From Halomarina rubra (lineage in GTDB: Archaea > Halobacteriota > Halobacteria > Halobacteriales > Haloarculaceae), in NCBI RefSeq assembly GCF_023699475.1, contig NZ_JALXFV010000003.1, forward strand, positions 95,739-159,738: a stretch of 64,000 nt of DNA, in the 5' to 3' direction. Positions 1 to 64,000 of the stretch are shown here, piece after piece. Position 1 is the stretch's first letter. Each line of letters opens with the position of its first letter. The notes under the pieces were generated by a model that worked only from the letters and a program-made list of their open reading frames with translations, had not been told where the DNA came from and did no database searches. The translations under genes and the position numbers were made by a program.

Positions 1-742
1 CGACGAGCGAGTCCGCCGAGGGGTCGTCCTCCTCGGGCACCGCGAACGGCCCCTCGCCGGAGGCGTCGGCCGCGTCCGGGACGTCCTCGGCGACGGCCGA
101 TTCGAGCTGCTCGCCCTCGCCGAGGCCCTTCGCCTCGGGGAGGTCTGGCATCTCGTCGAGGTCGCCGTCGTCGTCCATCGACGTGAGCAGTTCGTCGAGG
201 TCGTCGTACTCCGCCGCCGTGTCGAGCGCGTCGAGCACGTCGGCGTCGAGGTCGTCCGGCTGGTCGTCGGGAGGCGCGTCGGCCTCGGCCGACTGCGAGT
301 CGGCGTCCTCCGCGTCGGTCCCCTCCTCGGGGACGAGCGGTTCGACGTCCGCGTCGGCCTCCTTGCGTGCCGCGAGTCGCTCGCGGAGCGTCTCGACGAC
401 GGCGTCGGTGTCGGTGTCGGCGTCGGCCGCCGTCCCGCGCTGGGCCGACTCGACGAGCGCTTCGATAGCGTCGGCCCCGTCGAGGGCCGCGTCGACGAGG
501 TCGGATTCGGGTCGGACCTCGCCGGCGCGGACGGCGCTGAGAACGTCCTCGACGGCGTGTGCGACCGCGCTCGCGTCGTCGAGCCCCGCCATCGCACAGT
601 TGCCCTTCAGGCTGTGAGCGGTGCGGAACGCCTCGTCCAGCGTCGCCGCGTCCTCGGGCGCCTGTTCGATGGCGATGAGCCCGTCGCTCAGGTCCCGGAG
701 CTGGGTCGTGCTCTCACGGACGAACTCATCGCTGACGGTCAT
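1..742 (-). CDS. cheA: Chemotaxis histidine kinase CheA (5' part; runs off the window)
   Basis: CheA is the cytoplasmic kinase that takes signals from transducers through CheW and phosphorylates CheY. The 247 visible residues start with an Hpt domain; the phospho-accepting histidine is H43 in the motif TAHSLKGNCAMAG. After about residue 110 the sequence becomes a long acidic Asp/Glu/Ala linker, as in haloarchaeal CheA. The dimerisation, kinase and CheW-like domains lie outside the window. The ATG at 742 has a good Shine-Dalgarno (GGGAGGTG, 758-751), 8 nt upstream. It is the last visible gene of the operon transducer-cheW-cheY-cheA. Confidence 0.93.
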   Translation of the reverse strand, partial: MTVSDEFVRESTTQLRDLSDGLIAIEQAPEDAATLDEAFRTAHSLKGNCAMAGLDDASAVAHAVEDVLSAVRAGEVRPESDLVDAALDGADAIEALVESAQRGTAADADTDTDAVVETLRERLAARKEADADVEPLVPEEGTDAEDADSQSAEADAPPDDQPDDLDADVLDALDTAAEYDDLDELLTSMDDDGDLDEMPDLPEAKGLGEGEQLESAVAEDVPDAADASGEGPFAVPEEDDPSADSLV

Positions 743-794
743 CCGCGGCGCACCTCCCGTCCGCGCTGGTCGACACCGATGCTGAAGGGGCGAC

Positions 795-1169
795 TCATGC
801 GAGGACGCCGTCGATGGCCCCGATGATGTCGTCGTCGTCGAACGGCTTCGTGACGTAGCCGTCCGCACCCGCGCGGGCCGCGAGCTTCATCTTCTTGCGC
901 TGGCCGACCGACGTACACATCAGCACCCGTGCGTCGGGGTCGATGTGCTTGATGGCCGCGGTGGCCTTCACGCCGTTCGCCTTCCGCATCACGATGTCCA
1001 TCAGGACGACGTCGATGTCGGCGGCGTGTTCCTTGTACTTCTGGACGGCCCACGCGCCGTTGGGTGCTTCGTCGACGATGTAGTACCGCGTGTCGTCGAG
1101 GACGTTCTTCAGACGACTCCGCATGTAATCGGAGTCGTCGACGATCAGGATGCCGATAGTGTCGCTCAT
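795..1169 (-). CDS. cheY: Chemotaxis response regulator CheY
   Basis: Single-domain receiver of 124 residues, the usual CheY length. The acidic pocket is D11/D12, the phospho-acceptor is D58 (LMDIVM), the switch Thr is T86 and the conserved lysine is K108 (TKPF). Phospho-CheY controls archaellum rotation switching. Its ATG overlaps the cheW stop by 4 nt (ATGA), so the two are probably translationally coupled, and cheA follows after 52 nt. Confidence 0.95.
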   Translation of the reverse strand: MSDTIGILIVDDSDYMRSRLKNVLDDTRYYIVDEAPNGAWAVQKYKEHAADIDVVLMDIVMRKANGVKATAAIKHIDPDARVLMCTSVGQRKKMKLAARAGADGYVTKPFDDDDIIGAIDGVLA

Positions 1170-1672
1170 GCTGTGTTCTCCAGGTCTGGGGCGATGCTCG
1201 CTGCCAGTCGCTCGACGCCGAGGACGGCAACGTCACCACTAGTCGTACTCTCCGCACCGACGACGGCCGTGACCCACGGCCCCGTCGCGGCGCTCGGTCG
1301 TTTCTCCGGCCGCTCGATGGCCGTGACCGGGTAGCGCACGATGTCGCCGATACCGTCGACGAGGACACCGATACGCTGTGCTTCGTCGTCCTCGCGTTCG
1401 AGGACGAGCAGCTTACCGTCCCGGTCGCTCGGCGGCAGGTCGAACGCGACCCGCGTGTCGAGCACGCAGACCATCTCGCCACCGACACCCGCGAGGCCCG
1501 CGACGAGGTCGACCGTCTGCGGGATGCGCGTGATGGGCGGTACGTCCGTGACCTGCGCGACCCGGGCGACCTCGAAGGCGTACTCCGCCGCGCCGACGGA
1601 GACGGTGACGAACTCGACGAGTTCGCGGGTCTCGCTCGCGCCGGCGTGTTCGGCCTCGCTCACTGCGACCAC
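1166..1672 (-). CDS. cheW: Chemotaxis adaptor CheW
   Basis: CheW-like domain over residues 18-160 (start ELVEFVTVSVG, then VPPITRIPQ and an MVCVLDTR segment), the adaptor that couples transducers to CheA in the cytoplasmic signalling array. The upstream-most start is GTG at 1672. An in-frame GTG at 1663 would give an N-terminus MSEAEHAG, which looks more natural; neither has an obvious Shine-Dalgarno. It sits 39 nt after the transducer gene and overlaps cheY by 4 nt. Confidence 0.9.
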   Translation of the reverse strand: MVAVSEAEHAGASETRELVEFVTVSVGAAEYAFEVARVAQVTDVPPITRIPQTVDLVAGLAGVGGEMVCVLDTRVAFDLPPSDRDGKLLVLEREDDEAQRIGVLVDGIGDIVRYPVTAIERPEKRPSAATGPWVTAVVGAESTTSGDVAVLGVERLAASIAPDLENTA

Positions 1673-1711
1673 CCGCAGCGGCCGGCCGGTCGGGTCTGGT
1701 GACGCATCGGT

Positions 1712-4222
1712 TCAGTCACTCCGTTCGGCGGGAACGGCGTCCTCGTCGTGGTCCGCGGTCTCCTCGTCGGCCACCTCGGCCGCGTCGTCGACGTCGACGG
1801 CGTCGTCCTCGTCGCCGGTCTCGAAGCGGTCCAGCGCGTCGCTCAGGCGCGTCGCCTGTTCTGCGAGGGCACCGGCACCGCCGGACACTTCGCGCAGCGC
1901 GGTCGTCTGGGTCTCCGCGGCCGTCGCGACGAACTCGGACTCGACGGTCGTCTCCTCGGAGATGGAGGCCGCCTCGTCCACCGTCCGCACGATGGACTCG
2001 GTCGAGGCCGCCTGCTCCTCGGTCGACTCGGAGATCTCCTGGATACCGTCGTTGGTCTCCTGGGCGTAGGCCGCAATCTCGTCGAGTGCGTCGGCCGCGT
2101 TCTCGACGGAGCCGGTGTTCTCGGAGATACGGTCGCTGTTCTCACGGACCTCCGTCACCGTCTGTTCGGTCTGAGCGCGGATGCGCTCGAGGCGGTCCTC
2201 GATGTCGCCTGCGGTCTGTTTGGTCTCCTCGGCCAGGTTCTTAATCTCGTTCGCGACCACGGCGAACCCTTCGCCGGACTCGCCGGCACGCGACGCCTCG
2301 ATGTTCGCGTTCAGTGCGAGCATGTTGGTCTGCTCTGCGACCTCGGAGATGAACTCGATCAGCTCGTCGACCTGGGCGACCTCCTGTTCGAGTAGTTCGA
2401 TCTCGTCGACGGTCTCGCCGGACTGTGCCTCGATTTCCTCCATCGACTGGATCGCGTCCGCGGCCGCGTCGCGACCGGACCGGCCGGTCTCTGCGGTCTC
2501 GCGGGCGATGGACGCCACGTCCGTGGACGACTCGGCGATCTCCTCGATGGTCGTCAGGTGCGAGATCATGTCCTCGGACGCCGTCTGGAGCGTCTCGTTC
2601 TGCTTTCGCGCGTCCTCGCTGATCTCCTTGAGCGACTCGGAGGTGTCCTCGGACTCCTCGGAGATCATCTCGGCGCTGGCGGCCACCTGCTGGGTGGACG
2701 TCGCCACTTCGTCGCTGAACGTCTTCAGGCGGTCGACGGTCGCCTCGATCTCGTCGATCATGGCGTTGAACTCCGTCGCGACGTCGGCCATCGCACGGCT
2801 CTCGTCGGCGGGGTCCATGCGGCGGGTGAGGTCACCCGCTGCACACGCCTGCATGACCTGGCTATAGTCGTCTGCACGGCTCTCCAGCCGGCGGTTCAGC
2901 TTCTCGGTCTCTGCACGGGCGGTCTCGGTCTCCTCGATCTGGCCGCGGACGCGGTCGCGCATCGCGGCGAAACCGGCGTACAGGCGACCGAACTCGTCTT
3001 CGCGCGAGGTCTCGAGGTCGACGTCGAACTCACCCTGCTCCATCTGCTCTGCCTTGCCGCGCAGGCGGTTGACCGAGCGGGCGGTGCTCGTCCCGAGCAC
3101 GACACCGAACACACCGATGAACAGCACTGCGAGGCCGGAGCCGAGCAGACTGAACTGCGTAATCTCCGTCGAGTACGCGGTGGTCATCGGCGTCTCGGTG
3201 ACGACGACCCAGCCGGTGTCACCGACTTCCGCGTAGTTGCGAAGCGACCCACCGTCGGCGAGGAGCCCGGCCATCGCGCCGGGGGCCTCACCGTCGCGGA
3301 GGGCACCGGAGCCGCCCTCGGACTGCGCGAGGCCGACGATCTCGTCGTTCTCGTAGGTCGTGAGCGTCGTCGCGTTGGTCTGGTACATGGCAGGGACGCT
3401 GCTCATGTCCATCTCGCCCATCGCCATGTCGCCGTGCATGCCGCCCATGTTCTCGGCGCGCTGCTCCATCTCCGCACGCGAGAGCGTGCCGGGGAGCCAG
3501 GCGTGCCCGAGTTCGTGAGCGTGGCGCATCACCGTCTCGCCGTTCGCGCTGACGAGCGCGATGTCGGCGGCGGTCTGGTCGCCGGTCATGGAGACCGACT
3601 GGTAGCTGTCGAATCGGATGGTGACGAAGACGTACTCACCGATCTCGCCCTTGACGGGCGACCCGTAGGTCACCGCGGGGACGGTCCCGTTCGTGGTCTG
3701 GACGAGGTGGGGTTCGGAGACGAACTGGTTCTCGCCGTACGAACCGTACTGCGTGTAGTACGCGTTCGCCGTGACGGTCTGGTTGTAGACGGCGTCCTTG
3801 TCGCTCCAGGGCTGTGAGAGCGCCTGAAACGTCGACCCGTCGACGCCCGTGTCCGTCGAGGTGACGTCCCCGTCGACGAAGTCGACGTAGTGGACGGAGT
3901 GCGTTCCGTCGGGGAGGCGTGCCTGCCACTCGGTCAGAGCGGCGGACGTGTCCTCACCCTGCTGGATAACGTCCGACTGTGCGATAGCGGGTGCGAACCC
4001 GGTGTTTCTGTCGTGCCAGCCTTCGAGGCTGTGTGCCTCACTGGCCGCGAAACTCGTGTACTGGTCGTCAACACCAGCGTTCATCTGCTGCTGCATCTGT
4101 GCGGTCGTGACTACACCGACAAGTCCGACGGAGACGCCTAGGATGAGTAGGACGATCCCGAACTTGCGGGCGTAGCTCTTGCGGATGAAATCCGGAACGA
4201 CCGAGCGGAGCGGTCCCGACAT
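1712..4222 (-). CDS. Halobacterial transducer (methyl-accepting chemotaxis receptor) with large extracellular sensor
   Basis: 836-residue membrane receptor. TM1 is about residues 22-42, followed by an extracellular sensor of about 310 residues that looks Cache-like, TM2 about 357-378, a HAMP domain 380-432, a second HAMP-like segment 449-500, then the long coiled-coil signalling domain with the hairpin tip near 618-672 ([38 protein letters not shown]). The tail after residue 800 is acidic. The ligand is unknown, but residues 252-279 form a Met/His-rich segment (nine Met in 28 residues) that could bind copper or another soft metal. First gene of the che operon; a TATA-like box 24 nt before the ATG suggests a leaderless transcript. 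Confidence 0.93.
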
Positions 4223-4246
4223 GTCCGGTGTTCAAACTTACTTGTG

Positions 4247-4252
4247 CTTAAA
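4247..4252 (-). promoter_or_regulatory. TATA-like box for the transducer-che operon
   Basis: TTTAAG on the minus strand, ending 24 nt before the transducer ATG. This is the usual distance for a leaderless haloarchaeal transcript. Inferred from position only. Confidence 0.45.
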
Positions 4253-4297
4253 CTTTGTCCAACACATGTATTTCTCAGAACGGGAATTTACACGAAG

Positions 4298-4314
4298 CCT
4301 ATCTAGTCGATAGG
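4298..4314. promoter_or_regulatory. Inverted repeat upstream of the che operon promoter
   Basis: Perfect inverted repeat CCTATC-TAGTC-GATAGG, about 45 nt upstream of the TATA-like box of the transducer gene. It is AT-rich against its surroundings and could be a regulator site; no regulator is known. Confidence 0.3.
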
Positions 4315-4484
4315 TAGGCACTAAACCACACCACTGCGGTCGAAAACGGCCGATGTACCCCAGTGAGCCGCCCGAACGATTAATCGGTCGTTATCACCCG
4401 TTTGAAGCGTCGAGGGCGGTCGCTACGGGCGTTTCTCTCTGTCGTCCGACAGCTCTCGCGAGAAGGGGGAGGGCGACTAGCGTG

Positions 4485-5138
4485 CTACAGCGTGACGCCC
4501 TCTCGTTCGGCGAGCGTCTCGGTGATGAGCGTGTCGTGGCCTCGCCGGAGTCGTTCGGAGAGCGCCTGGTGGGAGATACCGATGTCGGCGGCCAACTCCC
4601 GGAGACCGATGCGTCGCGGGATGTCGAAGTAGCCCCGCTCGCAGGCGGCCAGGAGCGCCTCGCGCTGTTCGGTGGTGATGCCGAACCGCTGGGGCTGCTC
4701 CGGGTCGAGGTGCGAGACGGTGTCGATCTCGACGGCGACGCCGTGGTCCGTGCTGGTCTCGTGGGCCGACGACAGCGCCCCCCGTCCCGGGTACAGGACG
4801 CGTATCTTCCAACTCGCCCCCGACGCGCGGGCGCTCAGGACCGTCCCGGTCCCGGAGAGCATCCGGAGGACGAGGTCGAACTCCGGGGTCCACTTGACGT
4901 GGTAGAGGAACTCCGTCGAGTGGTCGGCCAGACAGGTGAACGACGCGACGCTGTCGTCGCCCGCCAGCGCCTCAGAGATAAGCTCCCGACTTCCCCCGGT
5001 CGCGCGGAGCAGCGGTGCCCCACCCTCTCCGGGGGCGACCGTCGATTCACAGACGAACGTCGTCTCCGGAAGCGCGGTGAGCGCGCCGGCGAGCGCGAAC
5101 GAACGGGCGGGAATCGTGAGCCCCGCAACAGTTGCCAT
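4485..5138 (-). CDS. HTH-10 family (bacterio-opsin-activator-like) transcriptional regulator
   Basis: 217-residue cytoplasmic regulator. The last 55 residues are the HTH-10 module typical of haloarchaea (LTTEQREALLAA-like start seen as ITTEQREALLAACERGYFD, then LRELAADIGISHQALSERLRRG). The N-terminal 150 residues are the poorly understood sensor half seen in Bat-like proteins. It is divergent from a second HTH-10 gene with 158 bp between the starts. A TTTAGT box lies 26-31 nt before its ATG (5169-5164), consistent with a leaderless message. Target unknown. Confidence 0.85.
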   Translation of the reverse strand: MATVAGLTIPARSFALAGALTALPETTFVCESTVAPGEGGAPLLRATGGSRELISEALAGDDSVASFTCLADHSTEFLYHVKWTPEFDLVLRMLSGTGTVLSARASGASWKIRVLYPGRGALSSAHETSTDHGVAVEIDTVSHLDPEQPQRFGITTEQREALLAACERGYFDIPRRIGLRELAADIGISHQALSERLRRGHDTLITETLAEREGVTL

Positions 5139-5163
5139 ATGAAGGTCTCAACACGAGACTCCG

Positions 5164-5169
5164 ACTAAA
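5164..5169 (-). promoter_or_regulatory. TATA-like box of the 4485-5138 regulator
   Basis: TTTAGT on the minus strand, ending 26 nt before the ATG at 5138. Position fits a leaderless archaeal promoter. Confidence 0.35.
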
Positions 5170-5255
5170 CACTTTGTTCACGTATCCGAAACGTTCGGCC
5201 GAAATCGGCCACCAACCGGGGTGTCGGGCCGGCCGCCGTCACCCGTCCGGCAAGA

Positions 5256-5274
5256 TTTATGTTCCGAGCGGAAC
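5256..5274 (+). promoter_or_regulatory. TATA box followed directly by a 14-bp palindromic operator
   Basis: TTTAT at 5256-5260 is followed without gap by the perfect palindrome GTTCCG-AG-CGGAAC (5261-5274). The palindrome lies between the TATA box and the expected transcription start of the HTH-10 gene at 5297, where a bound repressor would block initiation. Autoregulation by one of the two flanking regulators is the simplest guess. Confidence 0.5.
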
Positions 5275-5296
5275 ACGAACTGGCGACGACCGGGGT

Positions 5297-6004
5297 ATGC
5301 TCGAACTCACCCTCGACATGGAGCAGTACGACTGTCCGTTCATCGCGGCCAGCGACGGTGCTGCCGTCAGTTTCTGCGCGGCTCACTGGGAGTTCGACCC
5401 GACCGACGACCGGCTAGAGACCCGGATGGTCGTCGAGGGGGCCTCCCCCGACGCCGTCGACGAGGGGCTGCGGGTGCTGCGCGACCACGACGGACTCCGC
5501 GAGTACGACCTCATCTCCCGGCGCGGCGCGGTCGCACACGTCCGGACGGCTATCGACGAGACCGCCGCGATGGGCACCATCCGCGACCACGACGGCTACA
5601 TCACCGGCCCGTTTCGCATCGCCGACGGCCGCGAACTGTGGCACGTGGGGTTCGACCGCGACGGGTCGGCCAACGCCGCGCTGTCGGCGCTCGACCGCGA
5701 CAACGAGTACGACGTCGTCTCGCGGGACCCCGTCGACATCACGGAGTTGAGCGGCTTCGTCCAGAACGTCGGGGCGGCGATGACGCTCGTCGAGGGCTGT
5801 CGGGACCTCACGCCCCGCGAACGCGAGACGCTCGAAGCGGCCGTCGACGGCGGCTACTTCGACAGCCCTCGCGGCGAGACGCTCGGGACGCTCGCCGACC
5901 GGTTCGACGTGTCGAAACCCGCCGTCTCGAAGACGCTGCGTCGGGGACAGGCGAAGACGATGGCTCGCATCACGCAGGCGCTCGACGAGATGGACGAGGA
6001 GTAG
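5297..6004 (+). CDS. HTH-10 family transcriptional regulator next to the ABC importer
   Basis: 235 residues. The C-terminal HTH-10 region is clear (LTPRERETLEAAVDGGYFDSP, then LGTLADRFDVSKPAVSKTLRRG). The N-terminal 160 residues resemble the Bat-type sensor half. The ATG at 5297 was chosen over a longer frame because it follows the TATA box at the right distance and starts with the family-like MLELTLDMEQYDCP. It precedes the importer operon on the same strand by 232 nt, so it may control solute uptake; that is inference. Confidence 0.86.
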   Translation: MLELTLDMEQYDCPFIAASDGAAVSFCAAHWEFDPTDDRLETRMVVEGASPDAVDEGLRVLRDHDGLREYDLISRRGAVAHVRTAIDETAAMGTIRDHDGYITGPFRIADGRELWHVGFDRDGSANAALSALDRDNEYDVVSRDPVDITELSGFVQNVGAAMTLVEGCRDLTPRERETLEAAVDGGYFDSPRGETLGTLADRFDVSKPAVSKTLRRGQAKTMARITQALDEMDEE

Positions 6005-6057
6005 CGTGGTTTGAGGGGGGTGAGCGACAGCGAACGACCGAGAACCACGGAGTCCGA

Positions 6058-6078
6058 ACGGTGAGCGCAGCGAACCGT
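6058..6078. terminator. Hairpin with 11-nt loop after the HTH-10 gene
   Basis: Inverted repeat ACGGT / ACCGT around the loop GAGCGCAGCGA. It lies 54 nt after the regulator's stop and before the importer operon. It belongs to the hairpin family described in the findings. Terminator or processing site is possible; not shown. Confidence 0.35.
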
Positions 6079-6236
6079 GAAAGTAGCGAGCGAGACGCTC
6101 CGAGACGCGAGCGGTGGAGTTTCCAGTCGTTTCTCAGACGCACGCTCGACGTAGCACAGCTCACGGTCGCGCCGTCGCAGGTTAACATGTTAACCCGGGG
6201 TTGCTTCACACCGTACGGTCATTCACACGTAGAGTC

Positions 6237-7679
6237 ATGGATGCGCAGCCAACACGACGGCGAGTACTCGCGACGCTCGGCGCGACGGGCGTCACGGCGC
6301 TGGCCGGTTGTACCAACGACAGCGACGACGGCGACGGCAACCAGACCGACGGGAACGGCGACGGGTCGCCCACGAACGGTGGCTCGATGACCGAGGGCGA
6401 CGGGACGACCGGCACGACCACCGGGTCGGCCGGCGACGTCTCGGGCACGCTCAAGGTCGGCATCGTCCAGCCGGTGTCCGGCGACCTGAAGTACTACGGC
6501 CAGCAGGCGCTGTGGGGGTTCTACTCGGGACTCGGCTACAAGGGAGAGGCCTCCTCGCTGCCCGACGCCTCGACGGGGACGAAGACGATGAGCGTGGGCA
6601 ACCTCGACGTCGAGATGCACGTCCGGGACACGAAACTGCAGGCGTCGACCGCCCAGGAGGTCGCGACCGACCTCGTCCAGAGCGAGGAGGTCGACCTGCT
6701 GTTCGGCTGTACCTCCTCGGCGTCGGCGACGCAGGTCGTCAACACCGTCACCAAGCAGTCGGGCGTCCCGACGATGATCGGCCCCGCGGCGTCCGCGGAC
6801 GTCACCTCCTCCAGCGAGACCTGTACGGACCTGGTGTTCCGCACCAGCGAGAACACCGCGATGGACGCCCGCTCGGGCGGGAAGTACGTCGCCGAGAACT
6901 CCGACGTCTCGAAGGTGTACCTGTTCGGCGCGGACTACTCGTTCGGTCGCGCGGTCGTCAACAACTACAAGACCGTCCTGCAGGCCAACGGCGTCGAGAT
7001 CGTCGGCGAGCGGTTCGTCGAGCAGGGCTACTCCGAGTGGACGCCGCTGCTCGACAACGCGGCCGACGCGGGCGCGGAAGGCATCGTCGGCGGGTTCACC
7101 GTCGCGACGCTGCCCGCGCTGTTCACGACCGTCCTCAACGGGAACTACGACTTCAGTGTGTTCGGCGGGTTCGCCACCCAGATCACGACCCAGATCGTCG
7201 GCCAGACGATGCAGAAGGTGCTGGGCGACCCGCTGACCGCCGAGAAGGTCGAGGCTTCGAACCTCGGGCCGTTCACGACGCGCTACCACTGGAACCAGTA
7301 CGACAACGAGATCAACGACCGCTTCGTCGAGATGTACTCGAACGCCTACGACGCGGTGCCCGACCTGTTCACCTCGGGGACGTTCACCGCGGCGTCGGCC
7401 ATCGTCCAGGCCGCGCAGTCCGCCGGGTCCACCGACGGCGCGGAGATCGCCGACGCTATGCGCGGGATGACCGTCCAGGACACCCCGAAGGGCGAGGGTG
7501 CGTACGTCTTCCAGGAGTACAACAACCAGGCGCGCTCGCCGATGACCGTCGCGAACGTCGTCCCGAACGACGAGGACCTGTGGAACGCACCGGTGAAACC
7601 CTCGGCACCGGTCGCCACCATCTCGAAGGACCAGACCACCATCCCGGCCGACGCCTCGGAGATGAACTGTTCGCTCTGA
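6237..7679 (+). CDS. ABC importer substrate-binding lipoprotein (branched-chain amino acid / amide / urea type)
   Basis: 480-residue periplasmic-binding-protein type I (receptor family ligand binding). Residues 1-25 are a twin-arginine lipoprotein signal (TRRRVLATLG with lipobox ending in C25), then an acidic Gly/Asp/Asn/Thr linker to about residue 65 that tethers the binding domain to the membrane. The mature domain starts SGTLKVGIVQPVSGDLKYYG and carries the family pattern for amides and branched-chain amino acids. The ATG at 6237 was chosen over an upstream in-frame ATG because it puts the Tat motif at the usual place. First gene of the five-gene transporter operon. Confidence 0.9.
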   Translation: MDAQPTRRRVLATLGATGVTALAGCTNDSDDGDGNQTDGNGDGSPTNGGSMTEGDGTTGTTTGSAGDVSGTLKVGIVQPVSGDLKYYGQQALWGFYSGLGYKGEASSLPDASTGTKTMSVGNLDVEMHVRDTKLQASTAQEVATDLVQSEEVDLLFGCTSSASATQVVNTVTKQSGVPTMIGPAASADVTSSSETCTDLVFRTSENTAMDARSGGKYVAENSDVSKVYLFGADYSFGRAVVNNYKTVLQANGVEIVGERFVEQGYSEWTPLLDNAADAGAEGIVGGFTVATLPALFTTVLNGNYDFSVFGGFATQITTQIVGQTMQKVLGDPLTAEKVEASNLGPFTTRYHWNQYDNEINDRFVEMYSNAYDAVPDLFTSGTFTAASAIVQAAQSAGSTDGAEIADAMRGMTVQDTPKGEGAYVFQEYNNQARSPMTVANVVPNDEDLWNAPVKPSAPVATISKDQTTIPADASEMNCSL

Positions 7680-7681
7680 GC

Positions 7682-8494
7682 ATGGCCCGACTCCGAACGC
7701 GAGGACTGACGAAACGGTTCGGTGGCCTCACCGCGGTCGACCACGTCGACTTCGAACTGGGCGACGAACTCTGTTCGCTCATCGGCCCCAACGGCGCGGG
7801 CAAGACGACGTTCTTCGACCTGCTGACGGGCGTGCTCGAACCGACGGAGGGTACGGTCGAACGACGGCGTGGCGACACCTGGGAGGACGTCACCGGGGCA
7901 CCGCCCCACGCGACGGCCGCCAGCGGCGTCCACCGCTCGTACCAGATCACGAGCGTCTTCCCCGAGCGGACGGTCCACGAGAACGTCCGTATCGCCGCGC
8001 AAGCGGCGGGAAGCGACTCCTACACGCTCTGGCGTAACGCCGGTGCGTTCGACCGTTACGTCGAGGAGGCCGACGACATCCTCGACCGGGTGCGCCTCGC
8101 CGACCGCGCCGACACCCCGGCCCGGTCGCTGAGCCACGGCGCGAAACGCCAACTGGAGGTCGCCATCGCGCTGGCGGGCGACCCCGACGTGCTCCTGCTC
8201 GACGAACCGAACGCGGGCGTCTCCTCCGAGAGCGTCGACGACATCGTCGCGCTCATCGAGGACGTCGCCAGCGACCACGCCGTCCTGCTCGTCGAGCACA
8301 ACATGGACATCGTGATGAACGTCTCCGACCGCATCGTCGTCCTGAACCGCGGGAGCGTCATCGCCGACGGCACACCCGAGGAGGTCCGCGACGACCCCGC
8401 GGTCCAGGAGGCGTACCTCGGCGGCTACGAACCCGGCGCTGCCCGCGGGACCGACCGCGGCGAGGACGGCGACACCGCGGAGGGGTCGGCGTGA
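7682..8494 (+). CDS. ABC importer ATP-binding protein, LivG/UrtD-like
   Basis: 270 residues. Walker A GPNGAGKTT at 35-43, signature LSHGAKRQL at 150-158, Walker B VLLLDEP at 170-176 and H-loop histidine H206. The LSHG form of the signature is more like UrtD than LivG, so urea or a short amide is as likely a substrate as branched-chain amino acids. The ATG is 2 nt after the binding-protein stop. The C-terminus has an acidic extension that overlaps the next gene by 4 nt (GTGA). Confidence 0.9.
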   Translation: MARLRTRGLTKRFGGLTAVDHVDFELGDELCSLIGPNGAGKTTFFDLLTGVLEPTEGTVERRRGDTWEDVTGAPPHATAASGVHRSYQITSVFPERTVHENVRIAAQAAGSDSYTLWRNAGAFDRYVEEADDILDRVRLADRADTPARSLSHGAKRQLEVAIALAGDPDVLLLDEPNAGVSSESVDDIVALIEDVASDHAVLLVEHNMDIVMNVSDRIVVLNRGSVIADGTPEEVRDDPAVQEAYLGGYEPGAARGTDRGEDGDTAEGSA

Positions 8495-9285
8495 GTTCGA
8501 GCGACGCACCCGCCGACGACACAAGCGGTGTCGACACCACGACCGAGACGGACGGAGAGACCGACTCGGGGGCGGGCACGCCCGCCGACCCGCTGTTGGC
8601 CGTCGAGGGCGTCCACAGCTACTACGGCGAGAGCCACATCCTCGAGGGCGTCAGCCTCGACGTGAACGAGGGCGAGGTCGTCGCGCTCATCGGCCGCAAC
8701 GGCGTCGGCAAGACGACGACGCTCCGGAGCATCCTCCAGTTGACCCCGCCACGCGAGGGCCACGTCCACTACCGTGGCGAGGACCTCGTCGGCCTGGGCA
8801 CCAACGAGGTCGCCCAGCGCGGTGTCGGCTGGATTCCCGAGGACCGCCGCGTGTTCTCGGCGCTGACCGTCGAGGAGAACGTCCGCATCTCGGTGCCGAA
8901 GGGGGGCGACGTCGACGCCGCCGTCGCGCGGGTCTACGAGACGTTCCCCGCGCTCGAAGAGCGCCGGAACGCCGAGGCGGGCGCGCTCTCGGGGGGCCAA
9001 CAGCAGATGCTCGCCATCGCCCGCGGTCTCGTGGGCGAGAACGACCTCCTCCTGATAGACGAACCGAGCGAGGGCCTCGCCCCGCAGATCGTCGCGGACG
9101 TCGCCGACGCCATCGCCGACGCGAGTCGGGAGGCGACCGTCCTGCTGGTCGAACAGAACCTCCCGCTGGCGCTCGACCTCGCCGACCGCTTCTACGTGCT
9201 CGACAACGGGCAGGTGGTCGCGACCGGCGACACCGACGACGTGAGTGCCGACGACGACGACCTCCGGGGGTATCTCACCGCATGA
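8491..9285 (+). CDS. ABC importer ATP-binding protein, LivF/UrtE-like
   Basis: 264 residues, starting with GTG that overlaps the preceding TGA. An acidic Ser/Asp/Thr-rich lead of 33 residues precedes the ATPase. Walker A GRNGVGKTT at 68-76, signature LSGGQQQML at 166-174, Walker B LLLIDEP at 186-192. The EPSEGLAP segment is typical of LivF. It pairs with the 7682-8494 ATPase as a heterodimer. Overlaps the next permease by 4 nt (ATGA). Confidence 0.9.
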   Translation: MSSSDAPADDTSGVDTTTETDGETDSGAGTPADPLLAVEGVHSYYGESHILEGVSLDVNEGEVVALIGRNGVGKTTTLRSILQLTPPREGHVHYRGEDLVGLGTNEVAQRGVGWIPEDRRVFSALTVEENVRISVPKGGDVDAAVARVYETFPALEERRNAEAGALSGGQQQMLAIARGLVGENDLLLIDEPSEGLAPQIVADVADAIADASREATVLLVEQNLPLALDLADRFYVLDNGQVVATGDTDDVSADDDDLRGYLTA

Positions 9286-10304
9286 GCGCGCTGTTCGCCG
9301 CGAGCGTCGGGGCGCTCCCGTTACAGCTCGCGGAGCTGTTCACCTTCGACGCGCTGTCCTCGGTGCTGTTCGACGCGCTGTCGAAGGCCGCCGTCTACGC
9401 CATGCTCGCGATGGGCCTGACGCTCATCTTCGGGCTGATGGGCGTGCTCAACTTCGCCCACGGCTCGCTGACGATGCTCGGAGCGTACCTCGGCGGGCTG
9501 GTGATGGTTGTGCTGGTCACCGGCGCGACCGGTCCGTGGACGCGCCTCGCGTTCTTCTTCGTCGGCCTGGTCGTCGTGTTCGGGTTGCTGTCGGCGCTGG
9601 GCGCGACCCTCGAAGTCGGGCTCATCCGCCCGCTGTACGACCGGCCGCCCATCTACCAGATCCTCCTGACGTTCGGCATCACGCTCGTCATCGACGAGCT
9701 CGTACGTATCGTGGTGCTGTTCTACGGTCTCCAGCCCATCACCGAGTGGCAGGAGGCGCTGGGGACGAAACCGTACTTCCTCGGCCAGCAACTCGTGCTC
9801 GGTCCGGTCTCGGTCGGCGGGATGGACCTGTTCGAGATGCTGCTGGGAGCGGCCACCGTCGCCGCGGTGTGGGCGTTCCTCACCCGGACGCGCTACGGCC
9901 TCGTGGTGCGGGCGGGCAGCGAGGACGCCGAGATGACCGAGGCGCTCGGCATCGACGTCCGACGCGTGTTCACCACGGTGTTCGCGCTGGGCGTGGGGTT
10001 GGCCGGCGTCGCCGGCATGCTCCTCATGTGGGACAACAACTGGGGGGCGTCCGTCCCGCTGGCGACCGAGACGCTGCTGCCGGCGTTCGTCGTCGTCATC
10101 ATCGGTGGCCTCGGGACGTTCCGGGGCACCGTCGTCGCGGCGGTCATCGTCGGGTTCGCCGACGCGCTGGCCCAGTGGCTGTTCGTCAACAGCGTCGTCG
10201 ACTTCCCGCCTCTGCCCCAGCTGACGGTGTTCCTCATCCTCGTGGTGATGCTCGTCATCCGCCCGCAGGGGCTGTTCGGTCGCGCGGAGGTGGGGGGCCA
10301 TTAG
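9282..10304 (+). CDS. ABC importer permease, LivH-like
   Basis: 340-residue integral membrane protein with about eight hydrophobic segments. Family features are the start of the domain KAAVYAMLAMGLTLIFGLMGVLNFAHG and IGGLGTFRGTVVAAVIVG near the C-terminus. It forms the pore with the LivM-like permease that follows. The ATG overlaps the LivF-like stop. A strong Shine-Dalgarno for the next gene (GGAGGTG, 10286-10292) lies inside its last codons. Confidence 0.9.
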   Translation: MSALFAASVGALPLQLAELFTFDALSSVLFDALSKAAVYAMLAMGLTLIFGLMGVLNFAHGSLTMLGAYLGGLVMVVLVTGATGPWTRLAFFFVGLVVVFGLLSALGATLEVGLIRPLYDRPPIYQILLTFGITLVIDELVRIVVLFYGLQPITEWQEALGTKPYFLGQQLVLGPVSVGGMDLFEMLLGAATVAAVWAFLTRTRYGLVVRAGSEDAEMTEALGIDVRRVFTTVFALGVGLAGVAGMLLMWDNNWGASVPLATETLLPAFVVVIIGGLGTFRGTVVAAVIVGFADALAQWLFVNSVVDFPPLPQLTVFLILVVMLVIRPQGLFGRAEVGGH

Positions 10305-10338
10305 CGCACCCACCGACACCGCCGACGGCGGCGACGGC

Positions 10339-11667
10339 GTGACCGAGACCGAGGCCACGACCGAGGAGTCGTGGCTCGTCCGCTACGGCCGCGAACACGT
10401 CCCGCACCTGCTGGTCATCGCGTTCCTCGCGCTGTACCCGGGGCTGTACACGCTCGCGGTCGGACTCTCGCTCCCCGCCCCGCTGGGGTGGGTGCCGGAC
10501 CTGCTGTACGCGGTGCTCCCCCGCGTGGACACGATGATCGTCGTGTTGTACTTCGGACTGTTCGCGATGAGCTTCGACTTCGTCTCGGGGTACACCGGCT
10601 ACCTGTCGTTCGGCCACGCCGTCTTCTTCGGCACGGGAGCGTACACGGTCGTCCTCGCCGCGAACGGGCTGTTGCCGTTCGTACCCTCGGGGACGCCGTT
10701 CCTGTTGTTGCTCGTGCTCGCGGGCCTCCTCGCGGTCGCGCTGGCGTTCGCCATCGGGGCGGTGTCGTTCCGCCTCTCGGGCGTCTACTTCGCGATGATT
10801 ACGCTGGGCGTCTCGCAGGTCGTCTACGTGTTCGTCCGCGACTGGGACTACGTCGGACCGAACCCCAAAGACGGAATCTCGGTGTCGTTCGACCTCCACC
10901 CCGGCGCGTTCGAGATCGGCGTCCCGTTCGTCGACGCGCTGGGACTCGGTATCGGGAAGCTGACGGGCGACACGCTCGCCATCGCGGGCCTCGAACTGTC
11001 GACCGTCGAGGTGTCGTACTACTGCATCGGTCTCGTCGTGCTGGTCTGTTACTTCGCGATGCAGCGGGTCATCCACTCCCCGTTCGGGAAGGTGATGCTC
11101 GCCATCCGCGAGAACGAAGAGCGCGCCCGCGCCGTGGGCTACGACACCTACCGCTACAAGCTGGTGGCGTTCGCGGTGTCGGCGTTCTTCGCCGCCGTCG
11201 CCGGCGGCCTGTTCGCGGGCTACTCGCGGGCGGTGTCGCCCGACGAGACGTTCTTCTTCCTCGTCACGGGCGACGCGCTGCTCGTCAGCATCATCGGCGG
11301 GTTCGGCACGCTGGCCGGCCCGCTGTTCGGGACGTGGTTCGACGAACTGCTCCGGGAGTTCCTCTCGAAGGAGGGGACCGGTGGCGGCCTGCTGCCGTTC
11401 CTCCAGGAGTACCTCCCCCAGAGCGTCCTCGACGCCGTCATCCTCAACGGGATGACCGTCGGTGAGGCCGTCGACACGTTCCTCAACGGCCACGCCAGCC
11501 TGTACCTCGGTCTCCTGTTCGTCCTGTTCGTCCTGTTCGTCCCGAACGGCCTGCTCGGGACCGTCCGCGAACGAGCGGGCGGTCGAGTGTCGAAGCGGGT
11601 CGCCGCTCGACTCCGGTCGCGGGGCGGAACGGAGACGGCACGCGGGACGGCGAGCGAGGACGACTGA
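10339..11667 (+). CDS. ABC importer permease, LivM-like (start uncertain; possible ATT start at 10300)
   Basis: Integral membrane permease of about 442 residues from GTG 10339, with about ten hydrophobic segments and the LivM hallmark SGYTGYLSFGHAVFFGTGAY. The frame stays open upstream: from ATT at 10300 it reads SAPTDTADGGDG before joining the GTG, a typical haloarchaeal N-terminus. That ATT lies 7 nt after GGAGGTG and overlaps the LivH stop by one base, matching the coupling elsewhere in this operon, while GTG 10339 has no Shine-Dalgarno. I give the conventional start here and raise ATT as a finding. Confidence 0.88.
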   Translation: MTETEATTEESWLVRYGREHVPHLLVIAFLALYPGLYTLAVGLSLPAPLGWVPDLLYAVLPRVDTMIVVLYFGLFAMSFDFVSGYTGYLSFGHAVFFGTGAYTVVLAANGLLPFVPSGTPFLLLLVLAGLLAVALAFAIGAVSFRLSGVYFAMITLGVSQVVYVFVRDWDYVGPNPKDGISVSFDLHPGAFEIGVPFVDALGLGIGKLTGDTLAIAGLELSTVEVSYYCIGLVVLVCYFAMQRVIHSPFGKVMLAIRENEERARAVGYDTYRYKLVAFAVSAFFAAVAGGLFAGYSRAVSPDETFFFLVTGDALLVSIIGGFGTLAGPLFGTWFDELLREFLSKEGTGGGLLPFLQEYLPQSVLDAVILNGMTVGEAVDTFLNGHASLYLGLLFVLFVLFVPNGLLGTVRERAGGRVSKRVAARLRSRGGTETARGTASEDD

Positions 11668-11700
11668 CCGCCTGCCCAGGCGGTCGTTCGGCAGTTCTTT
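11668..11700 (+). terminator. Probable terminator of the importer operon
   Basis: Stem CCGCCTG / CAGGCGG (11668-11683) directly after the LivM-like stop, followed by a T-rich stretch ending at 11700. Confidence 0.5.
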
Positions 11701-11706
11701 CCGAGT

Positions 11707-11811
11707 TCAGCGTTCGACGTCGCGGTCCCACCCGTGGTCCTCGCGCTCGCGTTCACGCTCGGCCAGTTTCGTCCGCTGGATTCGTTCGCTGGGCGTCTTC
11801 GGGAGGCGGGT
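11707..11811 (-). pseudogene. C-terminal remnant of an AMP-dependent acyl-CoA synthetase-like gene
   Basis: The minus-strand frame ending at 11707 reads RLPKTPSERIQRTKLAERE and continues to a natural-looking acidic end and stop. LPKTP-S-xIQR-KL is the C-terminal hinge/lysine region of ANL-family (AMP-forming) ligases. Upstream the frame turns into Pro-rich nonsense and hits a stop at 11872, so only about 35 codons are left. Such ligases are often encoded within Liv-type transporter loci, which fits a lost catabolic partner. Could be coincidence, but the motif order and codon use argue for a relic. Confidence 0.5.
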
Positions 11812-12022
11812 CGACCCACGACTGCTGACGCCGGCCGCCGGAACGGGTCCGACGGGCGGCGGCGGTGTGGGTCAGAGGGCGGGGCTATCGGAACGGACCC
11901 GGAAACGGCGGAAAGGGTCGACGGTGGTCGCGAGGGCGTCCGAGACGACGGAATCCGTCGGACCCGGAACAATCGGAAACGACCCGGTCGCGGTTTTCCC
12001 CGGTCGCGTCGTCGGGTCGGCT

Positions 12023-12337
12023 ATGACGTCCGAGACGGACCTGACGTGGACCGCACTGACCGGGTTCGAACGCGACCTGCTGCAGGCCGCCGCCGCGCTG
12101 GAGCACGACGGGGAGCCGACGAGCGGGGCGACGCTCCGCCGGCACCTCGAACGCCACGGCTACGGGGCGGTGAGCCACGGGCGGGTCTACCAGAACCTCG
12201 ACAGCCTGGAGGCCCACGGCGCGCTCGAACGCGCCCCGGTCGACGGGCGAACGTACCACCACCGGCCGACCGAGCGGGGGCGGCGGGTCGCCCGCGACCA
12301 CCTCGACGCGGCGACGACGGCGTTCGCGCGGAGTTAG
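12023..12337 (+). CDS. PadR-like winged-helix regulator
   Basis: 104 residues in the small haloarchaeal PadR-like class: start LTWTALTGFERDLLQAAAAL, then LRRHLERHGYGAVSHGRVYQNLDSLEAHGALER and VDGRTYHHRPTERGR. Dimeric DNA-binding repressor by family. It resembles the 13252-13647 protein, so the neighbourhood has two related regulators. Its stop overlaps the stop of the convergent membrane gene (12334-12651) by 4 nt. Confidence 0.82.
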   Translation: MTSETDLTWTALTGFERDLLQAAAALEHDGEPTSGATLRRHLERHGYGAVSHGRVYQNLDSLEAHGALERAPVDGRTYHHRPTERGRRVARDHLDAATTAFARS

Positions 12338-12651
12338 GCGAACGACCGCTTGTGTTCGACGTACAGCACGCCCGTGAACAGCGCGAACGGGACGAGGCCG
12401 ACCACGGCGAGTGACATGGCGGCCACCAGCGACGCGGGGAGGGCGGCCTGCCCGAGGAGGAAGACGACGACGGCCGCACCGGTGCCGATGAACGAGATGA
12501 CGCTGGTGATGGCGAGGCCGAAGCTGAGTTTGCGGAGTCGCCACGTGAGGTCGTCCGCGGCGCGGAGCATCTTGATCAGAACCGCGATCGGTGGGATGGA
12601 CAGTGCGACGAGCTGGAGCAGTCCGAGGGCGATGTCGGTTTCGAGGGTCAT
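12334..12651 (-). CDS. Small membrane protein, three predicted TM segments
   Basis: 105 residues, with hydrophobic segments at about 9-27, 46-67 and 74-96 and the short charged tail EHKRSFA. I do not recognise the family; haloarchaeal genomes hold many such small membrane proteins beside PadR-like regulators. Convergent with and overlapping the 12023-12337 regulator by 4 nt, so that gene could control it. Confidence 0.65.
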   Translation of the reverse strand: MTLETDIALGLLQLVALSIPPIAVLIKMLRAADDLTWRLRKLSFGLAITSVISFIGTGAAVVVFLLGQAALPASLVAAMSLAVVGLVPFALFTGVLYVEHKRSFA

Positions 12652-12805
12652 GGTGTGAAACGGTGGGGGGGACGCGCGGGGGCGTCGAACTGGAGCGGTG
12701 AGCGAGCGATACGGGGTCGGAGCGCGGTGGAGGGCCGGAGGACGGACCGCCGTCGTGGGGGTGGCCCGCGAGCGGACGTCGGTCCGTCGGCGGTCGGTGC
12801 GGGAC

Positions 12806-13120
12806 TCACGTGACGAAGAACACCGTCGAGGCGAGTGCCCACGTGACGAAGCCGACCAGCAGCGCGAGGGGCCACTCCGCGCGGGTGAGCGCCCGGACGG
12901 TACCCGCCCAGACCAGCGGCGAGAGGACGACGCCGACGACCGGGAGCCAGCCGAACACGAGCGTCGTCAGGCCGCCGAGGACGAGCGCCACGAGCGCGAC
13001 GCCGACGGCGTAAGCGTAGGTCACGGCCGTCCCGGTCCGGACGGCGAGGCCGACGTAGACGGCCGGACCGGTGAGCAACACGCTCACGAGCAGCCCGACG
13101 AGGAGGTCGACGAGGAACAT
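12806..13120 (-). CDS. Small membrane protein, four predicted TM segments, in a PadR operon
   Basis: 104 residues, almost entirely hydrophobic, with four segments (about 3-22, 32-53, 57-75, 83-103). Family not recognised. Its ATG follows the stop of the 43-residue cysteine-rich gene with no intervening base, so the two are almost certainly co-translated with the PadR-like gene upstream. Confidence 0.7.
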   Translation of the reverse strand: MFLVDLLVGLLVSVLLTGPAVYVGLAVRTGTAVTYAYAVGVALVALVLGGLTTLVFGWLPVVGVVLSPLVWAGTVRALTRAEWPLALLVGFVTWALASTVFFVT

Positions 13121-13252
13121 CTACTCGGGCGCGCAGCACGCTCCCCCGTCGGTCGCCGTCCGGTCACGGTCGTCCTGGCAGGGACAGTCCGCGGCTGTGC
13201 AGTCCGCACAGCCACGGTCGACGCAGAGGCAGGTGTCACAGCACGCGGACAT
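13121..13252 (-). CDS. Very small cysteine-rich protein (43 aa, ten Cys), metallothionein-like
   Basis: Too short for usual gene calling but well supported. It starts at an ATG sharing one base with the stop of the PadR-like gene (TGATG), ends directly at the ATG of the next gene, and has GGAGGA 6-11 nt upstream. Cysteines are C4, C5, C8, C10, C15, C18, C23, C25, C39 and C40, giving CC-x2-C-x-C, C-x2-C, C-x-C and CC clusters with few hydrophobic residues. This suggests soft-metal (Cu, Zn, Cd) binding. No family recognised. A metal-permease and a copper-containing oxidase lie just upstream on the same strand. Confidence 0.75.
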   Translation of the reverse strand: MSACCDTCLCVDRGCADCTAADCPCQDDRDRTATDGGACCAPE

Positions 13253-13647
13253 CAGTAGTCCTCCTCGGTGTCGGCGTCGTCGGCCGCCTCGTCGGTCACC
13301 GACTCGAAGCCGAGGCAGAGCGCCTCCCAGTTGCAGTGGGCCTGGAGCGCGTCGCGGGCGCTCTCGGTGATGCGGTAGGTGTTCGTCCGGCCGTCGACGG
13401 GGCGCTTCTCGACGAGGTCGGCGTCGACGAGGTCGCGCAGGTTGCCGTAGAGGCGGCCGTGGTTGACGCGGTCGCCGCGCTGGTCGGACAGCTCCTCCTG
13501 GATGGTGACGCCGGTCGGCACGGTGCCTTCGAGGCTGGCGACGACGAACAGCAGGTCGCGCTGGAACCCGGTGAGTCGGGCGATGGGCGACGGGGAGCGG
13601 TCGGTTGGCGATTCAGCGGTCGGAGTCGAGTGGTTCACAGACATCAC
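13252..13647 (-). CDS. PadR-like regulator heading the cysteine-rich/membrane-protein operon
   Basis: 131 residues: a Ser/Pro-rich lead, then the winged helix (LTGFQRDLLFVVASL, QEELSDQRGDRVNHGRLYGNLRDLVDADLVEKR, VDGRTNTYRITESARDAL) and an acidic tail with C105 and C111 (HCNWEALC). First gene of a three-gene operon with one-base and zero-base junctions. A metal- or redox-responsive role is plausible from the cysteine-rich neighbour but not shown. Confidence 0.82.
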   Translation of the reverse strand: MMSVNHSTPTAESPTDRSPSPIARLTGFQRDLLFVVASLEGTVPTGVTIQEELSDQRGDRVNHGRLYGNLRDLVDADLVEKRPVDGRTNTYRITESARDALQAHCNWEALCLGFESVTDEAADDADTEEDY

Positions 13648-13671
13648 AGGTGTGGCGGTTGCCCGCCGAGG

Positions 13672-13714
13672 TCACGCCCGGGAGTCGAACCCGGAACTGG
13701 CCTGACCAGCGTGA
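13672..13714 (-). ncRNA. Mini tRNA-like element 1 (acceptor-like stem plus T-arm)
   Basis: On the minus strand: TCACGC, a small hairpin TGG-TCAGG-CCA, then T-stem CCGGG with the canonical T-loop TTCGACT and CCCGG, running without gap into GCGTGA, which pairs perfectly with the first six bases. This is tRNA acceptor/T-arm geometry in 43 nt, without D-arm or a normal anticodon arm. It lies 25 nt upstream of the PadR-like gene at 13647. Either a decayed tRNA or a deliberate tRNA mimic. Confidence 0.35.
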
Positions 13715-13915
13715 TTCGGAGTGAGCGAGGCCGACCGTAGGGAGGCCTCGGAAACACGAGCGGCGAGTGGGACGAGCCGCGAGCGCGCGAAAGGGAGGCG
13801 ACAGCGAGGAACCGACAGCACCGGAGGGTAGCGACAGCGGGGACCGACGAGAGGGTAGGACCGTGCGACAGCGAGGGTGTGAGATGGAGCGCCGAACAGG
13901 GGCGTCAGCGGGGAC

Positions 13916-15511
13916 TCAGCGCGAGGACCACTCGCGGGCCTCGACGGCCCGGTCACGGAGGTCCCAGGGGTCGTCGCCGGCGGGGTCGCCGACGAGGAGG
14001 GCGCGCACGACCGCCCAGACGAACACGAGTTGGGCGACGCCGAGGACGAACGCGCCCAGCGTGGCGACGGTCTGCATCGGCGCGAACCGGACCGGGTAGG
14101 TCGCCATCCGGCGCGGGAGGCCGTCGAGACCCAGCGCGAGCAGCGCGCCGAAGGTCACCTTCACGCCGAGCATCGAGAGCCAGAAGTGCGCTCTGGCGAG
14201 TCGAGCGTCGATCTTGCGGCCCGTCAGCAGCGGGAACCAGTAGTAGCCGCCGGCGAACAGGCCGAACGCGACCATCCCGACGAGCATGAAGTGGAAGTGC
14301 GCGACGACGTAGTACGTCCCGTGGTAGACGACGTCGACGGGAATCGACGCCAGCAGGACGCCCGTGACGCCGCCGACGACGAACCACGCCACCGCCCCGA
14401 GGCAGAACAGCATCGGGGGTTCGAGCCGAATCGCGCCGTTCCACAGCGTCGTCAGCCACGCGAACGTCTTGATGGCCGAGGGGAGGGCGACGGCGAGCGT
14501 GACGGCCATGAACGACGCGGTGACTCGCGGGTCGACGCCGGTGACGAACATGTGGTGACCCCAGACGCCGAAACTGAGCACGCCGAGCGCGAGCGTCGAG
14601 TAGACGACCGCGCGCTCGCCGAACAGCCGCCGACCCGCGAACCGCGGCATGACGTAGCTCAGGACCCCCATCGACGGGAGGACGAGGACGTACACCTCGG
14701 GGTGGCCGAAGAACCAGAACAGGTGCTGGAACGCCATCGGTCCGCCCGGCGGGGCGAAGTGGCCCGTCCCGAGCATCCGGTCGGAGAGGAGGACGACGAT
14801 GGCGCTCTCCAGGACGGGGAAGGCGAACAGCACCAGCACGGAGGCGACGAGCATCGACCACGTGAACAGGTCGAGACGCGCCCACGGGACGGTCCGCTCT
14901 TCGAACACGGTCACGAACACGACCATCGCGCCGAGGATGGAGGAGAGACTCGCCAGCGAGAGGCCGACGAGCAGGAGGTCGACGCCGGTGCCCGCCTGGA
15001 CCGACAGCGGGGTGTAGAGCGTCCACCCCACCACGGGCGGGCGGACCCGGAAGCCCAGCAGGCCGACGTCGGCGAGCAGGTCGAGCAGGGCGGGGGCACG
15101 CGCGACGAGCAGCCCGGGCGGGAGCAGCCAGAACCCGAGCGCGTGGAGCCGCGGGAACGCCATGCGGTCGCTACCGACGAGTCGGGGGAGGACCGCGCTC
15201 GCGAGACCGAACGACACCGGCGTCGCGAAGAAGAACAGCATCGTCACGCCGTGGGTCGTGAAGAACCCGGCGTAGGTCTCGGCGGGCCAGATGCCCGGAC
15301 CGGGCGTCAGCGCCTCCGCGCGCAGCGCCATCGCGTCGGTCGCCCCCCACAGGCCGGCGACGGTGCCGAACACGACGTAGAGGCGCGCGACGGTGAGGTG
15401 GTCGATGGCGAGCGGGTCGAGAGCGCGGCCGGCGGTCGCGAGAGCACGGAGCAGTGTCGCGAACGCACCCCGGAGTCTGGCGGTGAGGTACTCGACTGCG
15501 GGGCCGCTCAC
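13916..15511 (-). CDS. Heme-copper oxidase subunit I (orphan; no subunit II in the window)
   Basis: 531-residue polytopic protein. Ligands: low-spin heme H87 (THGVTM) and H407; CuB H270 with the cross-link tyrosine Y274 and proton-pathway E272 (FGHPEVY), H319/H320 (GHH); high-spin heme H405 (VAHFHFM). These fit an aa3-type (A-family) quinol or cytochrome oxidase. GTG start at 15511 overlaps the upstream stop (GTGA); a much longer open frame upstream is only the antisense of the neighbour. No CuA subunit II, subunit III or heme-synthesis gene adjoins. Co-transcribed with a metal-permease and an MFS-like protein. Confidence 0.92.
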   Translation of the reverse strand: MSGPAVEYLTARLRGAFATLLRALATAGRALDPLAIDHLTVARLYVVFGTVAGLWGATDAMALRAEALTPGPGIWPAETYAGFFTTHGVTMLFFFATPVSFGLASAVLPRLVGSDRMAFPRLHALGFWLLPPGLLVARAPALLDLLADVGLLGFRVRPPVVGWTLYTPLSVQAGTGVDLLLVGLSLASLSSILGAMVVFVTVFEERTVPWARLDLFTWSMLVASVLVLFAFPVLESAIVVLLSDRMLGTGHFAPPGGPMAFQHLFWFFGHPEVYVLVLPSMGVLSYVMPRFAGRRLFGERAVVYSTLALGVLSFGVWGHHMFVTGVDPRVTASFMAVTLAVALPSAIKTFAWLTTLWNGAIRLEPPMLFCLGAVAWFVVGGVTGVLLASIPVDVVYHGTYYVVAHFHFMLVGMVAFGLFAGGYYWFPLLTGRKIDARLARAHFWLSMLGVKVTFGALLALGLDGLPRRMATYPVRFAPMQTVATLGAFVLGVAQLVFVWAVVRALLVGDPAGDDPWDLRDRAVEAREWSSR

Positions 15512-16665
15512 GCTGCCACCCGCCGGAGGTAGTTGCCCGTGCCGACGACGCCCGCCGCACTCGCCAGCACGAACGCGACCGCCGGGTCGACGGCGAACAG
15601 GACGCCGCCGACCGACGCCGCGAGCGCGAGGCCGACCGCACGGGCCGCTCGGTAGGTGGCGTGGTGGTCGCCGAGGACGGCGTCCACCTCGTCGGCGAGC
15701 ACGGTCCAACCGGCCTGTCCCACGCCGACCGCGAGGAACGTCCCGGCGAACGCGAGCGGCGTCGCGGGCGCGAGGAGGACCGCCAGCGGAGCGGTCGTCG
15801 AGACGACGAGACCACCTACCGCGAGCGTCGGGGGCGTCCAGACGCTCGCCGCTCGGAGTCGGGGGAGGAGGCGGTGGACCGTGGCGGCGGCGACGACGCC
15901 GAGCGCGAGACAGGCCGCGACGACCGCGGCCCCCTCGCCCATCCCGTCGCCGAGGCGCTGGATGCTGAACGCGACGAACACCGGGCCGACGAGCGCGAGG
16001 CCGCCACGCGTCCAGCCGTCGGCCAGCAGGAGGCGACGGTCGGCCCGCGAGAGGCGCTCGACGCGTTCGGTGAGCGCGGCCAGCGAGAGCGTCGGGACGG
16101 CGAGCGGACGGCGGGGAACCCCGAGCGACAGCGAGAGCACGCCGAGCGCGGCCGTAATAGCGAAGACGGTCTGGAGCCCGGCGACGAGGCCGCCCGCCGC
16201 GAGCAGCGGCGTGAGCGCGACCAGCGCGAGGAGCGGTCCGAGCGCCGACCCCAGCAACACGGTGAGCGCGTCGGGGCGCGACCCTCGACCACCGTAGGGC
16301 GCGATGCCGAGCACGCCGAGGTAGAACCACGCCCACACCGGCACCCCCGAGAGCGGGGCGACGATGGGTGCGAGTGTCCAAACGGTGACGCCGGCGACCG
16401 CTAGCGCGTGCCGGACCGCCGTCGCGTCGAGTCCCGCCGCCGCGAGGAGTCGTCGACCGTGTTCCGGGCGGCCGAGGACGAGCCACAGACCGCCGAACAC
16501 ACCGATGACGGGTAGCGGCGTCCCGACGGTGAGCAGCCACGCCGGGACGAACCACGCCGCGGCCCCGAGCGCGCAGTCGAACGCGCGGGCGACGACGACG
16601 CGTTCGGCCGGGAGGTACGGCCGGACGCGGACGGCGACCGACCGCGCAGTCGAGAGCAGGGTCAC
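15508..16665 (-). CDS. MFS-like multi-pass membrane protein
   Basis: 385 residues with ten to eleven hydrophobic segments. A charged central loop near residues 205-225 separates two halves (LSRADRRLLLADGWTRGG then a new TM), as in major facilitator proteins. Substrate unknown. GTG start overlaps the permease stop (GTGA) and its own stop overlaps the oxidase start, so expression is tied to both. A role in metal or heme delivery to the oxidase is a guess from context. Confidence 0.7.
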   Translation of the reverse strand: MTLLSTARSVAVRVRPYLPAERVVVARAFDCALGAAAWFVPAWLLTVGTPLPVIGVFGGLWLVLGRPEHGRRLLAAAGLDATAVRHALAVAGVTVWTLAPIVAPLSGVPVWAWFYLGVLGIAPYGGRGSRPDALTVLLGSALGPLLALVALTPLLAAGGLVAGLQTVFAITAALGVLSLSLGVPRRPLAVPTLSLAALTERVERLSRADRRLLLADGWTRGGLALVGPVFVAFSIQRLGDGMGEGAAVVAACLALGVVAAATVHRLLPRLRAASVWTPPTLAVGGLVVSTTAPLAVLLAPATPLAFAGTFLAVGVGQAGWTVLADEVDAVLGDHHATYRAARAVGLALAASVGGVLFAVDPAVAFVLASAAGVVGTGNYLRRVAA

Positions 16666-18029
16666 GACTCCGACTCACCCCGGAGACGGTCCCGGAAGCG
16701 ATTCCTGATGTGTCGGTACCGCCGGTCGGCGCGTCGTCGGACGGCGGCGGCGACTGGCGCGAGCGAGCGCGAGGAACGGACCGCGGCGAGCGTCCCGTGT
16801 GCGCCGAGCGTCGTCGCGTGGACGGCGCGAGCCTTCCCCACCACGCGCTCGCGGAGGCCGTCGACGCCGTAGACGAGCACGAGTTGCGCGAGGAAGACGG
16901 GCGTGAGCACGCCGTTGAGCACGAGCGTGTAGCCGTGGTCGACGGTGCCGCCGACGTCGCCGGTCGGGACGAGGCCGCCGGCGACGGCGACGTAGTGAAT
17001 CACGACACCCGCGACGACGGCCGCCAGCGCGAGCGACAGCGTGATCACGACGCCCATCAGCGTGCCGTACGAGCGGCGGTAGATGCCGAGCAGTGGCGGG
17101 ATGAGCAGGTCGGCGTAGACGAACGACAGCACCGCGCCGAACGGCAGCCCGTTCTGCCAGAGCACGAGCGCGAACGGGATGTTCCCGACCGAACACATGA
17201 ACGAGAGCGCGCCGAGCAGTGTCGCGAGCGCGGCGGTGTAGACGACGCCCTCGAACCCGGTCCCCGCGCCGAACAGCGTGGTCCACCAGCTCGTCGGGAC
17301 GAACCCGCCGACGAGCCCCGCCAGCAGGAACCCGAGTGCGATGTCGTCCCAGAGCATCTCCCAGTCGCCGACGGTCGAACTCGCGGCGCGCTTCCAGCCA
17401 CCGAGCGTCGTGAGGCCGCCACGCGGGTTCTCGACAGACGCCTCGTAGGAGGCGAGACAGCCCGGACAGCAGAAGTACTCGGTGCCGCCGGGCGTCTCGA
17501 TGGTCTGGTCGGTCGACGCCTCGCTGGCGTCGACGCTCATCCCGCAGGTCGGGCAGGTCGCCTCGCGGGTGCGGAGGACCCGTTCGCGGGCGGCTTCGAC
17601 CCACCGCGAAGGGACCCGGCGGGCGACGACGGTGACGACGGCGACGGCGACGACGCCGCCGAGGAACTCGCCGACGACGAACTGCCAGCCGAGCAACACC
17701 CACAGCACGAGGCCGAGTTCGACGACGAGGTCCGTCGCGGCGAACATGTACGCGAGCGTCGCGGCCAGCGACGCGCCCTTCGAGAAGACGGTCTTGGCCG
17801 TCGCGACCGCGGAGTACGAACACGAGGAGGAGGCCGCACCGAAGCCGGTGGCGAGGCCCACCTCGCGCCAGCCGTCGTCGCCCAGGGTCGCGGACATGCG
17901 CTCTTCGGAGACGAACGCGTGGACCGCGCCCGAGACGGTGAACCCGAGGACGAGCGCCCACCACGTGTCCCACGTCATCTCGGCGACGAGCGAGAGCGCG
18001 GCGGCGAGCGAGTCGAGGAACCAGTTCAT
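16662..18029 (-). CDS. DUF318-type permease with an internal YHS-like metal-binding domain (SO_0444-like metal efflux)
   Basis: 455 residues. Two blocks of TM helices flank a soluble cysteine module: CPTCGM (C159, C162) and FCCPGC (C187, C188, C191) form a YHS-like site. Membrane motifs are GFGAASSSCSYSA (C70) and SFMCSVGNIPFALVLWQNG (C279), matching the permease family that includes ArsP and SO_0444-like Cu/Zn exporters. The C-terminal 50 residues are Arg-rich. The ATG at 18029 was chosen since it precedes the first TM (MNWFLDSL) and lies one base after the upstream stop. Confidence 0.83.
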   Translation of the reverse strand: MNWFLDSLAAALSLVAEMTWDTWWALVLGFTVSGAVHAFVSEERMSATLGDDGWREVGLATGFGAASSSCSYSAVATAKTVFSKGASLAATLAYMFAATDLVVELGLVLWVLLGWQFVVGEFLGGVVAVAVVTVVARRVPSRWVEAARERVLRTREATCPTCGMSVDASEASTDQTIETPGGTEYFCCPGCLASYEASVENPRGGLTTLGGWKRAASSTVGDWEMLWDDIALGFLLAGLVGGFVPTSWWTTLFGAGTGFEGVVYTAALATLLGALSFMCSVGNIPFALVLWQNGLPFGAVLSFVYADLLIPPLLGIYRRSYGTLMGVVITLSLALAAVVAGVVIHYVAVAGGLVPTGDVGGTVDHGYTLVLNGVLTPVFLAQLVLVYGVDGLRERVVGKARAVHATTLGAHGTLAAVRSSRSLAPVAAAVRRRADRRYRHIRNRFRDRLRGESES

Positions 18030-18030
18030 C

Positions 18031-18972
18031 TCAGAACCGCTCCGCGATGGTGCCCTCGGAGCCGACGGCGACGTCGGCGAATCGGGCGGTACCGAGCGCG
18101 ACGCCCCGGAGCGAGGCGTCGGGCCCGTCGTCGTTTCGCCACTGCCCACCGGTGAGGATGAACACGGCGCTGTCCCCCACGGCGAGGCCGCGGTCGTCGA
18201 CGCGGTCGACGGCGGTCAGCGGGTTCTCGGCCTGCACCGCCTGGAGCCAGTTGTGGCCGTTGTAGGAGACGACCGTCCCGGCGTCGGTGGTGGCGTTGAG
18301 CACCGACGCCGACAGCGCCGAGACGTCGGTGATGGAGGCGCTCGGCGCGTCGATGCGGTTCCACTGGCCGTTCGCACGGCGAGCGACGGCGTTCTGGCTA
18401 GCGAGGAAGACGACGCCGTCGGCGTCGTCCATCGCGACGGCGTTGTTGCCGCCGGTCGGTTTCGAGGGGCCCTCCCACGTCGGTTCGGTGCCGCGGAGTT
18501 GGGCGACGAGCAGTTCGCCCGACCCGTTGGCGACGTAGACGCGCTCGCTGCCGGCCGCGCCGACGACGGTGACGGCCTCCCAGCTGGAGGTCCGGCCGGC
18601 CGGCGCTGAGTAGTCCTTCACGTCGCCCGTCGCGACCCGGAGGCGACCGATGGCTCCCGAGGAACCGACGAACCAGACGTGCGCACCGTCGTCGGTGGCG
18701 GCGACCGCGACCAGCCCGTTCGAGGCGTCGGCGGGGCCGTCCTCGTCGACGACCGCCCAGTCCGCCCCGTCGGCACGGTGGACGACGACGCCACCCTCGC
18801 CGACCGCGACGGGACCGTCGGCGGTCATGACGACGTCTGCGAGGGCTGCCCCGGTCGGCGAGTCGACGGTGACCCACCCGCGCTGGGGCGTCGACGAGTC
18901 GCTCGAACAGCCGGCGAGGGCGGCGAGGACCCCGCCACAGCCGGCGAGGAAACCGCGTCGTGTCGTCGTCAT
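18031..18972 (-). CDS. Tat lipoprotein with beta-propeller-like repeats (Ycf48/BNR-like)
   Basis: 313 residues. Tat lipoprotein signal TTRRGFLAGCGGVLAALAGC with the modified cysteine at C22. The rest is a series of beta-rich repeats with Gly-Asp turns (for example VAVGEGGVVVHRADGADW, VWFVGSSGAIGRL, VYVANGSGELLV), like photosynthesis-assembly-factor (Ycf48) propellers. Anchored outside the membrane. First gene of the operon ending in oxidase subunit I, so an assembly or electron-carrier docking role is conceivable. Confidence 0.75.
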   Translation of the reverse strand: MTTTRRGFLAGCGGVLAALAGCSSDSSTPQRGWVTVDSPTGAALADVVMTADGPVAVGEGGVVVHRADGADWAVVDEDGPADASNGLVAVAATDDGAHVWFVGSSGAIGRLRVATGDVKDYSAPAGRTSSWEAVTVVGAAGSERVYVANGSGELLVAQLRGTEPTWEGPSKPTGGNNAVAMDDADGVVFLASQNAVARRANGQWNRIDAPSASITDVSALSASVLNATTDAGTVVSYNGHNWLQAVQAENPLTAVDRVDDRGLAVGDSAVFILTGGQWRNDDGPDASLRGVALGTARFADVAVGSEGTIAERF

Positions 18973-19141
18973 GTTCGGACGAGCCTCCCCGGCCACGGGC
19001 GGTGAGACCGCGGTGGCGTCGGGACGTCGCCGACCGGCGTGCCGACCGCGTCCGCGGGTCGAACGCTGGTCGCGGGCCGCGTGGCGGTGGCTAGTCGAGG
19101 GGCGATGCGACTCGGGACGGTGGGTCGGTGTGGAATCGTCA

Positions 19142-20263
19142 TCAGTCGTACGAGCGGTCTATCTCGCGGTAGTCGGGGGTCTCACGGAGCGGGGTGAACG
19201 CGCCGGGAGCGGTGGTGCGCTTGACGATGGTGGCGATGCGGACGATGTAGGAGACGAGGATGGCGAACGGGGCGAACGCGATGCCCAGCGAGACGCTGAC
19301 GAGCACCTCGAGGAACACCGGACCCATCAGCGGCGTCCCGCGGGCGAACAGCAGGATGAGGAACACGCTCGTCAGGAACGACGCGATACCGCTGTAGGCG
19401 ATGAGCCGCGAGAGGTTCGCGAGTTCCTGCTGGACGTACAGCGCCTTGAAGTACTGGCGCAGCACGTCCATCGAGACGAACAGTTCGCGGAGGTCGTCGA
19501 GCAGTTCCCGCGCCCGCGAGGAGAGCACCTCCTCGTGGACGGCCCCCAGCCGACGGGCGTCGGTGACGTTCCGGGAGTAGCTGTCGCCCATCATCGGCAA
19601 CAGCACCTCGATGAGTCGCTGGTGGGTGCCGTCGAGCTGTTCTTCGATCTCCTCGGACTGGGCCTCGACGGTCTCGATGTACGTCTCGATGTCCGACCTG
19701 CAGTCGCGGGCACGGTCGCCGGTGCCGGCCGCGCGCCCGACGACGGCCTGCAACTCGTAGGCGCGGTCGAGGACGAGGCCGACGATGCCCGAGAGGAACG
19801 CGGCGGGTTCGGTCGGCGCGACGGCCTCGTTTGGCAGCTGTTCTTCGATACCCGTGCGGAACGTCCGGACGCTGCGGATCTCCTGTCTGAGCTGTTCGGG
19901 CGAGCCGAACAGCTGTGAGACGGTGAGCTGGTTCACCGCGACGACGATGGGGACGAACGAGAACAGCCCGGAGATGACGCCGCCGAACATCGAGGTGACG
20001 AAGCCGTGGTCCTCGATGCCGACGACGCCGAACGCGCCGAGGAAGAACGCCGCCACGGAGACGATGCCGACCATCCAGCCGGCGATGCGCATCCGGTCGC
20101 CCTCCAGCAGGAACCACCGCTGGAACTTCGTCCGACGTTTCGGGTCGACGAGGAACGTACCGACGAACAGCACGCCCATCACGGCGACGCGGCTGACGAC
20201 CCAGAGGATGCGCGTGCTGAGCAGGAACCCCTTGCGGAGCCACGCGAGCGCGCGCTGGTTCAC
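19142..20263 (-). CDS. Haloarchaeal integral membrane protein paired with a DUF389 protein
   Basis: 373 residues. About four hydrophobic segments in two pairs (near 10-35 and 60-105, then 285-345) enclose a long helical cytoplasmic region rich in Glu/Gln/Arg. No family recognised. GTG at 20263 overlaps the DUF389 stop (GTGA); a second GTG at 20269 is also in frame. The strict coupling suggests the two proteins form one complex. Confidence 0.72.
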   Translation of the reverse strand: MNQRALAWLRKGFLLSTRILWVVSRVAVMGVLFVGTFLVDPKRRTKFQRWFLLEGDRMRIAGWMVGIVSVAAFFLGAFGVVGIEDHGFVTSMFGGVISGLFSFVPIVVAVNQLTVSQLFGSPEQLRQEIRSVRTFRTGIEEQLPNEAVAPTEPAAFLSGIVGLVLDRAYELQAVVGRAAGTGDRARDCRSDIETYIETVEAQSEEIEEQLDGTHQRLIEVLLPMMGDSYSRNVTDARRLGAVHEEVLSSRARELLDDLRELFVSMDVLRQYFKALYVQQELANLSRLIAYSGIASFLTSVFLILLFARGTPLMGPVFLEVLVSVSLGIAFAPFAILVSYIVRIATIVKRTTAPGAFTPLRETPDYREIDRSYD

Positions 20264-21315
20264 GGCCACCACCCGGGGAAGGTGCCGTCGGCGAGACCGC
20301 CGAGGACGACCACCAGCGAGAGGGCGACGACCGCGAGGACGAGCACGCGGACGAGCAGCGTCGAACGCGCCCGTCGGAGGGCGGCCCACTCGGCGGGGTG
20401 GTAGCCGAGCCACCACAGCGTGAGGATGGCGGCGATGTTGACGGCGACGACGTTGACGAGGACGACGGCCCCCGCGCCGAACGCGGCGACGGGGTAGCCC
20501 CACGCCGCGCCGACGCCGATGACGCCCAGCGGCGGGACGACCGCCGCCGCTATCATGACGCCGACGAGGTCGAGGGTGTCGTCGGTCGAGAGGCCGACCG
20601 CACCTGCGATGCCCGCGCCCATCGCGACGACGACGAGGAGGAGGCTCGGTTCGACGTGGTTCGAGATGTTTTCGAGGGCAGCGAGCGTCGGCCCGCTCAT
20701 CCCGAGGAACTTCAGGCCGAAGGCGGTCACGACCGCGGTGAGCGCGCCGGTGGCGAGGCCGCCGATCTGGCGGACCAGGCTCCGGCGGAACAGGGAGGTG
20801 TCGTCGACGACGGTGGCGACCCCGGCGACCATCGGCGGGCCGATGAGTGGGGCGATGACCATCGCGCCGACGAGGACCGCGAGCGACTCCAGCAGCACGC
20901 CCGCGACGGCGACGACCGCCGAGACGACCGTCAGGAGGACGTGGATACCGAACGAGGGGAGCAGGTCGTCGGCCGTCGAGCGGAGTTCGCCGCGGGAGAC
21001 GCCGCGGTAGTTTCGACCGACGACCTCGTCGTAGGGGTCCTCCTCGAAGCGCGAGGAGAGCACCGCCTCGGGCGCGAGCACCATCGTGTAGAGGTCGTCG
21101 CCGACGTCGGCGAGACGCTCCTGGAGGTGTTCGACCGAGCGCGCCGGGACGGGCACCGAGACGATGGCCGGGGCCGAGGCCCCGTTCGGGTCGCCGGCGA
21201 CGGCGTAGTCGAGGTGGTCGTCGTCGAGCAGTTCACGGACGCGCTGACAGGAGTCGGGCGAGAGCGCGAGCACCTGCACCACGCGGATGTCCTCGCGGGA
21301 GAGCGCGCCGCTCAT
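20260..21315 (-). CDS. DUF389 / TIGR00341 family membrane protein
   Basis: 351 residues. An N-terminal alpha/beta domain of about 110 residues (ferredoxin-like, VVQVLALSPDSCQRVRELL) is followed by six to eight TM helices with the family motif LESLAVLVGAMVIAPLIGPPMVAG and IAAAVVPPLGVIG. The family is widespread and of unknown function. Followed by its membrane partner with a 4-nt overlap. Confidence 0.85.
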   Translation of the reverse strand: MSGALSREDIRVVQVLALSPDSCQRVRELLDDDHLDYAVAGDPNGASAPAIVSVPVPARSVEHLQERLADVGDDLYTMVLAPEAVLSSRFEEDPYDEVVGRNYRGVSRGELRSTADDLLPSFGIHVLLTVVSAVVAVAGVLLESLAVLVGAMVIAPLIGPPMVAGVATVVDDTSLFRRSLVRQIGGLATGALTAVVTAFGLKFLGMSGPTLAALENISNHVEPSLLLVVVAMGAGIAGAVGLSTDDTLDLVGVMIAAAVVPPLGVIGVGAAWGYPVAAFGAGAVVLVNVVAVNIAAILTLWWLGYHPAEWAALRRARSTLLVRVLVLAVVALSLVVVLGGLADGTFPGWWP

Positions 21316-21366
21316 GGCGTCAGCAGGGGCTGGTGGGGAGGGTCGTATCGTCGAGTCATGTGGGGC

Positions 21367-21930
21367 TCAGAGGTGGAGGACCGCGTCGTCAGCGAGGGAG
21401 TCGGCGTCGGGGAACGCGTCGCCGTACAGCGTGACGACGTCGTTCCGAATCGTTTCGAGGGCGGCGTCGCCCTCGGGCGAGCAGCGCACGCCGCAGCGTG
21501 CGGTTATCTCGTCGCCGATGCGCTCGTAGCGGAGGCGACCGTCGCACGCCGGACACCGCAGTTCGGCGTGGGCGTGCATCCACTCGGTGTCGTGACCGAG
21601 TGCGGCAAGTCGCCGTTCGAGCGCGTACCAGACGACGGTGTCGAGTGGTTGAGTGTCGCGAGCGCGGAACAGTCGGTAGACGACCAGCGCCGCCGTCCCG
21701 TACAGGTCGGTGTCGACGGGGTGGTGTCTGGCGTGACTCCGGCGGAAGTACGCGACGATGGCCGAGCGAGACGAGCGAACCGCGCCGCCGGTGAGTTCAC
21801 CCGTCGTGCCGGCCGCGCGCGCCACGTCGTCGTCGCTGACCGCTCGCAACCCTCGGCCGCGAGCGTCGTAGTGGCGCTCGTCGGTGAGCGATGCACCGCT
21901 TTTCGGACAGAACGCGTCGGTTCCAATCAT
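21367..21930 (-). CDS. Haloarchaeal zinc-finger protein of unknown function
   Basis: 187 residues with two cysteine sites: CPKSG near the N-terminus (C8) and CPACDGRLRYE ... CGVRCSPEG in the last third, the spacing of zinc ribbons. The middle is helical with Arg and His. I do not recognise the family. The upstream region (21990-22050) is AT-rich and likely holds its promoter. Confidence 0.7.
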   Translation of the reverse strand: MIGTDAFCPKSGASLTDERHYDARGRGLRAVSDDDVARAAGTTGELTGGAVRSSRSAIVAYFRRSHARHHPVDTDLYGTAALVVYRLFRARDTQPLDTVVWYALERRLAALGHDTEWMHAHAELRCPACDGRLRYERIGDEITARCGVRCSPEGDAALETIRNDVVTLYGDAFPDADSLADDAVLHL

Positions 21931-22155
21931 AGCTACTGCTGGGTGGTGGGTGACGGGTCATCCGCGACCACCGCGTCGCCGTCACCTGCACTCGTCTTTT
22001 CGATACGACAGCATTAGTTAAAAATACACTAGATAGTAGAGAAATAAAGTCACTCGGGCAATCAGAAGGCCGTTCGGCGCTCCAGTTCCAGCGACGGCGC
22101 TCGTCGTGCCCGTTGGCGGACGTTCAGCACCGAAAGTCACGGGCGTCGTCTCTCA

Positions 22156-22166
22156 GTTTCACTTTC
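22156..22166 (+). promoter_or_regulatory. GTTTCACTTTC motif upstream of the 22216 gene
   Basis: An 11-nt element 49 nt before the ATG. The same 11 bases occur in the same orientation 45 nt before the DUF5790-type gene at 45572. Possible activator site upstream of the core promoter. Confidence 0.35.
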
Positions 22167-22215
22167 ACTACGCGCACGGCGGAGCACTAAGTCCCGAGCG
22201 TAGAATCGAGGAGTC

Positions 22216-22437
22216 ATGACCATCGACACGATTCGCACGCGCTCCGAGCGACCGACCGAGACCGACGGCGAGGACGTGCCAGCGACGGACGGCACCGGTC
22301 GCACGGTGCGCCGCCGGTACGTGGACGTCTCGGACGTCAGCGCGGCGACCGTCGCGGCGTACGCGCGTGACGCGGTCGGCACCGACGCCGTCGGACTCGA
22401 ACGCCGCCCCGGGCGGACGTACCTCGTCGTCGACTGA
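22216..22437 (+). CDS. Small hypothetical protein, 73 aa
   Basis: Acidic, Thr/Asp/Val-rich, with the folded-looking part RYVDVSDVSAATVAAYARDAV followed by RPGRTYLVVD. No family recognised. Supported by haloarchaeal codon bias, GAGGAG just upstream of the ATG, and the upstream motif at 22156. Confidence 0.55.
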   Translation: MTIDTIRTRSERPTETDGEDVPATDGTGRTVRRRYVDVSDVSAATVAAYARDAVGTDAVGLERRPGRTYLVVD

Positions 22438-22478
22438 CCGACCGTCTCGTCGTGGTCCGGCCGACCCGTGCGCGCCGC

Positions 22479-22658
22479 TCAGACGATGGAGCGGTCGTCG
22501 TGGGTCAGCGTCTCTTCGTCGAGCAACGCGACGAGCGAACTGTACGGGACGAACGCGACGAACTCGCCGTCCTCCCGGAAACAGTCGACGCCGTTCTCCG
22601 TCCGGTCGTACGACGCACACTCGATGTCGCCGTCGGGCATGATGGCACGGTATCGCAT
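22479..22658 (-). CDS. Small hypothetical protein, 59 aa
   Basis: Reads MRYRAIMPDGDIECASYD and continues to FVPYSSLVALLDEETL before the stop; a compact beta-rich haloarchaeal protein with normal codon use. Family not recognised. It follows the MinD-like operon by 70 nt on the same strand and may belong to it. Confidence 0.6.
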   Translation of the reverse strand: MRYRAIMPDGDIECASYDRTENGVDCFREDGEFVAFVPYSSLVALLDEETLTHDDRSIV

Positions 22659-22728
22659 ACTCGACTGTGCGTGGTCCAGCCCGAAAAACCTGTCACCGAC
22701 CAGTCAGCAACGCTGAACGACCGGCAGG

Positions 22729-23319
22729 TCACCGACGGTCGGTCGCCTCGGTGCCCGAGTCGTCGGCGTCGAGGTGGTCGTCCAGCCCCCACTCCTCGGC
22801 GCGTCGGGCGGCCTCGGCCTGCGCCTCCTCCTGGATGGCCGCGATACGGTCTTCGTCGGCGAGGAACGCCGCCAGCGGGTCGGACTCCTCCGCGTCGCGT
22901 CGGTCGGCAGGGGCGCGCTCGCGACACCGGTCGGCGAGCGCGGTGTCCCCGGTGAGGTGGTCGGCGGGTGCACCCGGCGGAACGCGTAGCTCGTCGGTCT
23001 CGTGGACCGCGTCGAGCGCGTCGGCGGGCAGTTCGTACAGTTCGGCGCGACACGGACCGCCGGCGGGGAACGCCGTCAGCGCGTCCGTCCCGCCCGCGTC
23101 GCTGGCGACGTCGTAGGCGAGCACCGGAACTCCCCCCTCGAAGGTGAACACGCCCGCGGCCTCTTCGAGCAACAGCGCGGCCTGTGGCGTGAGGACGGCG
23201 TAGCCCGTCAGCGAGCGGTCGAGCGCCTCGCGGAACGCGACGGCGACGCTCTCGACGACTCGCGAGTGGACGAGCGTGCCGTGCGGGACCGCCAGTCGGC
23301 CGGTCGGCCCGACGCTCAT
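22729..23319 (-). CDS. Conserved-looking hypothetical protein in a MinD-like operon
   Basis: 196 residues. The N-terminal part (TGRLAVPHGTLVHSRVVESV through EEAAGVFTFEGGVPVLAYDV) looks like a compact alpha/beta domain. The C-terminal third is helical and charged (FLADEDRIAAIQEEAQAEAARR). ATG overlaps the ParA/MinD stop by 4 nt, so it may be the partner or cargo of that ATPase. No family recognised. Confidence 0.68.
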   Translation of the reverse strand: MSVGPTGRLAVPHGTLVHSRVVESVAVAFREALDRSLTGYAVLTPQAALLLEEAAGVFTFEGGVPVLAYDVASDAGGTDALTAFPAGGPCRAELYELPADALDAVHETDELRVPPGAPADHLTGDTALADRCRERAPADRRDAEESDPLAAFLADEDRIAAIQEEAQAEAARRAEEWGLDDHLDADDSGTEATDRR

Positions 23320-24083
23320 GGCGGGTCGGGGACGACCGCACTCCGGAAGCGCGCGGCGACGTCCTCGGCGGCCCCCGAGCGTACCTCCAGGGTCGCGGCC
23401 GCCTCGCGGTACGCCCGCGCGGCCGGACTGTCGGGAGCGTGGGCGAGCAGCGGTTCTCCGGCCTGCCGGCCCGACTGGACCGCGTCGGACTCCGGGACCG
23501 TCCCGAGCGTCGGGCCGTCGAAGTAGCGCTCTGCCTGCTCGGCGACGCGGTCGATGGCCCCGTCGTCGCGCACGCGGTTGAACAGCACGCCGGCGGTGTC
23601 GGTGCCGTACGAGCGGGCGTACTCCTGGACCTTCAGCGCGTCCGACAGCGAGGGCACCGTCGGGTTGAGGACGACGACGACGCGGTCGGCGAGCACCACG
23701 GGGAGGATCGCGCTCTTCGACCCGAGGGCGGCCGGCGAGTCGAGGAGGAGTACGTCGGTGTCGCGGGCGAGGTCCGCGACGACCGACCGCAGGCGCTCGG
23801 GGTCGGCGTCGCGAAAGCCCGCGAGGCTCGTCCCACACGGGACGACGCGCATCCCGAAGCGCTCGTACGCCGCGGCGTCGGTCGGTGCGTCGCCCGCGAG
23901 CACGTCGTGGAGCGTCACGTCGACCTCGGCGAGACCGGCGTGGAACAGCAGGTTCGCCATCCCGGTGTCGGCGTCGACGACCGTCACGTCGTGTTCCTCG
24001 GCGAGGGCCATCCCCAGTGCGAGCGTGCTCGTCGTCTTGCCCGTGCCTCCCTTCCCGGAGGCGACGGCGAACGCCTCGACCAT
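23316..24083 (-). CDS. ParA/MinD-family ATPase
   Basis: 255 residues. Deviant Walker A KGGTGKTTS at 11-19 with the signature lysine K11, Walker A' in VTVVDADTGMANL, and Walker B VLLLDSPAAL. The family positions partners on membranes or nucleoid. Only a short C-terminus follows the ATPase core. It is sandwiched between a CobQ-like gene (48 nt upstream) and the 196-residue gene, so it is not a chromosomal parAB pair in the usual layout. Confidence 0.88.
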   Translation of the reverse strand: MVEAFAVASGKGGTGKTTSTLALGMALAEEHDVTVVDADTGMANLLFHAGLAEVDVTLHDVLAGDAPTDAAAYERFGMRVVPCGTSLAGFRDADPERLRSVVADLARDTDVLLLDSPAALGSKSAILPVVLADRVVVVLNPTVPSLSDALKVQEYARSYGTDTAGVLFNRVRDDGAIDRVAEQAERYFDGPTLGTVPESDAVQSGRQAGEPLLAHAPDSPAARAYREAAATLEVRSGAAEDVAARFRSAVVPDPP

Positions 24084-24131
24084 TCACCGGCACTGGTTCC
24101 TTCCGACTGATAAGTTCTCGGAATCTCGCGC

Positions 24132-24851
24132 TCAGGGGGCGAACGGGAGCGTCACGGCCGTGTCGACGCGCCGGGCAGCCTCGGCGACGGTGTCCGACCC
24201 GAGGTCGGGGAGCAGCCCACAGATCGGCAGTTCGGTTCGGGCCTCGAACGTCCCGACGGTGCTGGCGAGGGCGTCCGCGTCCGCCTCACGGACGCGCGTG
24301 AGGACACATCCGCGAACGCGCTCGCGGAGGTCGTCGGGGAGCAGTTCGAGCGTGCCGACCAGCGAGGCGAACGCGCCGCCGTCGCTCGCGTCGGCGACGA
24401 GCACCACGTCGGCGTCGGCGAACCGGACGAGTTCGGTCGACCCGAGCGGCGGGCCGTCGGCGACGCCCTCCGAGAGCGGGTCGGTGCTGGCCGCGACCAA
24501 CAGGTCGTAGCGCTCGGTGAGGCTGGTGTGAGCGCGCTCGGCGGCCGCACGGGCGCGTCCCCAGCGCTCGTCGTAGAACCCCTCGGGCGACCCGACGGCC
24601 GTCCCCTCGACCGACAGGACACCCTCGGGGTCGCGCAACACCGGCGAGAACGTCGCTTCGGGGTCGACCCGGGCGGCGAGCGCGTGGGTCCGGACGGTAG
24701 GGGCGACCGTCGCGCCGACGGGGGCAGTCGCGACGGCGGCGAACGGGGCGACCGCTCGGTCGTGGTCGGCGAAGCGACGACACAGCGCCGAGACGAGCGT
24801 CGAGACACCGGCGTCGCGCGTCGTCCCCGCGAACAGCACCGTTCGAGACAT
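24132..24851 (-). CDS. CobQ/DethiobiotinSynthetase-like P-loop domain protein with a defective Walker A
   Basis: 239 residues matching only the N-terminal nucleotide-binding part of CobQ-like amidotransferases: MSRTVLFAGTTRDAGVSTL, then APFAAV and FSPVLRDPEG, which parallel the APFKAQ and MNPVLLKP segments of cobyric acid synthase. The Walker A lysine is replaced by Val16 (GVST instead of GKST), and no glutamine amidotransferase domain follows. ATP binding is therefore doubtful. The ATG at 24851 was chosen since it begins the Rossmann strand. Upstream of MinD in the same operon. Confidence 0.72.
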   Translation of the reverse strand: MSRTVLFAGTTRDAGVSTLVSALCRRFADHDRAVAPFAAVATAPVGATVAPTVRTHALAARVDPEATFSPVLRDPEGVLSVEGTAVGSPEGFYDERWGRARAAAERAHTSLTERYDLLVAASTDPLSEGVADGPPLGSTELVRFADADVVLVADASDGGAFASLVGTLELLPDDLRERVRGCVLTRVREADADALASTVGTFEARTELPICGLLPDLGSDTVAEAARRVDTAVTLPFAP

Positions 24852-25217
24852 ACACCCAGCCACCACGTTCGGCGTGATAACGGTTGGCCCACCGGGCGAC
24901 CGCGGATCGGTCCGGCCGCTCGGAGGCGCGACGGAAGGGGAGAACGGCCGGGATGGCCGCACGAACGGGCGCAGTGTGACACTCGCCCGTCAGAGTGGGC
25001 TTTCGCGCGGGTAATGAGTCTTCTGTCCTACCGTCTGACGGTGGTCACGCGCCCGTCATCGGTCGACCGACCGGCCGGGAACGAGACAGTAGCGCGACCC
25101 AAGCGAGTCGTAGTGTCGTGTTAACGCGTGTCGCCCGAGACAGCCGTCGGTCGGGAGGAGTGTCACGACGCCGTAGGTGTCGTGTAACTAAGCGGTAAAT
25201 CGTCGTAGTCGAGCGAT
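24852..25217. other. Intergenic 366 bp, no gene seen
   Basis: Lies between divergently transcribed genes. No reading frame with credible composition and no RNA-like structure was found; it presumably holds the promoters of both neighbours. Confidence 0.5.
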
Positions 25218-25364
25218 ATGTCCGTCAGCGTTCGCGTGGACTGTCCGACGTGTTCGACAGCGGTCGTCGCCGAACCAGACGAGAGCGGCGAGGGGGACAC
25301 CCTCCACGGCCGGAGCGTCGCCTGTGACGACTGCGGCCACCGCATCGACGTCTACTACTACTGA
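25218..25364 (+). CDS. Small zinc-ribbon protein, 48 aa
   Basis: Two CxxC knuckles: CPTC (C9, C12) and CDDC (C36, C39) in CDDCGHRID, ending YYY. Typical of the short zinc-finger proteins abundant in haloarchaea. Its stop overlaps the convergent membrane gene at 25358 by 7 nt. Too small for standard length cut-offs but clearly coding. Confidence 0.75.
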   Translation: MSVSVRVDCPTCSTAVVAEPDESGEGDTLHGRSVACDDCGHRIDVYYY

Positions 25365-25588
25365 ACCTCGCGCCCGGGAGGTTTCGAGGAGCCGTCGGGG
25401 GCCGCCCAGTCGCCGCCCCAGCCGAAGGCGACGACGCCGACCACCGAGAGGACGAACAGGACCCCGTTGAACGGGGGACCGAAGAACAACGCCTGCTGGG
25501 TCGCCGCCCAGATGGCGAGGAACACACCGTGGGGCAGGACGCCGAACAGCGAGAAGACGCCGCCGACGCCGAGGCCATCGAACTCCAT
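25358..25588 (-). CDS. Small membrane protein, two TM segments
   Basis: 76 residues. Hydrophobic segments at about 8-32 and 36-56, then a Gly/Pro-rich hydrophilic tail. Family not recognised. Convergent with the zinc-ribbon gene, tail overlapping by 7 nt. Confidence 0.65.
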   Translation of the reverse strand: MEFDGLGVGGVFSLFGVLPHGVFLAIWAATQQALFFGPPFNGVLFVLSVVGVVAFGWGGDWAAPDGSSKPPGREVQ

Positions 25589-25672
25589 ACGAAGAGGAGG
25601 GGTGGTGGACGGATGACGGGCGAGCAGTCGGGCGGTGCTGCCGGAACCGTCGGTGGTTGAAGGCTCCTCGCG

Positions 25673-26155
25673 TCAGCCCGAGAACGGGTCCTGGTAGCCG
25701 TTGCGGACGAAGTAGCGGACCCAGTTGCCGTACGTCCGGTCGCCGGGGTGGTCGGCGACCTGTTCGTACTGGACCACGCCGTCCTCGTCGACGACGTACG
25801 TCGCCGCGATACCCGTCAGCCCGTGGCTCGTCTGTTCGGTGCCGCTGTACTGCTCGGTGACCTCGCCGTCGGGGTCCGCGAGCAGTTGCAGCGAGAGGTC
25901 GTAGCGGTCGCGCATCTCGACGAGGTCGCCGACCGGGTCGGTGACGATGGGGAGGACGGTGACGTCGTCGTTGAACCAGAGGTCGTACTCGACCTCGCTG
26001 AACGTCTGTAGCTGTTCGGCACAGAACGAACACCAGTGACCGCGGTTGACGAGGACGACCGCCGGCCCGTCCTCGACGGCGTCGGCCAGCGACCGCTCCT
26101 CGCCGGTCGTCGTTTCGAGACTGAACCCCGGTGCCTGCTCTCCTTGCAGTGACAT
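25673..26155 (-). CDS. Peroxiredoxin / AhpC-TSA family thiol protein
   Basis: 160 residues with a thioredoxin fold: GEQAPGFSLETTTGEERSLAD, then the active-site loop NRGHWCSFCAEQL (C42, C45), and FNDDVTVLPIV. The CxxC arrangement is that of the AhpC/TSA-like redoxins with a thioredoxin-type pair rather than the classic PxxxTxxC. Likely reduces peroxides or disulfides in the cytoplasm. The ATG at 26155 begins the domain (MSLQGEQAPG). Confidence 0.85.
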   Translation of the reverse strand: MSLQGEQAPGFSLETTTGEERSLADAVEDGPAVVLVNRGHWCSFCAEQLQTFSEVEYDLWFNDDVTVLPIVTDPVGDLVEMRDRYDLSLQLLADPDGEVTEQYSGTEQTSHGLTGIAATYVVDEDGVVQYEQVADHPGDRTYGNWVRYFVRNGYQDPFSG

Positions 26156-26317
26156 CACCCCACCGTACTCGCGGGTCGAGTAAAGCCCCCGAGGGGGTCT
26201 GGTCGACGCCGTACACACCGGCCCGACGTTCAAGTGAGCGTTCGAACCCAACTCTGCTTGCCCGTGACGACAAGTACGGTGGCAACGCTCTTGCGCGTCC
26301 GCCACCAACGTGGAGTT

Positions 26318-27130
26318 ATGAACGGCACGGACGGACGCGACGTCGCGGTGTTGCGGAACAAACGCGACGCCTCGCGCTATCAGATACTCGTCGCCATCGC
26401 GGCCCGCCAACCGGCGGTGAGTCAACAGGAGATCGCCGAGGCCGTCGGCGTCACCGCCCAGGCGGTCAGCGAGTACGTGCGGGAACTCGTCGAGGGCGGC
26501 CACGTCGAGAAACACGGTCGCGGGCGCTACGAGGTCACGAAGGAGGGCGTCGACTGGCTCATCTCCCGAACCGACGACCTCCGGGAGTTCACGGAGTTCG
26601 TCACCGAGGAGGTCGTCGGCCAGGTCGACGCCGACACCGCACTGGCCGACGACACGCTCGCACCCGGCGACACCGTCAGCCTCCGGATGCACGAGGGCGT
26701 CCTCCACGCGGCCCCCGGTTCGGGGAGCGAGGACGGCGGCGCGACCGCCCGCGCGCTCACCGCCGCCGAGGCGGGCGAGGACGTCGGTGTCGCGGAGTTC
26801 GACGGCCTGCTCGACTACGAGACGGGCGCGGTGACGGTCGTCGTCCTCCCGGACGTCCGCGAGGGCGGGAGCCGCGCAGTGTCGGCCGAGGAGGTGGCGA
26901 CGCTCGCCGCCGACCACGACCTGCTGGCGACGGCGGGCGTCGAGGCGCTGGCGGCCGCGCGACGTGTCGACCGCGACCCCGACGTGCGCTTCGGGACCCC
27001 ACAGGCCGTCCAGGAGGCGGCGACGCGCGGCCTGTCGGTGCTGTTGCTCGTCGGGCCGCGCGAACTCGCGACGCACACCGACCGGTTGCGCGAGGGGTCG
27101 GTGGGGTACGAACTGGTGGATGCAAGGTAG
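26318..27130 (+). CDS. Winged-helix transcriptional regulator with C-terminal effector domain (DUF7839-like)
   Basis: 270 residues. N-terminal wHTH: NKRDASRYQILVAIAARQPAVSQQEIAEAVGVTAQAVSEYVRELVEGGHV and the wing GRYEVTKEGVDWL. The C-terminal 150 residues form a beta-rich domain with a VGPREL motif near the end, a layout common in haloarchaeal MarR-like regulators. ATG 26318 follows GTGGAG, suitable for ribosome binding. A hairpin right after the stop (27132-27167) may terminate it. Confidence 0.8.
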   Translation: MNGTDGRDVAVLRNKRDASRYQILVAIAARQPAVSQQEIAEAVGVTAQAVSEYVRELVEGGHVEKHGRGRYEVTKEGVDWLISRTDDLREFTEFVTEEVVGQVDADTALADDTLAPGDTVSLRMHEGVLHAAPGSGSEDGGATARALTAAEAGEDVGVAEFDGLLDYETGAVTVVVLPDVREGGSRAVSAEEVATLAADHDLLATAGVEALAAARRVDRDPDVRFGTPQAVQEAATRGLSVLLLVGPRELATHTDRLREGSVGYELVDAR

Positions 27131-27131
27131 G

Positions 27132-27167
27132 CGCGATTCGGAGCGAGCGAAGCGAGCGAGAATCGCG
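27132..27167. terminator. Hairpin immediately after the winged-helix gene
   Basis: CGCGATTC / GAATCGCG arms of 8 bp around a 20-nt GA-rich loop that contains GAGCGAAGCGA, the core of the hairpin family described in the findings. Begins 2 nt after the stop. Confidence 0.4.
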
Positions 27168-27446
27168 AGAGACCGAGCGAGAGTCGTGGAGGAACCGAGC
27201 GGCGACCAGCGGGGACCGGGCGTCGCTCCACGTGTATCGACGGGAGAAGCGGCCGCCGCCACCTGGGTTGGGGACCAGCGGCGGTGGCCGGTTCGGCGGT
27301 CGGGGGACCGCGTCTTCACCTTCGACTCGGGGTATCAGTATGCACCGATTGGGTGGTGACTCAGGGGGTGAGACACGGACAGGCAGGCGAACTACTGTCA
27401 CTCAATCTATGTTTATCTCCTCGGCCGCCCTAACAGGGCGCTGATT
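27168..27446. other. Intergenic region before the thermosome gene
   Basis: No gene is visible. The first 200 bases are GC-rich, low-complexity sequence; the last 40 hold the thermosome promoter. Confidence 0.5.
27412..27439 (+). promoter_or_regulatory. Thermosome promoter: TATA box and inverted repeat
   Basis: TTTATC at 27412-27417 lies 29 nt before the ATG. It is followed at 27427-27439 by GCCCT-AAC-AGGGC, a perfect inverted repeat located around the expected transcription start. A heat-shock repressor could bind there; inference. Confidence 0.45.
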
Positions 27447-29042
27447 ATGGCATACGTTGGTAGCCAACCAATCTACATTCTGAGCGAAGGAAGCCGACGC
27501 ACCTCCGGGCGCGACGCCCAGTCGATGAACATCGTCGCCGGGCGAGCGGTCGCCGAGGCGGTCCGGACCACCCTCGGTCCGAAGGGGATGGACAAGATGC
27601 TCGTCGACACGATGGGCAACGTCGTCATCACGAACGACGGCGTCACCATCCTCGACGAGATGGACGTCGACCACCCCGCCGCCCAGATGATCGTCGAGGT
27701 CGCCCAGACGCAAGAGGACGAGACCGGCGACGGCACGACGACGGCGGTCATCCTCGCGGGCGAACTGCTCGCCCGTGCCGAGGACCTGCTGGAGAACGAC
27801 GTCCACCCCACCGTCGTCGCCAACGGCTACCGCTTCGCCGCCGCCGAGGCCCGCGACGTCCTCGAATCGCTCGCGACCGAGGTCGAGGGCGAGGACGCCC
27901 TGCGCGAGATCGCCATCACCGCGATGACCGGCAAGGGTGCGGAGTCCTCGCGCGACCTGCTCGCCGACCTGGTCGTCGAGGCGGTCAGCACCGTCGAGAG
28001 CGAGGACGGTATCGACCTCGACGACGTCGTCGTCGAACCCATCGTCGGTGGCTCCGTCGCCGACTCCCACCTCGTCCGCGGCGTCGTGATGGACAAGGAG
28101 CGCGCCCACGAGAACATGCCCAAGCGCGTCACCGACGCGAAGGTGCTGCTGTTCGACGCGCCCATCGAGGTCCGCGAGACCGACATCGACGCCTCCCTCG
28201 ACATCACGTCACCCGCGCAACTCGAAGGGTTCCTCGCCCGCGAGGAGGCCGAGATTCGCGAGATGGTCGACACCATCGTCGACTCCGGCGCGACCGTCGT
28301 CGTCTGCCAGAAGGCCATCGACGACCTCGCGGTCCACTACCTCTCGAAGGCGGGCGTGCTGGCGGTCAAGCGCGCCAAGAAGTCCGACGTGCGGGCGCTC
28401 GCCCGCGCGACCGGCGCGACCATCACCAGCGAGTTCGAGGACCTCGAATCGGCGCTCGGCGACGCCGGCCTCGTCGAACAGCGGGAGATGGGCGACGAGA
28501 CCCGCATCTTCGTCGAGGACTGCCCCGACGCGAAGGCCGTCACCCTCGTCCTGCGCGGCGGCACCGAGCACGTCGTCAGCGAGGTCGAACGTGCGGTCGA
28601 GGACGCCCTCGGCGTCGTCCGCGTCACCGCTCTGGACGGACGCGTGCTCGCCGGCGGCGGGGCTCCCGAGATCGAACTCGCGCGCCAACTGCGCGACTTC
28701 GCGGACTCCGTCTCCGGTCGCGAGCAACTGGCGGTCGAAGCGTTCGCGGGCGCACTCGAAATCGTCCCCCGCACCCTCGCCGAGAACGCGGGGCTCGACC
28801 CCATCGACTCGCTGGTCGACCTCCGCGCGCGCCACGAGGCGGGCGACGCGAACGTCGGCCTCGACGTCTACACGGGCGCGACGGCGGACATGATGGCCCA
28901 GCACGTCGTCGAGCCAGTCCGCGTCAAACTCCAGGCTATCGAGAGCGCGACCGAGGCCGTCGAACTCTTGCTCCGCATCGACGACGTCGTCGCCGCGGGC
29001 GACCTGAAGAAGGGCGGCGAGTTCGACGAGATGGACTTCTAA
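27447..29042 (+). CDS. Thermosome subunit (group II chaperonin, CCT/TRiC type)
   Basis: 531-residue chaperonin subunit. Nucleotide-binding motifs LGPKGMDKM (43-51), [10 protein letters not shown] and [15 protein letters not shown] (94-108), apical domain about 215-365, and C-terminal [12 protein letters not shown]. The tail ends EFDEMDF without the GGM repeats found in the main haloarchaeal subunits, so this may be an accessory (CCT3-like) subunit. Folds proteins in the cytoplasm with ATP. Single-gene unit with its own promoter. Confidence 0.96.
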
Positions 29043-29063
29043 GTCCCCGTCGGCGGTTTTCTC

Positions 29064-29678
29064 TTATTCGAATCGACGAGCGACCGCTTCGAGCGACGTC
29101 TCGCGGACGTCGACGAACTCCCCGCCGACGGCCGCGACGCCGCCGTCGGTCTCGGGGTCGTCGCCGACGTGGACGAGCGTATCGGGCGCGACCCCGAGTC
29201 GGTCGGCCGTCGTCTCGAAGACTTGTGGGTGGGGCTTTCGCCAGCCACAGGCGACGCTCGTCACGATGACGTCGAAGTCGTCGCGCGAGAGGCCCGAGCG
29301 CACGAGCGTCCGGCCGACGAGCTCCGGTACCGCACAGTTCGAACAGAGCGCGACCGGGCCGCGCTCGCTCGCGGCGCGAACCGCCTCGACCGCACCGGGG
29401 TGGGTCTCGACGGCGGGGTCGAACGCCGCGACGACGGCCCGTCGAGGGGCGTTCGCGGGGGCGTCGACCCCGAGCGAGGCGAGCGCTCTGGCGACGTGCG
29501 CCGGCAGTGGCACCGCTGCACCCTCGGGTGCGTCGACGTACGACTCCGCGTAGGCACGCCCCCAGTCGTCGGGGACCTCGACGTTCCGGGCCGCGAGTTC
29601 GTCGGCGACCGCTGTGGCCGGGTCGGCGGGCAGGGCCGCCGAGACGAGCGTACCGAACAGGTCGAACGAGACGGCCAT
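29064..29678 (-). CDS. HAD-superfamily hydrolase
   Basis: 204 residues. Motif I SFDLFGTLV (the nucleophile Asp in FDLFGT), motif II SNC (ALCSNCAV), motif III lysine in CGWRKPHPQVF, and motif IV GDDPETD. Cap is inserted between motifs I and II, as in subclass I phosphatases. Substrate unknown. ATG 29678 starts one residue before the first strand; an in-frame ATG at 29705 would add nine residues. Confidence 0.85.
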   Translation of the reverse strand: MAVSFDLFGTLVSAALPADPATAVADELAARNVEVPDDWGRAYAESYVDAPEGAAVPLPAHVARALASLGVDAPANAPRRAVVAAFDPAVETHPGAVEAVRAASERGPVALCSNCAVPELVGRTLVRSGLSRDDFDVIVTSVACGWRKPHPQVFETTADRLGVAPDTLVHVGDDPETDGGVAAVGGEFVDVRETSLEAVARRFE

Positions 29679-29832
29679 CGCTCGCTGGTCGGAGCGATGC
29701 GTCATGAACGGTACGGTCGACGAACCGGCCGGGAGGCGACGGCGAGGCAGTCGAGAACGGTGTCCAGCGCTGTGAGTCCCGAGAGTAACCCCCGACCCGG
29801 TGATAGCCGGGGCCGAGGGGCGGATGCTGCAC

Positions 29833-29852
29833 CATCATGAACGTTTATGATG
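29833..29852. promoter_or_regulatory. 20-bp near-perfect palindrome over a TATA-like box
   Basis: CATCATGAAC / GTTTATGATG, symmetric except for one base pair. It includes TTTATG and lies upstream of the possible small gene at 29901 and of the divergent HAD gene. Confidence 0.35.
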
Positions 29853-29900
29853 AAAGAGACCGTCGTGTCGAGCGAGGACGGCGTGCCCGTCCACCCTACC

Positions 29901-30056
29901 ATGACCGACCAGCGACGACCGACCGACGACATCGCGCCGCTCGTTCCGCGACTGCCAACAGACACCGGGTCGACCCTCGGCCGGAAGGTGCCCAAAGCCG
30001 ACGGCGGCCTCCGCGCCCCGGTGACCGACGCGCCGCTGGTTCCGGACGTCCACTGA
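29901..30056 (+). CDS. Possible small protein, 51 aa
   Basis: Reads MTDQRRPTDDIAPLVPRLP and continues to DAPLVPDVH. Composition and codon use are plausible; in-frame ATGs at 29847 and 29850 would extend it. No family and no firm support beyond an upstream TATA-like palindrome. Confidence 0.3.
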   Translation: MTDQRRPTDDIAPLVPRLPTDTGSTLGRKVPKADGGLRAPVTDAPLVPDVH

Positions 30057-30159
30057 GACGGCCCCCCGAGTCGACGAACGTCTCGCCGACCGTTCTCCGC
30101 TTCGACATCTCACGGCGAGCGCCGCCACTCGCGGTCGCTGGCGTCACCGGGGATTCGTC

Positions 30160-30213
30160 GTTCACGAGACGCAAAGCGTCTCGTTAGCTCACGAGAGCGT
30201 CGCCCTCGTGAAC
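30160..30213. repeat. Nested inverted repeats
   Basis: ACGAGACGC-AAA-GCGTCTCGT (30164-30184), CACGAG/CTCGTG (30190-30210), and an outer pair GTTCACGAG (30160-30168) with CTCGTGAAC (30205-30213). Alternative pairings are possible. Non-coding. Confidence 0.45.
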
Positions 30214-30262
30214 GCCGGTTTCCAGCGAGACCTCCGGTCCCGCACGGTTCGCGGGTGTGGAG

Positions 30263-30320
30263 GCTTCTCGGTCGGAGTCGAACCGACACCCGAACACGCG
30301 GGCACCACGGTTCGAGAAGC
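30263..30320 (-). ncRNA. Mini tRNA-like element 2
   Basis: On the minus strand: 8-bp acceptor-like stem GCTTCTCG ... CGAGAAGC, T-stem GTCGG/CCGAC with T-loop TTCGACT joined flush to the acceptor, and a middle hairpin CCCG/CGGG. 58 nt long; no D-arm, and the middle loop lacks a proper anticodon loop. It lies 23 nt after the stop of the 30344-30610 gene. Confidence 0.35.
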
Positions 30321-30343
30321 GTTCGCCGGCCGCCGGGAGCGAT

Positions 30344-30610
30344 TCACGCGTCTACCTCGGCGTCGAGCACCCCGAACGCGTCGCCGATGGCGGCGACGTC
30401 CGCCTCGGGGGCGAGCACGACGCGCGCGTCGAGGTCGACGCGGATGTCCGTCGCCGTGGGGCGAAAGCCCGTCACGTCGAGCGTCTCGATGCGGTCGACT
30501 GCCTGTGCGTCTTCGAGCACCGCGCGGGCACCGCCGGCCAGGTCGCCAGCGGCACCGCGGGGTACCCACAGTTTGACGGCCACTCTCGTGACCGCGAGTT
30601 CCATCGACAT
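30344..30610 (-). CDS. Hypothetical protein, 88 aa, between two tRNA-like elements
   Basis: Begins MSMELAVTRVAVKLWVPRG (ATG 30610, or 30604) and ends in an acidic tail; an alpha/beta-looking protein with good haloarchaeal codon use. Not recognised. A longer frame from 30670 runs through tRNA-like element 3 and is unlikely to be coding there. The flanking by two such elements is unusual. Confidence 0.6.
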   Translation of the reverse strand: MSMELAVTRVAVKLWVPRGAAGDLAGGARAVLEDAQAVDRIETLDVTGFRPTATDIRVDLDARVVLAPEADVAAIGDAFGVLDAEVDA

Positions 30611-30615
30611 GGAGA

Positions 30616-30662
30616 CGTCCGCCGGGAGTCGAACCCGTCGTGTGGCCACGTCCACGCGGACG
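30616..30662 (-). ncRNA. Mini tRNA-like element 3
   Basis: On the minus strand: CGTCCGC ... GCGGACG (7-bp acceptor-like stem), T-arm CGGG-TTCGACT-CCCG joined flush to it, and a middle GTGG/CCAC hairpin. 47 nt. Same T-loop as elements 1 and 2. It ends 6 nt upstream of the ATG at 30610. Confidence 0.35.
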
Positions 30663-31055
30663 CGGTCCACCGTTCACGCACCGGAGTGTCAGCGAAGTCG
30701 ACACTCCGTCCGGCGGATGAGTCGGGAGAGAGAAACGGCCACTCGGTCGCACCCCCTTCCGACGCACGGCCGGACGGGAAGTGCCGTCCGGATCTACGCG
30801 AACGGGGTGGACCGAGTGCAACCACGGTTGCCGACCATCCCGCTCTCGCTGTACGCGTCGCTGGTGACCCCAGCGAACGCGTAAACGAGATGAGATTTCA
30901 TCGGATGTGCACCGTGTTGGGTTGCGTACCTCCCGCTTTCGACGGCACCCCCTTAATAATTGTGTAGGTCTGTCACGAACCCACACACCTGACGGACGGG
31001 ACGAACGTTCACGTTCAGAGAAATGTTTATGCCGCTGGCTCCGATGCGTCAACAC
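30663..31055. other. Intergenic region, no gene seen
   Basis: Frames on both strands are Arg-rich shadows. The 30950-31030 part is AT-richer and holds the promoter of the next gene. Confidence 0.5.
31026..31030 (+). promoter_or_regulatory. TATA box of the Mrr-like gene
   Basis: TTTAT 25 nt before the ATG at 31056; supports that start over the in-frame ATG at 31023. Confidence 0.45.
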
Positions 31056-31487
31056 ATGGCAGAGGGGAGCGACGTGCGGACGGATGGGGGACGACGGGGG
31101 TGGCTCGCCGCGGACCTGCGGGCGCTCGACCGAGCGACGCTGGAGGACGTGGTGTTCGACCTCTACGACGCCGAAGGGTACGACGTCGAGTGGGCCGCAC
31201 CGAACGCCGAGGGCGACGTCGCAATCGTCGCCCGGAAGTCACGACTGCTGCGCTCGACACGGACCACCGTGGTCACGGTGACGACCGCCGGCGCGTCCGT
31301 GACACCGGGGAGCGTCGACCGACTCGACTACGCTCGCGGCATGAACGGTGCGGACCGGGCGGCGCTGGTCCACCCCGACGACGTCCCCGAGGACGCTCAC
31401 GACGCGGCCGGTGAGACGAAGGTACGACTCGTCGACGGCCAGGAACTCCAGAGCCGACTGCGAGACACCGACCTCTCTCCACCCTGA
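31056..31487 (+). CDS. Restriction-endonuclease-like (Mrr_cat-type) protein
   Basis: 143 residues. The order LRALDRATLEDVVFDLYDAEGYDVEW followed by GDVAIVARKSRLL fits the start of the PD-(D/E)xK Mrr fold (helix, GYDVE, then the D...K strand). The second half, VDRLDYARGMNGADRAALV and VRLVDGQELQ, matches the rest of that domain. No methyltransferase is nearby, so it is probably an orphan nuclease-like protein; activity uncertain as the catalytic triad is partial. Confidence 0.6.
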   Translation: MAEGSDVRTDGGRRGWLAADLRALDRATLEDVVFDLYDAEGYDVEWAAPNAEGDVAIVARKSRLLRSTRTTVVTVTTAGASVTPGSVDRLDYARGMNGADRAALVHPDDVPEDAHDAAGETKVRLVDGQELQSRLRDTDLSPP

Positions 31488-31562
31488 CCGCCCATCCACG
31501 AGAGACGATATGTGCTAACATACTGCATTACGCTTTTCGTTCGCGACGGAGAGTGACGGACG

Positions 31563-31817
31563 ATGGACCGAATCGAACTCAAGGAGGCGGGTCGGGAACT
31601 GGTCGTCGCGTCGCGGTGGGTCGAGGGGGCCGTCGAACGTCGACTCCACGGCGAGGTCATCGCGCTGACGAAGCTCTCGGTCGCCGAGGAGGTCCCGCTG
31701 GAGGGTCTCGACGACCGCATCGAGACGCTCCGAGGACTCCTCCCCGACGCCGGGGACGGCAGCCAACACGTCGAGCGAGCGCTCGCACACGTCGAGGAGG
31801 TCCGAACGAACCGGTGA
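31563..31817 (+). CDS. Small helical haloarchaeal protein, paralogue A
   Basis: 84 residues, almost all alpha-helical and charged. The C-terminal pattern (LDDRIETLRGLLP then HVERALAHVEEVR) is shared with the gene at 31884, so the two are tandem paralogues (similar to the DUF7553-type small proteins). Function unknown. Confidence 0.65.
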   Translation: MDRIELKEAGRELVVASRWVEGAVERRLHGEVIALTKLSVAEEVPLEGLDDRIETLRGLLPDAGDGSQHVERALAHVEEVRTNR

Positions 31818-31883
31818 CCGCGAGACGCGACGGACGCGTGCGTCCCCCCGCAGGGTTTTGCTCGTGGCAGACGTAGTGCCGCC

Positions 31884-32150
31884 ATGACACGAACCGAACT
31901 CGTCACGGCCGCCGACCACCTCGAGACGGCCGCGACACACGCCGACGGCGAGCGCCGCGAGCGAATCGAGGGACAGGCCGACGCGCTCACGAGCCTCGCC
32001 GAACGCGACCGCGGCCCCGACCAGGGCCGACTCGACCGCCACATGAACGTCCTGCGTGAACTGTCGGCCGAAGACGACGAGGCGTCCGAACACGTCCGCA
32101 CCGCGCTCGACCACGTCGAACAGTACCGGAGCACCGTCGGCGGCATCTGA
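31884..32150 (+). CDS. Small helical haloarchaeal protein, paralogue B
   Basis: 88 residues. Helical pattern as in the gene at 31563: LDRHMNVLRELS then HVRTALDHVEQYR. Same orientation, 66 nt apart. Function unknown. Confidence 0.68.
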   Translation: MTRTELVTAADHLETAATHADGERRERIEGQADALTSLAERDRGPDQGRLDRHMNVLRELSAEDDEASEHVRTALDHVEQYRSTVGGI

Positions 32151-32197
32151 CGGACGAGGCGGGTCGCCAGCACGCACCTCCCCGGCCACCGCACCGC

Positions 32198-32602
32198 CTA
32201 CGCCAGCAGTTTTCGGAACGTCACCGCCACCTCCTCGAACCCGCCGACGTCCACCTCGTCGGTCGTCACCAGCACGCCGTGATCGTCGACGACGACCCGA
32301 CCGACGAACCCCTCGCGGAACACCCGGAGCGTGAACTCGTACTCGCCGAACCGGGGGCCGGCCTCGTCGGGTGCGAGCGCCGCGTACGCCGGCCCGTCGA
32401 CGAACCCCGACCGTTCGACGTCGACGAGCGCACCCTTCGCCGCCCGCGCCGCCGCCGCGTCGTCGTAGAGGTCCTTCCGGACGTAGAGCACCTCGAACGT
32501 CTCGGGAGTGAAGTAGACGACGCTCCGGAGGGTGTCGCCGATACCCGCCCGTGCGGTGCTCACGAGGCCGTCGCTCAGTTCGTTCGAGACGTTCATTGCC
32601 AT
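32198..32602 (-). CDS. DUF7522-like haloarchaeal protein
   Basis: 134 residues: VSTARAGIGDTLRSVVYFTPETFEVLYVRKDLY, then FGEYEFTLRVFREGFVGRVVV. This matches the haloarchaeal family of small alpha/beta proteins with STAR-GDSLRSV-YF motifs. Start at ATG 32602 or 32596; a longer frame begins at 32632. Function unknown. Confidence 0.72.
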   Translation of the reverse strand: MAMNVSNELSDGLVSTARAGIGDTLRSVVYFTPETFEVLYVRKDLYDDAAAARAAKGALVDVERSGFVDGPAYAALAPDEAGPRFGEYEFTLRVFREGFVGRVVVDDHGVLVTTDEVDVGGFEEVAVTFRKLLA

Positions 32603-32703
32603 GTGGCAACTATAGACACGCTCAGATATCAACTCGCCGCTGCCGGTCCGTTCGGTCGCGCACCCGGCGGAACAGTGATTCCGACCCGTCGCCTCCCCCC
32701 GCT

Positions 32704-33360
32704 ATGGAGCGAGCCGTTCACACGTACCACGGGGCGGACGTCGAAGTCACCTACGACGTGAAACGCTGTATCCACGTCCGAGAGTGCGTGAAGGGTCTGC
32801 CGAACGTGTTCGACGCCGACCGACGACCCTGGATTCGCCCCGACGAGGCGGCCACCGACGCGGTGACCGAGGTGATCGAACGCTGCCCGACCGGCGCGCT
32901 TCACTACGAGCGAACCGACGGCGGACCCGCCGAGGCCGTCCCCGACGCCGCCACCGTCACCGTCGACACCGCCGGCCCGCTGTACCTCCACGGCGACGTC
33001 CACCTCGAATCACCCGACGGCGAGGACCTGCTCGCGGACACCCGCGTCGCACTCTGTCGCTGTGGCGTCTCGGCGAACAAACCGCTGTGTGACGGGAGCC
33101 ACCACCGCGTGTTCACCGCTCCCGGGACGGTCCCGGCCGACGGCAGCGGCCCGGACGACGACGCCGACCCGACCGGGCGACTCACCGTCACACCGACGCG
33201 AAACGGCCCGTTGCGGGTCACCGGCAGCTACACGCTCGAAGGGAGCGAGCGCGGCGCTCGAACCCGCTCGGGGGACACGCTCTGTCGCTGCGGTGGTTCG
33301 TCGAACAAGCCGTTCTGCGACGGGACGCACGCGAAGATCGGCTTCGAGAGCGAGGACTGA
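32704..33360 (+). CDS. Iron-sulfur protein: divergent ferredoxin fused to two CDGSH domains
   Basis: 218 residues. N-terminal mono-cluster ferredoxin-like segment with C22, C28 and C61 (CPTGAL). Two CDGSH (mitoNEET-like) sites follow: C118, C120, C129, H133 in CRCGVSANKPLCDGSH, and C194, C196, C205, H209 in CRCGGSSNKPFCDGTH. Each CDGSH site binds a labile 2Fe-2S cluster, so the protein probably carries one 3/4Fe and two 2Fe clusters for cytoplasmic electron or cluster transfer. Monocistronic. Confidence 0.9.
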   Translation: MERAVHTYHGADVEVTYDVKRCIHVRECVKGLPNVFDADRRPWIRPDEAATDAVTEVIERCPTGALHYERTDGGPAEAVPDAATVTVDTAGPLYLHGDVHLESPDGEDLLADTRVALCRCGVSANKPLCDGSHHRVFTAPGTVPADGSGPDDDADPTGRLTVTPTRNGPLRVTGSYTLEGSERGARTRSGDTLCRCGGSSNKPFCDGTHAKIGFESED

Positions 33361-33417
33361 CCCCGTCGAGACACGTCGGTCGACCCCCGCTCAGCAGTCG
33401 AGGTCGGCTGTCGGGGG

Positions 33418-34122
33418 TCAGACGCCGTCGGTCAACCCACCGTCGACCCGCAGGTTCTGCCCGGTGAGATAGCTCGCCGCCGGCGAGAGGAGGTAGGCGA
33501 CGGTCGCCGCTATCTCGTCGGTGGTCGCCGGCCGGCCCATCGGGATGCGCTCGCGGGTCGCCTCGTCGACCTCGTAGCTGTCGACGAACCCCGGTAGGAC
33601 GGCGTTCATCCGGATTCCCGCTCCGGCGTAGCGGTCGGCGTACAGCTTCGTGAACCCGCCCAGCCCGGCGCGCAACACCGACGAGACGGGGAACTCGGCG
33701 CTCGGTTCGTACGCCGAGAACGTCGAGACGTTGACGAACGCACCGCCACCCTGCTCGCGCATGATGGGCGTCACCAGCCGTGCCATCCTGACGACGTTGA
33801 GGAGGACGAGGTCGAGCCCCTCGTGCCACGCCGCGTCGTCGATGTCGAGGAGGTCGCCCGTCGCCGGGTGGCCCGTGTTGTTCACGACGGCGTCGATACG
33901 CCCGTAGCGCTCGTGGGCCGCCTCGACCAGCGCCGCGAGGTCGTCGGGGTCGGTCACCGACCCCTCGAAGCCGACGCCGCCGAGGTCCTCGGCGACGTCC
34001 ACCGCGGCCCCCGACTTCGACAGCAACACCGGGACGAAGCCGTCCCCGGCGAGTCGACGCGCACACGCTTCCCCGATACCGCGCCCTGCCGCCGTGACGA
34101 TGGCGACCTGCTCGGTGCTCAT
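33418..34122 (-). CDS. Short-chain dehydrogenase/reductase-like protein lacking the catalytic Tyr and Lys
   Basis: 234 residues with a classical SDR fold: TAAGRGIGEACARRL (NAD(P) loop), VVNNTGHPATGD (NAG-like motif as NNT) and the C-terminal IRMNAVLPGFVDS and YLTGQNLRVDGG. At the active-site helix, where YxxxK is expected, the sequence is SSVLRAGLGGFTKL, with Ser for Tyr and Arg for Lys. The Ser of the tetrad is in VNVSTFSAYEP. It may be a non-catalytic or altered SDR. Substrate unknown. Confidence 0.82.
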   Translation of the reverse strand: MSTEQVAIVTAAGRGIGEACARRLAGDGFVPVLLSKSGAAVDVAEDLGGVGFEGSVTDPDDLAALVEAAHERYGRIDAVVNNTGHPATGDLLDIDDAAWHEGLDLVLLNVVRMARLVTPIMREQGGGAFVNVSTFSAYEPSAEFPVSSVLRAGLGGFTKLYADRYAGAGIRMNAVLPGFVDSYEVDEATRERIPMGRPATTDEIAATVAYLLSPAASYLTGQNLRVDGGLTDGV

Positions 34123-34253
34123 GACCGAGAACGGGCGAGCGGACGAATGTAGCTTCGGGGTCGGACCCTCGTAGAGACGTTCGGAACGTGAGATGGTCGC
34201 AAAACGCCCTCGTGTAACCGTTCGGTCCCTCGCTATCGCTCGGGACGCTCACA

Positions 34254-34277
34254 TGGGCTCGGGCGGATTCGAACCAC
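34254..34277 (-). repeat. Partial copy of the tRNA-Val 3' end (copy 1)
   Basis: Same 24 bases as the acceptor/T-loop end of tRNA-Val (34496-34519), 242 bp away, same orientation. Confidence 0.7.
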
Positions 34278-34376
34278 GCCGAGACGGTCGCTCGCGACTG
34301 CTCGCGCTGCGTCTCGTCTCGTTCGGAATCCGTCTCGGTTCAGAAACCCGCGCTCACTGTCGCTCGCACGGTTTCG

Positions 34377-34398
34377 TGGGCTCGGGCGGATTCGAACC
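34377..34398 (-). repeat. Partial copy of the tRNA-Val 3' end (copy 2)
   Basis: 22 bases identical to the tRNA-Val 3' end, between copy 1 and the intact gene. Sequence between copies is low complexity (TCGCTC-rich). Confidence 0.7.
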
Positions 34399-34447
34399 TC
34401 GGTCGCTCCGCTCGCGTCGCTCCCTGCTTCGAATCCTGTCGCCCATT

Positions 34448-34492
34448 CTGCCGCCACGACTTTTCGCTTCGCTCGTCGTGTCGTGGCGGCAG
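34448..34492. terminator. Strong hairpin just 3' of tRNA-Val
   Basis: CTGCCGCCACGAC / GTCGTGGCGGCAG, perfect 13-bp arms with a 19-nt loop containing TTCGCTTCGCTC. It begins 3 nt after the tRNA 3' end, in tRNA direction. Terminator or a relic of a third duplication. Confidence 0.45.
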
Positions 34493-34495
34493 AAG

Positions 34496-34569
34496 TGGGC
34501 TCGGGCGGATTCGAACCACCGACCTCAGCCTTGTAAAGGCCGCGTCATAACCGACTAGACCACGAGCCC
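34496..34569 (-). tRNA. tRNA-Val (anticodon TAC)
   Basis: Cloverleaf read on the minus strand: acceptor GGGCTCG/CGAGCCC with discriminator A, D-arm TGGTCTAGTCGGTTATGAC, anticodon arm CGGCC-TTTACAA-GGCTG (anticodon TAC), T-arm GGTGG-TTCGAAT-CCGCC. No intron. CCA is not encoded. Partial 3' copies follow it at 34377 and 34254. Confidence 0.95.
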
Positions 34570-34621
34570 TCGTGCTCACATTCCGACGCTGGCGAATAAC
34601 GCTTGCGACAACAGCCGCGAC

Positions 34622-36064
34622 TCAGCGCGTTTCGGCCACGACGAGCGCGACGATGGCCACGAGCGCCAGTGCCAGCGCGACGGTCCCCGCGTCGGCCGGA
34701 ATCGTCGCGGCAGGACCGACGACGTAGGCGGTGAGCATCGCGACGACCACCGCACCGACGCCGACGAGGGCGCTGGCGGTGCCGTGGGCGAGCACGCCCT
34801 CGCGGCCGTCCGCGGTCGGCAGTTCGCGACCGAGCGTCGTCGCGTACTCGCCGCCGTCCCAGACGAGCACGACGCCGACGAACCCGACGAACACGACGAA
34901 CGCGGCAGCCCCGAGGTCGGCGGCGAACAGCACCGCGACGCCGAGGAGGCCCGCGGCGACGCTGTAGCCCGACACCAGCGGCGGACCCCCCGGACCGGCG
35001 CTGACGACGAGGACGTCCCAGGCGACGAACACGCCGAGCAGGGCGATGACGAGTGCGACGGCCACCAGCCCGATCGTCCCGAACCCGTTGGCCAGCGGGA
35101 CGACGGGAGCGGTCGTCGACGACGGGAGTAAGTAGAGCAAGACACCACCGACGACGGGGGCGACGACCGCACCCGCAGCGTCGGCGGCCGTCCCGGTCGG
35201 GTCCTCGCCGGCGACCCCGACGACGAACCGCTGGAGCGCGCGGCCGGCGAGGACGAACGAGCAGAGCAGGCACGCACCGAACAGGAGTGCGAACACCGCG
35301 CCGGACTGGAGTACCAGCGAGAGGGCGGTGCCGAGCACCGACAGCTGGTCGACCACCCAGTCGAGCAGTCTGGGCGCGAGCAACACGAGGTAGAGCTGAC
35401 CGACGAAGACGATAGCGAGCCACCGCGGAGCCGCCCGGATATCCTCGAAGGACAGCCCGGTCGACGCGAGGTGACGCGGCGGGACGGCGTCGCGGTTCGG
35501 GAGCCAGCCGTCGAGCACCCGCATCGTCGGAGGCAGCAACACCAACAGCGCGAGCGCGACGAGTTCGATGGCGACCAGCGCGACGAACACCGTCGTCGTG
35601 ACGATGTCGAACAGTCCGACGAGCAGGTCACGGGTGAACCGGACCGTCGCCGGCCGCGCGAGCAGCGACAGACAGGCGACGACGACGAGTGTCAGCACCG
35701 ACGTCTGGAGGACGGCCCCGAACCGAGCGTCGGTAGCCGGACGGGGTGCGAGCGAGACGCCCAGCGTCACGACCGCGAGTCCGCCAGCGGCGACGACCGC
35801 CGTCTGGCCGGGCGGGTGCGTGTAGCCGACGCCCAGCGCGAGCATCCCGAGACCGCAGACCGACGCGACGCTCACCAGCGCGCGACGGCGGGGAGCGGCG
35901 GTGGCGCTCCACAGCCCCCACGAGAGGCCGAACGCGCCGACGACGGCGAGTACCGCCTGCAGTCCGACCCCGACGGCGGACCCCAGACCGACCGCGAGCA
36001 GCGCCGCGACCGCGAGCGTGAGACGCGACCCGAAGCGGTTGGGTCGGCCACGGTCGACGCTCAC
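34622..36064 (-). CDS. DUF7519-like multi-pass membrane protein of a DUF58 operon
   Basis: 480 residues with about twelve hydrophobic segments. It matches the haloarchaeal membrane protein that accompanies DUF58/DUF4129 genes. GTG at 36064 overlaps the DUF58 stop (GTGA). Last gene of the operon, directly upstream of tRNA-Val. Function unknown; likely part of an envelope complex. Confidence 0.75.
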   Translation of the reverse strand: MSVDRGRPNRFGSRLTLAVAALLAVGLGSAVGVGLQAVLAVVGAFGLSWGLWSATAAPRRRALVSVASVCGLGMLALGVGYTHPPGQTAVVAAGGLAVVTLGVSLAPRPATDARFGAVLQTSVLTLVVVACLSLLARPATVRFTRDLLVGLFDIVTTTVFVALVAIELVALALLVLLPPTMRVLDGWLPNRDAVPPRHLASTGLSFEDIRAAPRWLAIVFVGQLYLVLLAPRLLDWVVDQLSVLGTALSLVLQSGAVFALLFGACLLCSFVLAGRALQRFVVGVAGEDPTGTAADAAGAVVAPVVGGVLLYLLPSSTTAPVVPLANGFGTIGLVAVALVIALLGVFVAWDVLVVSAGPGGPPLVSGYSVAAGLLGVAVLFAADLGAAAFVVFVGFVGVVLVWDGGEYATTLGRELPTADGREGVLAHGTASALVGVGAVVVAMLTAYVVGPAATIPADAGTVALALALVAIVALVVAETR

Positions 36065-37455
36065 GCCGACCACCGCCGTTGGGCGCGGGCCATCGCAATC
36101 GCGAGCGCGTCGTCGGGCGTCCACTCGACGAGACGGACGCCCGCCTGTCGAAGCGCGTCGACGCGCTTCGAACGGGCGATACGGGCGATGTCCCCACCGG
36201 TCGTCTCCGGGGTCATGTCCGGCGTGACGACCGTCACCGCGTGACCGCGGGCGGCGAGCGTCTTCACCATCTCGACGGCCCGGTCGTCGGTCAGAGGGGT
36301 ACAGACGACGACGCGCGAGCGGTCGTCGAGGTGCCCACAGAGTCGGTCGACACCGTTACGACAGACGTTCCGGAGGATGCCCGACCGGTGAGCCAGCGCC
36401 GCGGGGTCGCTCAGGAACCGGGTGAGGCGGGCACGCTGTTCGCGACCGGTCGCGGGTTTCGCGTAGCTCCCCGTCCCGAGCGAGGCGACGCCGACGCGGT
36501 CGTTCTCGTCGAGCAGGGCGTCGGCGAGGCGACCGGCCGCGTGACGCGCGAGCGCCGCGCCGGTCTCCCCCTCCGGCTCGCGAGCGACCCGGGCGACGTC
36601 CCGGTCGTCGACGACGAGGACGACGCTCGTCGCCTCCTCCTCGCGGAACGAGATGGTCGACAGTTCGTTCGTCCGCGCGTAGCGCTTCCAGTCGATGCGG
36701 CTCATCGGGTCGCCGCGAGCGTACTGACGCGTGCTGTAGAACTCGACGCCCTCGCCGCCGTCGTCGGTGACGGTCTGGCCGGGGTACGGCAGCGTCCGAC
36801 CGTGGAGCGCGGGCGCGTCGAGCGACGTGTCGACGTGCAGCGCCGTCGAGACGGCGGCCGCGACCTCCCGACGGACCGTGCCGCTGGCGTTGCGGGCGAC
36901 GAGTCGTGGCCCGGAGAAGGCGTAGTCACCGCGCTGTGCCTCCAGTTCGTAGGTGAGGACGGTCGTCTCCTCGGCGCGCAGACTGACGCAGGCGCGTCGC
37001 TCCCCGTCGACGACGGGCAGCGCTTCGGGCGCGCCGTCGACGATGCGGAGGTCCGCGATCGGTCGGTCGCCGGTGTTCGTCACCGCGAGGGTGACGCCGA
37101 CGGTATCGCCGGGCAACGGCGCGGCCGCCGACACCGTCCGCTCGACCTCCACGTCGAGCGGCGGCGCACGCGTCACGTAGCCGTACGCGGCGTAGGCGAT
37201 ACCGACGAGGCTCCCGAGGAACACCATCGGCAACCCGAAGCCGACGCCGGCAGCCCCGGCGAACAGCGCGAGCGCGAGGCCGGCCGACCAGCGGTCGGTG
37301 TTTCGCGTCTCGACGGCCACCTCGCGCGAGGCGACGACGCGGTCGGTCGAGGCGTCTCTCCGGTCGGTCCCGTCGGTGTCGGTGGCGTGCTCCTCCGACG
37401 CCTCCTCGACGGGCGTCTCGGGGGCCGACCCCTCGCGTTCGATGGTGGCGCTCAT
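36061..37455 (-). CDS. DUF58 domain protein (MoxR-associated, vWA-like)
   Basis: 464 residues. Acidic N-terminus, TM pair near 60-95, an Ig-like beta region (TVSAAAPLPGDTVGVTLAVTNTGDRPI), the DUF58 signature EFYSTRQYARGDPMSRIDWKRYART around 240-265, and a vWA-like domain (VVLVVDDRD ... VGVASLG). Usually works with a MoxR AAA ATPase in protein maturation at the membrane. Overlaps neighbours by 4 nt on both sides. No MoxR gene is in the window. Confidence 0.88.
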   Translation of the reverse strand: MSATIEREGSAPETPVEEASEEHATDTDGTDRRDASTDRVVASREVAVETRNTDRWSAGLALALFAGAAGVGFGLPMVFLGSLVGIAYAAYGYVTRAPPLDVEVERTVSAAAPLPGDTVGVTLAVTNTGDRPIADLRIVDGAPEALPVVDGERRACVSLRAEETTVLTYELEAQRGDYAFSGPRLVARNASGTVRREVAAAVSTALHVDTSLDAPALHGRTLPYPGQTVTDDGGEGVEFYSTRQYARGDPMSRIDWKRYARTNELSTISFREEEATSVVLVVDDRDVARVAREPEGETGAALARHAAGRLADALLDENDRVGVASLGTGSYAKPATGREQRARLTRFLSDPAALAHRSGILRNVCRNGVDRLCGHLDDRSRVVVCTPLTDDRAVEMVKTLAARGHAVTVVTPDMTPETTGGDIARIARSKRVDALRQAGVRLVEWTPDDALAIAMARAQRRWSA

Positions 37456-38162
37456 CGCTCACCTCCGTCCGCACGGATGCGAACGCGGGCGGTCCGCTCA
37501 CCGCCGCGACTCGACTGCCGGGCGAGACGCGGTTCGGGGGGGCGGACCCGGTCGGAACGGGCGGCGAGTTCGGCGACGACCGCCCGAGCGTGCCGGGGGA
37601 ACCGCTCGCCGCGGAGCCACTCTTCGAGGCGGGTCCGGAGCGGCAGAATCACCTCGCCGTCGGCGGCGAGGAAGGCGGCCGTGACCTGGTCGTCGGTCCA
37701 CGTCCCGTGTTCGACACGGTGGCGGGCGACCGACTCCGACCAACCCTCGGTCTCGGTGAGGACGTACACCGCCGCCTCGGTGAGCCGACCGACGACGATC
37801 TGTCGGGCCTGGAGCCGTTCCCAGGTGTTGCCGTCGGCGTACCCGTCGAGCGCCTCGTCGATGGTGTTGCCGAGCGGGTCCTCCCGGTCGGCGACCGGGC
37901 TCTCGTCCTCGACGTCGAGTTCCTCGGTGACCCCCGACGGGGTGAGACGGAGCGCGAACAGCAGCCCGAGCACGCCGGCGAACACCGCCGCGATGGAGAC
38001 GACCGGGCGAGCGGTGTCGGCGAGGCTCGTACTCACGGCGAACCGGTCGGGAGCGACGACGACGAGTCCCGCCAGTGCGAGCGTGAGGACGGCGACGGCG
38101 GTGAGGACCGTCCGGGCGTCGAGGAGCGCGCTGAGCGCGCCGAGACGACGACTCAGGCTCAC
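37452..38162 (-). CDS. DUF7269-like membrane protein
   Basis: 236 residues. Two TM segments (about 18-38, 53-72), then an acidic hinge and a cytoplasmic helical domain (NTIDEALDGYADGNTWERLQARQIVVGRLTEAAVYVLTETEGWS) and Arg-rich tail. It is the small partner found between DUF4129 and DUF58 genes in haloarchaea. Overlaps both neighbours by 4 nt. Confidence 0.75.
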   Translation of the reverse strand: MSLSRRLGALSALLDARTVLTAVAVLTLALAGLVVVAPDRFAVSTSLADTARPVVSIAAVFAGVLGLLFALRLTPSGVTEELDVEDESPVADREDPLGNTIDEALDGYADGNTWERLQARQIVVGRLTEAAVYVLTETEGWSESVARHRVEHGTWTDDQVTAAFLAADGEVILPLRTRLEEWLRGERFPRHARAVVAELAARSDRVRPPEPRLARQSSRGGERTARVRIRADGGER

Positions 38163-39277
38163 GCGTCGTCACCTCCGTCCTCGTCGTCCTCGTCGAGGGC
38201 GTCGTAGGCGTCGAGGGCGTCGCCGAACCGCTCCTCGCCGCTCCGGCCGCCGTAGCGGACCTCGCGGAACAGGCGCGTGAGCGTGCCGACCGACCGAGCG
38301 GGGAGGCCGCGACGGACCGCTCGTCGGGCGTACTGCCCCGGCGTGGCGGCGTTTCGGTTGCGTATCGGGACGCGGTCGGTCATCTCCGCCCACGCCTCCT
38401 CGACGGAGAGCGGGCCGAGGTCCTCCGCGAGCGACTCCTCTTCGGTCGTGGTCGTCGCGTCGGTCGTCGAACCGTCGCGGATGGTCTGACCGCCGAGCGA
38501 GGAGGCCGCCCCCGGCAGCGCGCCGAGCGCGCGTCCGAAGCCGGTCGCGATACCCCCCAGTCCGGCCGCGAAAGCCGTTGGGACCGCAGTGAGCGTCAGC
38601 GCCATCGCGCGCGCCGCGCCGCGACCGACGTTGACGACGGCCGACCCGGCCGCACCGAGCACCGTCGCAGTGTCGTCGAGCAGTCGCGGGAGCGTCGCCC
38701 CCACGCCGACGACGAACCCCATCGTCGCCTGCGGGATGGCCGCGAGCGCGTTCCGGACGAACGCGGGCGGGAGGTCCGGGAGCGAGGGGTGGACGAACCA
38801 GAACCCGCGCCGCCGGTAGCCGAGGCGTCTGAGGCTCAGTCCGAGCACCAGGAACAGGCCGCCGAAGACGGCGAGGACGGGCACGAGGAGCAGCGACTCC
38901 CCGCCCGACCCGTCGTGCCTGTCACCGCCGGAGTCGGCGGCGGCCGGCGTCTCCGTCGGTGTCGCCGTCGGCGTGGCCGTCGGTGTCGGCGTCGGTTCGC
39001 CGGGGGCGTTCTCGTCGCTCTGTCCGTTCGGGTCGTCGGTCGGGTCCTCCACGTCCGCGGGTTGGCCGTCTGCGGGTCCGGACACGGCCGCGTCACCGGC
39101 CGGGCCGGTCCACGACCCGGACGGATAACTGCCGAATCCGACCGCTGGGAACAGCGAGGCGGCCAGAATCACCGCGATAGCACACAGCGCGAGGAGGGCT
39201 GCGCGGCGGGGTGCGTACACGGTTTCGGTCTTATTTTCCGGGAAATATATCAGTTTCGCGTCCGAAGATTCCTGCAT
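38159..39277 (-). CDS. DUF4129 domain membrane protein
   Basis: 372 residues from ATG 39277. A TM at 28-50, an extracytoplasmic Pro/Thr linker (TPTPTATPTATPTETP), a second TM near 130-150, and the C-terminal DUF4129 domain (LSVEEAWAEMTDRVPIRNRNAATPGQYARRAVRRGLP). First gene of the four-gene operon. The ATG overlaps the ATG of the divergent HtpX gene (CATG). GTG at 39220, preceded by an AT-rich box at the proper distance, is a good alternative and would put the first TM nearer the start. Confidence 0.82.
   Translation of the reverse strand: MQESSDAKLIYFPENKTETVYAPRRAALLALCAIAVILAASLFPAVGFGSYPSGSWTGPAGDAAVSGPADGQPADVEDPTDDPNGQSDENAPGEPTPTPTATPTATPTETPAAADSGGDRHDGSGGESLLLVPVLAVFGGLFLVLGLSLRRLGYRRRGFWFVHPSLPDLPPAFVRNALAAIPQATMGFVVGVGATLPRLLDDTATVLGAAGSAVVNVGRGAARAMALTLTAVPTAFAAGLGGIATGFGRALGALPGAASSLGGQTIRDGSTTDATTTTEEESLAEDLGPLSVEEAWAEMTDRVPIRNRNAATPGQYARRAVRRGLPARSVGTLTRLFREVRYGGRSGEERFGDALDAYDALDEDDEDGGDDA
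39243..39250. promoter_or_regulatory. Symmetric TATA box serving the HtpX gene and perhaps the DUF4129 operon
   Basis: AAATATAT ends 26 nt before the HtpX ATG (leaderless on the plus strand). Read on the other strand, it lies 23-30 nt before GTG 39220 of the DUF4129 gene. Confidence 0.45.
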
Positions 39278-40322
39278 GTCAGCCCTCCCACCCCGCGACC
39301 GAGCGCTCACGCGACGGATGGTGACGACGCTCGCCGCCGTCCTCGTCGTCGACGCCCTCACCGTCAGCGTCCTCGCCCTGCTCGTCCGGCCGTGGCTCGC
39401 ACCGCTCGGGGGTGCGCTCGGAACCGTACTCGGCGTCACGGTGCCGCCGGCGCTCGCGTGGCTGGCGCTCGGTCTCCCGGCGCTGGCCGCGTTCGTCTGG
39501 CTCCAGGTCCGCTACACTCGGCGCAAGACGCTGGCGGCCGTCGACGCCACGGTCGTCGGCCCGCGTGACCGCCCCGCCCTCCACGCGCGACTCACCCGAC
39601 TGGCCGCACAGGCCGACGTGCGCGTCCCCCGTCTCGCCGTCGTCGACAGCGAGACACCCAACAGCTTCGCCGTCGGTGGGCCCCGCGAGTCGACCGTCGT
39701 CGTCTCGACGGGGCTGCTCGACGCGCTCGACGACGCACAACTCGACGCCGTGTTGGCCCACGAACTCGCCCACGTGAAGAACCGCGACGCGGCGGTGATG
39801 ACGCTCGCGTCGTTCCTCCCCGCGGTCGCCCGCGGCGAGTACTCGCTACTGGACGCCGTCACTCCCCGTGGACTCTCGCGGTCGGCGACGTTCCTCGTCA
39901 TCACCGCGCTGGTCGGCGTCGGTGCGGTCGCGGCGTCGGCCACCGGTGCGCCCGGTGGGTCGCTCGCCGGGGCCGCCGTCCTCACTGGGTTCGTCGTCCT
40001 GTTCGGTGGCGTCCTGCTCGGACTGGCGGCCGCGCCGGTCGTCTACCTCAGCGAACGCCTCGCCCACGACCGGGAGTTCTCGGCGGACCGAGCGGGTGCG
40101 CTCGCCGTCGGGAGTCCGGCCGCCCTCGCCGGTGCGCTCCGGACGCTTGACGCGGTCGAGACGCCGACCGGCGACGCCCGTGCGGTCGCCGTCGAGGGGC
40201 TCTGCTTGCTCCCCCACGGGTTCGGCGGCGAGGCGACCGACGCCGCGACGACGACCCACCCCACGACGGCCGCCCGCGTCGAACGCCTGAAGGAGCTGTC
40301 GGCGGCGGTCGACCGGCGGTGA
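39276..40322 (+). CDS. htpX: M48 family metalloprotease HtpX
   Basis: 348 residues. Two N-terminal TMs (16-38, 48-75), then the cytosolic protease with the zinc site HELAHVKNRD (HExxH at 162-166) and the third ligand in SERLAHDREFSADRAG, and two further TMs. Degrades misfolded membrane proteins. Intact copy; a truncated relative is at 53349. Start codon overlaps that of the divergent DUF4129 operon. Confidence 0.92.
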   Translation: MSALPPRDRALTRRMVTTLAAVLVVDALTVSVLALLVRPWLAPLGGALGTVLGVTVPPALAWLALGLPALAAFVWLQVRYTRRKTLAAVDATVVGPRDRPALHARLTRLAAQADVRVPRLAVVDSETPNSFAVGGPRESTVVVSTGLLDALDDAQLDAVLAHELAHVKNRDAAVMTLASFLPAVARGEYSLLDAVTPRGLSRSATFLVITALVGVGAVAASATGAPGGSLAGAAVLTGFVVLFGGVLLGLAAAPVVYLSERLAHDREFSADRAGALAVGSPAALAGALRTLDAVETPTGDARAVAVEGLCLLPHGFGGEATDAATTTHPTTAARVERLKELSAAVDRR

Positions 40323-40422
40323 GCGTCGGCCCGAGCGCACGCGGTCCGCCCGGTCGCTCCGCACTGCCGGGGTCGACTCCCGCCGACGGAACGCTTACCC
40401 GCCACAGTCGCCTGGTTTCGCC

Positions 40423-40947
40423 ATGAGCAATCGCCGGGCGGCGGCCGTCCTCGCGGCGGTGGTCCTCGCCGCCCTCGCCGTCGCCGCCTACGCCCTCTAC
40501 CCCGCGCTGTCGCTCGCCGTGGTCGGCCCCCCCTCCGACTACGAGCGGACGACCGTCACCGCCTACGACGACGGCGGCGAGCGCCTCGGCAGCGTCGAGG
40601 TCCGGGTCGCCGACGACCGCGTGAAACGTTACGCGGGGCTGAGCTACACCGAGAACCTGAGCGCGGACGAAGGGATGTGGTTCGTCCACGACGACACCGC
40701 CTCGCGGACGTTCGTCATGCGCGGGATGTCGTTCGACATCGACATCGTGTTCGTCGGCGCGAACGGCACGGTCACCGCGATTCACCACGCCGAGGCACCC
40801 GCAGAGGGCGTCGACGGCGACACCCTCCGGTACGGCGGGACGGGCCGGTACGTCCTCGAACTCCCCGCCGAGTGGACGACGCGCCACGGCGTGGAAGTGG
40901 GCGACTGTCTGGACGCGGCGGGCTACGAGACGACCTGCGCGCGGTGA
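40423..40947 (+). CDS. DUF192 family exported protein
   Basis: 174 residues. N-terminal TM/anchor (6-32), then the DUF192 beta-domain: VRVADDRVKRYAGLSYTENL, MWFVHDDTASRTFVMRGMSFDIDIVFV and LELPAEWTTRHGVEVGD. Small beta-barrel found outside the membrane; function unknown. Confidence 0.86.
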   Translation: MSNRRAAAVLAAVVLAALAVAAYALYPALSLAVVGPPSDYERTTVTAYDDGGERLGSVEVRVADDRVKRYAGLSYTENLSADEGMWFVHDDTASRTFVMRGMSFDIDIVFVGANGTVTAIHHAEAPAEGVDGDTLRYGGTGRYVLELPAEWTTRHGVEVGDCLDAAGYETTCAR

Positions 40948-41035
40948 GCGGGCGCGAGGGCGACGGTCCGGTGGTCCGGCGCTGATAGCCGCCGACAGTT
41001 CGACACTCCAGCCGCCGACCGCCGAGCGGCGCTGG

Positions 41036-41051
41036 CCCGTGTCAACACGGG
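41036..41051. promoter_or_regulatory. 16-bp inverted repeat upstream of the ABC exporter
   Basis: CCCGTGT-CA-ACACGGG, 65 nt before the exporter ATG; an operator-like palindrome. No regulator is adjacent. Confidence 0.3.
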
Positions 41052-41116
41052 TCGAACGAAGTGCTGTCGTTCGGTTTGCCAACCCTTTTCAGTCCTGAAC
41101 AACTATTCAGTTTCCA

Positions 41117-43051
41117 ATGGGCATCACCGCAGACGACGACGACCCGTTCGAGGAACAACGGGAGAACGCGGAGAACCCGATGCGTCGCCTCTTCTTCGAG
41201 TACGGCGCGGAGAACCGCTTCGCGTTCGTCGTGGGCCTCCTCTCCAGTATCACGGCCCGCGTCCTCGACTTGCTCCCCATCGTCCTCCTCACGGTCGCCA
41301 TCGACTCCATCTTCAACGACACCCGCGCGTTCTCGCTGCTGTTCGTCCCGCAGTCGTGGATACCGGCCACCGAACAGGGCCAACTGCTCCTCTCGGTCGG
41401 TCTCATCGCCGCGGCGTTCTTCGGCGGTGCGGCGTTCCACTGGACCCGAAACTGGGGGTGGAACTCCTTCGCACAGCACATCCAACACGACGTCCGTACC
41501 GACACCTACGACAAGATGCAGCGGTTGAACATGGACTTCTTCGCCGAGAAACAGACCGGCGAGATGATGTCCATCCTCTCGAACGACGTCAACCGCCTCG
41601 AACGGTTCCTCAACGACGGGATGAACTCGGCGTTCCGACTCGGCGTGATGGTCGTCGGCATCGCCGGCATCCTGCTGTACTGGAACTGGCAGCTCGCAGT
41701 CATCACGCTCTCGGTGGTGCCCCTCATCGGCTTCTTCACCTACAAGTTCATCCAGGCCATCCAGCCGAAGTACGCCGACGTCCGCTCGTCGGTCGGGAAC
41801 ATGAACTCCCGGCTGGAGAACAACCTCGGCGGGGTGCAGGTCATCAAGACCTCGAACACCGAGAACTTCGAGTCCGACCGCGTCGACGACGTGTCTCAGG
41901 ACTACTTCGACGCCAACTGGGACGCCATCGGCACCCGTATCAAGTTCTTCCCCAGCCTCAGGGTGATGGCCGGCATCGGCTTCGTCAGCACGTTCCTCGT
42001 CGGTGGCTGGTGGGTGCTCACCTACGAGCAGACCGGCGCGGCCCCGTGGATATTCTCGGGCAGTCTGAGCTCCGGCGAGTTCGTCGGGTTCGTGCTGTTC
42101 ACCCAGCGGTTCATCTGGCCGATGGCGCAGTTCGGCCAGATCATCAACATGTACCAGCGCGCCTACGCCTCCAGTTCGCGCATCTTCGGGCTGATGGACG
42201 AACCCTCGCGCATCGTCGAGGACCCCGACGCCGACGAGTTGGTCGTCGGCGACGGCGAGGTCGTCTACGACGACGTGACGTTCGGCTACGACGAGGACGA
42301 GACCATCGTCGAGGACGTCTCGTTCCACGTCGACGGCGGCGAGACGCTCGCGCTCGTCGGCCCGACCGGTGCGGGGAAGTCCACGGTCCTGAAACTCCTG
42401 CTCCGGATGTACGACGTCGACGAGGGAGCCATCACCATCGACGACCAGGACCTCCGCGACGTCACCATCCCGAGCCTCCGGCAGAACATCGGCTACGTCA
42501 GCCAGGACACGTTCCTGTTCTACGGGAGCGTCGAGGAGAACATCGCCTACGGGACGTTCGACGCCAGCCGCGAGGAGGTCGTCGAGGCCGCCGAGGCCGC
42601 CGAGGCCCACGAGTTCATCGAGAACCTCCCGGAGGGCTACGACACCGAGGTCGGCGAACGCGGCGTCAAGCTCTCGGGGGGCCAGCGCCAGCGCCTCTCA
42701 ATCGCGCGGGCCATCCTCAAGGACCCCGAGATACTCGTCCTCGACGAGGCCACCAGCGACGTCGACACCGAGACGGAGATGCTCATCCAGCGCTCGCTCG
42801 ACCGTCTGACCGAGAACCGTACCACCTTCAGCATCGCCCATCGCCTCTCGACCATCAAGGACGCCGACCAGATCGTCGTCCTCGAAGACGGGACGATAGC
42901 CGAACGGGGCAGCCACGAGGAACTGCTCGGCAACGACGACCTCTACGCCCACCTCTGGGGCGTGCAGGCCGGCGAGATAGACGAACTCCCCGAGGAGTTC
43001 ATCGAGCGCGCCCAGCGCCGACAGGCACGGACGAGCGGCGACGACGACTAA
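41117..43051 (+). CDS. ABC exporter, fused permease-ATPase (MsbA/MDR type)
   Basis: 644 residues. N-terminal type-I exporter domain with six TM helices (to about residue 350, including a long extracytoplasmic loop after TM1), then the ATPase: Walker A GPTGAGKST near 415, signature LSGGQRQRLSIARA near 519, Walker B ILVLDEATSDVD near 539 and H-loop in FSIAHRLSTI. Works as a homodimer to export lipids or drugs. Acidic tail. Monocistronic, followed by an array of hairpins. Confidence 0.93.
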   Translation: MGITADDDDPFEEQRENAENPMRRLFFEYGAENRFAFVVGLLSSITARVLDLLPIVLLTVAIDSIFNDTRAFSLLFVPQSWIPATEQGQLLLSVGLIAAAFFGGAAFHWTRNWGWNSFAQHIQHDVRTDTYDKMQRLNMDFFAEKQTGEMMSILSNDVNRLERFLNDGMNSAFRLGVMVVGIAGILLYWNWQLAVITLSVVPLIGFFTYKFIQAIQPKYADVRSSVGNMNSRLENNLGGVQVIKTSNTENFESDRVDDVSQDYFDANWDAIGTRIKFFPSLRVMAGIGFVSTFLVGGWWVLTYEQTGAAPWIFSGSLSSGEFVGFVLFTQRFIWPMAQFGQIINMYQRAYASSSRIFGLMDEPSRIVEDPDADELVVGDGEVVYDDVTFGYDEDETIVEDVSFHVDGGETLALVGPTGAGKSTVLKLLLRMYDVDEGAITIDDQDLRDVTIPSLRQNIGYVSQDTFLFYGSVEENIAYGTFDASREEVVEAAEAAEAHEFIENLPEGYDTEVGERGVKLSGGQRQRLSIARAILKDPEILVLDEATSDVDTETEMLIQRSLDRLTENRTTFSIAHRLSTIKDADQIVVLEDGTIAERGSHEELLGNDDLYAHLWGVQAGEIDELPEEFIERAQRRQARTSGDDD

Positions 43052-43432
43052 CGACCGTTTTCTTCGTCGGGGTCGCTTCACGTGGCGGCGAAGCCGCCAC
43101 GGCATGCGGTCGCGGGCCAACGGCCCGCAATCCGCGCGACCCGCTCCTCGAAAACCGTCGATGAAAAAGGCCGCTCGGAGCGCGTCGCGCTCCTCCCGGT
43201 GAACCGCGCTCGCTTCGCTCGCGCGGACGTTCACCACGGCCCGTCTCGCCGAGGTGTCGAAGAAACGACCGACGAACGGCGGGCTTCGTCACGACCCTCT
43301 GGCTCCCAGTCGCAGTCTGCCGGGCGCACGTTCATCTCCTCGGCGGCGAAACAGAGTGTACGACTCGCGGAGCAACTCGGCCGATTTTGAGGCTCACCTC
43401 CGGCAGTCCCCGAGCCGAACCAGGAGACATCC
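43052..43432. repeat. Hairpin-rich intergenic region after the ABC exporter
   Basis: No gene seen. It has GTGGCGGC-GAA-GCCGCCAC (43082-43100), GCGGGCC-AAC-GGCCCGC (43112-43128), GGAGCGCG-T-CGCGCTCC (43177-43193) and CCGCGC-TCGCTTCGCTC-GCGCGG (43204-43226) inside an outer GTGAA/TTCAC pair. The first could be the exporter terminator. Confidence 0.6.
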
Positions 43433-43690
43433 ATGGACCCAGAGCTAACGTTCTCTCCGGAGGACACAGGGAAAGAGGTCGTAACGGCAGCCGGCGACGT
43501 CGTCGGCACCGTGACCGAGACGGACGAGACCACGGCGACGGTCGCCCCCCACGAGGCCATCAGCCCCGAGTTGCTGGAGCAACTCGGCTGGGACGCGACC
43601 GAACGAGAGACGTACGTCCTCACCGCGGACGACGTGAGCGGCATCACCGAGGACACGATTCAGGTCGGTGGCACGAGCTGGTCGCAGTGA
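43433..43690 (+). CDS. Small PRC-barrel-like protein
   Basis: 85 residues: DTGKEVVTAAGDVVGTVTETDETTATVAP, the start of a PRC-barrel, followed by an acidic helical part. Overlaps the next gene by 4 nt (GTGA), pairing it with a DUF1328 membrane protein, as is common for stress-related small operons. Confidence 0.7.
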   Translation: MDPELTFSPEDTGKEVVTAAGDVVGTVTETDETTATVAPHEAISPELLEQLGWDATERETYVLTADDVSGITEDTIQVGGTSWSQ

Positions 43691-43890
43691 CCGCCCTGAC
43701 CAGTCTCGGCGGCGTCCTCGCGCAACTCGGCGGGACCGGGGAGTTCCTGTGGCTCGCCGTCGTCTTCCTCGTCGTCGCCATCGTCGCGGGCCTGTTCGGG
43801 TTCCGCGGCGTGGCGGGACTGTCGATGGGGGCGGCGCGGCTGCTCGTCCTCGTGTTCATCGTCCTCGCCGTCCTCGCGTTCCTCCTCTGA
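43687..43890 (+). CDS. DUF1328-like small membrane protein
   Basis: 67 residues from GTG 43687. Family features: FLWLAVVFLVVAIVAGLFGF then GVAGLSMGAARLL and a last TM. Two TM helices. In bacteria the family is associated with envelope stress; role here unknown. Coupled to the PRC-barrel-like gene. Confidence 0.78.
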   Translation: MTALTSLGGVLAQLGGTGEFLWLAVVFLVVAIVAGLFGFRGVAGLSMGAARLLVLVFIVLAVLAFLL

Positions 43891-43919
43891 GGGACGCGCC
43901 CACCGATTTCTCGACCGAC

Positions 43920-44222
43920 TTACAGCGACTCCTCGTCCGCCTCCTGCCCGCTGCCCTCCTCGGTGCCGCGGTCGGAGTAGTCCTCGCGCCCGATGGCATC
44001 CTCGGGGAGCATCGTCATCACGGCCTCGCGGAGCGCCTCAGCGTCCCGAATCTCGTCGTCCTCGTAGCCCTCAAGCACCTCGCCGAGGGTCATCTCGCCC
44101 TCCTGCAGGTCGAGGGTCGCGTCGCCGTACTCCTCGGTCAGTTCGTCGGTCGAGACGGGGTAGTCGACGTCTTCGGGGTCGAAGTCCTCGAACGTCACCC
44201 CGTGGGTGCGGTCGTCGCTCAT
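43920..44222 (-). CDS. DUF5789 family protein
   Basis: 100 residues, very acidic: FDPEDVDYPVSTDELTEEYGDATLDLQEGEMTLGEVLEG, then EALREAVMTMLPEDAIGREDYSDRG. This fits the haloarchaeal DUF5789 pattern (YPVT-DEL-E-YGD and ...A-GR-DYSDRG). Two diverged members occur at 52021 and 52702. Confidence 0.78.
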   Translation of the reverse strand: MSDDRTHGVTFEDFDPEDVDYPVSTDELTEEYGDATLDLQEGEMTLGEVLEGYEDDEIRDAEALREAVMTMLPEDAIGREDYSDRGTEEGSGQEADEESL

Positions 44223-44354
44223 CGCTCGCTCCGAGACGCGCCCACCTCAAAGCGCTGTGGCCTGCCCGTTCCGGCCGTGGTGGTGCGAGGGAGACGGGAG
44301 TCACCGGACCGGGTCGCCCACCCGATTGAAGGCGTCTCGCGCGGAGCGAAGCGT

Positions 44355-45077
44355 ATGGACCTCGCCGCCCGCACCTGGACGGACGTTGCAGCCAGCGCCC
44401 CGACGCTGGCGCTGCTCCCCGTCGGGAGCACCGAACAACACGGCCCGCACGCCCCGCTGGGGACCGACCACCTCGCGGCCGCCGCCGTCGCAGAGACGGC
44501 CGCCGAACGCTACGAAGAACAGGCCGACGAGGCGGTGGTCGTCGCTCCCACGATTCCCGTCGGCGTCTCCGAGGAACACCGCGGGTTCGCCGGGACGCTC
44601 TGGGTGAGCGAGGACACCTTCCGCGCGTACGTCGCCGAGGTCGTCGAGAGCCTCGCCCACCACGGGGTCGAGGACGTGGTCGTCGTCAACGGGCACGGCG
44701 GGAACGTCGCCGCCCTGCGGGAAGTCTGCGGGCGACTCACCCGCGACGACGTGGCCTACACCCTGCCGTTCACCTGGTTCGACGCGGTGTCGAGCGACCT
44801 CCCGATGGGCCACGCCGGGGCGAGAGAGACCGCACTCCTCAGACACGTCGTCCCCGAGTTGGTCCGAGAAGAGCGCGTCGCGGACGCCCGGAGCGAGGCC
44901 GCCGACCGCTGGGGCGAGTGGGTCGCGGGTGTCAACCTCGCGTACGACACCGACGCGTTCACCGAGAACGGCGTCGTCGGCGACCCGGACGCGGGCGACG
45001 ACAGCGACGGCGAGGCGCTCCTGAGCGGGGCGGCGGGGGCGCTGTGTGAACTGCTGGCGGCGATGGACGAGCGCTGA
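44355..45077 (+). CDS. Creatininase-family amidohydrolase (ArfB-like)
   Basis: 240 residues. Metal site GSTEQHGPHAPLGTDH (E27, H29, D38), then EEHRGFAGTLWVS and VVNGHGGNVAAL. The archaeal member of this family, ArfB, deformylates a pyrimidine intermediate in flavin/F420 synthesis; that is the likely reaction but related members differ. ATG 44355 follows GCGGAG. Monocistronic. Confidence 0.8.
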   Translation: MDLAARTWTDVAASAPTLALLPVGSTEQHGPHAPLGTDHLAAAAVAETAAERYEEQADEAVVVAPTIPVGVSEEHRGFAGTLWVSEDTFRAYVAEVVESLAHHGVEDVVVVNGHGGNVAALREVCGRLTRDDVAYTLPFTWFDAVSSDLPMGHAGARETALLRHVVPELVREERVADARSEAADRWGEWVAGVNLAYDTDAFTENGVVGDPDAGDDSDGEALLSGAAGALCELLAAMDER

Positions 45078-45086
45078 GTCGGTCGG

Positions 45087-45572
45087 TTACTCCTCGTCTT
45101 CCTCGTCGGCGTCGTCCGCCTCCGCGTCCTCGGCGTCCGCTTCCTCGTCGGCGTCGCTCTCGTCGTCAGTCGCCTCGCTCTCCTCGTGCAGGTCTTCGAG
45201 CTGACCGCGCAGCGGCGGGATGGTGCTCGCGAGGTCGCCGACCTGCTCGCGGGCGGCGACGATCTCCTCCATCACCTCGGTGAGCGACTCCAGGTCCTCC
45301 TCCAGGTCCTCGGCGTCCTCGAACGCGTCGGCGCGCTGGCCCATCGTGTACCACTTGCGGGCGTCTCGGAGGTGCTGTTCGGCGTCGCCCACGTCGAGCG
45401 CACCACGGAGGGCGTTGAGCACGCCGAGGGTGTTCTCGGCTTCGACGTCCCAGATGGCCTCGGGGGCGGGGAGTTCCGCGCGGGCGGCGTCGAGGTGTTT
45501 CTCGACGTCGGCGCGCATCTCGCTTGCGGCCTCGCCGAACAGTTCGTCGTCGTCGAGAGCGGACTGGCTCAT
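45087..45572 (-). CDS. DUF5790 family protein
   Basis: 161 residues. Starts MSQSALDDDELFGEAASEMR, then LPAPEAIWDVEAENTLGVLNALRGALD and KWYTMGQRADAFEDAEDLEEDL, followed by a very acidic tail. This is the haloarchaeal DUF5790 pattern; helical, function unknown. A strong TATA box gives a leaderless start at 45572. Confidence 0.82.
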   Translation of the reverse strand: MSQSALDDDELFGEAASEMRADVEKHLDAARAELPAPEAIWDVEAENTLGVLNALRGALDVGDAEQHLRDARKWYTMGQRADAFEDAEDLEEDLESLTEVMEEIVAAREQVGDLASTIPPLRGQLEDLHEESEATDDESDADEEADAEDAEADDADEEDEE

Positions 45573-45596
45573 GGCACGGGGTTTGCTAGCGGCCTG

Positions 45597-45604
45597 TATA
45601 AATA
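45597..45604 (-). promoter_or_regulatory. TATA box of the DUF5790 gene
   Basis: TATTTATA on the minus strand, ending 25 nt before the ATG. Confidence 0.6.
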
Positions 45605-45617
45605 CCCGCCCGAAACT

Positions 45618-45628
45618 GAAAGTGAAAC
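45618..45628 (-). promoter_or_regulatory. GTTTCACTTTC motif upstream of the DUF5790 promoter
   Basis: Identical 11-mer, in gene orientation, to the one 49 nt before the 22216 gene; here 45 nt before the ATG and 13 nt before the TATA box. Confidence 0.4.
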
Positions 45629-45636
45629 CCGCCGTC

Positions 45637-45650
45637 TCGAACCGGTTCGA
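45637..45650. promoter_or_regulatory. 14-bp perfect palindrome
   Basis: TCGAACC|GGTTCGA, upstream of the DUF5790 promoter and downstream of the MptD-like stop. Possible operator. Confidence 0.3.
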
Positions 45651-45730
45651 CCCCGTCCACGGTTCGCCGGCCGTCGTCGATTGCCGCGACGTCGCGAGGC
45701 CACGCCGTCACGGACGCGCTCCGTCGCCCC

Positions 45731-46066
45731 CTACCGTTCGACGACGTCGACGACCCGCATCAGCGGGTAGCCCTCTTCCATCGCCATCTCGGTGTGGACG
45801 ACCTGGTCCTCGTACTCGATGCGCATCCGGACCTCCATGTACTCGCCCGTCAGTTCGGTGTAGTCGTGGGTCGTGTCGAGTTCGTCGGCGAGGATGTCGA
45901 CCGAACAGTCCGCACAGAACGGCTGGTTCTCGATGGCCTCCTCCATCGCCACCGCGAGGCTGTCGGCACTGGCGGGGCTGACGGGCGTGCCGGCGAACTG
46001 GTGGTACAGCGTGCCGAACTTGATGCCCGCCTCGAAACAGGCGGCTTCGGCGTCCGTGGGGTCCAT
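45731..46066 (-). CDS. mptD: Archaeal dihydroneopterin aldolase (MptD-like, DUF372)
   Basis: 111 residues: DPTDAEAACFEAGIKFGTLYHQFAGTPVSP, then NQPFCADCSVDI and a C-terminal beta region (EVRMRIEYEDQVVHTEMAMEEGYPLM). This matches the archaeal MptD/DUF372 family, which makes 6-hydroxymethyl-dihydropterin for methanopterin or folate. ATG 46066 begins the conserved region; the frame extends upstream but without family-like sequence. Confidence 0.78.
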   Translation of the reverse strand: MDPTDAEAACFEAGIKFGTLYHQFAGTPVSPASADSLAVAMEEAIENQPFCADCSVDILADELDTTHDYTELTGEYMEVRMRIEYEDQVVHTEMAMEEGYPLMRVVDVVER

Positions 46067-46225
46067 GAACGGGGATTCGTCGCTCGCGGTAAAAGACCGA
46101 CGAGTCGCGCCGCACGGGGCGCTGGCGAGGAAGCGGCGCGAGCGGGAACCTGCCGCCGAAACGGCCGGTCGATACGCCAACGTCCAACACGCAACCGGTT
46201 TAGGTCCGAATCACTTTCCTCCCCC

Positions 46226-46849
46226 ATGGACTACGAGTCATCACTCGACCGGGCGATGGAGAACGTCCCGGACATCGACTCCAGCGGCGAGCGCCTCTCC
46301 GTCCCCGACGCGCAGGCCCAGAAGGACGGCGCGTTCACCCGACTGACCAACCTCGACGACGTCGCCGACACGCTCTCCCGAGAGACCGAGCACGTCCACC
46401 GGTTCGTCCAGCGCGAACTCGGGACCAACGGCAAACTCGAGGAGGGCGTCGGTCGCTACAACGGGTCGTTCAGCGGCTCTGACTTCGACGCCGCCATCGA
46501 GGCGTACGTCGAGACGTACGTCATCTGCGGGGAGTGTGGCCTCCCCGACACCCGCCTCGTCACCGAGGACCGCACGCCGATGCTGCGCTGTGACGCCTGT
46601 GGTGCGTTCCGCCCCGTCTCGAAACAGCGCCGCTCCAGCCAGCAACAACAGCAGCGCGACGCCATCGAGGAGGGCCAGACCTACACCCTCGAGATCACCT
46701 CGACGGGCCGCAAGGGCGACGGCGTCGCCGAACGCGGCGAGTACACCGTCTTCGTCCCCGGCGCACAGGAGGGCGACATCGTCGAGGCGTACATCAACAA
46801 CGTCTCCGGGTCGCTCGCGTTCGCTCGTCTCGAGTCCAAGCAGGACTGA
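46226..46849 (+). CDS. Translation initiation factor 2 subunit beta (aIF2-beta) with C-terminal TRAM domain
   Basis: 207 residues. Core domain (DDVADTLSRETEHVHRFVQRELGTNGKLEEG and FDAAIEAYVETYVICGECGLPDTRL), zinc ribbon CGEC ... CDAC, then a TRAM domain (GQTYTLEITSTGRKGDGVAERGEYTVFVPGA). This fusion is characteristic of haloarchaea. Forms eIF2 with the alpha and gamma subunits, encoded elsewhere. Divergent from mptD. Confidence 0.88.
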   Translation: MDYESSLDRAMENVPDIDSSGERLSVPDAQAQKDGAFTRLTNLDDVADTLSRETEHVHRFVQRELGTNGKLEEGVGRYNGSFSGSDFDAAIEAYVETYVICGECGLPDTRLVTEDRTPMLRCDACGAFRPVSKQRRSSQQQQQRDAIEEGQTYTLEITSTGRKGDGVAERGEYTVFVPGAQEGDIVEAYINNVSGSLAFARLESKQD

Positions 46850-46966
46850 GCACGCACCGGTCGAACGCGTCTGCGGTCTGCGAACCGACGGTTCTCTCGA
46901 TTTCTCACGCGCCGAGTCACGCGAGCGGCCGGAACGACCTTCGACGTTCGGCCGGTAGACTCGGTC

Positions 46967-47623
46967 GTGAGCCGATTCCACGCGGTGCTGTTCGACATGG
47001 ACGGCGTCCTCGTCGACTCCGAACCCCACTGGAACCGCTTCTGGCGCGAGGAGGTGTTCGCCGACGCCGAACGCGGCACCCCCTCGCTCGACGAGGTGAC
47101 GGGGCGTAACTACCGCGAGAGCCTCGCCGAAATCGCTGAGCGGTACGGCCTCCCCGAGTCCGTCGACCACTACGCCGCCCGGTTCGACGAAGCGTCGGTC
47201 GAGGTCTACGGAGAGACCGTCGAACTGACGCCGGGCATCCACGACCTGTTCGACGAGATTCGAGCGCGTGACCTGCGACTCGCCATCGTCTCCTCCGCGC
47301 CCCACGACTGGATTCGGACCGTCGTCGACCGCTTCGACCTCGGACCGCTCGACACCGTCGTCAGTGCCGAGGACCTCGACGGCCCCGGCAAACCCGCCCC
47401 CGGCATCTACGAGCGAGCGGCGGCGGACCTCGGCGTCGACCCCGCCGACTGCGTCGTCGTCGAGGACTCCGTCGCCGGCGTCCGTGCCGCGGCGACCGCG
47501 GGCGCGACCGTCGTCCGGTTCAAACGCAGCGAGACCGTGCCGGCCATCGACGGCGTCGACGTCCTCGCCGAGACGCCCGGCGACCTCCGCGAGACGGTGC
47601 TCGGCCTGCTGGACGGCGAGTGA
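46967..47623 (+). CDS. HAD-superfamily hydrolase, beta-phosphoglucomutase-like
   Basis: 218 residues, GTG start. FDMDGVLVDSE (nucleophile and acid/base Asp), SSAPHDW (motif II), GKPAPGIYERAAADLGV (motif III) and VEDSVAGVRAA (motif IV), the beta-PGM/phosphatase subgroup with a helical cap. Substrate likely a sugar or glycolate phosphate; unknown. Confidence 0.87.
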   Translation: MSRFHAVLFDMDGVLVDSEPHWNRFWREEVFADAERGTPSLDEVTGRNYRESLAEIAERYGLPESVDHYAARFDEASVEVYGETVELTPGIHDLFDEIRARDLRLAIVSSAPHDWIRTVVDRFDLGPLDTVVSAEDLDGPGKPAPGIYERAAADLGVDPADCVVVEDSVAGVRAAATAGATVVRFKRSETVPAIDGVDVLAETPGDLRETVLGLLDGE

Positions 47624-47840
47624 GTGTCGCTGGCTCTCGCTCACTGCGCTCGCTCCACAGAACCGCACGAAACTCGCTTCGCTCGTTTCGTTAGCTCTCC
47701 TTCGGTCGCTCTGCTCTCTCAGGAGAATCGCGTGAGACTCACTGCGTTCGTCTCACTGATTCCACGTCGCTCGGTCGCTTCGCTCACTCGCTCCGTGGAA
47801 CCGCGCCTTTCATCACACCCAGACGCCACTCGTTCAGTAC
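47624..47840. repeat. Hairpin array between the HAD and Azf-like genes
   Basis: Non-coding. Contains ACGAAAC-TCGCTTCGCTC-GTTTCGT (47667-47691), GTGAGAC-TCACTGCGTTC-GTCTCAC (47732-47756), both with 7-bp arms and 11-nt loops, and TTCCACG/CGTGGAA (47760-47800). Members of the shared-loop hairpin family. Confidence 0.6.
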
Positions 47841-48584
47841 ATGGCGCGGGTCTTACTCACGGGGGCGGCCGGGCGGGTCGGCACCGCCATCCTCGGCGGT
47901 ATCGGCGAGGACCACGAGTGGCGACTGCTCGACCGTGACCCACCGACCGGCGACCTCGCCGACTACGAGTACTACGTCGCCGACATCACCGACGAGGCCG
48001 CCCTCCAGACCGCGACGGAGGACATCGACGTCGTCCTCCACCTCGCGGGCGACCCCCGTCCCGAAGCCCCATGGGACTCCGTGCTCACCAACAACATCGA
48101 CGGCACCCACGCCGTCTACCAGGCCGCCGTCGAGAGCGGCGTCGAGAAGGTCGTGTTCGCCTCCTCGAACCACGCCGTCGGCGCGTACGAGACCGACCGC
48201 AAACCCCACATCTACCGCACCGGGAGCGACTACCGCCTCGACGGCACCGAACTCCCCCGCCCGAAGAACGTCTACGGCGTCTCGAAGGCCGCCGGCGAGA
48301 CCCTCGGCCGCTACTACCACGACATGCACGGTCTCTCGGTGGTCAACATCCGTATCGGCAACCTGACGAAGGGCCACCCGCCCATCGACTACGAACGCGG
48401 CCAGGCGATGTGGCTCTCCTACCGTGACTGCGCACACCTGTTCGACCGCTGTATCCGCGCCGACTACGGCTACGAGATCGTCTACGGCATCTCCGACAAC
48501 GACCGCAAGTACTACTCCATCGACCGAGCGCGTGACGTGTTGGGTTATCAACCGCAGGACAACTCCGCCGATCACGACGACTGA
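47841..48584 (+). CDS. NAD-dependent epimerase/dehydratase-family protein, Azf-like glucose-6-phosphate dehydrogenase
   Basis: 247 residues, extended-SDR fold: VLLTGAAGRVGTAIL (NAD loop), VLHLAGDPRPEAPWDSVLTNNIDGT, FASSNHAVGAYE and the active-site YGVSKAAGE (Tyr and Lys present). The pattern is close to the haloarchaeal NAD-dependent glucose-6-phosphate dehydrogenase Azf and uronate dehydrogenases. Either is possible without comparison. Confidence 0.72.
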   Translation: MARVLLTGAAGRVGTAILGGIGEDHEWRLLDRDPPTGDLADYEYYVADITDEAALQTATEDIDVVLHLAGDPRPEAPWDSVLTNNIDGTHAVYQAAVESGVEKVVFASSNHAVGAYETDRKPHIYRTGSDYRLDGTELPRPKNVYGVSKAAGETLGRYYHDMHGLSVVNIRIGNLTKGHPPIDYERGQAMWLSYRDCAHLFDRCIRADYGYEIVYGISDNDRKYYSIDRARDVLGYQPQDNSADHDD

Positions 48585-48959
48585 GCGGTCATTTTACAGA
48601 GACCGAGCCAGCGTATCCAACTCTGATCTTCGAGGGTCGTGTTTCGTAGCCCTACACACCATAGAGGGTGGTCGCTGTCTTCCGTCGGTTCACCCGTAGG
48701 GTGTTGCATGGGAATCTGACCCTTACGGTGCCGACAAGCTTGAGGCACACTGTGACCGGCGGTCGGAGGAGTGAGGTGGAGCAGCGATGGGGGTATCTCG
48801 AAGAGTTGTAGCCGGGGTTTGTAGGACGGCTTGTCTTGCCTTTGAGTCACTGTGTCGGTGAGAATGAAGCTCACCGAGAGGCTTTGGAAACGTCAGGGAA
48901 CAAGACTTCGCAATGCTTGCTGGTTTTGTTAGACAGAGAGCGTGAGTCTACCACCCCCC
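48585..48959. other. Non-coding-looking DNA of atypical composition
   Basis: GC content drops to about one half. The only minus-strand frame of size (48572-48874) reads without recognisable motif. No terminal inverted repeats or transposase motif were found. It may be an eroded insertion. Confidence 0.4.
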
Positions 48960-49127
48960 TCACGAGTGACGCCAGATTCCGTTGAACAGCGTTGGAAGCA
49001 CGAAACCGACACCGAACACCGCCACGAGTACCAACGCCTCGCTATTAGCGGACTCCGTTGCTGGGCACCACGCTGTAAGGCCGAGACACACGAACGTAAT
49101 CGCAATCTTCGTCTCAATGCCCAACAA
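48960..49127 (-). CDS. Possible small two-TM membrane protein (no ATG/GTG start; may be a fragment)
   Basis: Reads LLGIETKIAITFVCLGLTAW and later VLVAVFGVGFVLPTLFNGIW before the stop: two membrane helices in the style of small haloarchaeal proteins. Only TTG codons (49127, 49124) are available as starts before an upstream stop, so it may be truncated. Confidence 0.35.
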   Translation of the reverse strand: MLGIETKIAITFVCLGLTAWCPATESANSEALVLVAVFGVGFVLPTLFNGIWRHS

Positions 49128-49225
49128 CGGGTGCGAGTCGAAGCTCTGAATTCTACCTTTGGGCTACGGAATTGACACTGCGAGCCAATACCAGTCCTTT
49201 TCCCCTGTAGGCGTCTTCGTTTACT

Positions 49226-51094
49226 ATGTCCTCTTTTCTTGCCCCGTTGGCAGACCAGGGTCTGGTCTCGGCGGTGACTGTCGACATGCTCGTCGTCTTC
49301 GTCCTCATTCTCGTCGCACTCGTGCTGTTCGCGACCGAGTGGTTCCCTATCGACGTCACCGCCATCTTCGTGATGGTGCTGTTGATGGTGCTCGAACCCT
49401 GGACACAGATCTCTGCGCGGGAGGGCATCTCGGGGTTCGCGAGTCCGGCGACCATCACGGTGCTGGCGATGCTCATTCTGAGCACGGGTATCAACCGGAC
49501 CGGCATCGTCCAACTGCTCGGTCGGAAGATGGCTGCGTTCGCTGGCAGCAGTCGGCCCAAGCAACTCGCAGCGACCATCGGCATCACCGGTCCCATCTCG
49601 GGACTCATCAACAACACGCCGGTCGTCGCCATCCTCGTCCCGGTCATCAACGACCTCGCACATAACGGCAAGACCTCGCCGTCGAAACTCCTCATGCCGC
49701 TCTCGTTCGCCTCGATGCTCGGGGGGACGCTGACGCTCATCGGCACCTCCACCAACATCCTCGCGAGCGATATCGCCGCCCAACTCGGAGCGGAGTCACC
49801 GGAACTCGAGCTCCAGGCGTTCGGCATGTTCGAGTTCACCCAACTCGGTGTCGTCGTCTTCGCGGTGGGGAGCCTCTACCTGATGACCGTCGGTGTTCGA
49901 CTCCTCCCGAGACGGATCGCCGCAAACGAGGACCTCGTCGAGGAGTACGCCCTGCAGGAGTACCTCGCGGACGTCAGCGTCCCCGCGAACTCCTCGCTCA
50001 TCGGGCAGACCGTCGGAGAGGCACTCGGAGACGACGACCTCGACATCGACGTGCTGCAGCTGATTCGCTACGGTGAGCGCTTCTCCGAACCGCTCGCGCG
50101 AAAAGAGATCCGGGAGGGCGACACGCTCCGACTCAGGACGAACCGGGAGACGCTCGAACAGATCATGGATACGGAAGGGCTCGCCCTGTCGGGCAGTCCA
50201 CGGAGCGAAGACGACCTCCATCCGGGGGAGGAAGAACCGGTTCTCGTCGAGGTCGTCATCCCCTCGGGGTCGTTTCTGGTCGGCGAAACTCTCACGAGTT
50301 CGGCCTTCCGACAGCGCTACGACGCGAACGTCCTCGCCTTCCGGACCCGTGGAGACGTCGTCCGAGACCGATTCGAGGACATCCGTATCCGGGTCGGTGA
50401 CACACTCCTGGTGCAGGCCCCACCCGACAGTCTCACCCGACTTGTCGAGAACGAGGACTTCATCGTCGCCCACGAGTTCGACGAGGTGACCTACCGGAGC
50501 GAGAAGATCCCGTTCGCAGTGGCGATCATCGTCGGGGTCGTCGCACTCCCGGCGCTGAACGTCCTGCCTATCGTCGTCTCCGCGCTAGCAGGGGTCGTCG
50601 CGATGGTCTTCACCGGCGTCCTGAAACCGACCGAACTCTACTCGTCGGTCGAGTGGAACGTCATCTTCCTCCTCGCTGGTGTCATCCCGCTCGGAATCGC
50701 CCTCCAGCAGACGGGCGCTGCGGCACTGCTCGGGGATGCCGTCGCCTCGACAGCGGCGTTCTTGCCAGTCATCGGGGTTCTCTGGGTGTTCTACGTCGCG
50801 ACCGGCCTGTTGACGAGCGTCATCAGCAACAACGCGAGCGTCGTGTTGATGATTCCCGTCGCGGCCAGTGCGGCTCAGTCCATCGACGCAAGCGCCTTCG
50901 CGTTCGTCCTCGCCGTGACGTTCGCCGCCTCAACGGCGTTCATGACGCCCGTCGGCTATCAGACGAACCTGTTCGTCTACGGGCCTGGTGGCTATCGATT
51001 CTCGGATTTCATCCGCGTCGGTGCTCCCTTACAGTTCCTGCTGTCGATAGTCACCGTCCTCGGAATTGCGTTCTTCTGGGGCCTCAGCGCGTGA
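49226..51094 (+). CDS. SLC13-family permease with two central RCK_C (TrkA-C) domains
   Basis: 622 residues. N-terminal TM block (to about 210) with GITGPISGLINNTPVVAILVPV, two soluble TrkA-C-like domains (about 225-300, YADVSVPANSSLIGQTVGE-like; and 320-395, VLVEVVIPSGSFLVGETL), and a second TM block with LTSVISNNASVVLMIPVA and GYQTNLFVYGPGGYRFSDF. This is the sodium/dicarboxylate-sulfate (DASS) type transporter with regulatory RCK_C domains. Substrate not determinable. Monocistronic in the atypical segment. Confidence 0.88.
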   Translation: MSSFLAPLADQGLVSAVTVDMLVVFVLILVALVLFATEWFPIDVTAIFVMVLLMVLEPWTQISAREGISGFASPATITVLAMLILSTGINRTGIVQLLGRKMAAFAGSSRPKQLAATIGITGPISGLINNTPVVAILVPVINDLAHNGKTSPSKLLMPLSFASMLGGTLTLIGTSTNILASDIAAQLGAESPELELQAFGMFEFTQLGVVVFAVGSLYLMTVGVRLLPRRIAANEDLVEEYALQEYLADVSVPANSSLIGQTVGEALGDDDLDIDVLQLIRYGERFSEPLARKEIREGDTLRLRTNRETLEQIMDTEGLALSGSPRSEDDLHPGEEEPVLVEVVIPSGSFLVGETLTSSAFRQRYDANVLAFRTRGDVVRDRFEDIRIRVGDTLLVQAPPDSLTRLVENEDFIVAHEFDEVTYRSEKIPFAVAIIVGVVALPALNVLPIVVSALAGVVAMVFTGVLKPTELYSSVEWNVIFLLAGVIPLGIALQQTGAAALLGDAVASTAAFLPVIGVLWVFYVATGLLTSVISNNASVVLMIPVAASAAQSIDASAFAFVLAVTFAASTAFMTPVGYQTNLFVYGPGGYRFSDFIRVGAPLQFLLSIVTVLGIAFFWGLSA

Positions 51095-51224
51095 TGCAGG
51101 GGGTAGCACAGTTAGCGAAACTGCCCACGGACGGCCACGAACGGTCGTGTGTCAAACCGAGTCCGGCTGACAGGGGCGAAGGTGTCCCGAACTCGGGCCG
51201 CTCGTGTTCTCGTCGTCGTTCGCC

Positions 51225-51407
51225 TCACTGCTCCGTTATGAAGTGAGGGTCGTTCATCGTCACCAGATGGACTCGCTCCCTCGGAATGTACGTATACTCG
51301 TCGTCGCCGTGGTGGACCTGCCAGTGGTCTTCTCGATAGTTCAGCTGGTCGTCGTCGACCTCTTCTGAGACTGTGCCTTCGACGCCCTGGTAGACAATTG
51401 TTGCCAT
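51225..51407 (-). CDS. Small hypothetical protein, 60 aa
   Basis: Begins MATIVYQGVEGTVSEEVDDD (ATG 51407) and contains HHGDDEYTYIPRERVHLV. Beta-rich, Tyr/His/Asp-rich; similar short proteins occur in haloarchaea. Function unknown. Confidence 0.6.
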   Translation of the reverse strand: MATIVYQGVEGTVSEEVDDDQLNYREDHWQVHHGDDEYTYIPRERVHLVTMNDPHFITEQ

Positions 51408-51552
51408 ACTGGGAAGTGAGTGCCCGACGTGTATAACAAAGCGGTCTACACTGGGATGAGTAGTGAACAGGGGCGTTCTGCACGCCAACTGGGGTGTTCT
51501 TGCTCTGCGTCACCGTACGAACGTTGATTGGCCTGGCCAGCCTTCCGACACT

Positions 51553-51981
51553 ATGGCAGAATTTCCAGACGAGCGTCAACTCGTCCTTCGTGCGCGCTCC
51601 CAGATGGAACAGTGGACGAGAAACGCCCGGAACGAGGCATACGCTGAACTGTTCGAAGGTGACGATCCCATCCTCACCGAGGAGGAACTCCGACAACTTG
51701 ACGCCCTCGACTCCGAACTGGAGCGCAACGGCGGTGATGGTGTCTGGGGAACGGACCAGTACGGGATCCACACGGCTGGTACATCGAGTACTGATACCTC
51801 CCTTGGAGTGGTCTGTGTCTACCACCCACAGATCACCAGAGACACTGTCCTTCGCGGGCAGGGCGGACTCGACGACGAGACCGAAGAGCGACTCAACGCA
51901 GCGCTCTGGCGGTACAGCGAACGGGTTGCGACGCTCGTCGAAGTAGAACTCGACGAGTTCGTCCGCCAAACGCGTCACTAA
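51553..51981 (+). CDS. Haloarchaeal hypothetical protein, 142 aa
   Basis: ATG 51553: MAEFPDERQLVLRARSQMEQWTRNARNEAYAE, then LLEVCVYHP-like CVYHPQITRDTVLRGQ and LDDETEERLNAALWRYSERVATLV. Mostly helical, acidic, conserved-looking; I do not know a function. Confidence 0.65.
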   Translation: MAEFPDERQLVLRARSQMEQWTRNARNEAYAELFEGDDPILTEEELRQLDALDSELERNGGDGVWGTDQYGIHTAGTSSTDTSLGVVCVYHPQITRDTVLRGQGGLDDETEERLNAALWRYSERVATLVEVELDEFVRQTRH

Positions 51982-52020
51982 TCGAGTCTCGACAGGGATG
52001 GGGACGACGGATGCGATTGC

Positions 52021-52353
52021 TCAGCGGTGTATCAGTCCCAGAATCCGATTCCGAACGTCGTCGGCGGAGACGTACGTTTGGTCGTCCGTCGGGGCGAGTA
52101 TTTCTCTGAGAGATTTCATCCCGTCCTGCGTTTCGACTGCGTGGTCGCCGTGGACTTCGACCAACTCGTTCGTCGTAACTGGATACTCCTGCGTGTCGAG
52201 TGCGTCATCTAAGTTACCAAGCCGCCCTTTCGAGTCGCCGGGCATCGCTTTGTCTTCGTGGGCGTAATCACGCACCTCCTCTCGGTCCCGATTTGGCTGG
52301 CGTTGGTCATCATCGCCCGCTCGTCGGTCTCGTTGTCGTTTGCCTTTGGTCAT
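52021..52353 (-). CDS. DUF5789-type protein, paralogue 1
   Basis: 110 residues. Charged N-terminus (MTKGKRQRDRRAG), then LGNLDDALDTQEYPVTTNELVEVHGDH and TDDQTYVSADDVRNRILGLIHR. The last 54 residues are nearly the same as in the gene at 52702. A longer start at 52362 is possible. Confidence 0.72.
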   Translation of the reverse strand: MTKGKRQRDRRAGDDDQRQPNRDREEVRDYAHEDKAMPGDSKGRLGNLDDALDTQEYPVTTNELVEVHGDHAVETQDGMKSLREILAPTDDQTYVSADDVRNRILGLIHR

Positions 52354-52701
52354 TCTGCTCAATACGGGCTCGACTTGAATAACGGTCTAGGCGGTTCTCG
52401 GAGTAACTCCCTCACATCCGACTGACCGCCGATGTGGACCACCCCGATTCAATCGAGTTTCGCCGAGAGACCCACAGTACGGCACTCACAACTGCGCCAC
52501 TCCGAGTTGGTGTGAGGGGACTCTCTGGCGGCGATTTCCGGGGTTGTTCAGTTATCGCGCGTGAGTCTATCGCTGCACCACGTCCGGTCAGGGACGGGAA
52601 AATCGCGGTGGGCATTCGTCGACCTGCCGTGAGCGACTGCGCTCCATTTACATGGTTGTGAGAGGGTTCGGTCGGCGGAGGGAGCACGAAGGGGGAACCG
52701 A
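52354..52701. other. Spacer between the two DUF5789 paralogues
   Basis: Atypical base composition. No frame on either strand carries a recognisable motif; no insertion-sequence ends seen. Confidence 0.4.
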
Positions 52702-53034
52702 TCAACGATGGATTAGTCCTAGGACCCGGCTTCGAACGTCGTCGGCGGAGTAGTACGTCTGGTCGTCTGTCGAGGCGAACACCTCCTCGAGCGACGCCTC
52801 CCCGTTCTGCGTTTCGACGTCGTAGCCGCCGTATCGCTCGACCAACTCGTTCGTCGTAGAGGGGTATGCGTGGTTCTCGAGTGCTTCATCGAGGTCACCG
52901 AGCTGCCCAGTGGGGTCGTCGCGCAACGGTTCGGCTTCATCGGCACGGCTACGGGCTTCTTCTACTTCCCGCTCTTGCTGGCGTCGTTCCTCGTCATCCG
53001 CTTGTTTCTCTCGGCCCCGTTTGTTATCTCCCAT
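52702..53034 (-). CDS. DUF5789-type protein, paralogue 2
   Basis: 110 residues. Very charged N-terminus (MGDNKRGREKQADDEERRQQ), then LGDLDEALENHAYPSTTNELVERYGGY and TDDQTYYSADDVRSRVLGLIHR. Tandem duplicate of the gene at 52021. Function unknown. Confidence 0.74.
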   Translation of the reverse strand: MGDNKRGREKQADDEERRQQEREVEEARSRADEAEPLRDDPTGQLGDLDEALENHAYPSTTNELVERYGGYDVETQNGEASLEEVFASTDDQTYYSADDVRSRVLGLIHR

Positions 53035-53348
53035 CCTTAACTCTGGGAGGTGGAGTCGGATAACGGTGTGGCCGTCTCGGTTAGTTTCTCTTCCCGACCC
53101 CCACCTCGAGCCGATTTATCCTCAGTGACTGCTGGTGAACTCAGATCGTATGTCGCTTAGAGCACTTGGTGGTAACACAGTAGGGTGGTCCAGAGGTGAT
53201 GAACCGATGTCTACTCGATTATGATTTGCCGACATTGGTTTTCGGGGAGACTGGCTACCCACGCTGAAACACTCGCGGCACGTGTCTAACAGCTGAGTCA
53301 CGACGACTCGGCATGAAAGAAAGGCCAGATGACGGTGTCGAACGGCAA
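53035..53348. other. Intergenic, no gene seen
   Basis: AT-richer than the surroundings. Contains no convincing frame or structure. Confidence 0.4.
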
Positions 53349-53795
53349 CTACTCCAGCAGGTGCGGTGCCAGTCGCTCGATACGCTTCTCGGTCTGTGGG
53401 TGGCTGGCGAACAGCGTCGCCAGCAGGCCGCGTTTTCCACCGAAGATGCAGAGCGCGCCGACCGACCCATCGACGTCGGGGGCTTGCTCGTGACGACCCA
53501 CGGAGGCGATCTTCGCCAGCGCACGGCCGAGCGCTTCGGGGTCGTTCGTGTAGGCGGCGGCGTCCTCGTCGGCGACGTACTCGCGGGAGCGGGAGATGGC
53601 GAGGACGAACACCATCACGACCGCCTGGACGACGGAGCTGAGAATCCAGCCGAGGATGGTGACGACGAAGCTGTCGTTGGCGAGCGCGACGACCCAGAAC
53701 ACGACGATGCCGACGATGCCGACGATGGAGGCGACGCTCTGACCCAGCAGCATCCGCACCTGGAACGTGCGGCGCGGCGTATTCGAAAGTGAGAG
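53349..53795 (-). pseudogene. Truncated htpX (M48 peptidase) fragment without the HExxH motif
   Basis: The frame holds the C-terminal half of an HtpX-like protease: two TM helices (MLLGQSVASIVGIVGIVVFW and WILSSVVQAVVMVFVLAISR), then SREYVADEDAAAYTNDPEAL and the C-terminal ASHPQTEKRIERL. The zinc-binding HExxH helix and everything before it are missing; upstream of about 53770 the sequence is AT-rich and unrelated. It cannot be an active protease. An ATG-initiated frame exists from 53828, so a short product is possible. Confidence 0.75.
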
Positions 53796-53828
53796 ATTAT
53801 TCCAATAGGATAAGAGTGGCGGCGACAC

Positions 53829-54503
53829 TCACTCCTCGGGGTCGAACAGCCCTTCGATGCCGGCCGTGCGGTGGTCGTGGCGTGCGACGTGGTCACCGAG
53901 GCGTTTCACGACGAGGGGGCGGTTGCCCCCGCCGACGAGGTCGACGAGCAGTGCGACGAACGGACTGCTCGCCCGGCCGGCGTTGAGGTCCTCGCGGGCG
54001 TACGCGACCGCCGACTCCACGGTGTCGGCGTCGAGGTCGTACTCCTCGACGACCGCTTCGACGGCGAGGACGACCGTCTCGAACGCCTCGGTCGTCGCGT
54101 CGACGGACTCGCCGTCGAGGGTGATGGCGACCGGCGCGTCGCGCTCTGCGGCTTCGGGAGTGACCGCGACCGTCCGGAGGTACTCCCGGACCGAGTCGAG
54201 GGCGACCCCGCGGTGGGACTCGCCGAGGCCGCCGAGGTAGCCCTGGGCGCTCTCGGCGAGTCCGCTCGCACCCTGCCAGTTGCCGGTGCGAGCGTGGTAG
54301 ACGGCGGCCGTCGTCTGGATGAGCCCCTGCAGGAGGCGGCGGTCGGGCGAGTCCGCACCCTCGGACAGCGCGGGAGACGCCGCGTCGTCACCGTCGTCAC
54401 CGAGTTCGAGCCACCGACGTTCCCACGGTTCGTGGGCGGCGTGGTACTCCCCGGCGGTGTAGAGCGCGAGGCCGGCCCGCAGGTGGCGCTCGGTGCGGTC
54501 CAT
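53829..54503 (-). CDS. DUF309 family protein
   Basis: 224 residues. Helical bundle with the family motif YTAGEYHAAHEPWERRWLELG and LLQGLIQTTAAVYHARTGNWQGA. The C-terminal half has Asp/Glu/Val-rich helices. ATG 54503 begins the DUF309 domain; the longer frame to 54587 lacks support. Function unknown. Confidence 0.85.
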   Translation of the reverse strand: MDRTERHLRAGLALYTAGEYHAAHEPWERRWLELGDDGDDAASPALSEGADSPDRRLLQGLIQTTAAVYHARTGNWQGASGLAESAQGYLGGLGESHRGVALDSVREYLRTVAVTPEAAERDAPVAITLDGESVDATTEAFETVVLAVEAVVEEYDLDADTVESAVAYAREDLNAGRASSPFVALLVDLVGGGNRPLVVKRLGDHVARHDHRTAGIEGLFDPEE

Positions 54504-54621
54504 GCTCGCCCGTGGGGAGCCACGCGTAAAGTCGCCCGGGCGGGGGCGAGGAGGCCGGTTCGGAGCGGCGTCCCCGGACCGTGCCACGAACGCTTACGGT
54601 GCCCCCACCAGAGGGAGGGGT

Positions 54622-55062
54622 ATGTTCGCAACCTACGAGGAGGTCGAGGTCGGCGCGACCACGACCGTCGGCGAGTACGAGGTCACCCGCGAGGAGATTC
54701 TGACGTTCGCCGAACAGTACGACCCCCAGCCGTTCCACCTCGACGAGGAGGCCGCCGCGCAGTCGCTGTTCGGCGGCCTGGTCGCCAGCGGGTGGCACAC
54801 CGCGAGCGTCACGATGCGGCTGGTCGTCGACGGCATCCTCAACGACTCGGGGGCGATGGGCGCGGTCGGGGTCGACGAGTTGCGCTGGCCCAACCCCGTC
54901 CGTCCCGGTGACGTCCTCTCCATCGAGGTCGAGATTCTGGAGAAAGAGCCGTGGCGCGAGGGCATCGGTGTCGTCCCGACGCGCATCACCACGACGAAAG
55001 CCGACGGCGAGGTCGCCCAGTCGTACGTCGGACGCGTGCTGTACCCGATGAGCGGGGAGTGA
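54622..55062 (+). CDS. MaoC-like dehydratase (hot-dog fold)
   Basis: 146 residues. Hydratase-2 motif FAEQYDPQPFHLDEEAA with FGGLVASGWHTASVTMRL, then VDELRWPNPVRPGDVLSIEVEI. Acts on enoyl-CoA type substrates. Preceded by GGGAGGGG. Divergent from the DUF309 gene. Confidence 0.88.
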   Translation: MFATYEEVEVGATTTVGEYEVTREEILTFAEQYDPQPFHLDEEAAAQSLFGGLVASGWHTASVTMRLVVDGILNDSGAMGAVGVDELRWPNPVRPGDVLSIEVEILEKEPWREGIGVVPTRITTTKADGEVAQSYVGRVLYPMSGE

Positions 55063-55109
55063 CGGCGGGCGCAGAGAGCGAGGCGAGGCCAGAGACTTAC
55101 GTTGGCTAA

Positions 55110-57119
55110 CTACTCCTCGGCGTGCGCGAACGCGTACGTCGCCGCCGCTGCCGACGAGTCGCGGAGGAGGCTCCCGACGTGGGCGGGCAGTCGCAGGTCC
55201 TCGCTCCCGAAGTACGGCATCGCGTAGGCCGCTTCGACGGTCCCCGCGTCGAACTCCCCCAGACAGTCGGCGAGCGTCCCGCTCGCGTCGTCCCCGAGGA
55301 CGCTCCGCCGGAGGCCCCAGAACACCGCCGCCCCGTCGCCGGCAGCGGCGGTGACGACCTCGCCACCCACCCCGAGGTCTTCGAACAGCGCGTCCGCGTC
55401 CGTCACACCGTCCGTTCGGAGCCAGCAGTCGAACCGCGCGTCGCGGTCGAACCGCTCGCCGGCCTCGACGGTCGCGAGTCGGCGTCGGTGCGTGAGCGTC
55501 CCCGGCGCGAGCAGGTCGGCGACCGGTGGGACCCGACGGTGGACGGCCCCCGAGCGCAACCGGTCGGCGACGGCCATCGGTAGCGTGCGTTCGAGGACGC
55601 CACCGGGACGGAGAACACCCGACTCGGTCGTCGCGCCGAGCGCGAACGGTCGGACCCGACCACGACCGACCAGCGCGGTCGCCGCCCGTTCGGTGTACGC
55701 GACGCCGGGGTCGAACGGGAGGGCGTACACCCCGAGCAGTCGCCCGTCGGCGTCCGGGCGGGTCTCGACGCGCACCGTGAGGTCGCCGTCGGCGACCAGG
55801 GCAGCGCCGTCGAGCGCGTGGAACACCGAGACGTGCTCGTCGTCTTCGACCGGTGCGACCGCGGGGTGGGCACCCGCGATATCCCCGAGCGGGACCCAGC
55901 CGTCTCCGCCCCGGACCGAGACGCGGTGCCCGAGGAAGCCCGGCGCGTCCGCGTGGACCCAGAGGTCGAACCGCGTCGTGGTGTCGACGTCGGCCCGCGC
56001 GGCGAGCGTCGCGCGATACGGGTAGTGAAACCGGTCGCGAGCGACGGTCAACGTGTTCGCCAGGATACCCTCGGGCACCGTCGACTCCGCGGGGACGTTC
56101 GGCACGAACGCGTCGAACCCGCGACGCGTCTGTTTGTACACCGTCCGTGCGTACCAGCCGACGCCGCTCGCGCCCGCATCGAGCGCCGCCCGCAGGTCCA
56201 TCCGCATCGACTGGGTGCTGGAGGTGTGACGCGGGTTGACGGTGTGGGCCTGCCCGAGGAAGTAGACGGGCCGACCACGCGAGTGGCGCGCGGCGTTGGT
56301 GACGAGGCTCCGCACGGCGGCGTTGGCCGGACCGGGGCCGACGTCCTTCTCGTACCACCCGCGGTAGAAGTCCGTGAACACGAAATCCGGGAGCGCGTCG
56401 CGGGCGGCGAGGTCGTCCATCAGCCCCGCGAACACCCCCGGCTGGCGCGACTCGACGACGTACGGGAAGTGCAAGAAGACGCCTGCGGCCAGGTCGGGGG
56501 CCGCCTCGGCGACCGCCGCCCGCTGGTGGGCGTACAGCGCCGGGCCGTACTCGCGCAACGCGTCGACGGCCGCGCCGTTCCACTTCCCGCTCGCGATCCA
56601 CCGACCCCCGACGGGTGCTTCCTCCCAGAGGAGCAGGTTCCCGTCGGGGACGATGGCGGCGTAGCGTCGGGCCGCCTCCCGGAGCGCGTCGAGGTGGCGT
56701 TCGCGCGCCGTCGCGTCGGTCACGAGCTGTTTCGGCGTGTGTCGCTCGGGGACGGCCGTCTCCAGCCACGGCGTCGCCCCCGCCTCCCGTGTCCTCGCCA
56801 TCGCGTCGAGGACGCGGTCGACCGCCTCCCCGTCGGTCACCGTCGGCTGGGAGAACACCACCGCCAGGTCCTGACGCGCCGCGAACGCGACCAGGTTCTC
56901 GCGGAGGCGCTCGTCGCGCCACAGACCGGGTGCGAGCCAGACGAAGTCGTCGCGCCGCTCTTCGCTCGGGCCGGTCGACGGCGTCGAGGGGACGGGTCGG
57001 TCCGCGACCGGCCGCTGGTGTGCCTCCTCGGTCGCCGGTCTCGTGAGCGACCCACCGAGACCGAGACACGCGAGTGCACCGGCCCCCTGGAGGAACGCCC
57101 GACGGCGTCGCTCACCCAT
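55110..57119 (-). CDS. Tat-exported protein with a glycoside-hydrolase-like TIM barrel, function unknown
   Basis: 669 residues. Tat signal ERRRRAFLQGAGALACLGLGG, then a domain of about 330 residues with barrel-like alternation: WLAPGLWRDERL, VVFSQPTV, GATPWLETAVPE, LLLWEEAPVGGRW, GVFLHFPYV, PDFVFTDFYRGWYE, GRPVYFLGQAHTVNP and GASGVGWYART. The remaining 300 residues contain two beta-rich domains. Acidic residues in LLWEEAP and FTDFYRG could be catalytic. I do not recognise a family. Monocistronic. Confidence 0.7.
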   Translation of the reverse strand: MGERRRRAFLQGAGALACLGLGGSLTRPATEEAHQRPVADRPVPSTPSTGPSEERRDDFVWLAPGLWRDERLRENLVAFAARQDLAVVFSQPTVTDGEAVDRVLDAMARTREAGATPWLETAVPERHTPKQLVTDATARERHLDALREAARRYAAIVPDGNLLLWEEAPVGGRWIASGKWNGAAVDALREYGPALYAHQRAAVAEAAPDLAAGVFLHFPYVVESRQPGVFAGLMDDLAARDALPDFVFTDFYRGWYEKDVGPGPANAAVRSLVTNAARHSRGRPVYFLGQAHTVNPRHTSSTQSMRMDLRAALDAGASGVGWYARTVYKQTRRGFDAFVPNVPAESTVPEGILANTLTVARDRFHYPYRATLAARADVDTTTRFDLWVHADAPGFLGHRVSVRGGDGWVPLGDIAGAHPAVAPVEDDEHVSVFHALDGAALVADGDLTVRVETRPDADGRLLGVYALPFDPGVAYTERAATALVGRGRVRPFALGATTESGVLRPGGVLERTLPMAVADRLRSGAVHRRVPPVADLLAPGTLTHRRRLATVEAGERFDRDARFDCWLRTDGVTDADALFEDLGVGGEVVTAAAGDGAAVFWGLRRSVLGDDASGTLADCLGEFDAGTVEAAYAMPYFGSEDLRLPAHVGSLLRDSSAAAATYAFAHAEE

Positions 57120-57596
57120 CGTCGACCGCCCCGGACGTCGCTCGCGAGCGCGTTCTCATGCAGTCATCGTCTCCTTGTCACGTGCCCACAAGAGATTCAC
57201 CCTTTCGACCCTCAGCGTCGATGTCGGACCGACCGACTGCATGACACGGTGCGAGGTGGGTGACGCCACCGATGCGACAACAGGTGCGATGCGACCCGAC
57301 ACGACTCCGTTCGACTTCTTCCGATGCGCCGGTTCTAACCAGCCGACGGACAGAGACAAATCGATTCACGGAGACGTCCTGACGGAGTCTCACGCGAGTG
57401 AAACGAGCGTGAGGCACGTCAGGGCGCGAACGGTGAGGCGAGTCGCTCACCGAGCGACTCGCCGAATAAGTGAGCGTCCTGACGGAGATTTGAACACGCC
57501 GAGACTCGCTCGCGCTCGTCTCGTCTGCTCAAATCACCGCGCGGCGTTTTCGGTGCGCGGTCGCTCGCTACGCTCGCGACGTTACGCACCTGAAAA
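57120..57596. repeat. Structured intergenic region with tRNA-Arg 3' copies and nested hairpins
   Basis: No gene is visible. Copies of the tRNA-Arg 3' end lie at 57375-57387 (13 nt) and 57475-57495 (21 nt). Hairpins: CTCACGC-GAGTGAAACGA-GCGTGAG (57389-57413), an 11-bp stem at 57437-57463, CGAGAC/GTCTCG (57500-57523) inside GATTTGA/TCAAATC (57487-57535), and a long nested stem 57545-57598 around GTCGC-TCGCTACGCTC-GCGAC. Confidence 0.65.
57475..57495 (-). repeat. Partial copy of the tRNA-Arg 3' end
   Basis: 21 bases identical to 57597-57617 (discriminator, acceptor 3' strand and T-arm part of tRNA-Arg), same orientation, 122 bp away. Confidence 0.75.
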
Positions 57597-57669
57597 CGTC
57601 CTGACGGAGATTTGAACTCCGGTCCCTGGCTCCGCAAGCCAAGAGGATAGTCCACTACCCTACCAGGAC
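57597..57669 (-). tRNA. tRNA-Arg (anticodon GCG)
   Basis: Minus-strand cloverleaf: acceptor GTCCTGG/TCAGGAC (one G-U), discriminator G, D-arm GGGTAGTGGACTATCC, anticodon arm TTGGC-TTGCGGA-GCCAG (anticodon GCG), T-arm CGGAG-TTCAAAT-CTCCG. No intron, CCA not encoded. Confidence 0.94.
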
Positions 57670-57780
57670 TCATTCATCGATACCCGCGAGGTACGTAAGA
57701 CGGTTACGGTTCGTCCGGCGGGTGGCGGAGGTTCGCACGACACACGTGCGTTCAAGGGCGAAGGCGCGACCAGCCCCGGC

Positions 57781-59292
57781 ATGTCCGACGGACCGACAAC
57801 GATTAACAGCCCAGTTGCCATGACCGAACCAATGGGAGTCATCGAGGACACGTACGCGGACCTCGACACCGACGTCTCGGAGGAGGAGTTCCGCGAGGCT
57901 GTCGAGCAGAAAGTCGAGCAGATGGACGGGTTAGCAGACGAGGAGACCGCCGCGATGCTCATCGCGCACGAGCTGAGCGAGGACGAGGTCAACGGTATCG
58001 CCGACATCGAGCCGGGGATGGAGGAGGTGAAGTTCCTCGGGAAGATCGTCAGCGTCGGCGACGTGCGGACGTTCGAGCGCGACGACGGCGAGGGGCAGGT
58101 GCTCAACCTGGAGGTCGCCGACGAGACCGGTCGTGTCCGCGTCGCGCTGTGGGACCAGGACGCCGCGAACGCCGAGGAAGAACTCGCACCGGGCGACGTG
58201 CTACGCATCAAGGGCCGCCCCAAGGAGGGGTACAACGGCCTCGAAGTGTCGGCCAGTCGCGTCGAGGGCGACCAGGACGCGACCATCGACGTCGACCTCG
58301 CCGAGGACGGGACCATCGAGTCGCTCTCGCTGGGTCAGAGCGACGTGAGCGTCCGCGGGAAGGTGCTGGGCGTCGAACCCGTCCGCACGTTCGACCGCAA
58401 CGACGGCTCGGAGGGGCGCGTCTCGAACCTCGTCCTCGGCGACGAGACTGGCCGCGTGCGCGTCACGATGTGGGACGAGCAGGCCGACACCGTCGAGGAG
58501 CTCTCGGAGGGCATCTCCGTCGAGATAGTCGACGGCTACGTGCGTGACCGCGACGGCACGCTCGAACTCCACGTCGGCTCGCGCGGGGCAATCAAGGAAC
58601 TCACCGAGAGCGTCGCCTACGTCCCCGAGACGACGAACATCGCCGACCTGGAGATGGGCGACACCGTCGACATCGCCGGCGTCGTCCGTTCGGCGGACCC
58701 GAAGCGCACCTTCGACCGCGACGACGGCTCGGAGGGGCAGGTCCGGAACGTCCGCGTGCAGGACAAGAGCGGCGACATTCGCGTCGCGATGTGGGGCGAG
58801 AAGGCCGACGCCGACATCGGGCCGGGCGACGAGGTGCTGTTCGCCGACGTCGAGGTCAAAGACGGCTGGCAGGACGACCTCGAAGCCTCCGCCGGGTGGC
58901 GGTCGACCGTGTCGGTGCTCGAAGACGGTGCGACGGACGCGGGCGACGTTGCGCCTGAATCGGCGAGCAGGGGAAGCGGTGGCGGCAGCGACAGCGGCGG
59001 CCAGCAGTCGACGGGCCTCTCGGCGTTCGCCTCCGACGACGGCGGGGACGAGACGTCGACGAGCAGTGAGTCGGAGGCCGACGGAGATGACGCCGAGACG
59101 AGCGGCGACGCGAGCGACGGCGGGCCGACGGAGTTCACCGGGACCGTCGTCCAGACGGGCGACCCCGTGATGCTCGACGACGGTTCGGAGACGCTCACCG
59201 TCGACACCGACGCGGACGTGCGACTCGGCCAGGAGGTGACCGTCCGCGGGCGACTCGTCGACGGTCGACTGGAGGCCGACGACGTGTTCTGA
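57781..59292 (+). CDS. Single-stranded DNA-binding protein, RPA-like, multiple OB folds
   Basis: 503 residues. Three similar OB folds (about 84-170, 188-275, 293-380), each with the pattern VRTFERDDGEGQVLNLEVADETGRVRVALWD, and a short C-terminal OB-like unit (455-503) after an acidic Ser/Gly/Asp linker. No zinc finger is present. Protects single-stranded DNA in replication and repair. In-frame ATGs at 57820 and 57832 (MGVIEDTYADLD) are possible starts, the latter resembling family N-termini. Confidence 0.88.
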   Translation: MSDGPTTINSPVAMTEPMGVIEDTYADLDTDVSEEEFREAVEQKVEQMDGLADEETAAMLIAHELSEDEVNGIADIEPGMEEVKFLGKIVSVGDVRTFERDDGEGQVLNLEVADETGRVRVALWDQDAANAEEELAPGDVLRIKGRPKEGYNGLEVSASRVEGDQDATIDVDLAEDGTIESLSLGQSDVSVRGKVLGVEPVRTFDRNDGSEGRVSNLVLGDETGRVRVTMWDEQADTVEELSEGISVEIVDGYVRDRDGTLELHVGSRGAIKELTESVAYVPETTNIADLEMGDTVDIAGVVRSADPKRTFDRDDGSEGQVRNVRVQDKSGDIRVAMWGEKADADIGPGDEVLFADVEVKDGWQDDLEASAGWRSTVSVLEDGATDAGDVAPESASRGSGGGSDSGGQQSTGLSAFASDDGGDETSTSSESEADGDDAETSGDASDGGPTEFTGTVVQTGDPVMLDDGSETLTVDTDADVRLGQEVTVRGRLVDGRLEADDVF

Positions 59293-59309
59293 GCCGGCGG
59301 TTCTCACTA

Positions 59310-60266
59310 CTATTCGAGCGCAGAGAGCCGTCGGTCCATCTCGGATTCGACCCAGTCGGCGAGGGCCGCCGGGGACTCCTCGACGAACTCCAGGTAGTTG
59401 TCGAAGAAGCCCGACCAGCTGAGGAACCACACCGCACGGTAGAGCGCGACGCGTTCGTCGTAGCCCGCCGGGAGGCCACCGGCCGTCTCGCGGTAGCCGT
59501 CGAGGTACGCGTCGACGATGGCGTCGGGGGCGTCGTCGCGCACGCCGACGAGGTAGTACCGGCCGCGAGTGACGTCCCAGACGGGGTCGCCGACCTGGGC
59601 GATCTCCCAGTCGAGAAACCCCACCGTCTCCTCGTCGACGAAGCAGTTCGCTCTGGCCGTGTCGGTGTGGAGCAGCGCTGTGGGCGCGGCGTCGAGCGAC
59701 CCCCGGTGTGTCTCGACGGCGTCGGAGACCGCGTCGAAGTGGTGGTCGAACCGGTCGGACGGACTGTACTCGCGGTACCACTCGATCCAGTCGCGGAGCA
59801 CGTCGGTCCACGGCGCGGTGTCGAGGTCGAGGCCGTCGGCGTCGCCACCGAGGATGCGGCCGGCCCGCTCGAAGCGCTCGGCGTGGAGACGGGCGAGCGA
59901 GGCACCGACCTGCCGGGCGAGGGTGGCCCGCTCTTCGGTACGCGCCTCGGACCATGACTCCAGTAGCGTCGGCCCGTCGACCGGGTCGGTGACGAGGTAC
60001 GGCACGGTCGCGTCGGGGTCGCAGACGCGGACGGTCGGAACCGGGACGGCGCGGTTCGCCCCGACGTACTCGACGACCGCTCGCTCCCGGACGATACGGG
60101 TGGCGTCGCCGTCGGTCGCGACCTTCAGGTAGACCTGCTCGTCGTCGCCGAAGGTGACTCGGACCGTCTCGTTGCGGTGGTTCCACGACGGACCGGTCGT
60201 GTCCACCGTGGCGACCTCACGGTCGGGGAAGGCGCAGTCGAGGGCCGTCGCGAGGCGGTCGTCCAT
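59310..60266 (-). CDS. Aminoglycoside-phosphotransferase-like kinase
   Basis: 318 residues of the APH/choline-kinase fold: VYLKVATDGDATRIVRE (ATP lysine), VPYLVTDPVDGPTL, the catalytic loop LLHTDTARANCFV (HxD...N) and the DFG-like VGFLDWEIAQVGDPVWD. Phosphorylates an unknown small molecule; resistance is not implied. ATG 60266. Divergent from the histone gene. Confidence 0.87.
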   Translation of the reverse strand: MDDRLATALDCAFPDREVATVDTTGPSWNHRNETVRVTFGDDEQVYLKVATDGDATRIVRERAVVEYVGANRAVPVPTVRVCDPDATVPYLVTDPVDGPTLLESWSEARTEERATLARQVGASLARLHAERFERAGRILGGDADGLDLDTAPWTDVLRDWIEWYREYSPSDRFDHHFDAVSDAVETHRGSLDAAPTALLHTDTARANCFVDEETVGFLDWEIAQVGDPVWDVTRGRYYLVGVRDDAPDAIVDAYLDGYRETAGGLPAGYDERVALYRAVWFLSWSGFFDNYLEFVEESPAALADWVESEMDRRLSALE

Positions 60267-60387
60267 GGTCGGGCGTCCCGCGCGTCGGTCAAGCGTCTTG
60301 TGGAGCCGTGTGGAACACCCACACAGAGCCTCTCGCGCCGACTGGCGGGAGGAGGCGGTCGGTCCTGTCGCGTGCTCACGCGGAACG

Positions 60388-60393
60388 CTTAAG
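60388..60393 (+). promoter_or_regulatory. TATA-like box of the histone-HDAC operon
   Basis: CTTAAG, 24 nt before the histone ATG at 60418; fits a leaderless start. Confidence 0.35.
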
Positions 60394-60417
60394 GCTGCAA
60401 CACTCCCGTGGCACGGT

Positions 60418-60915
60418 ATGAGCGTCGAGCTTCCGTTCGCGCCGGTGGACGCTATCATCCGGCGAAACGCGGGGGACCTCCGGGTGAGCGCCGACGCCGC
60501 GGAGGCGCTCGCTCGGCGCATCCAGACGCACGGCGCGACCCTCGCCACCGCCGCCGCCGACCGCGCGACCGACGACGGCCGCAAGACGCTGATGGCCGAG
60601 GACTTCGGCCGGGCGGCGTCCGACGGCGGCACACCCCGGGACACACCACGGGAGGCGGCGGACGGGGCCGACGCCCCGACCGAAGAACCGACCCTGCCCA
60701 TCGCGCCCGTCGACCGCATCGCTCGACTCGACATCGACGACCGCTATCGCGTCTCGCGGGAGGCGCGCGTCGAACTGGCGACCGTCCTCGAAGCGTACGC
60801 CGAGGACGTCGCGGCCGCCGCGGCCGTCCTCGCCCACCACGCCGACCGTCGGACGGTCATCGCCGCCGACGTCGAGACGTACTTCGACCTCGACGACTAC
60901 TTCCCACCCGGATGA
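60418..60915 (+). CDS. Doublet histone (two fused histone folds)
   Basis: 165 residues. First fold about 1-65 (LPFAPVDAIIRRNAGDLRVSADAAEALARRIQ ... GRKTLMAEDF), an acidic Asp/Thr/Pro linker 66-95, then a second fold 98-160 (LPIAPVDRIARLDIDDRYRVSREARVELATVLEAYAEDVAA ... RRTVIAADVETYF). Haloarchaea typically have such end-to-end doublets; this linker looks long. Its stop overlaps the deacetylase start (ATGA). Confidence 0.92.
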   Translation: MSVELPFAPVDAIIRRNAGDLRVSADAAEALARRIQTHGATLATAAADRATDDGRKTLMAEDFGRAASDGGTPRDTPREAADGADAPTEEPTLPIAPVDRIARLDIDDRYRVSREARVELATVLEAYAEDVAAAAAVLAHHADRRTVIAADVETYFDLDDYFPPG

Positions 60916-61913
60916 GGTTCGCCTACCGGGAGGTCTGTCTCGACCACGACACCGGCCCACGCCACCCCGAGCGGCCGGACCGTCTGCGTGCCATCCGCCG
61001 GGCGCTCTCGCGACACCACGGCGTCGAGTACGCCACCCCCGACGACGCCAGCGTCGGGGCCGTCGAGGCCGTCCACGACGCCGACTACGTCGAGGCCGTC
61101 CGGGAGTTCTGTGCGGACGGCGGTGGGTCGTGGGACGCCGACACCGTCGCCGTCGAGGCGACCTGGGACGCCGCTCTCGCCAGCGCGGGGGCAGCCCAGT
61201 GGGTCGCCGAGGAGGCCCTCGACGGCGCTGACGGCAACGACACGCCGTTCTCGCTCGGGCGACCGCCCGGACACCACGCCGTCTACGACGACGCCATGGG
61301 GTTCTGTTTCTTCAACAACGTCGCCGTCGCCGCGCAGGCCGCTCTCGACGCTGGTGCCGACGGCGTCGCGGTCCTCGACTGGGACGTCCACCACGGCAAC
61401 GGCACGCAGGACATCTTCTACGACCGCGACGACGTGCTCTACGCCTCGCTCCACGAACAGGGGCTCTACCCCGGCACCGGCGCGGCCGACGAGACCGGCG
61501 AGAGCGACGGCGAGCGGGCGACGATGAACCTCCCGTTCCCCGCCGGGAGCGGCGACGCCGAGTACGTCGACGCGCTCGACCGGGCGGTGTTCCCCGCCAT
61601 CGAGCGCATGGACCCCGACCTGTTCCTCCTCAGCGCCGGGTTCGACGCCCACGAACGCGACCCCATCTCCCGGATGCGTGTCTCGACGGAGGGCTACGGC
61701 CTGCTCGCTCAACGCTGTCGTGACTTCGCTGCGGACAACGACGTCGCGCTCGGCTACGTGCTCGAAGGCGGCTACGGCCTGGAGTGTCTCGCCGAGTCCA
61801 TCGGCACCATCCAGGAGGTGTACATGGGCAAGGAGCCGGTGACGCCCGACGGGGACGCCGACGACGGCGCTCGGTCGGTCGTCGACGACCTCGTCGAGCG
61901 GTTCGACCTCTGA
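60912..61913 (+). CDS. Histone-deacetylase-family protein (class II-like)
   Basis: 333 residues. Catalytic GRPPGHHA (H121, H122), zinc ligands D158 and H160 in LDWDVHHGNGTQ and D245 in SAGFDAH, and the substrate Tyr in LEGGYGLE. N-terminus HDTGPRHPERPDRLRAIRRAL is typical. Removes acyl groups from lysines or polyamines; the overlap with the histone gene makes histone or another chromatin protein a natural candidate target. Confidence 0.93.
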   Translation: MRFAYREVCLDHDTGPRHPERPDRLRAIRRALSRHHGVEYATPDDASVGAVEAVHDADYVEAVREFCADGGGSWDADTVAVEATWDAALASAGAAQWVAEEALDGADGNDTPFSLGRPPGHHAVYDDAMGFCFFNNVAVAAQAALDAGADGVAVLDWDVHHGNGTQDIFYDRDDVLYASLHEQGLYPGTGAADETGESDGERATMNLPFPAGSGDAEYVDALDRAVFPAIERMDPDLFLLSAGFDAHERDPISRMRVSTEGYGLLAQRCRDFAADNDVALGYVLEGGYGLECLAESIGTIQEVYMGKEPVTPDGDADDGARSVVDDLVERFDL

Positions 61914-61952
61914 GCAGGCGACGGTTCGAGACCCCCACCCCAGCACACCGTG

Positions 61953-63350
61953 TCAGGGCCGCGGGTCGAAGTACGCCGCCAACTGCCCGCCGAACGCGTC
62001 GACCAGCGTCACGCACTCCTCGCCGACGAGCACGTCGTACCCCTCCCGGAGCGAACGCTCGACCCCCACGCCGAGGCGCACCTCGAACAGCGCCGATTCG
62101 AGCAGGTCGCGGGCGGTGCGGTAGGGGCGCTCGCGTTCGACGACGTACCGCCCGCCGTCGAGGAACGGGCCGTACGTCTCCCCGTCGTCGGCGTAGGCGT
62201 CGTAGAAGCCCGTCGCGTGCTCGCCGACGTCGACGGGCGGCCCGTCGTGGCGCTCGATTCGCGGGCGTTCGACGACCGCACACTCACAGAACAACACGGC
62301 GTCACCCCACGTCGCGTCGCTGGGGTCCCCGTTCGCGTCCGCGGCGGCGTCGGGCGCGGCCCACGCGTCAGCGCGAAGCACGTCGAACCCGTTGCGGTCG
62401 AGCGCGCCGACGACACCCGCCAGCGACTTCTCCAGTTGGGGGTACAGTTGGTCCTCGACGACGTCTGGCGCGTCGAAGCGGACCGCGACCGGGTGGGTAC
62501 CACGTCGGTCGAGGTGGTCGCGGACCTCGGACTCGGTCAGCGGGTCGGCAGCACGCGGCTCGAAGGCCGACTCGTCGGGGGCGGCGAGGAACTCCCGAGC
62601 GTAGTGGGTGAGACGGGCGACGTTCCGCGCCGAACAGACCGCCGCGACGTTCCGGTCGGGGTCGGTCGGGTCGACAACGACCAGCGGGTCGTCGTGGTCG
62701 CGGGTGGCGTGCCCTTCCGGGTCGAGTTCGACGGGCGGGTGCCAGTCGGCGGCGGCGGCGAGCAACTGGCGAAAGCCGCCGTACTCGACGACGAGCAGTT
62801 CGGTGAGGTAGCCCGAGAACCCCTTCGTCCGGAGGTCGCTGCCGTACGCGCCGACGCCCTTCAAGAACGCCTTGGCGAGACGGACCTCCCGGGCGAGGTC
62901 GTCGTCGATGCGGTCGAGCAGGTAGGCGTTGTGGAACGGCGTGCGGTCGACCGCCGACTGGATGTCCGGCGCGGTCGGCACCCGATAGCAGGGGACGCAG
63001 TCGACGTCGAACCCCTCGACGCGCCCCTTGATGTAGGGGTGTTCGGCGTACTCCTCGCGGCCGTCGGGGACCGCGGCGCGGCCGACCTGGAGGCCGTACG
63101 CTTCGAGGTCCGCTCGCGAGAGGTCCGGCGGGAAGCGAACGAACACGTCGATGTCGCGGTCGCCGGCGAGCCACGTCCCGCGGGCGGTCGAGCCGACCTG
63201 CACCACGTCGGCCGCGACCGGAAGGTCGGCGATGGCCGTCTCCGCGCGCTCGACGACGCGCTCGGCCACCGCGGCGAGACGCTCGCGTTCGGCCGCGTCG
63301 GGCGTGACGCGCTCGTCGACGGCCGCGACGACGCGTTCGAACTCGTCCAT
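61953..63350 (-). CDS. cca: CCA-adding enzyme (archaeal tRNA nucleotidyltransferase)
   Basis: 465 residues. Nucleotidyltransferase core GSTARGTWLAGDRDIDVFV (catalytic D66, D68; GS 53-54), YAEHPYIKGRVEGFDVDCVPCYRV with the third Asp, then VRLAKAFLKGVGAYGSDLRTKGFSGYLTELLV. The C-terminal tail domain continues to VTLVDAFGGQLAAYF. Class I archaeal CCA enzyme of normal length; it adds CCA to tRNAs, none of which here encode it. Divergent from tRNA-Asn. Confidence 0.94.
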   Translation of the reverse strand: MDEFERVVAAVDERVTPDAAERERLAAVAERVVERAETAIADLPVAADVVQVGSTARGTWLAGDRDIDVFVRFPPDLSRADLEAYGLQVGRAAVPDGREEYAEHPYIKGRVEGFDVDCVPCYRVPTAPDIQSAVDRTPFHNAYLLDRIDDDLAREVRLAKAFLKGVGAYGSDLRTKGFSGYLTELLVVEYGGFRQLLAAAADWHPPVELDPEGHATRDHDDPLVVVDPTDPDRNVAAVCSARNVARLTHYAREFLAAPDESAFEPRAADPLTESEVRDHLDRRGTHPVAVRFDAPDVVEDQLYPQLEKSLAGVVGALDRNGFDVLRADAWAAPDAAADANGDPSDATWGDAVLFCECAVVERPRIERHDGPPVDVGEHATGFYDAYADDGETYGPFLDGGRYVVERERPYRTARDLLESALFEVRLGVGVERSLREGYDVLVGEECVTLVDAFGGQLAAYFDPRP

Positions 63351-63482
63351 GCCCGCAGGTTCCCGCCGCGAGCGGAAAGCGTGTCGGTCCGCAGAGCGCC
63401 CGGGGTGCGTGCTATGATTGCCCACGCCGTGCCGCGACCGAAGCGAAAGCCCTATTGTTCGAATCGCGTTACTCGGAGGTAA

Positions 63483-63555
63483 GCCGTCATAGCTCAGCTG
63501 GTAGAGCACCTGGTTGTTACCCAGGTTGTCCCAGGTTCGAGCCCTGGTGACGGCG
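63483..63555 (+). tRNA. tRNA-Asn (anticodon GTT)
   Basis: Acceptor GCCGTCA/TGACGGC, discriminator G, D-arm AGCTCAGCTGGTAGAGC, anticodon arm CCTGG-TTGTTAC-CCAGG (anticodon GTT), T-arm CCAGG-TTCGAGC-CCTGG. No intron. Unlike tRNA-Val and tRNA-Arg, no 3' copies follow it. Confidence 0.96.
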
Positions 63556-63689
63556 CTCCTCGAACTCTCACGTCGCTCTAGTTGCCGAGCGGTGACACCG
63601 TGTGTCGTCAATGTCAGTCAGCCGGACCGTACTCCGCTCCGTCTTGCGAACTGCCGTCCCGACGAACGGATTGAGCCCAATCACTCTCC

Positions 63690-63790
63690 ACCCTCCCGGA
63701 ATAATATTTCACAACCGGAAATTGTTCACATATAATCTATTCCGTTAATTTTCAGTTGATTCTAGATTAGATATATACACTAGAGAGGTG
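63690..63790 (+). promoter_or_regulatory. AT-rich promoter region of the last gene
   Basis: GC falls sharply between about 63700 and 63785, with several TATA-like runs (ATATAATC, AGATATATAC). The last one lies 20-30 nt before the ATG at 63804. Confidence 0.45.
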
Positions 63791-63803
63791 TCGTCAAACC
63801 TGG

Positions 63804-64000
63804 ATGACTCGAGAAAACGATTCCCGTGCCAAGGATTCGTCAGCCGACCACACAGTCTCTCGTCGAGACTACCTCCGACTGTCAGGAGCCGCTGCAGGGG
63901 GCGCACTTGGGGTTTCCGCGAGTGGTATCGCGAGCGCGAGAGAAGAACGCGGTATCACATTCGACCGTGTTATCGACGCGGTAGACGACCTCGGACTTGA
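63804..64000 (+). CDS. N-terminus of a Tat-exported protein (cut by the window end)
   Basis: 65 codons visible. Twin-arginine signal HTVSRRDYLRLSGAAAGGAL with the hydrophobic stretch ending at an Ala-x-Ala-type site (IASA), then GITFDRVIDAVDDLGL. A start like FDRV-DAVDDLG is seen in haloarchaeal secreted right-handed beta-helix proteins, but too little is present to be sure. Codon use is less GC-biased than in neighbours. Confidence 0.72.
   Translation, partial: MTRENDSRAKDSSADHTVSRRDYLRLSGAAAGGALGVSASGIASAREERGITFDRVIDAVDDLGL

Follow-up and report, generated by a model that had tools for sequence, protein, structure and literature searches.

A conserved haloarchaeal gene cluster around a separate clade of A-family oxidase subunit I, with a candidate metal-supply and assembly module

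In the genome of Halomarina rubra, a gene for subunit I of a heme-copper oxidase (COX1) shares an operon with genes for a Cys-motif permease, an MFS-like membrane protein and a beta-propeller lipoprotein, and, as a first-pass annotation had noted, no gene for subunit II (COX2), subunit III (COX3) or heme synthase lies nearby. Which enzyme does such a subunit serve, and what might its neighbors contribute? Haloarchaea use diverse terminal oxidases, whose subunit composition and route of electron transfer have been described as open (PMC8305020). We favor, with a probability of about 0.55, the reading that this subunit I is part of an additional, accessory A-family oxygen reductase and that the same locus also provides the enzyme's metal-supply and assembly module.

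The locus and its conservation across haloarchaea

All positions refer to the window, the whole stretch of 64,000 nucleotides of Halomarina rubra DNA that was analysed. Four consecutive genes, all on the minus strand and at the coordinates first reported, encode a Tat-type lipoprotein with a predicted beta-propeller (18031..18972, 313 aa), an ArsP_1/DUF318-type permease with a TRASH/YHS-like Cys motif, CPTC...CCPGC (16662..18029, 455 aa), an MFS-fold membrane protein (15508..16665, 385 aa) and COX1 (13916..15511, 531 aa, GTG start). The junctions are likewise as first described: a single nucleotide separates the propeller gene from the permease gene (TGA-G-ATG), and GTGA overlaps join the permease gene to the MFS-like gene (16662-16665) and the latter to COX1 (15508-15511). 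The proposed four-gene operon is real, but the unit is larger and extends on both sides, over about 12.3-21.9 kb. On the propeller side it includes, again on the minus strand, genes for a membrane protein with a cytosolic helical domain (F4; 19142..20272, 376 aa; no Pfam match over the cut-off), a DUF389/TIGR00341 membrane protein (20260..21315, 351 aa; PF04087 at 1.9e-28 and TIGR00341 over its cut-off) and a Zn-ribbon-like protein (21367..21930, 187 aa), in which a CPxCxG...C motif can be read. On the COX1 side, on the same strand, lie a PadR-like winged-helix regulator (13252..13638; PF03551 at 1.2e-8) and two small membrane proteins, F10 (12806..13120, 104 aa) and F7 (12334..12651, 105 aa). 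Pfam gave no family match for F7, for which a relative was also checked, and a relative of F10 matched no family over the cut-off. A defence system was rejected, as PADLOC returned no match.

The four genes lie at the center of a cluster of about ten genes that is conserved among haloarchaea. Of 294 Halobacteria genomes sampled, 26, from 15 genera and 7 families, carry it, and 13 further named loci bring the total to 39 distinct loci. The genes are therefore neighbors well beyond Halomarina rubra, and the neighborhood is conserved over many genera. The usual order is Zn-ribbon protein, DUF389 protein, membrane protein F4, Tat-lipoprotein propeller, a PpoB2-like copper chaperone (not in all), permease, MFS-like protein, COX1, PadR and small membrane proteins, and a cytosolic propeller. 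Clusters were selected by the co-occurrence of COX1 and permease, and contigs were scanned with the permease because the propeller alignment is too variable; the propeller, the MFS-like protein and F4 were not selected for. Each of these three is nevertheless encoded in 38 of the 39 clusters, and none of them was found at 18 fetched loci that carry the permease without a COX1 of this clade, so the arrangement is not due to chance. The DUF389 protein (36/39), F7 (35/39), the PadR-like regulator (34/39) and the Zn-ribbon-like protein (28/39) are also frequent, and F10 occurs in 13 clusters. The cluster is so far undescribed: the literature searched, in which subscription journals were thinly covered, holds no description of it and no oxidase operon of such content, in line with the first-pass view.

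Subunit I: active site and proton channels

COX1 matches PF00115 (E 7e-130 in a Pfam search) and carries HGVTM, HPEVY, HH, SAIK and HFHF, that is, all of the heme and CuB ligands attributed to it earlier. With the NCBIfam CtaD_CoxA model (TIGR02891) it scores 536.7 bits, under the cut-off of 670.75, and a relative reaches 619. The A family is defined by Tyr-I in helix VI together with the K-channel Lys (PMC3084760); the six His ligands of the two hemes and CuB, the cross-link residue Tyr288 and the K-channel residue Lys362 are invariant in all 39 sequences, each of which thus agrees with an A-family subunit I. Arg481/482, near the CuA-heme path, are invariant as well (39/39). Phylogenetic analysis places these proteins, on long branches, in their own clade inside the A family (support 91/99; SH-aLRT 97 with 39 rows) and not within one that goes with a standard operon. 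NO reductase, in which NorB has the heme-Fe motifs H-X-Arom-X-E and no Tyr-I (PMC3084760), was rejected, since the proteins have HPEVY or HPLVY, Tyr-I is present in all and the clade lies among A-type COX1. The dN/dS ratio is 0.27 between Halomarina rubra and Halomarina oriensis. Overall, COX1 forms a clade of its own, its heme/CuB active site is intact, and it is under purifying selection.

The D channel is a different matter. Asp132 has been lost in 20 of the 39 proteins and Glu286 in 15 (replaced by Leu or Gln, never Tyr), whereas both are kept in all 23 housekeeping paralogues; the channel Asn has been lost in 19 of 39. In Halomarina rubra, Asp is replaced by Arg and Asn by His, and Glu is kept (HPEVY). 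The clade as a whole does not have a complete D channel (Asp, Asn and Glu in A1; Tyr for Glu in A2), and we assign it to the A family on the basis of the tree and the K channel, with no claim to an A1 or A2 label. Judging from residue loss only, the K channel would carry most proton delivery, and D-channel pumping may be weakened or lost in several lineages. At the Mg site, Asp412 is Gly in 33 of 39; the same Gly occurs in 9 of 23 ordinary haloarchaeal A-type COX1, so it is not diagnostic of a missing subunit II and was rejected as such a sign.

Partner proteins

The permease belongs to PF03773 (ArsP_1; 211.8 bits against a gathering cut-off of 32.3). It had been called a YHS metal-permease: the CPTC and CCPGC sites are present, with cysteines that are invariant in 16 aligned sequences and Pro and Gly between them that vary, but the YHS element is a Cys motif of TRASH/YHS-like type that reaches none of the Pfam cut-offs. 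Elsewhere, closely related permeases stand alone. The copper link proposed in the first-pass annotation is strengthened by the neighbors, whose roles here remain putative, namely a PpoB2-family protein (PF09948) in 28 of 39 clusters, with 139.2 bits against a gathering cut-off of 28.7 in one relative (L073), and an HMA (CopZ-like) protein in 14 of 39. The Halomarina rubra cluster has neither gene, and the only PpoB2-like gene of that genome is on another contig.

The MFS-like protein has no Pfam match over the cut-off. Its AlphaFold model (pLDDT 89.6) finds MFS transporters as best PDB matches (E down to 2e-6, TM 0.5-0.7), which identifies an MFS fold; the sequence match is below the cut-off. 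The copper motifs of CcoA, MxxxM and HxxxM, occur together in none of the 39 proteins, that of Halomarina rubra included. A CcoA-type (CalT) copper importer was therefore rejected, and the specific role first envisaged for this partner remains putative. For the propeller lipoprotein, TIGR01409 gives 17.9 bits against a cut-off of 16.7, and the AlphaFold model (pLDDT 90.6) has Ycf48 as its top PDB matches, at about 12% identity and TM 0.69; with no Pfam match to the Ycf48 family, the likeness is in fold only. Moreover, the propeller family is found in 149 of 294 genomes, often in unrelated secreted proteins with tandem propellers, so specificity to the oxidase was rejected, a Ycf48-like function is an analogy, and the external assembly or docking role suggested earlier remains putative. 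F4, too, belongs to a larger haloarchaeal family with many paralogues and is not specific to the locus.

Subunit II and the competing explanations

In the first 21 clusters, no COX2 was found within 15 kb (21/21), while 44 of 86 other COX1 genes have one nearby; several ordinary COX1 genes likewise lie apart from COX2. COX2 is encoded somewhere in all 21 cluster genomes tested. In Halomarina rubra the COX2 genes are on other contigs, with a set of COX2, COX3 and CtaA/CtaB-like genes at G000:C9. Genuine CuA-type COX2 genes do lie inside 4 of the 39 clusters, from two unrelated lineages: genome G209, Halobiforma nitratireducens, Halosimplex aquaticum (also with COX3) and H. pelagicum. In G209 this gene is 3 bp from the propeller gene, and a search of that genome for a housekeeping-type COX1 found none. 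The label "orphan" is thus too absolute, a general rule of no subunit II at all was rejected, and the other clusters probably draw on a subunit II encoded in trans. A lone CuA subunit II with the distribution of the cluster, as predicted at first, was searched for and not found: COX2 trees show no lineage that tracks the cluster everywhere, and a tree that constrains the COX2 of the four clusters to group is neither rejected (p-AU 0.22) nor supported.

On the favored reading of an accessory oxygen reductase, COX1 in most species, including Halomarina, would assemble with housekeeping COX2 and COX3 made elsewhere; electrons would enter through CuA, from halocyanin or a similar donor, and oxygen would be reduced at heme-CuB. 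The permease may manage copper for CuB/CuA insertion, as may the PpoB2-type protein and, in some clusters, the CopZ-like HMA protein. Assembly or docking at both membrane faces could fall to the MFS-like protein, the exported propeller lipoprotein and the second, cytosolic propeller that most species have. In favor of this reading are the 39 conserved loci, the well-supported COX1 clade with its invariant ligands, Tyr288, Lys362 and Arg481/482, the low dN/dS, the COX2 genes inside four clusters, the G209 genome with no housekeeping-type COX1 found, the COX2 genes in all 21 cluster genomes tested, the frequent PpoB2-family protein and the bacterial MFS and Ycf48 precedents. Against it stand the rarity of in-cluster COX2 (which leaves pairing in trans a presumption for Halomarina rubra), the lack of a COX2 lineage that follows the cluster, the wide spread of the propeller family and the missing CcoA motifs. 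The permease score far below the SO_0444 cut-off and the lack of PpoB2 and HMA genes in the Halomarina cluster count against it as well.

A less likely alternative is that COX1 works in most species without a CuA subunit, and that the DUF389 protein, F4, F7 and F10 replace subunits II and III, passing on electrons from a donor such as quinol to an enzyme that scavenges oxygen and pumps weakly or not at all. The lack of nearby COX2 in the first set, the membrane partners F4, DUF389 protein and F7 in 35-38 of 39 clusters, the D-channel erosion in many lineages, the Mg-site Gly and a 1989 report of a Halobacterium aa3 preparation without CuA, as cited in PMC8305020, are in its favor. However, it must be set against the CuA-type COX2 in four clusters, the invariant Arg481/482, the Mg-site Gly of ordinary COX1 and the ordinary COX1 genes that are unlinked to COX2. 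It is doubtful that the locus defines an A-family oxygen reductase class that in most haloarchaea has no dedicated CuA subunit, has abandoned the D channel for protons and has taken on the membrane and propeller proteins of the cluster as new subunits; if it did, evolution would have made a mitochondrial-type catalytic subunit into an oxidase that does not pump or is coupled differently.

There are two further explanations. The cluster could be a copper or heavy-metal resistance island, with a metal-exporting permease and COX1 as a passenger or a metal/O2-responsive component, as the ArsP_1-type permease with its metal-binding Cys, the PpoB2 and HMA proteins, the permease relatives that stand alone and the induction of an SO_0444-family transporter by Cu/Cd in Nitratiruptor (PMC10092412) might indicate. 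Yet the oxidase ligands and catalytic Tyr are all kept (39/39), COX2 and COX3 have been recruited into the cluster and permeases outside it never accompany other cluster genes at the 18 loci examined, which makes this reading improbable. That COX1 is a decaying duplicate of the housekeeping subunit I, kept by linkage only, would fit the long branches and lost D-channel residues, but is very hard to reconcile with an invariant active site, purifying selection, conserved operon overlaps and a wide distribution.

The accessory-oxidase reading remains the one we prefer. In this locus one oxidase clade is linked to a constant set of some ten genes, several of them (DUF389, F4, F7) uncharacterized. 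The locus provides natural D-channel variants with the active site intact and supplies testable candidates for archaeal copper delivery and oxidase assembly.

Several of these proteins have known counterparts, with differences. Like SO_0444-family Cu/Zn efflux transporters, the permease has the DUF318/ArsP_1 fold family and conserved Cys, but it reaches 69.3 of the 300 bits that the SO_0444 model (NF033936) requires and has an inserted TRASH/YHS-like motif. MFS proteins are needed for the biogenesis of bacterial cbb3 and bo3 oxidases (PMC5829832, PMC10588857), and the MFS-like protein resembles CcoA/CalT, the copper importer for cbb3 oxidase, in fold and in adjoining a heme-copper oxidase gene (PMC5829832), though all 39 lack its motif pair. 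Ycf48/HCF136, a photosystem II assembly factor (PMC10403576), gives the best fold matches and resembles the propeller lipoprotein in being associated with a redox enzyme of the membrane, whereas the haloarchaeal propeller family is abundant outside the cluster. In Marinomonas, PpoB2 delivers copper to a tyrosinase encoded in the same operon (PMC2855505); that PpoB1/PpoB2 operon pairs a cuproenzyme with a PF09948 membrane protein, as most clusters do, but here the target would be a heme-copper oxidase, and the Halomarina cluster is without the PF09948 gene. Finally, the haloarchaeal A-type aa3 oxidase (coxA1, HVO_0907 type) shares the COX1 family, ligands, K channel and Tyr, and some of its COX1 genes, too, lie away from COX2; the COX1 proteins described here differ from it in forming a separate clade with eroded D-channel residues and in their permease, MFS-like, propeller, DUF389 and PadR partners, a set that neither of two housekeeping COX1 loci examined contains.

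Extent and conservation of the gene cluster

The gene cluster is real and conserved and, as far as searched, undescribed: no description of it was found in the literature searched, most of which lies outside subscription journals. It is a larger unit than the four-gene operon recognized in the first-pass annotation. Neighbourhood proteins were searched in 294 Halobacteria genomes, and comparison of haloarchaeal neighbourhoods found the same cluster in 39 loci (21 including the window, 5 more, and 13 further named loci). The resulting 26/294 sampled genomes are a lower bound, because the second five loci came from checking only the better permease matches. Subunit I (COX1) and the permease occur in 39/39 clusters, both by selection, followed by the propeller, the MFS-like protein and the membrane protein F4 (38/39 each), DUF389 (36/39), the small membrane protein F7 (35/39), PadR (34/39), and the Zn-ribbon protein F8 and the PpoB2-family copper chaperone (28/39 each). 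None of the propeller, MFS-like, F4, DUF389, PadR, F7 and F8 genes was present in 18 loci having the permease without this COX1. Gene starts are approximate, since the loci were annotated with a simple purpose-written codon-usage caller; 4-nt overlaps are a recurrent feature where the permease gene meets the MFS-like gene and where the latter meets COX1.

At least two propellers are present in 34/39 clusters, the second, without an export signal, being found in most clusters, and in Halomarina clusters the Tat lipoprotein is the only propeller. Many clusters, including L087, L088, L090, L091, L100-L104 and L206-L216, are split into two divergent halves, and split clusters carry a Glu/Leu/Phe/Val dehydrogenase-like gene (F13) ahead of the cytosolic propeller.

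For the window itself, the reported positions of the four genes were confirmed, and the 1-nt gap and two GTGA overlaps proved exact. Profile searches place COX1 clearly in PF00115, and its sequence has HPEVY, the K-channel lysine and the full set of six histidine ligands. The permease belongs to PF03773 and carries an inserted Cys motif; the MFS-like gene had no family match over the cut-off, but its AlphaFold model (pLDDT 89.6) matches MFS transporters in a structure search. A second PadR-like winged-helix gene (12023-12337, plus strand) faces the cluster from the opposite strand and occurs in Halomarina oriensis as well, and a gene run at about 6237-11667 (plus strand) resembles a branched-chain amino-acid type ABC transporter.

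Subunit II

The simplest reading is that cluster COX1 uses a CuA subunit II (COX2), usually in trans. In the first 21 genomes, COX2 lies within 15 kb of 0/21 cluster COX1s versus 44/86 other COX1s; to this extent the earlier description of an orphan COX1 holds, but in two lineages a CuA COX2 has been recruited into the cluster, at two positions (L104 1592-2470; L219 1495-2340; L197 17955-19495, with COX3 in one case). It directly adjoins the propeller gene in genome G209 and Halobiforma nitratireducens, and follows F7 in Halosimplex aquaticum and H. pelagicum, with COX3 next in H. aquaticum. In the COX2 tree, the genes of G209 and Halobiforma pair with each other (99/97), and their sister group is the housekeeping COX2 found in their relatives (joining fork 87/85); the Halosimplex pair is separate. 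A search of G209 for the COX1 that normally partners the housekeeping-type COX2 did not find it.

The window's genome carries four genes for COX1 and two for COX2. Of the latter, one lies on contig G000:C9 with COX3 and a CtaA/CtaB-like gene, 130 kb from its likely COX1, and unlinked subunits are therefore normal in Halomarina. Adjoining this COX2 and COX3 is a heme O synthase (L119, 6576-7982), a UbiA-family protein with a CtaA-like stretch at its N terminus.

Proposed copper supply and membrane partners

The central idea of the first-pass annotation, copper supply to a dedicated oxidase, survives in modified form. The best evidence for copper supply is the PpoB2 family, one member of which has a demonstrated role: it passes copper specifically to the tyrosinase encoded in the same operon (PMC2855505). 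Halomarina has no PpoB2 gene in the cluster and one copy elsewhere in the genome.

We know of no role for DUF389, F4, F7 and the small membrane protein F10, which could be subunits. F4 is a paralogue family, and DUF389-like and F4-like genes lie close together elsewhere in the window's genome (L225, G000:C14:343000-357000), suggesting that the two are also paired away from oxidase loci. In bacteria, cbb3 and bo3 oxidases require MFS proteins (PMC5829832, PMC10588857), but the cluster MFS-like proteins lack the CcoA motifs.

The window lipoprotein gives a confident propeller model (AlphaFold, pLDDT 90.6), and its closest matches among solved structures are those of Ycf48, with an identity of about 12%. 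Ycf48 covers a metal site while assembly is under way (PMC10403576). This comparison is an analogy only, because members of the propeller family occur widely in haloarchaea (149/294 genomes), among them secreted multi-propeller proteins. Tat-exported proteins of 800-1330 aa with at least two tandem copies of the same propeller are encoded at L221 (G000:C12, 7436-10753), and further ones at L220 (G000:C15, 7710-10118) and L229 (G083:C34).

The COX1 clade and its proton channels

Terminal oxidases of haloarchaea have been described as highly diverse, with electron paths unresolved (PMC8305020). Cluster COX1s form one side of a branch with support 91/99 in a tree of 41 sequences and SH-aLRT 97 in a tree of 39 cluster sequences and 18 others, and dN/dS between the window COX1 and its Halomarina oriensis orthologue is 0.27. 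All 39 cluster COX1s share the catalytic His, Tyr288, Lys362, Arg481 and Arg482 (numbering as in the Rhodobacter enzyme, on the basis of motifs). The D-channel positions vary: 19/39 retain Asp132, where the window has Arg, 20/39 retain Asn139, and 24/39, the window included, retain Glu286. All three are kept in 23/23 comparison COX1s, 4 of which were chosen by the string HPEVY, so that the comparison is circular at Glu286 but not at the other two positions. Mapped on the tree, eight state changes are required at Asp132 (five for an acid at that position), and two each at Asn139 and Glu286. Judged from sequence, proton pumping may have been lost in the cluster COX1s with these D-channel changes. 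A2-type enzymes have Tyr in place of the D-channel Glu (PMC3084760), whereas in cluster COX1s the lost Glu286 is replaced by Leu or Gln.
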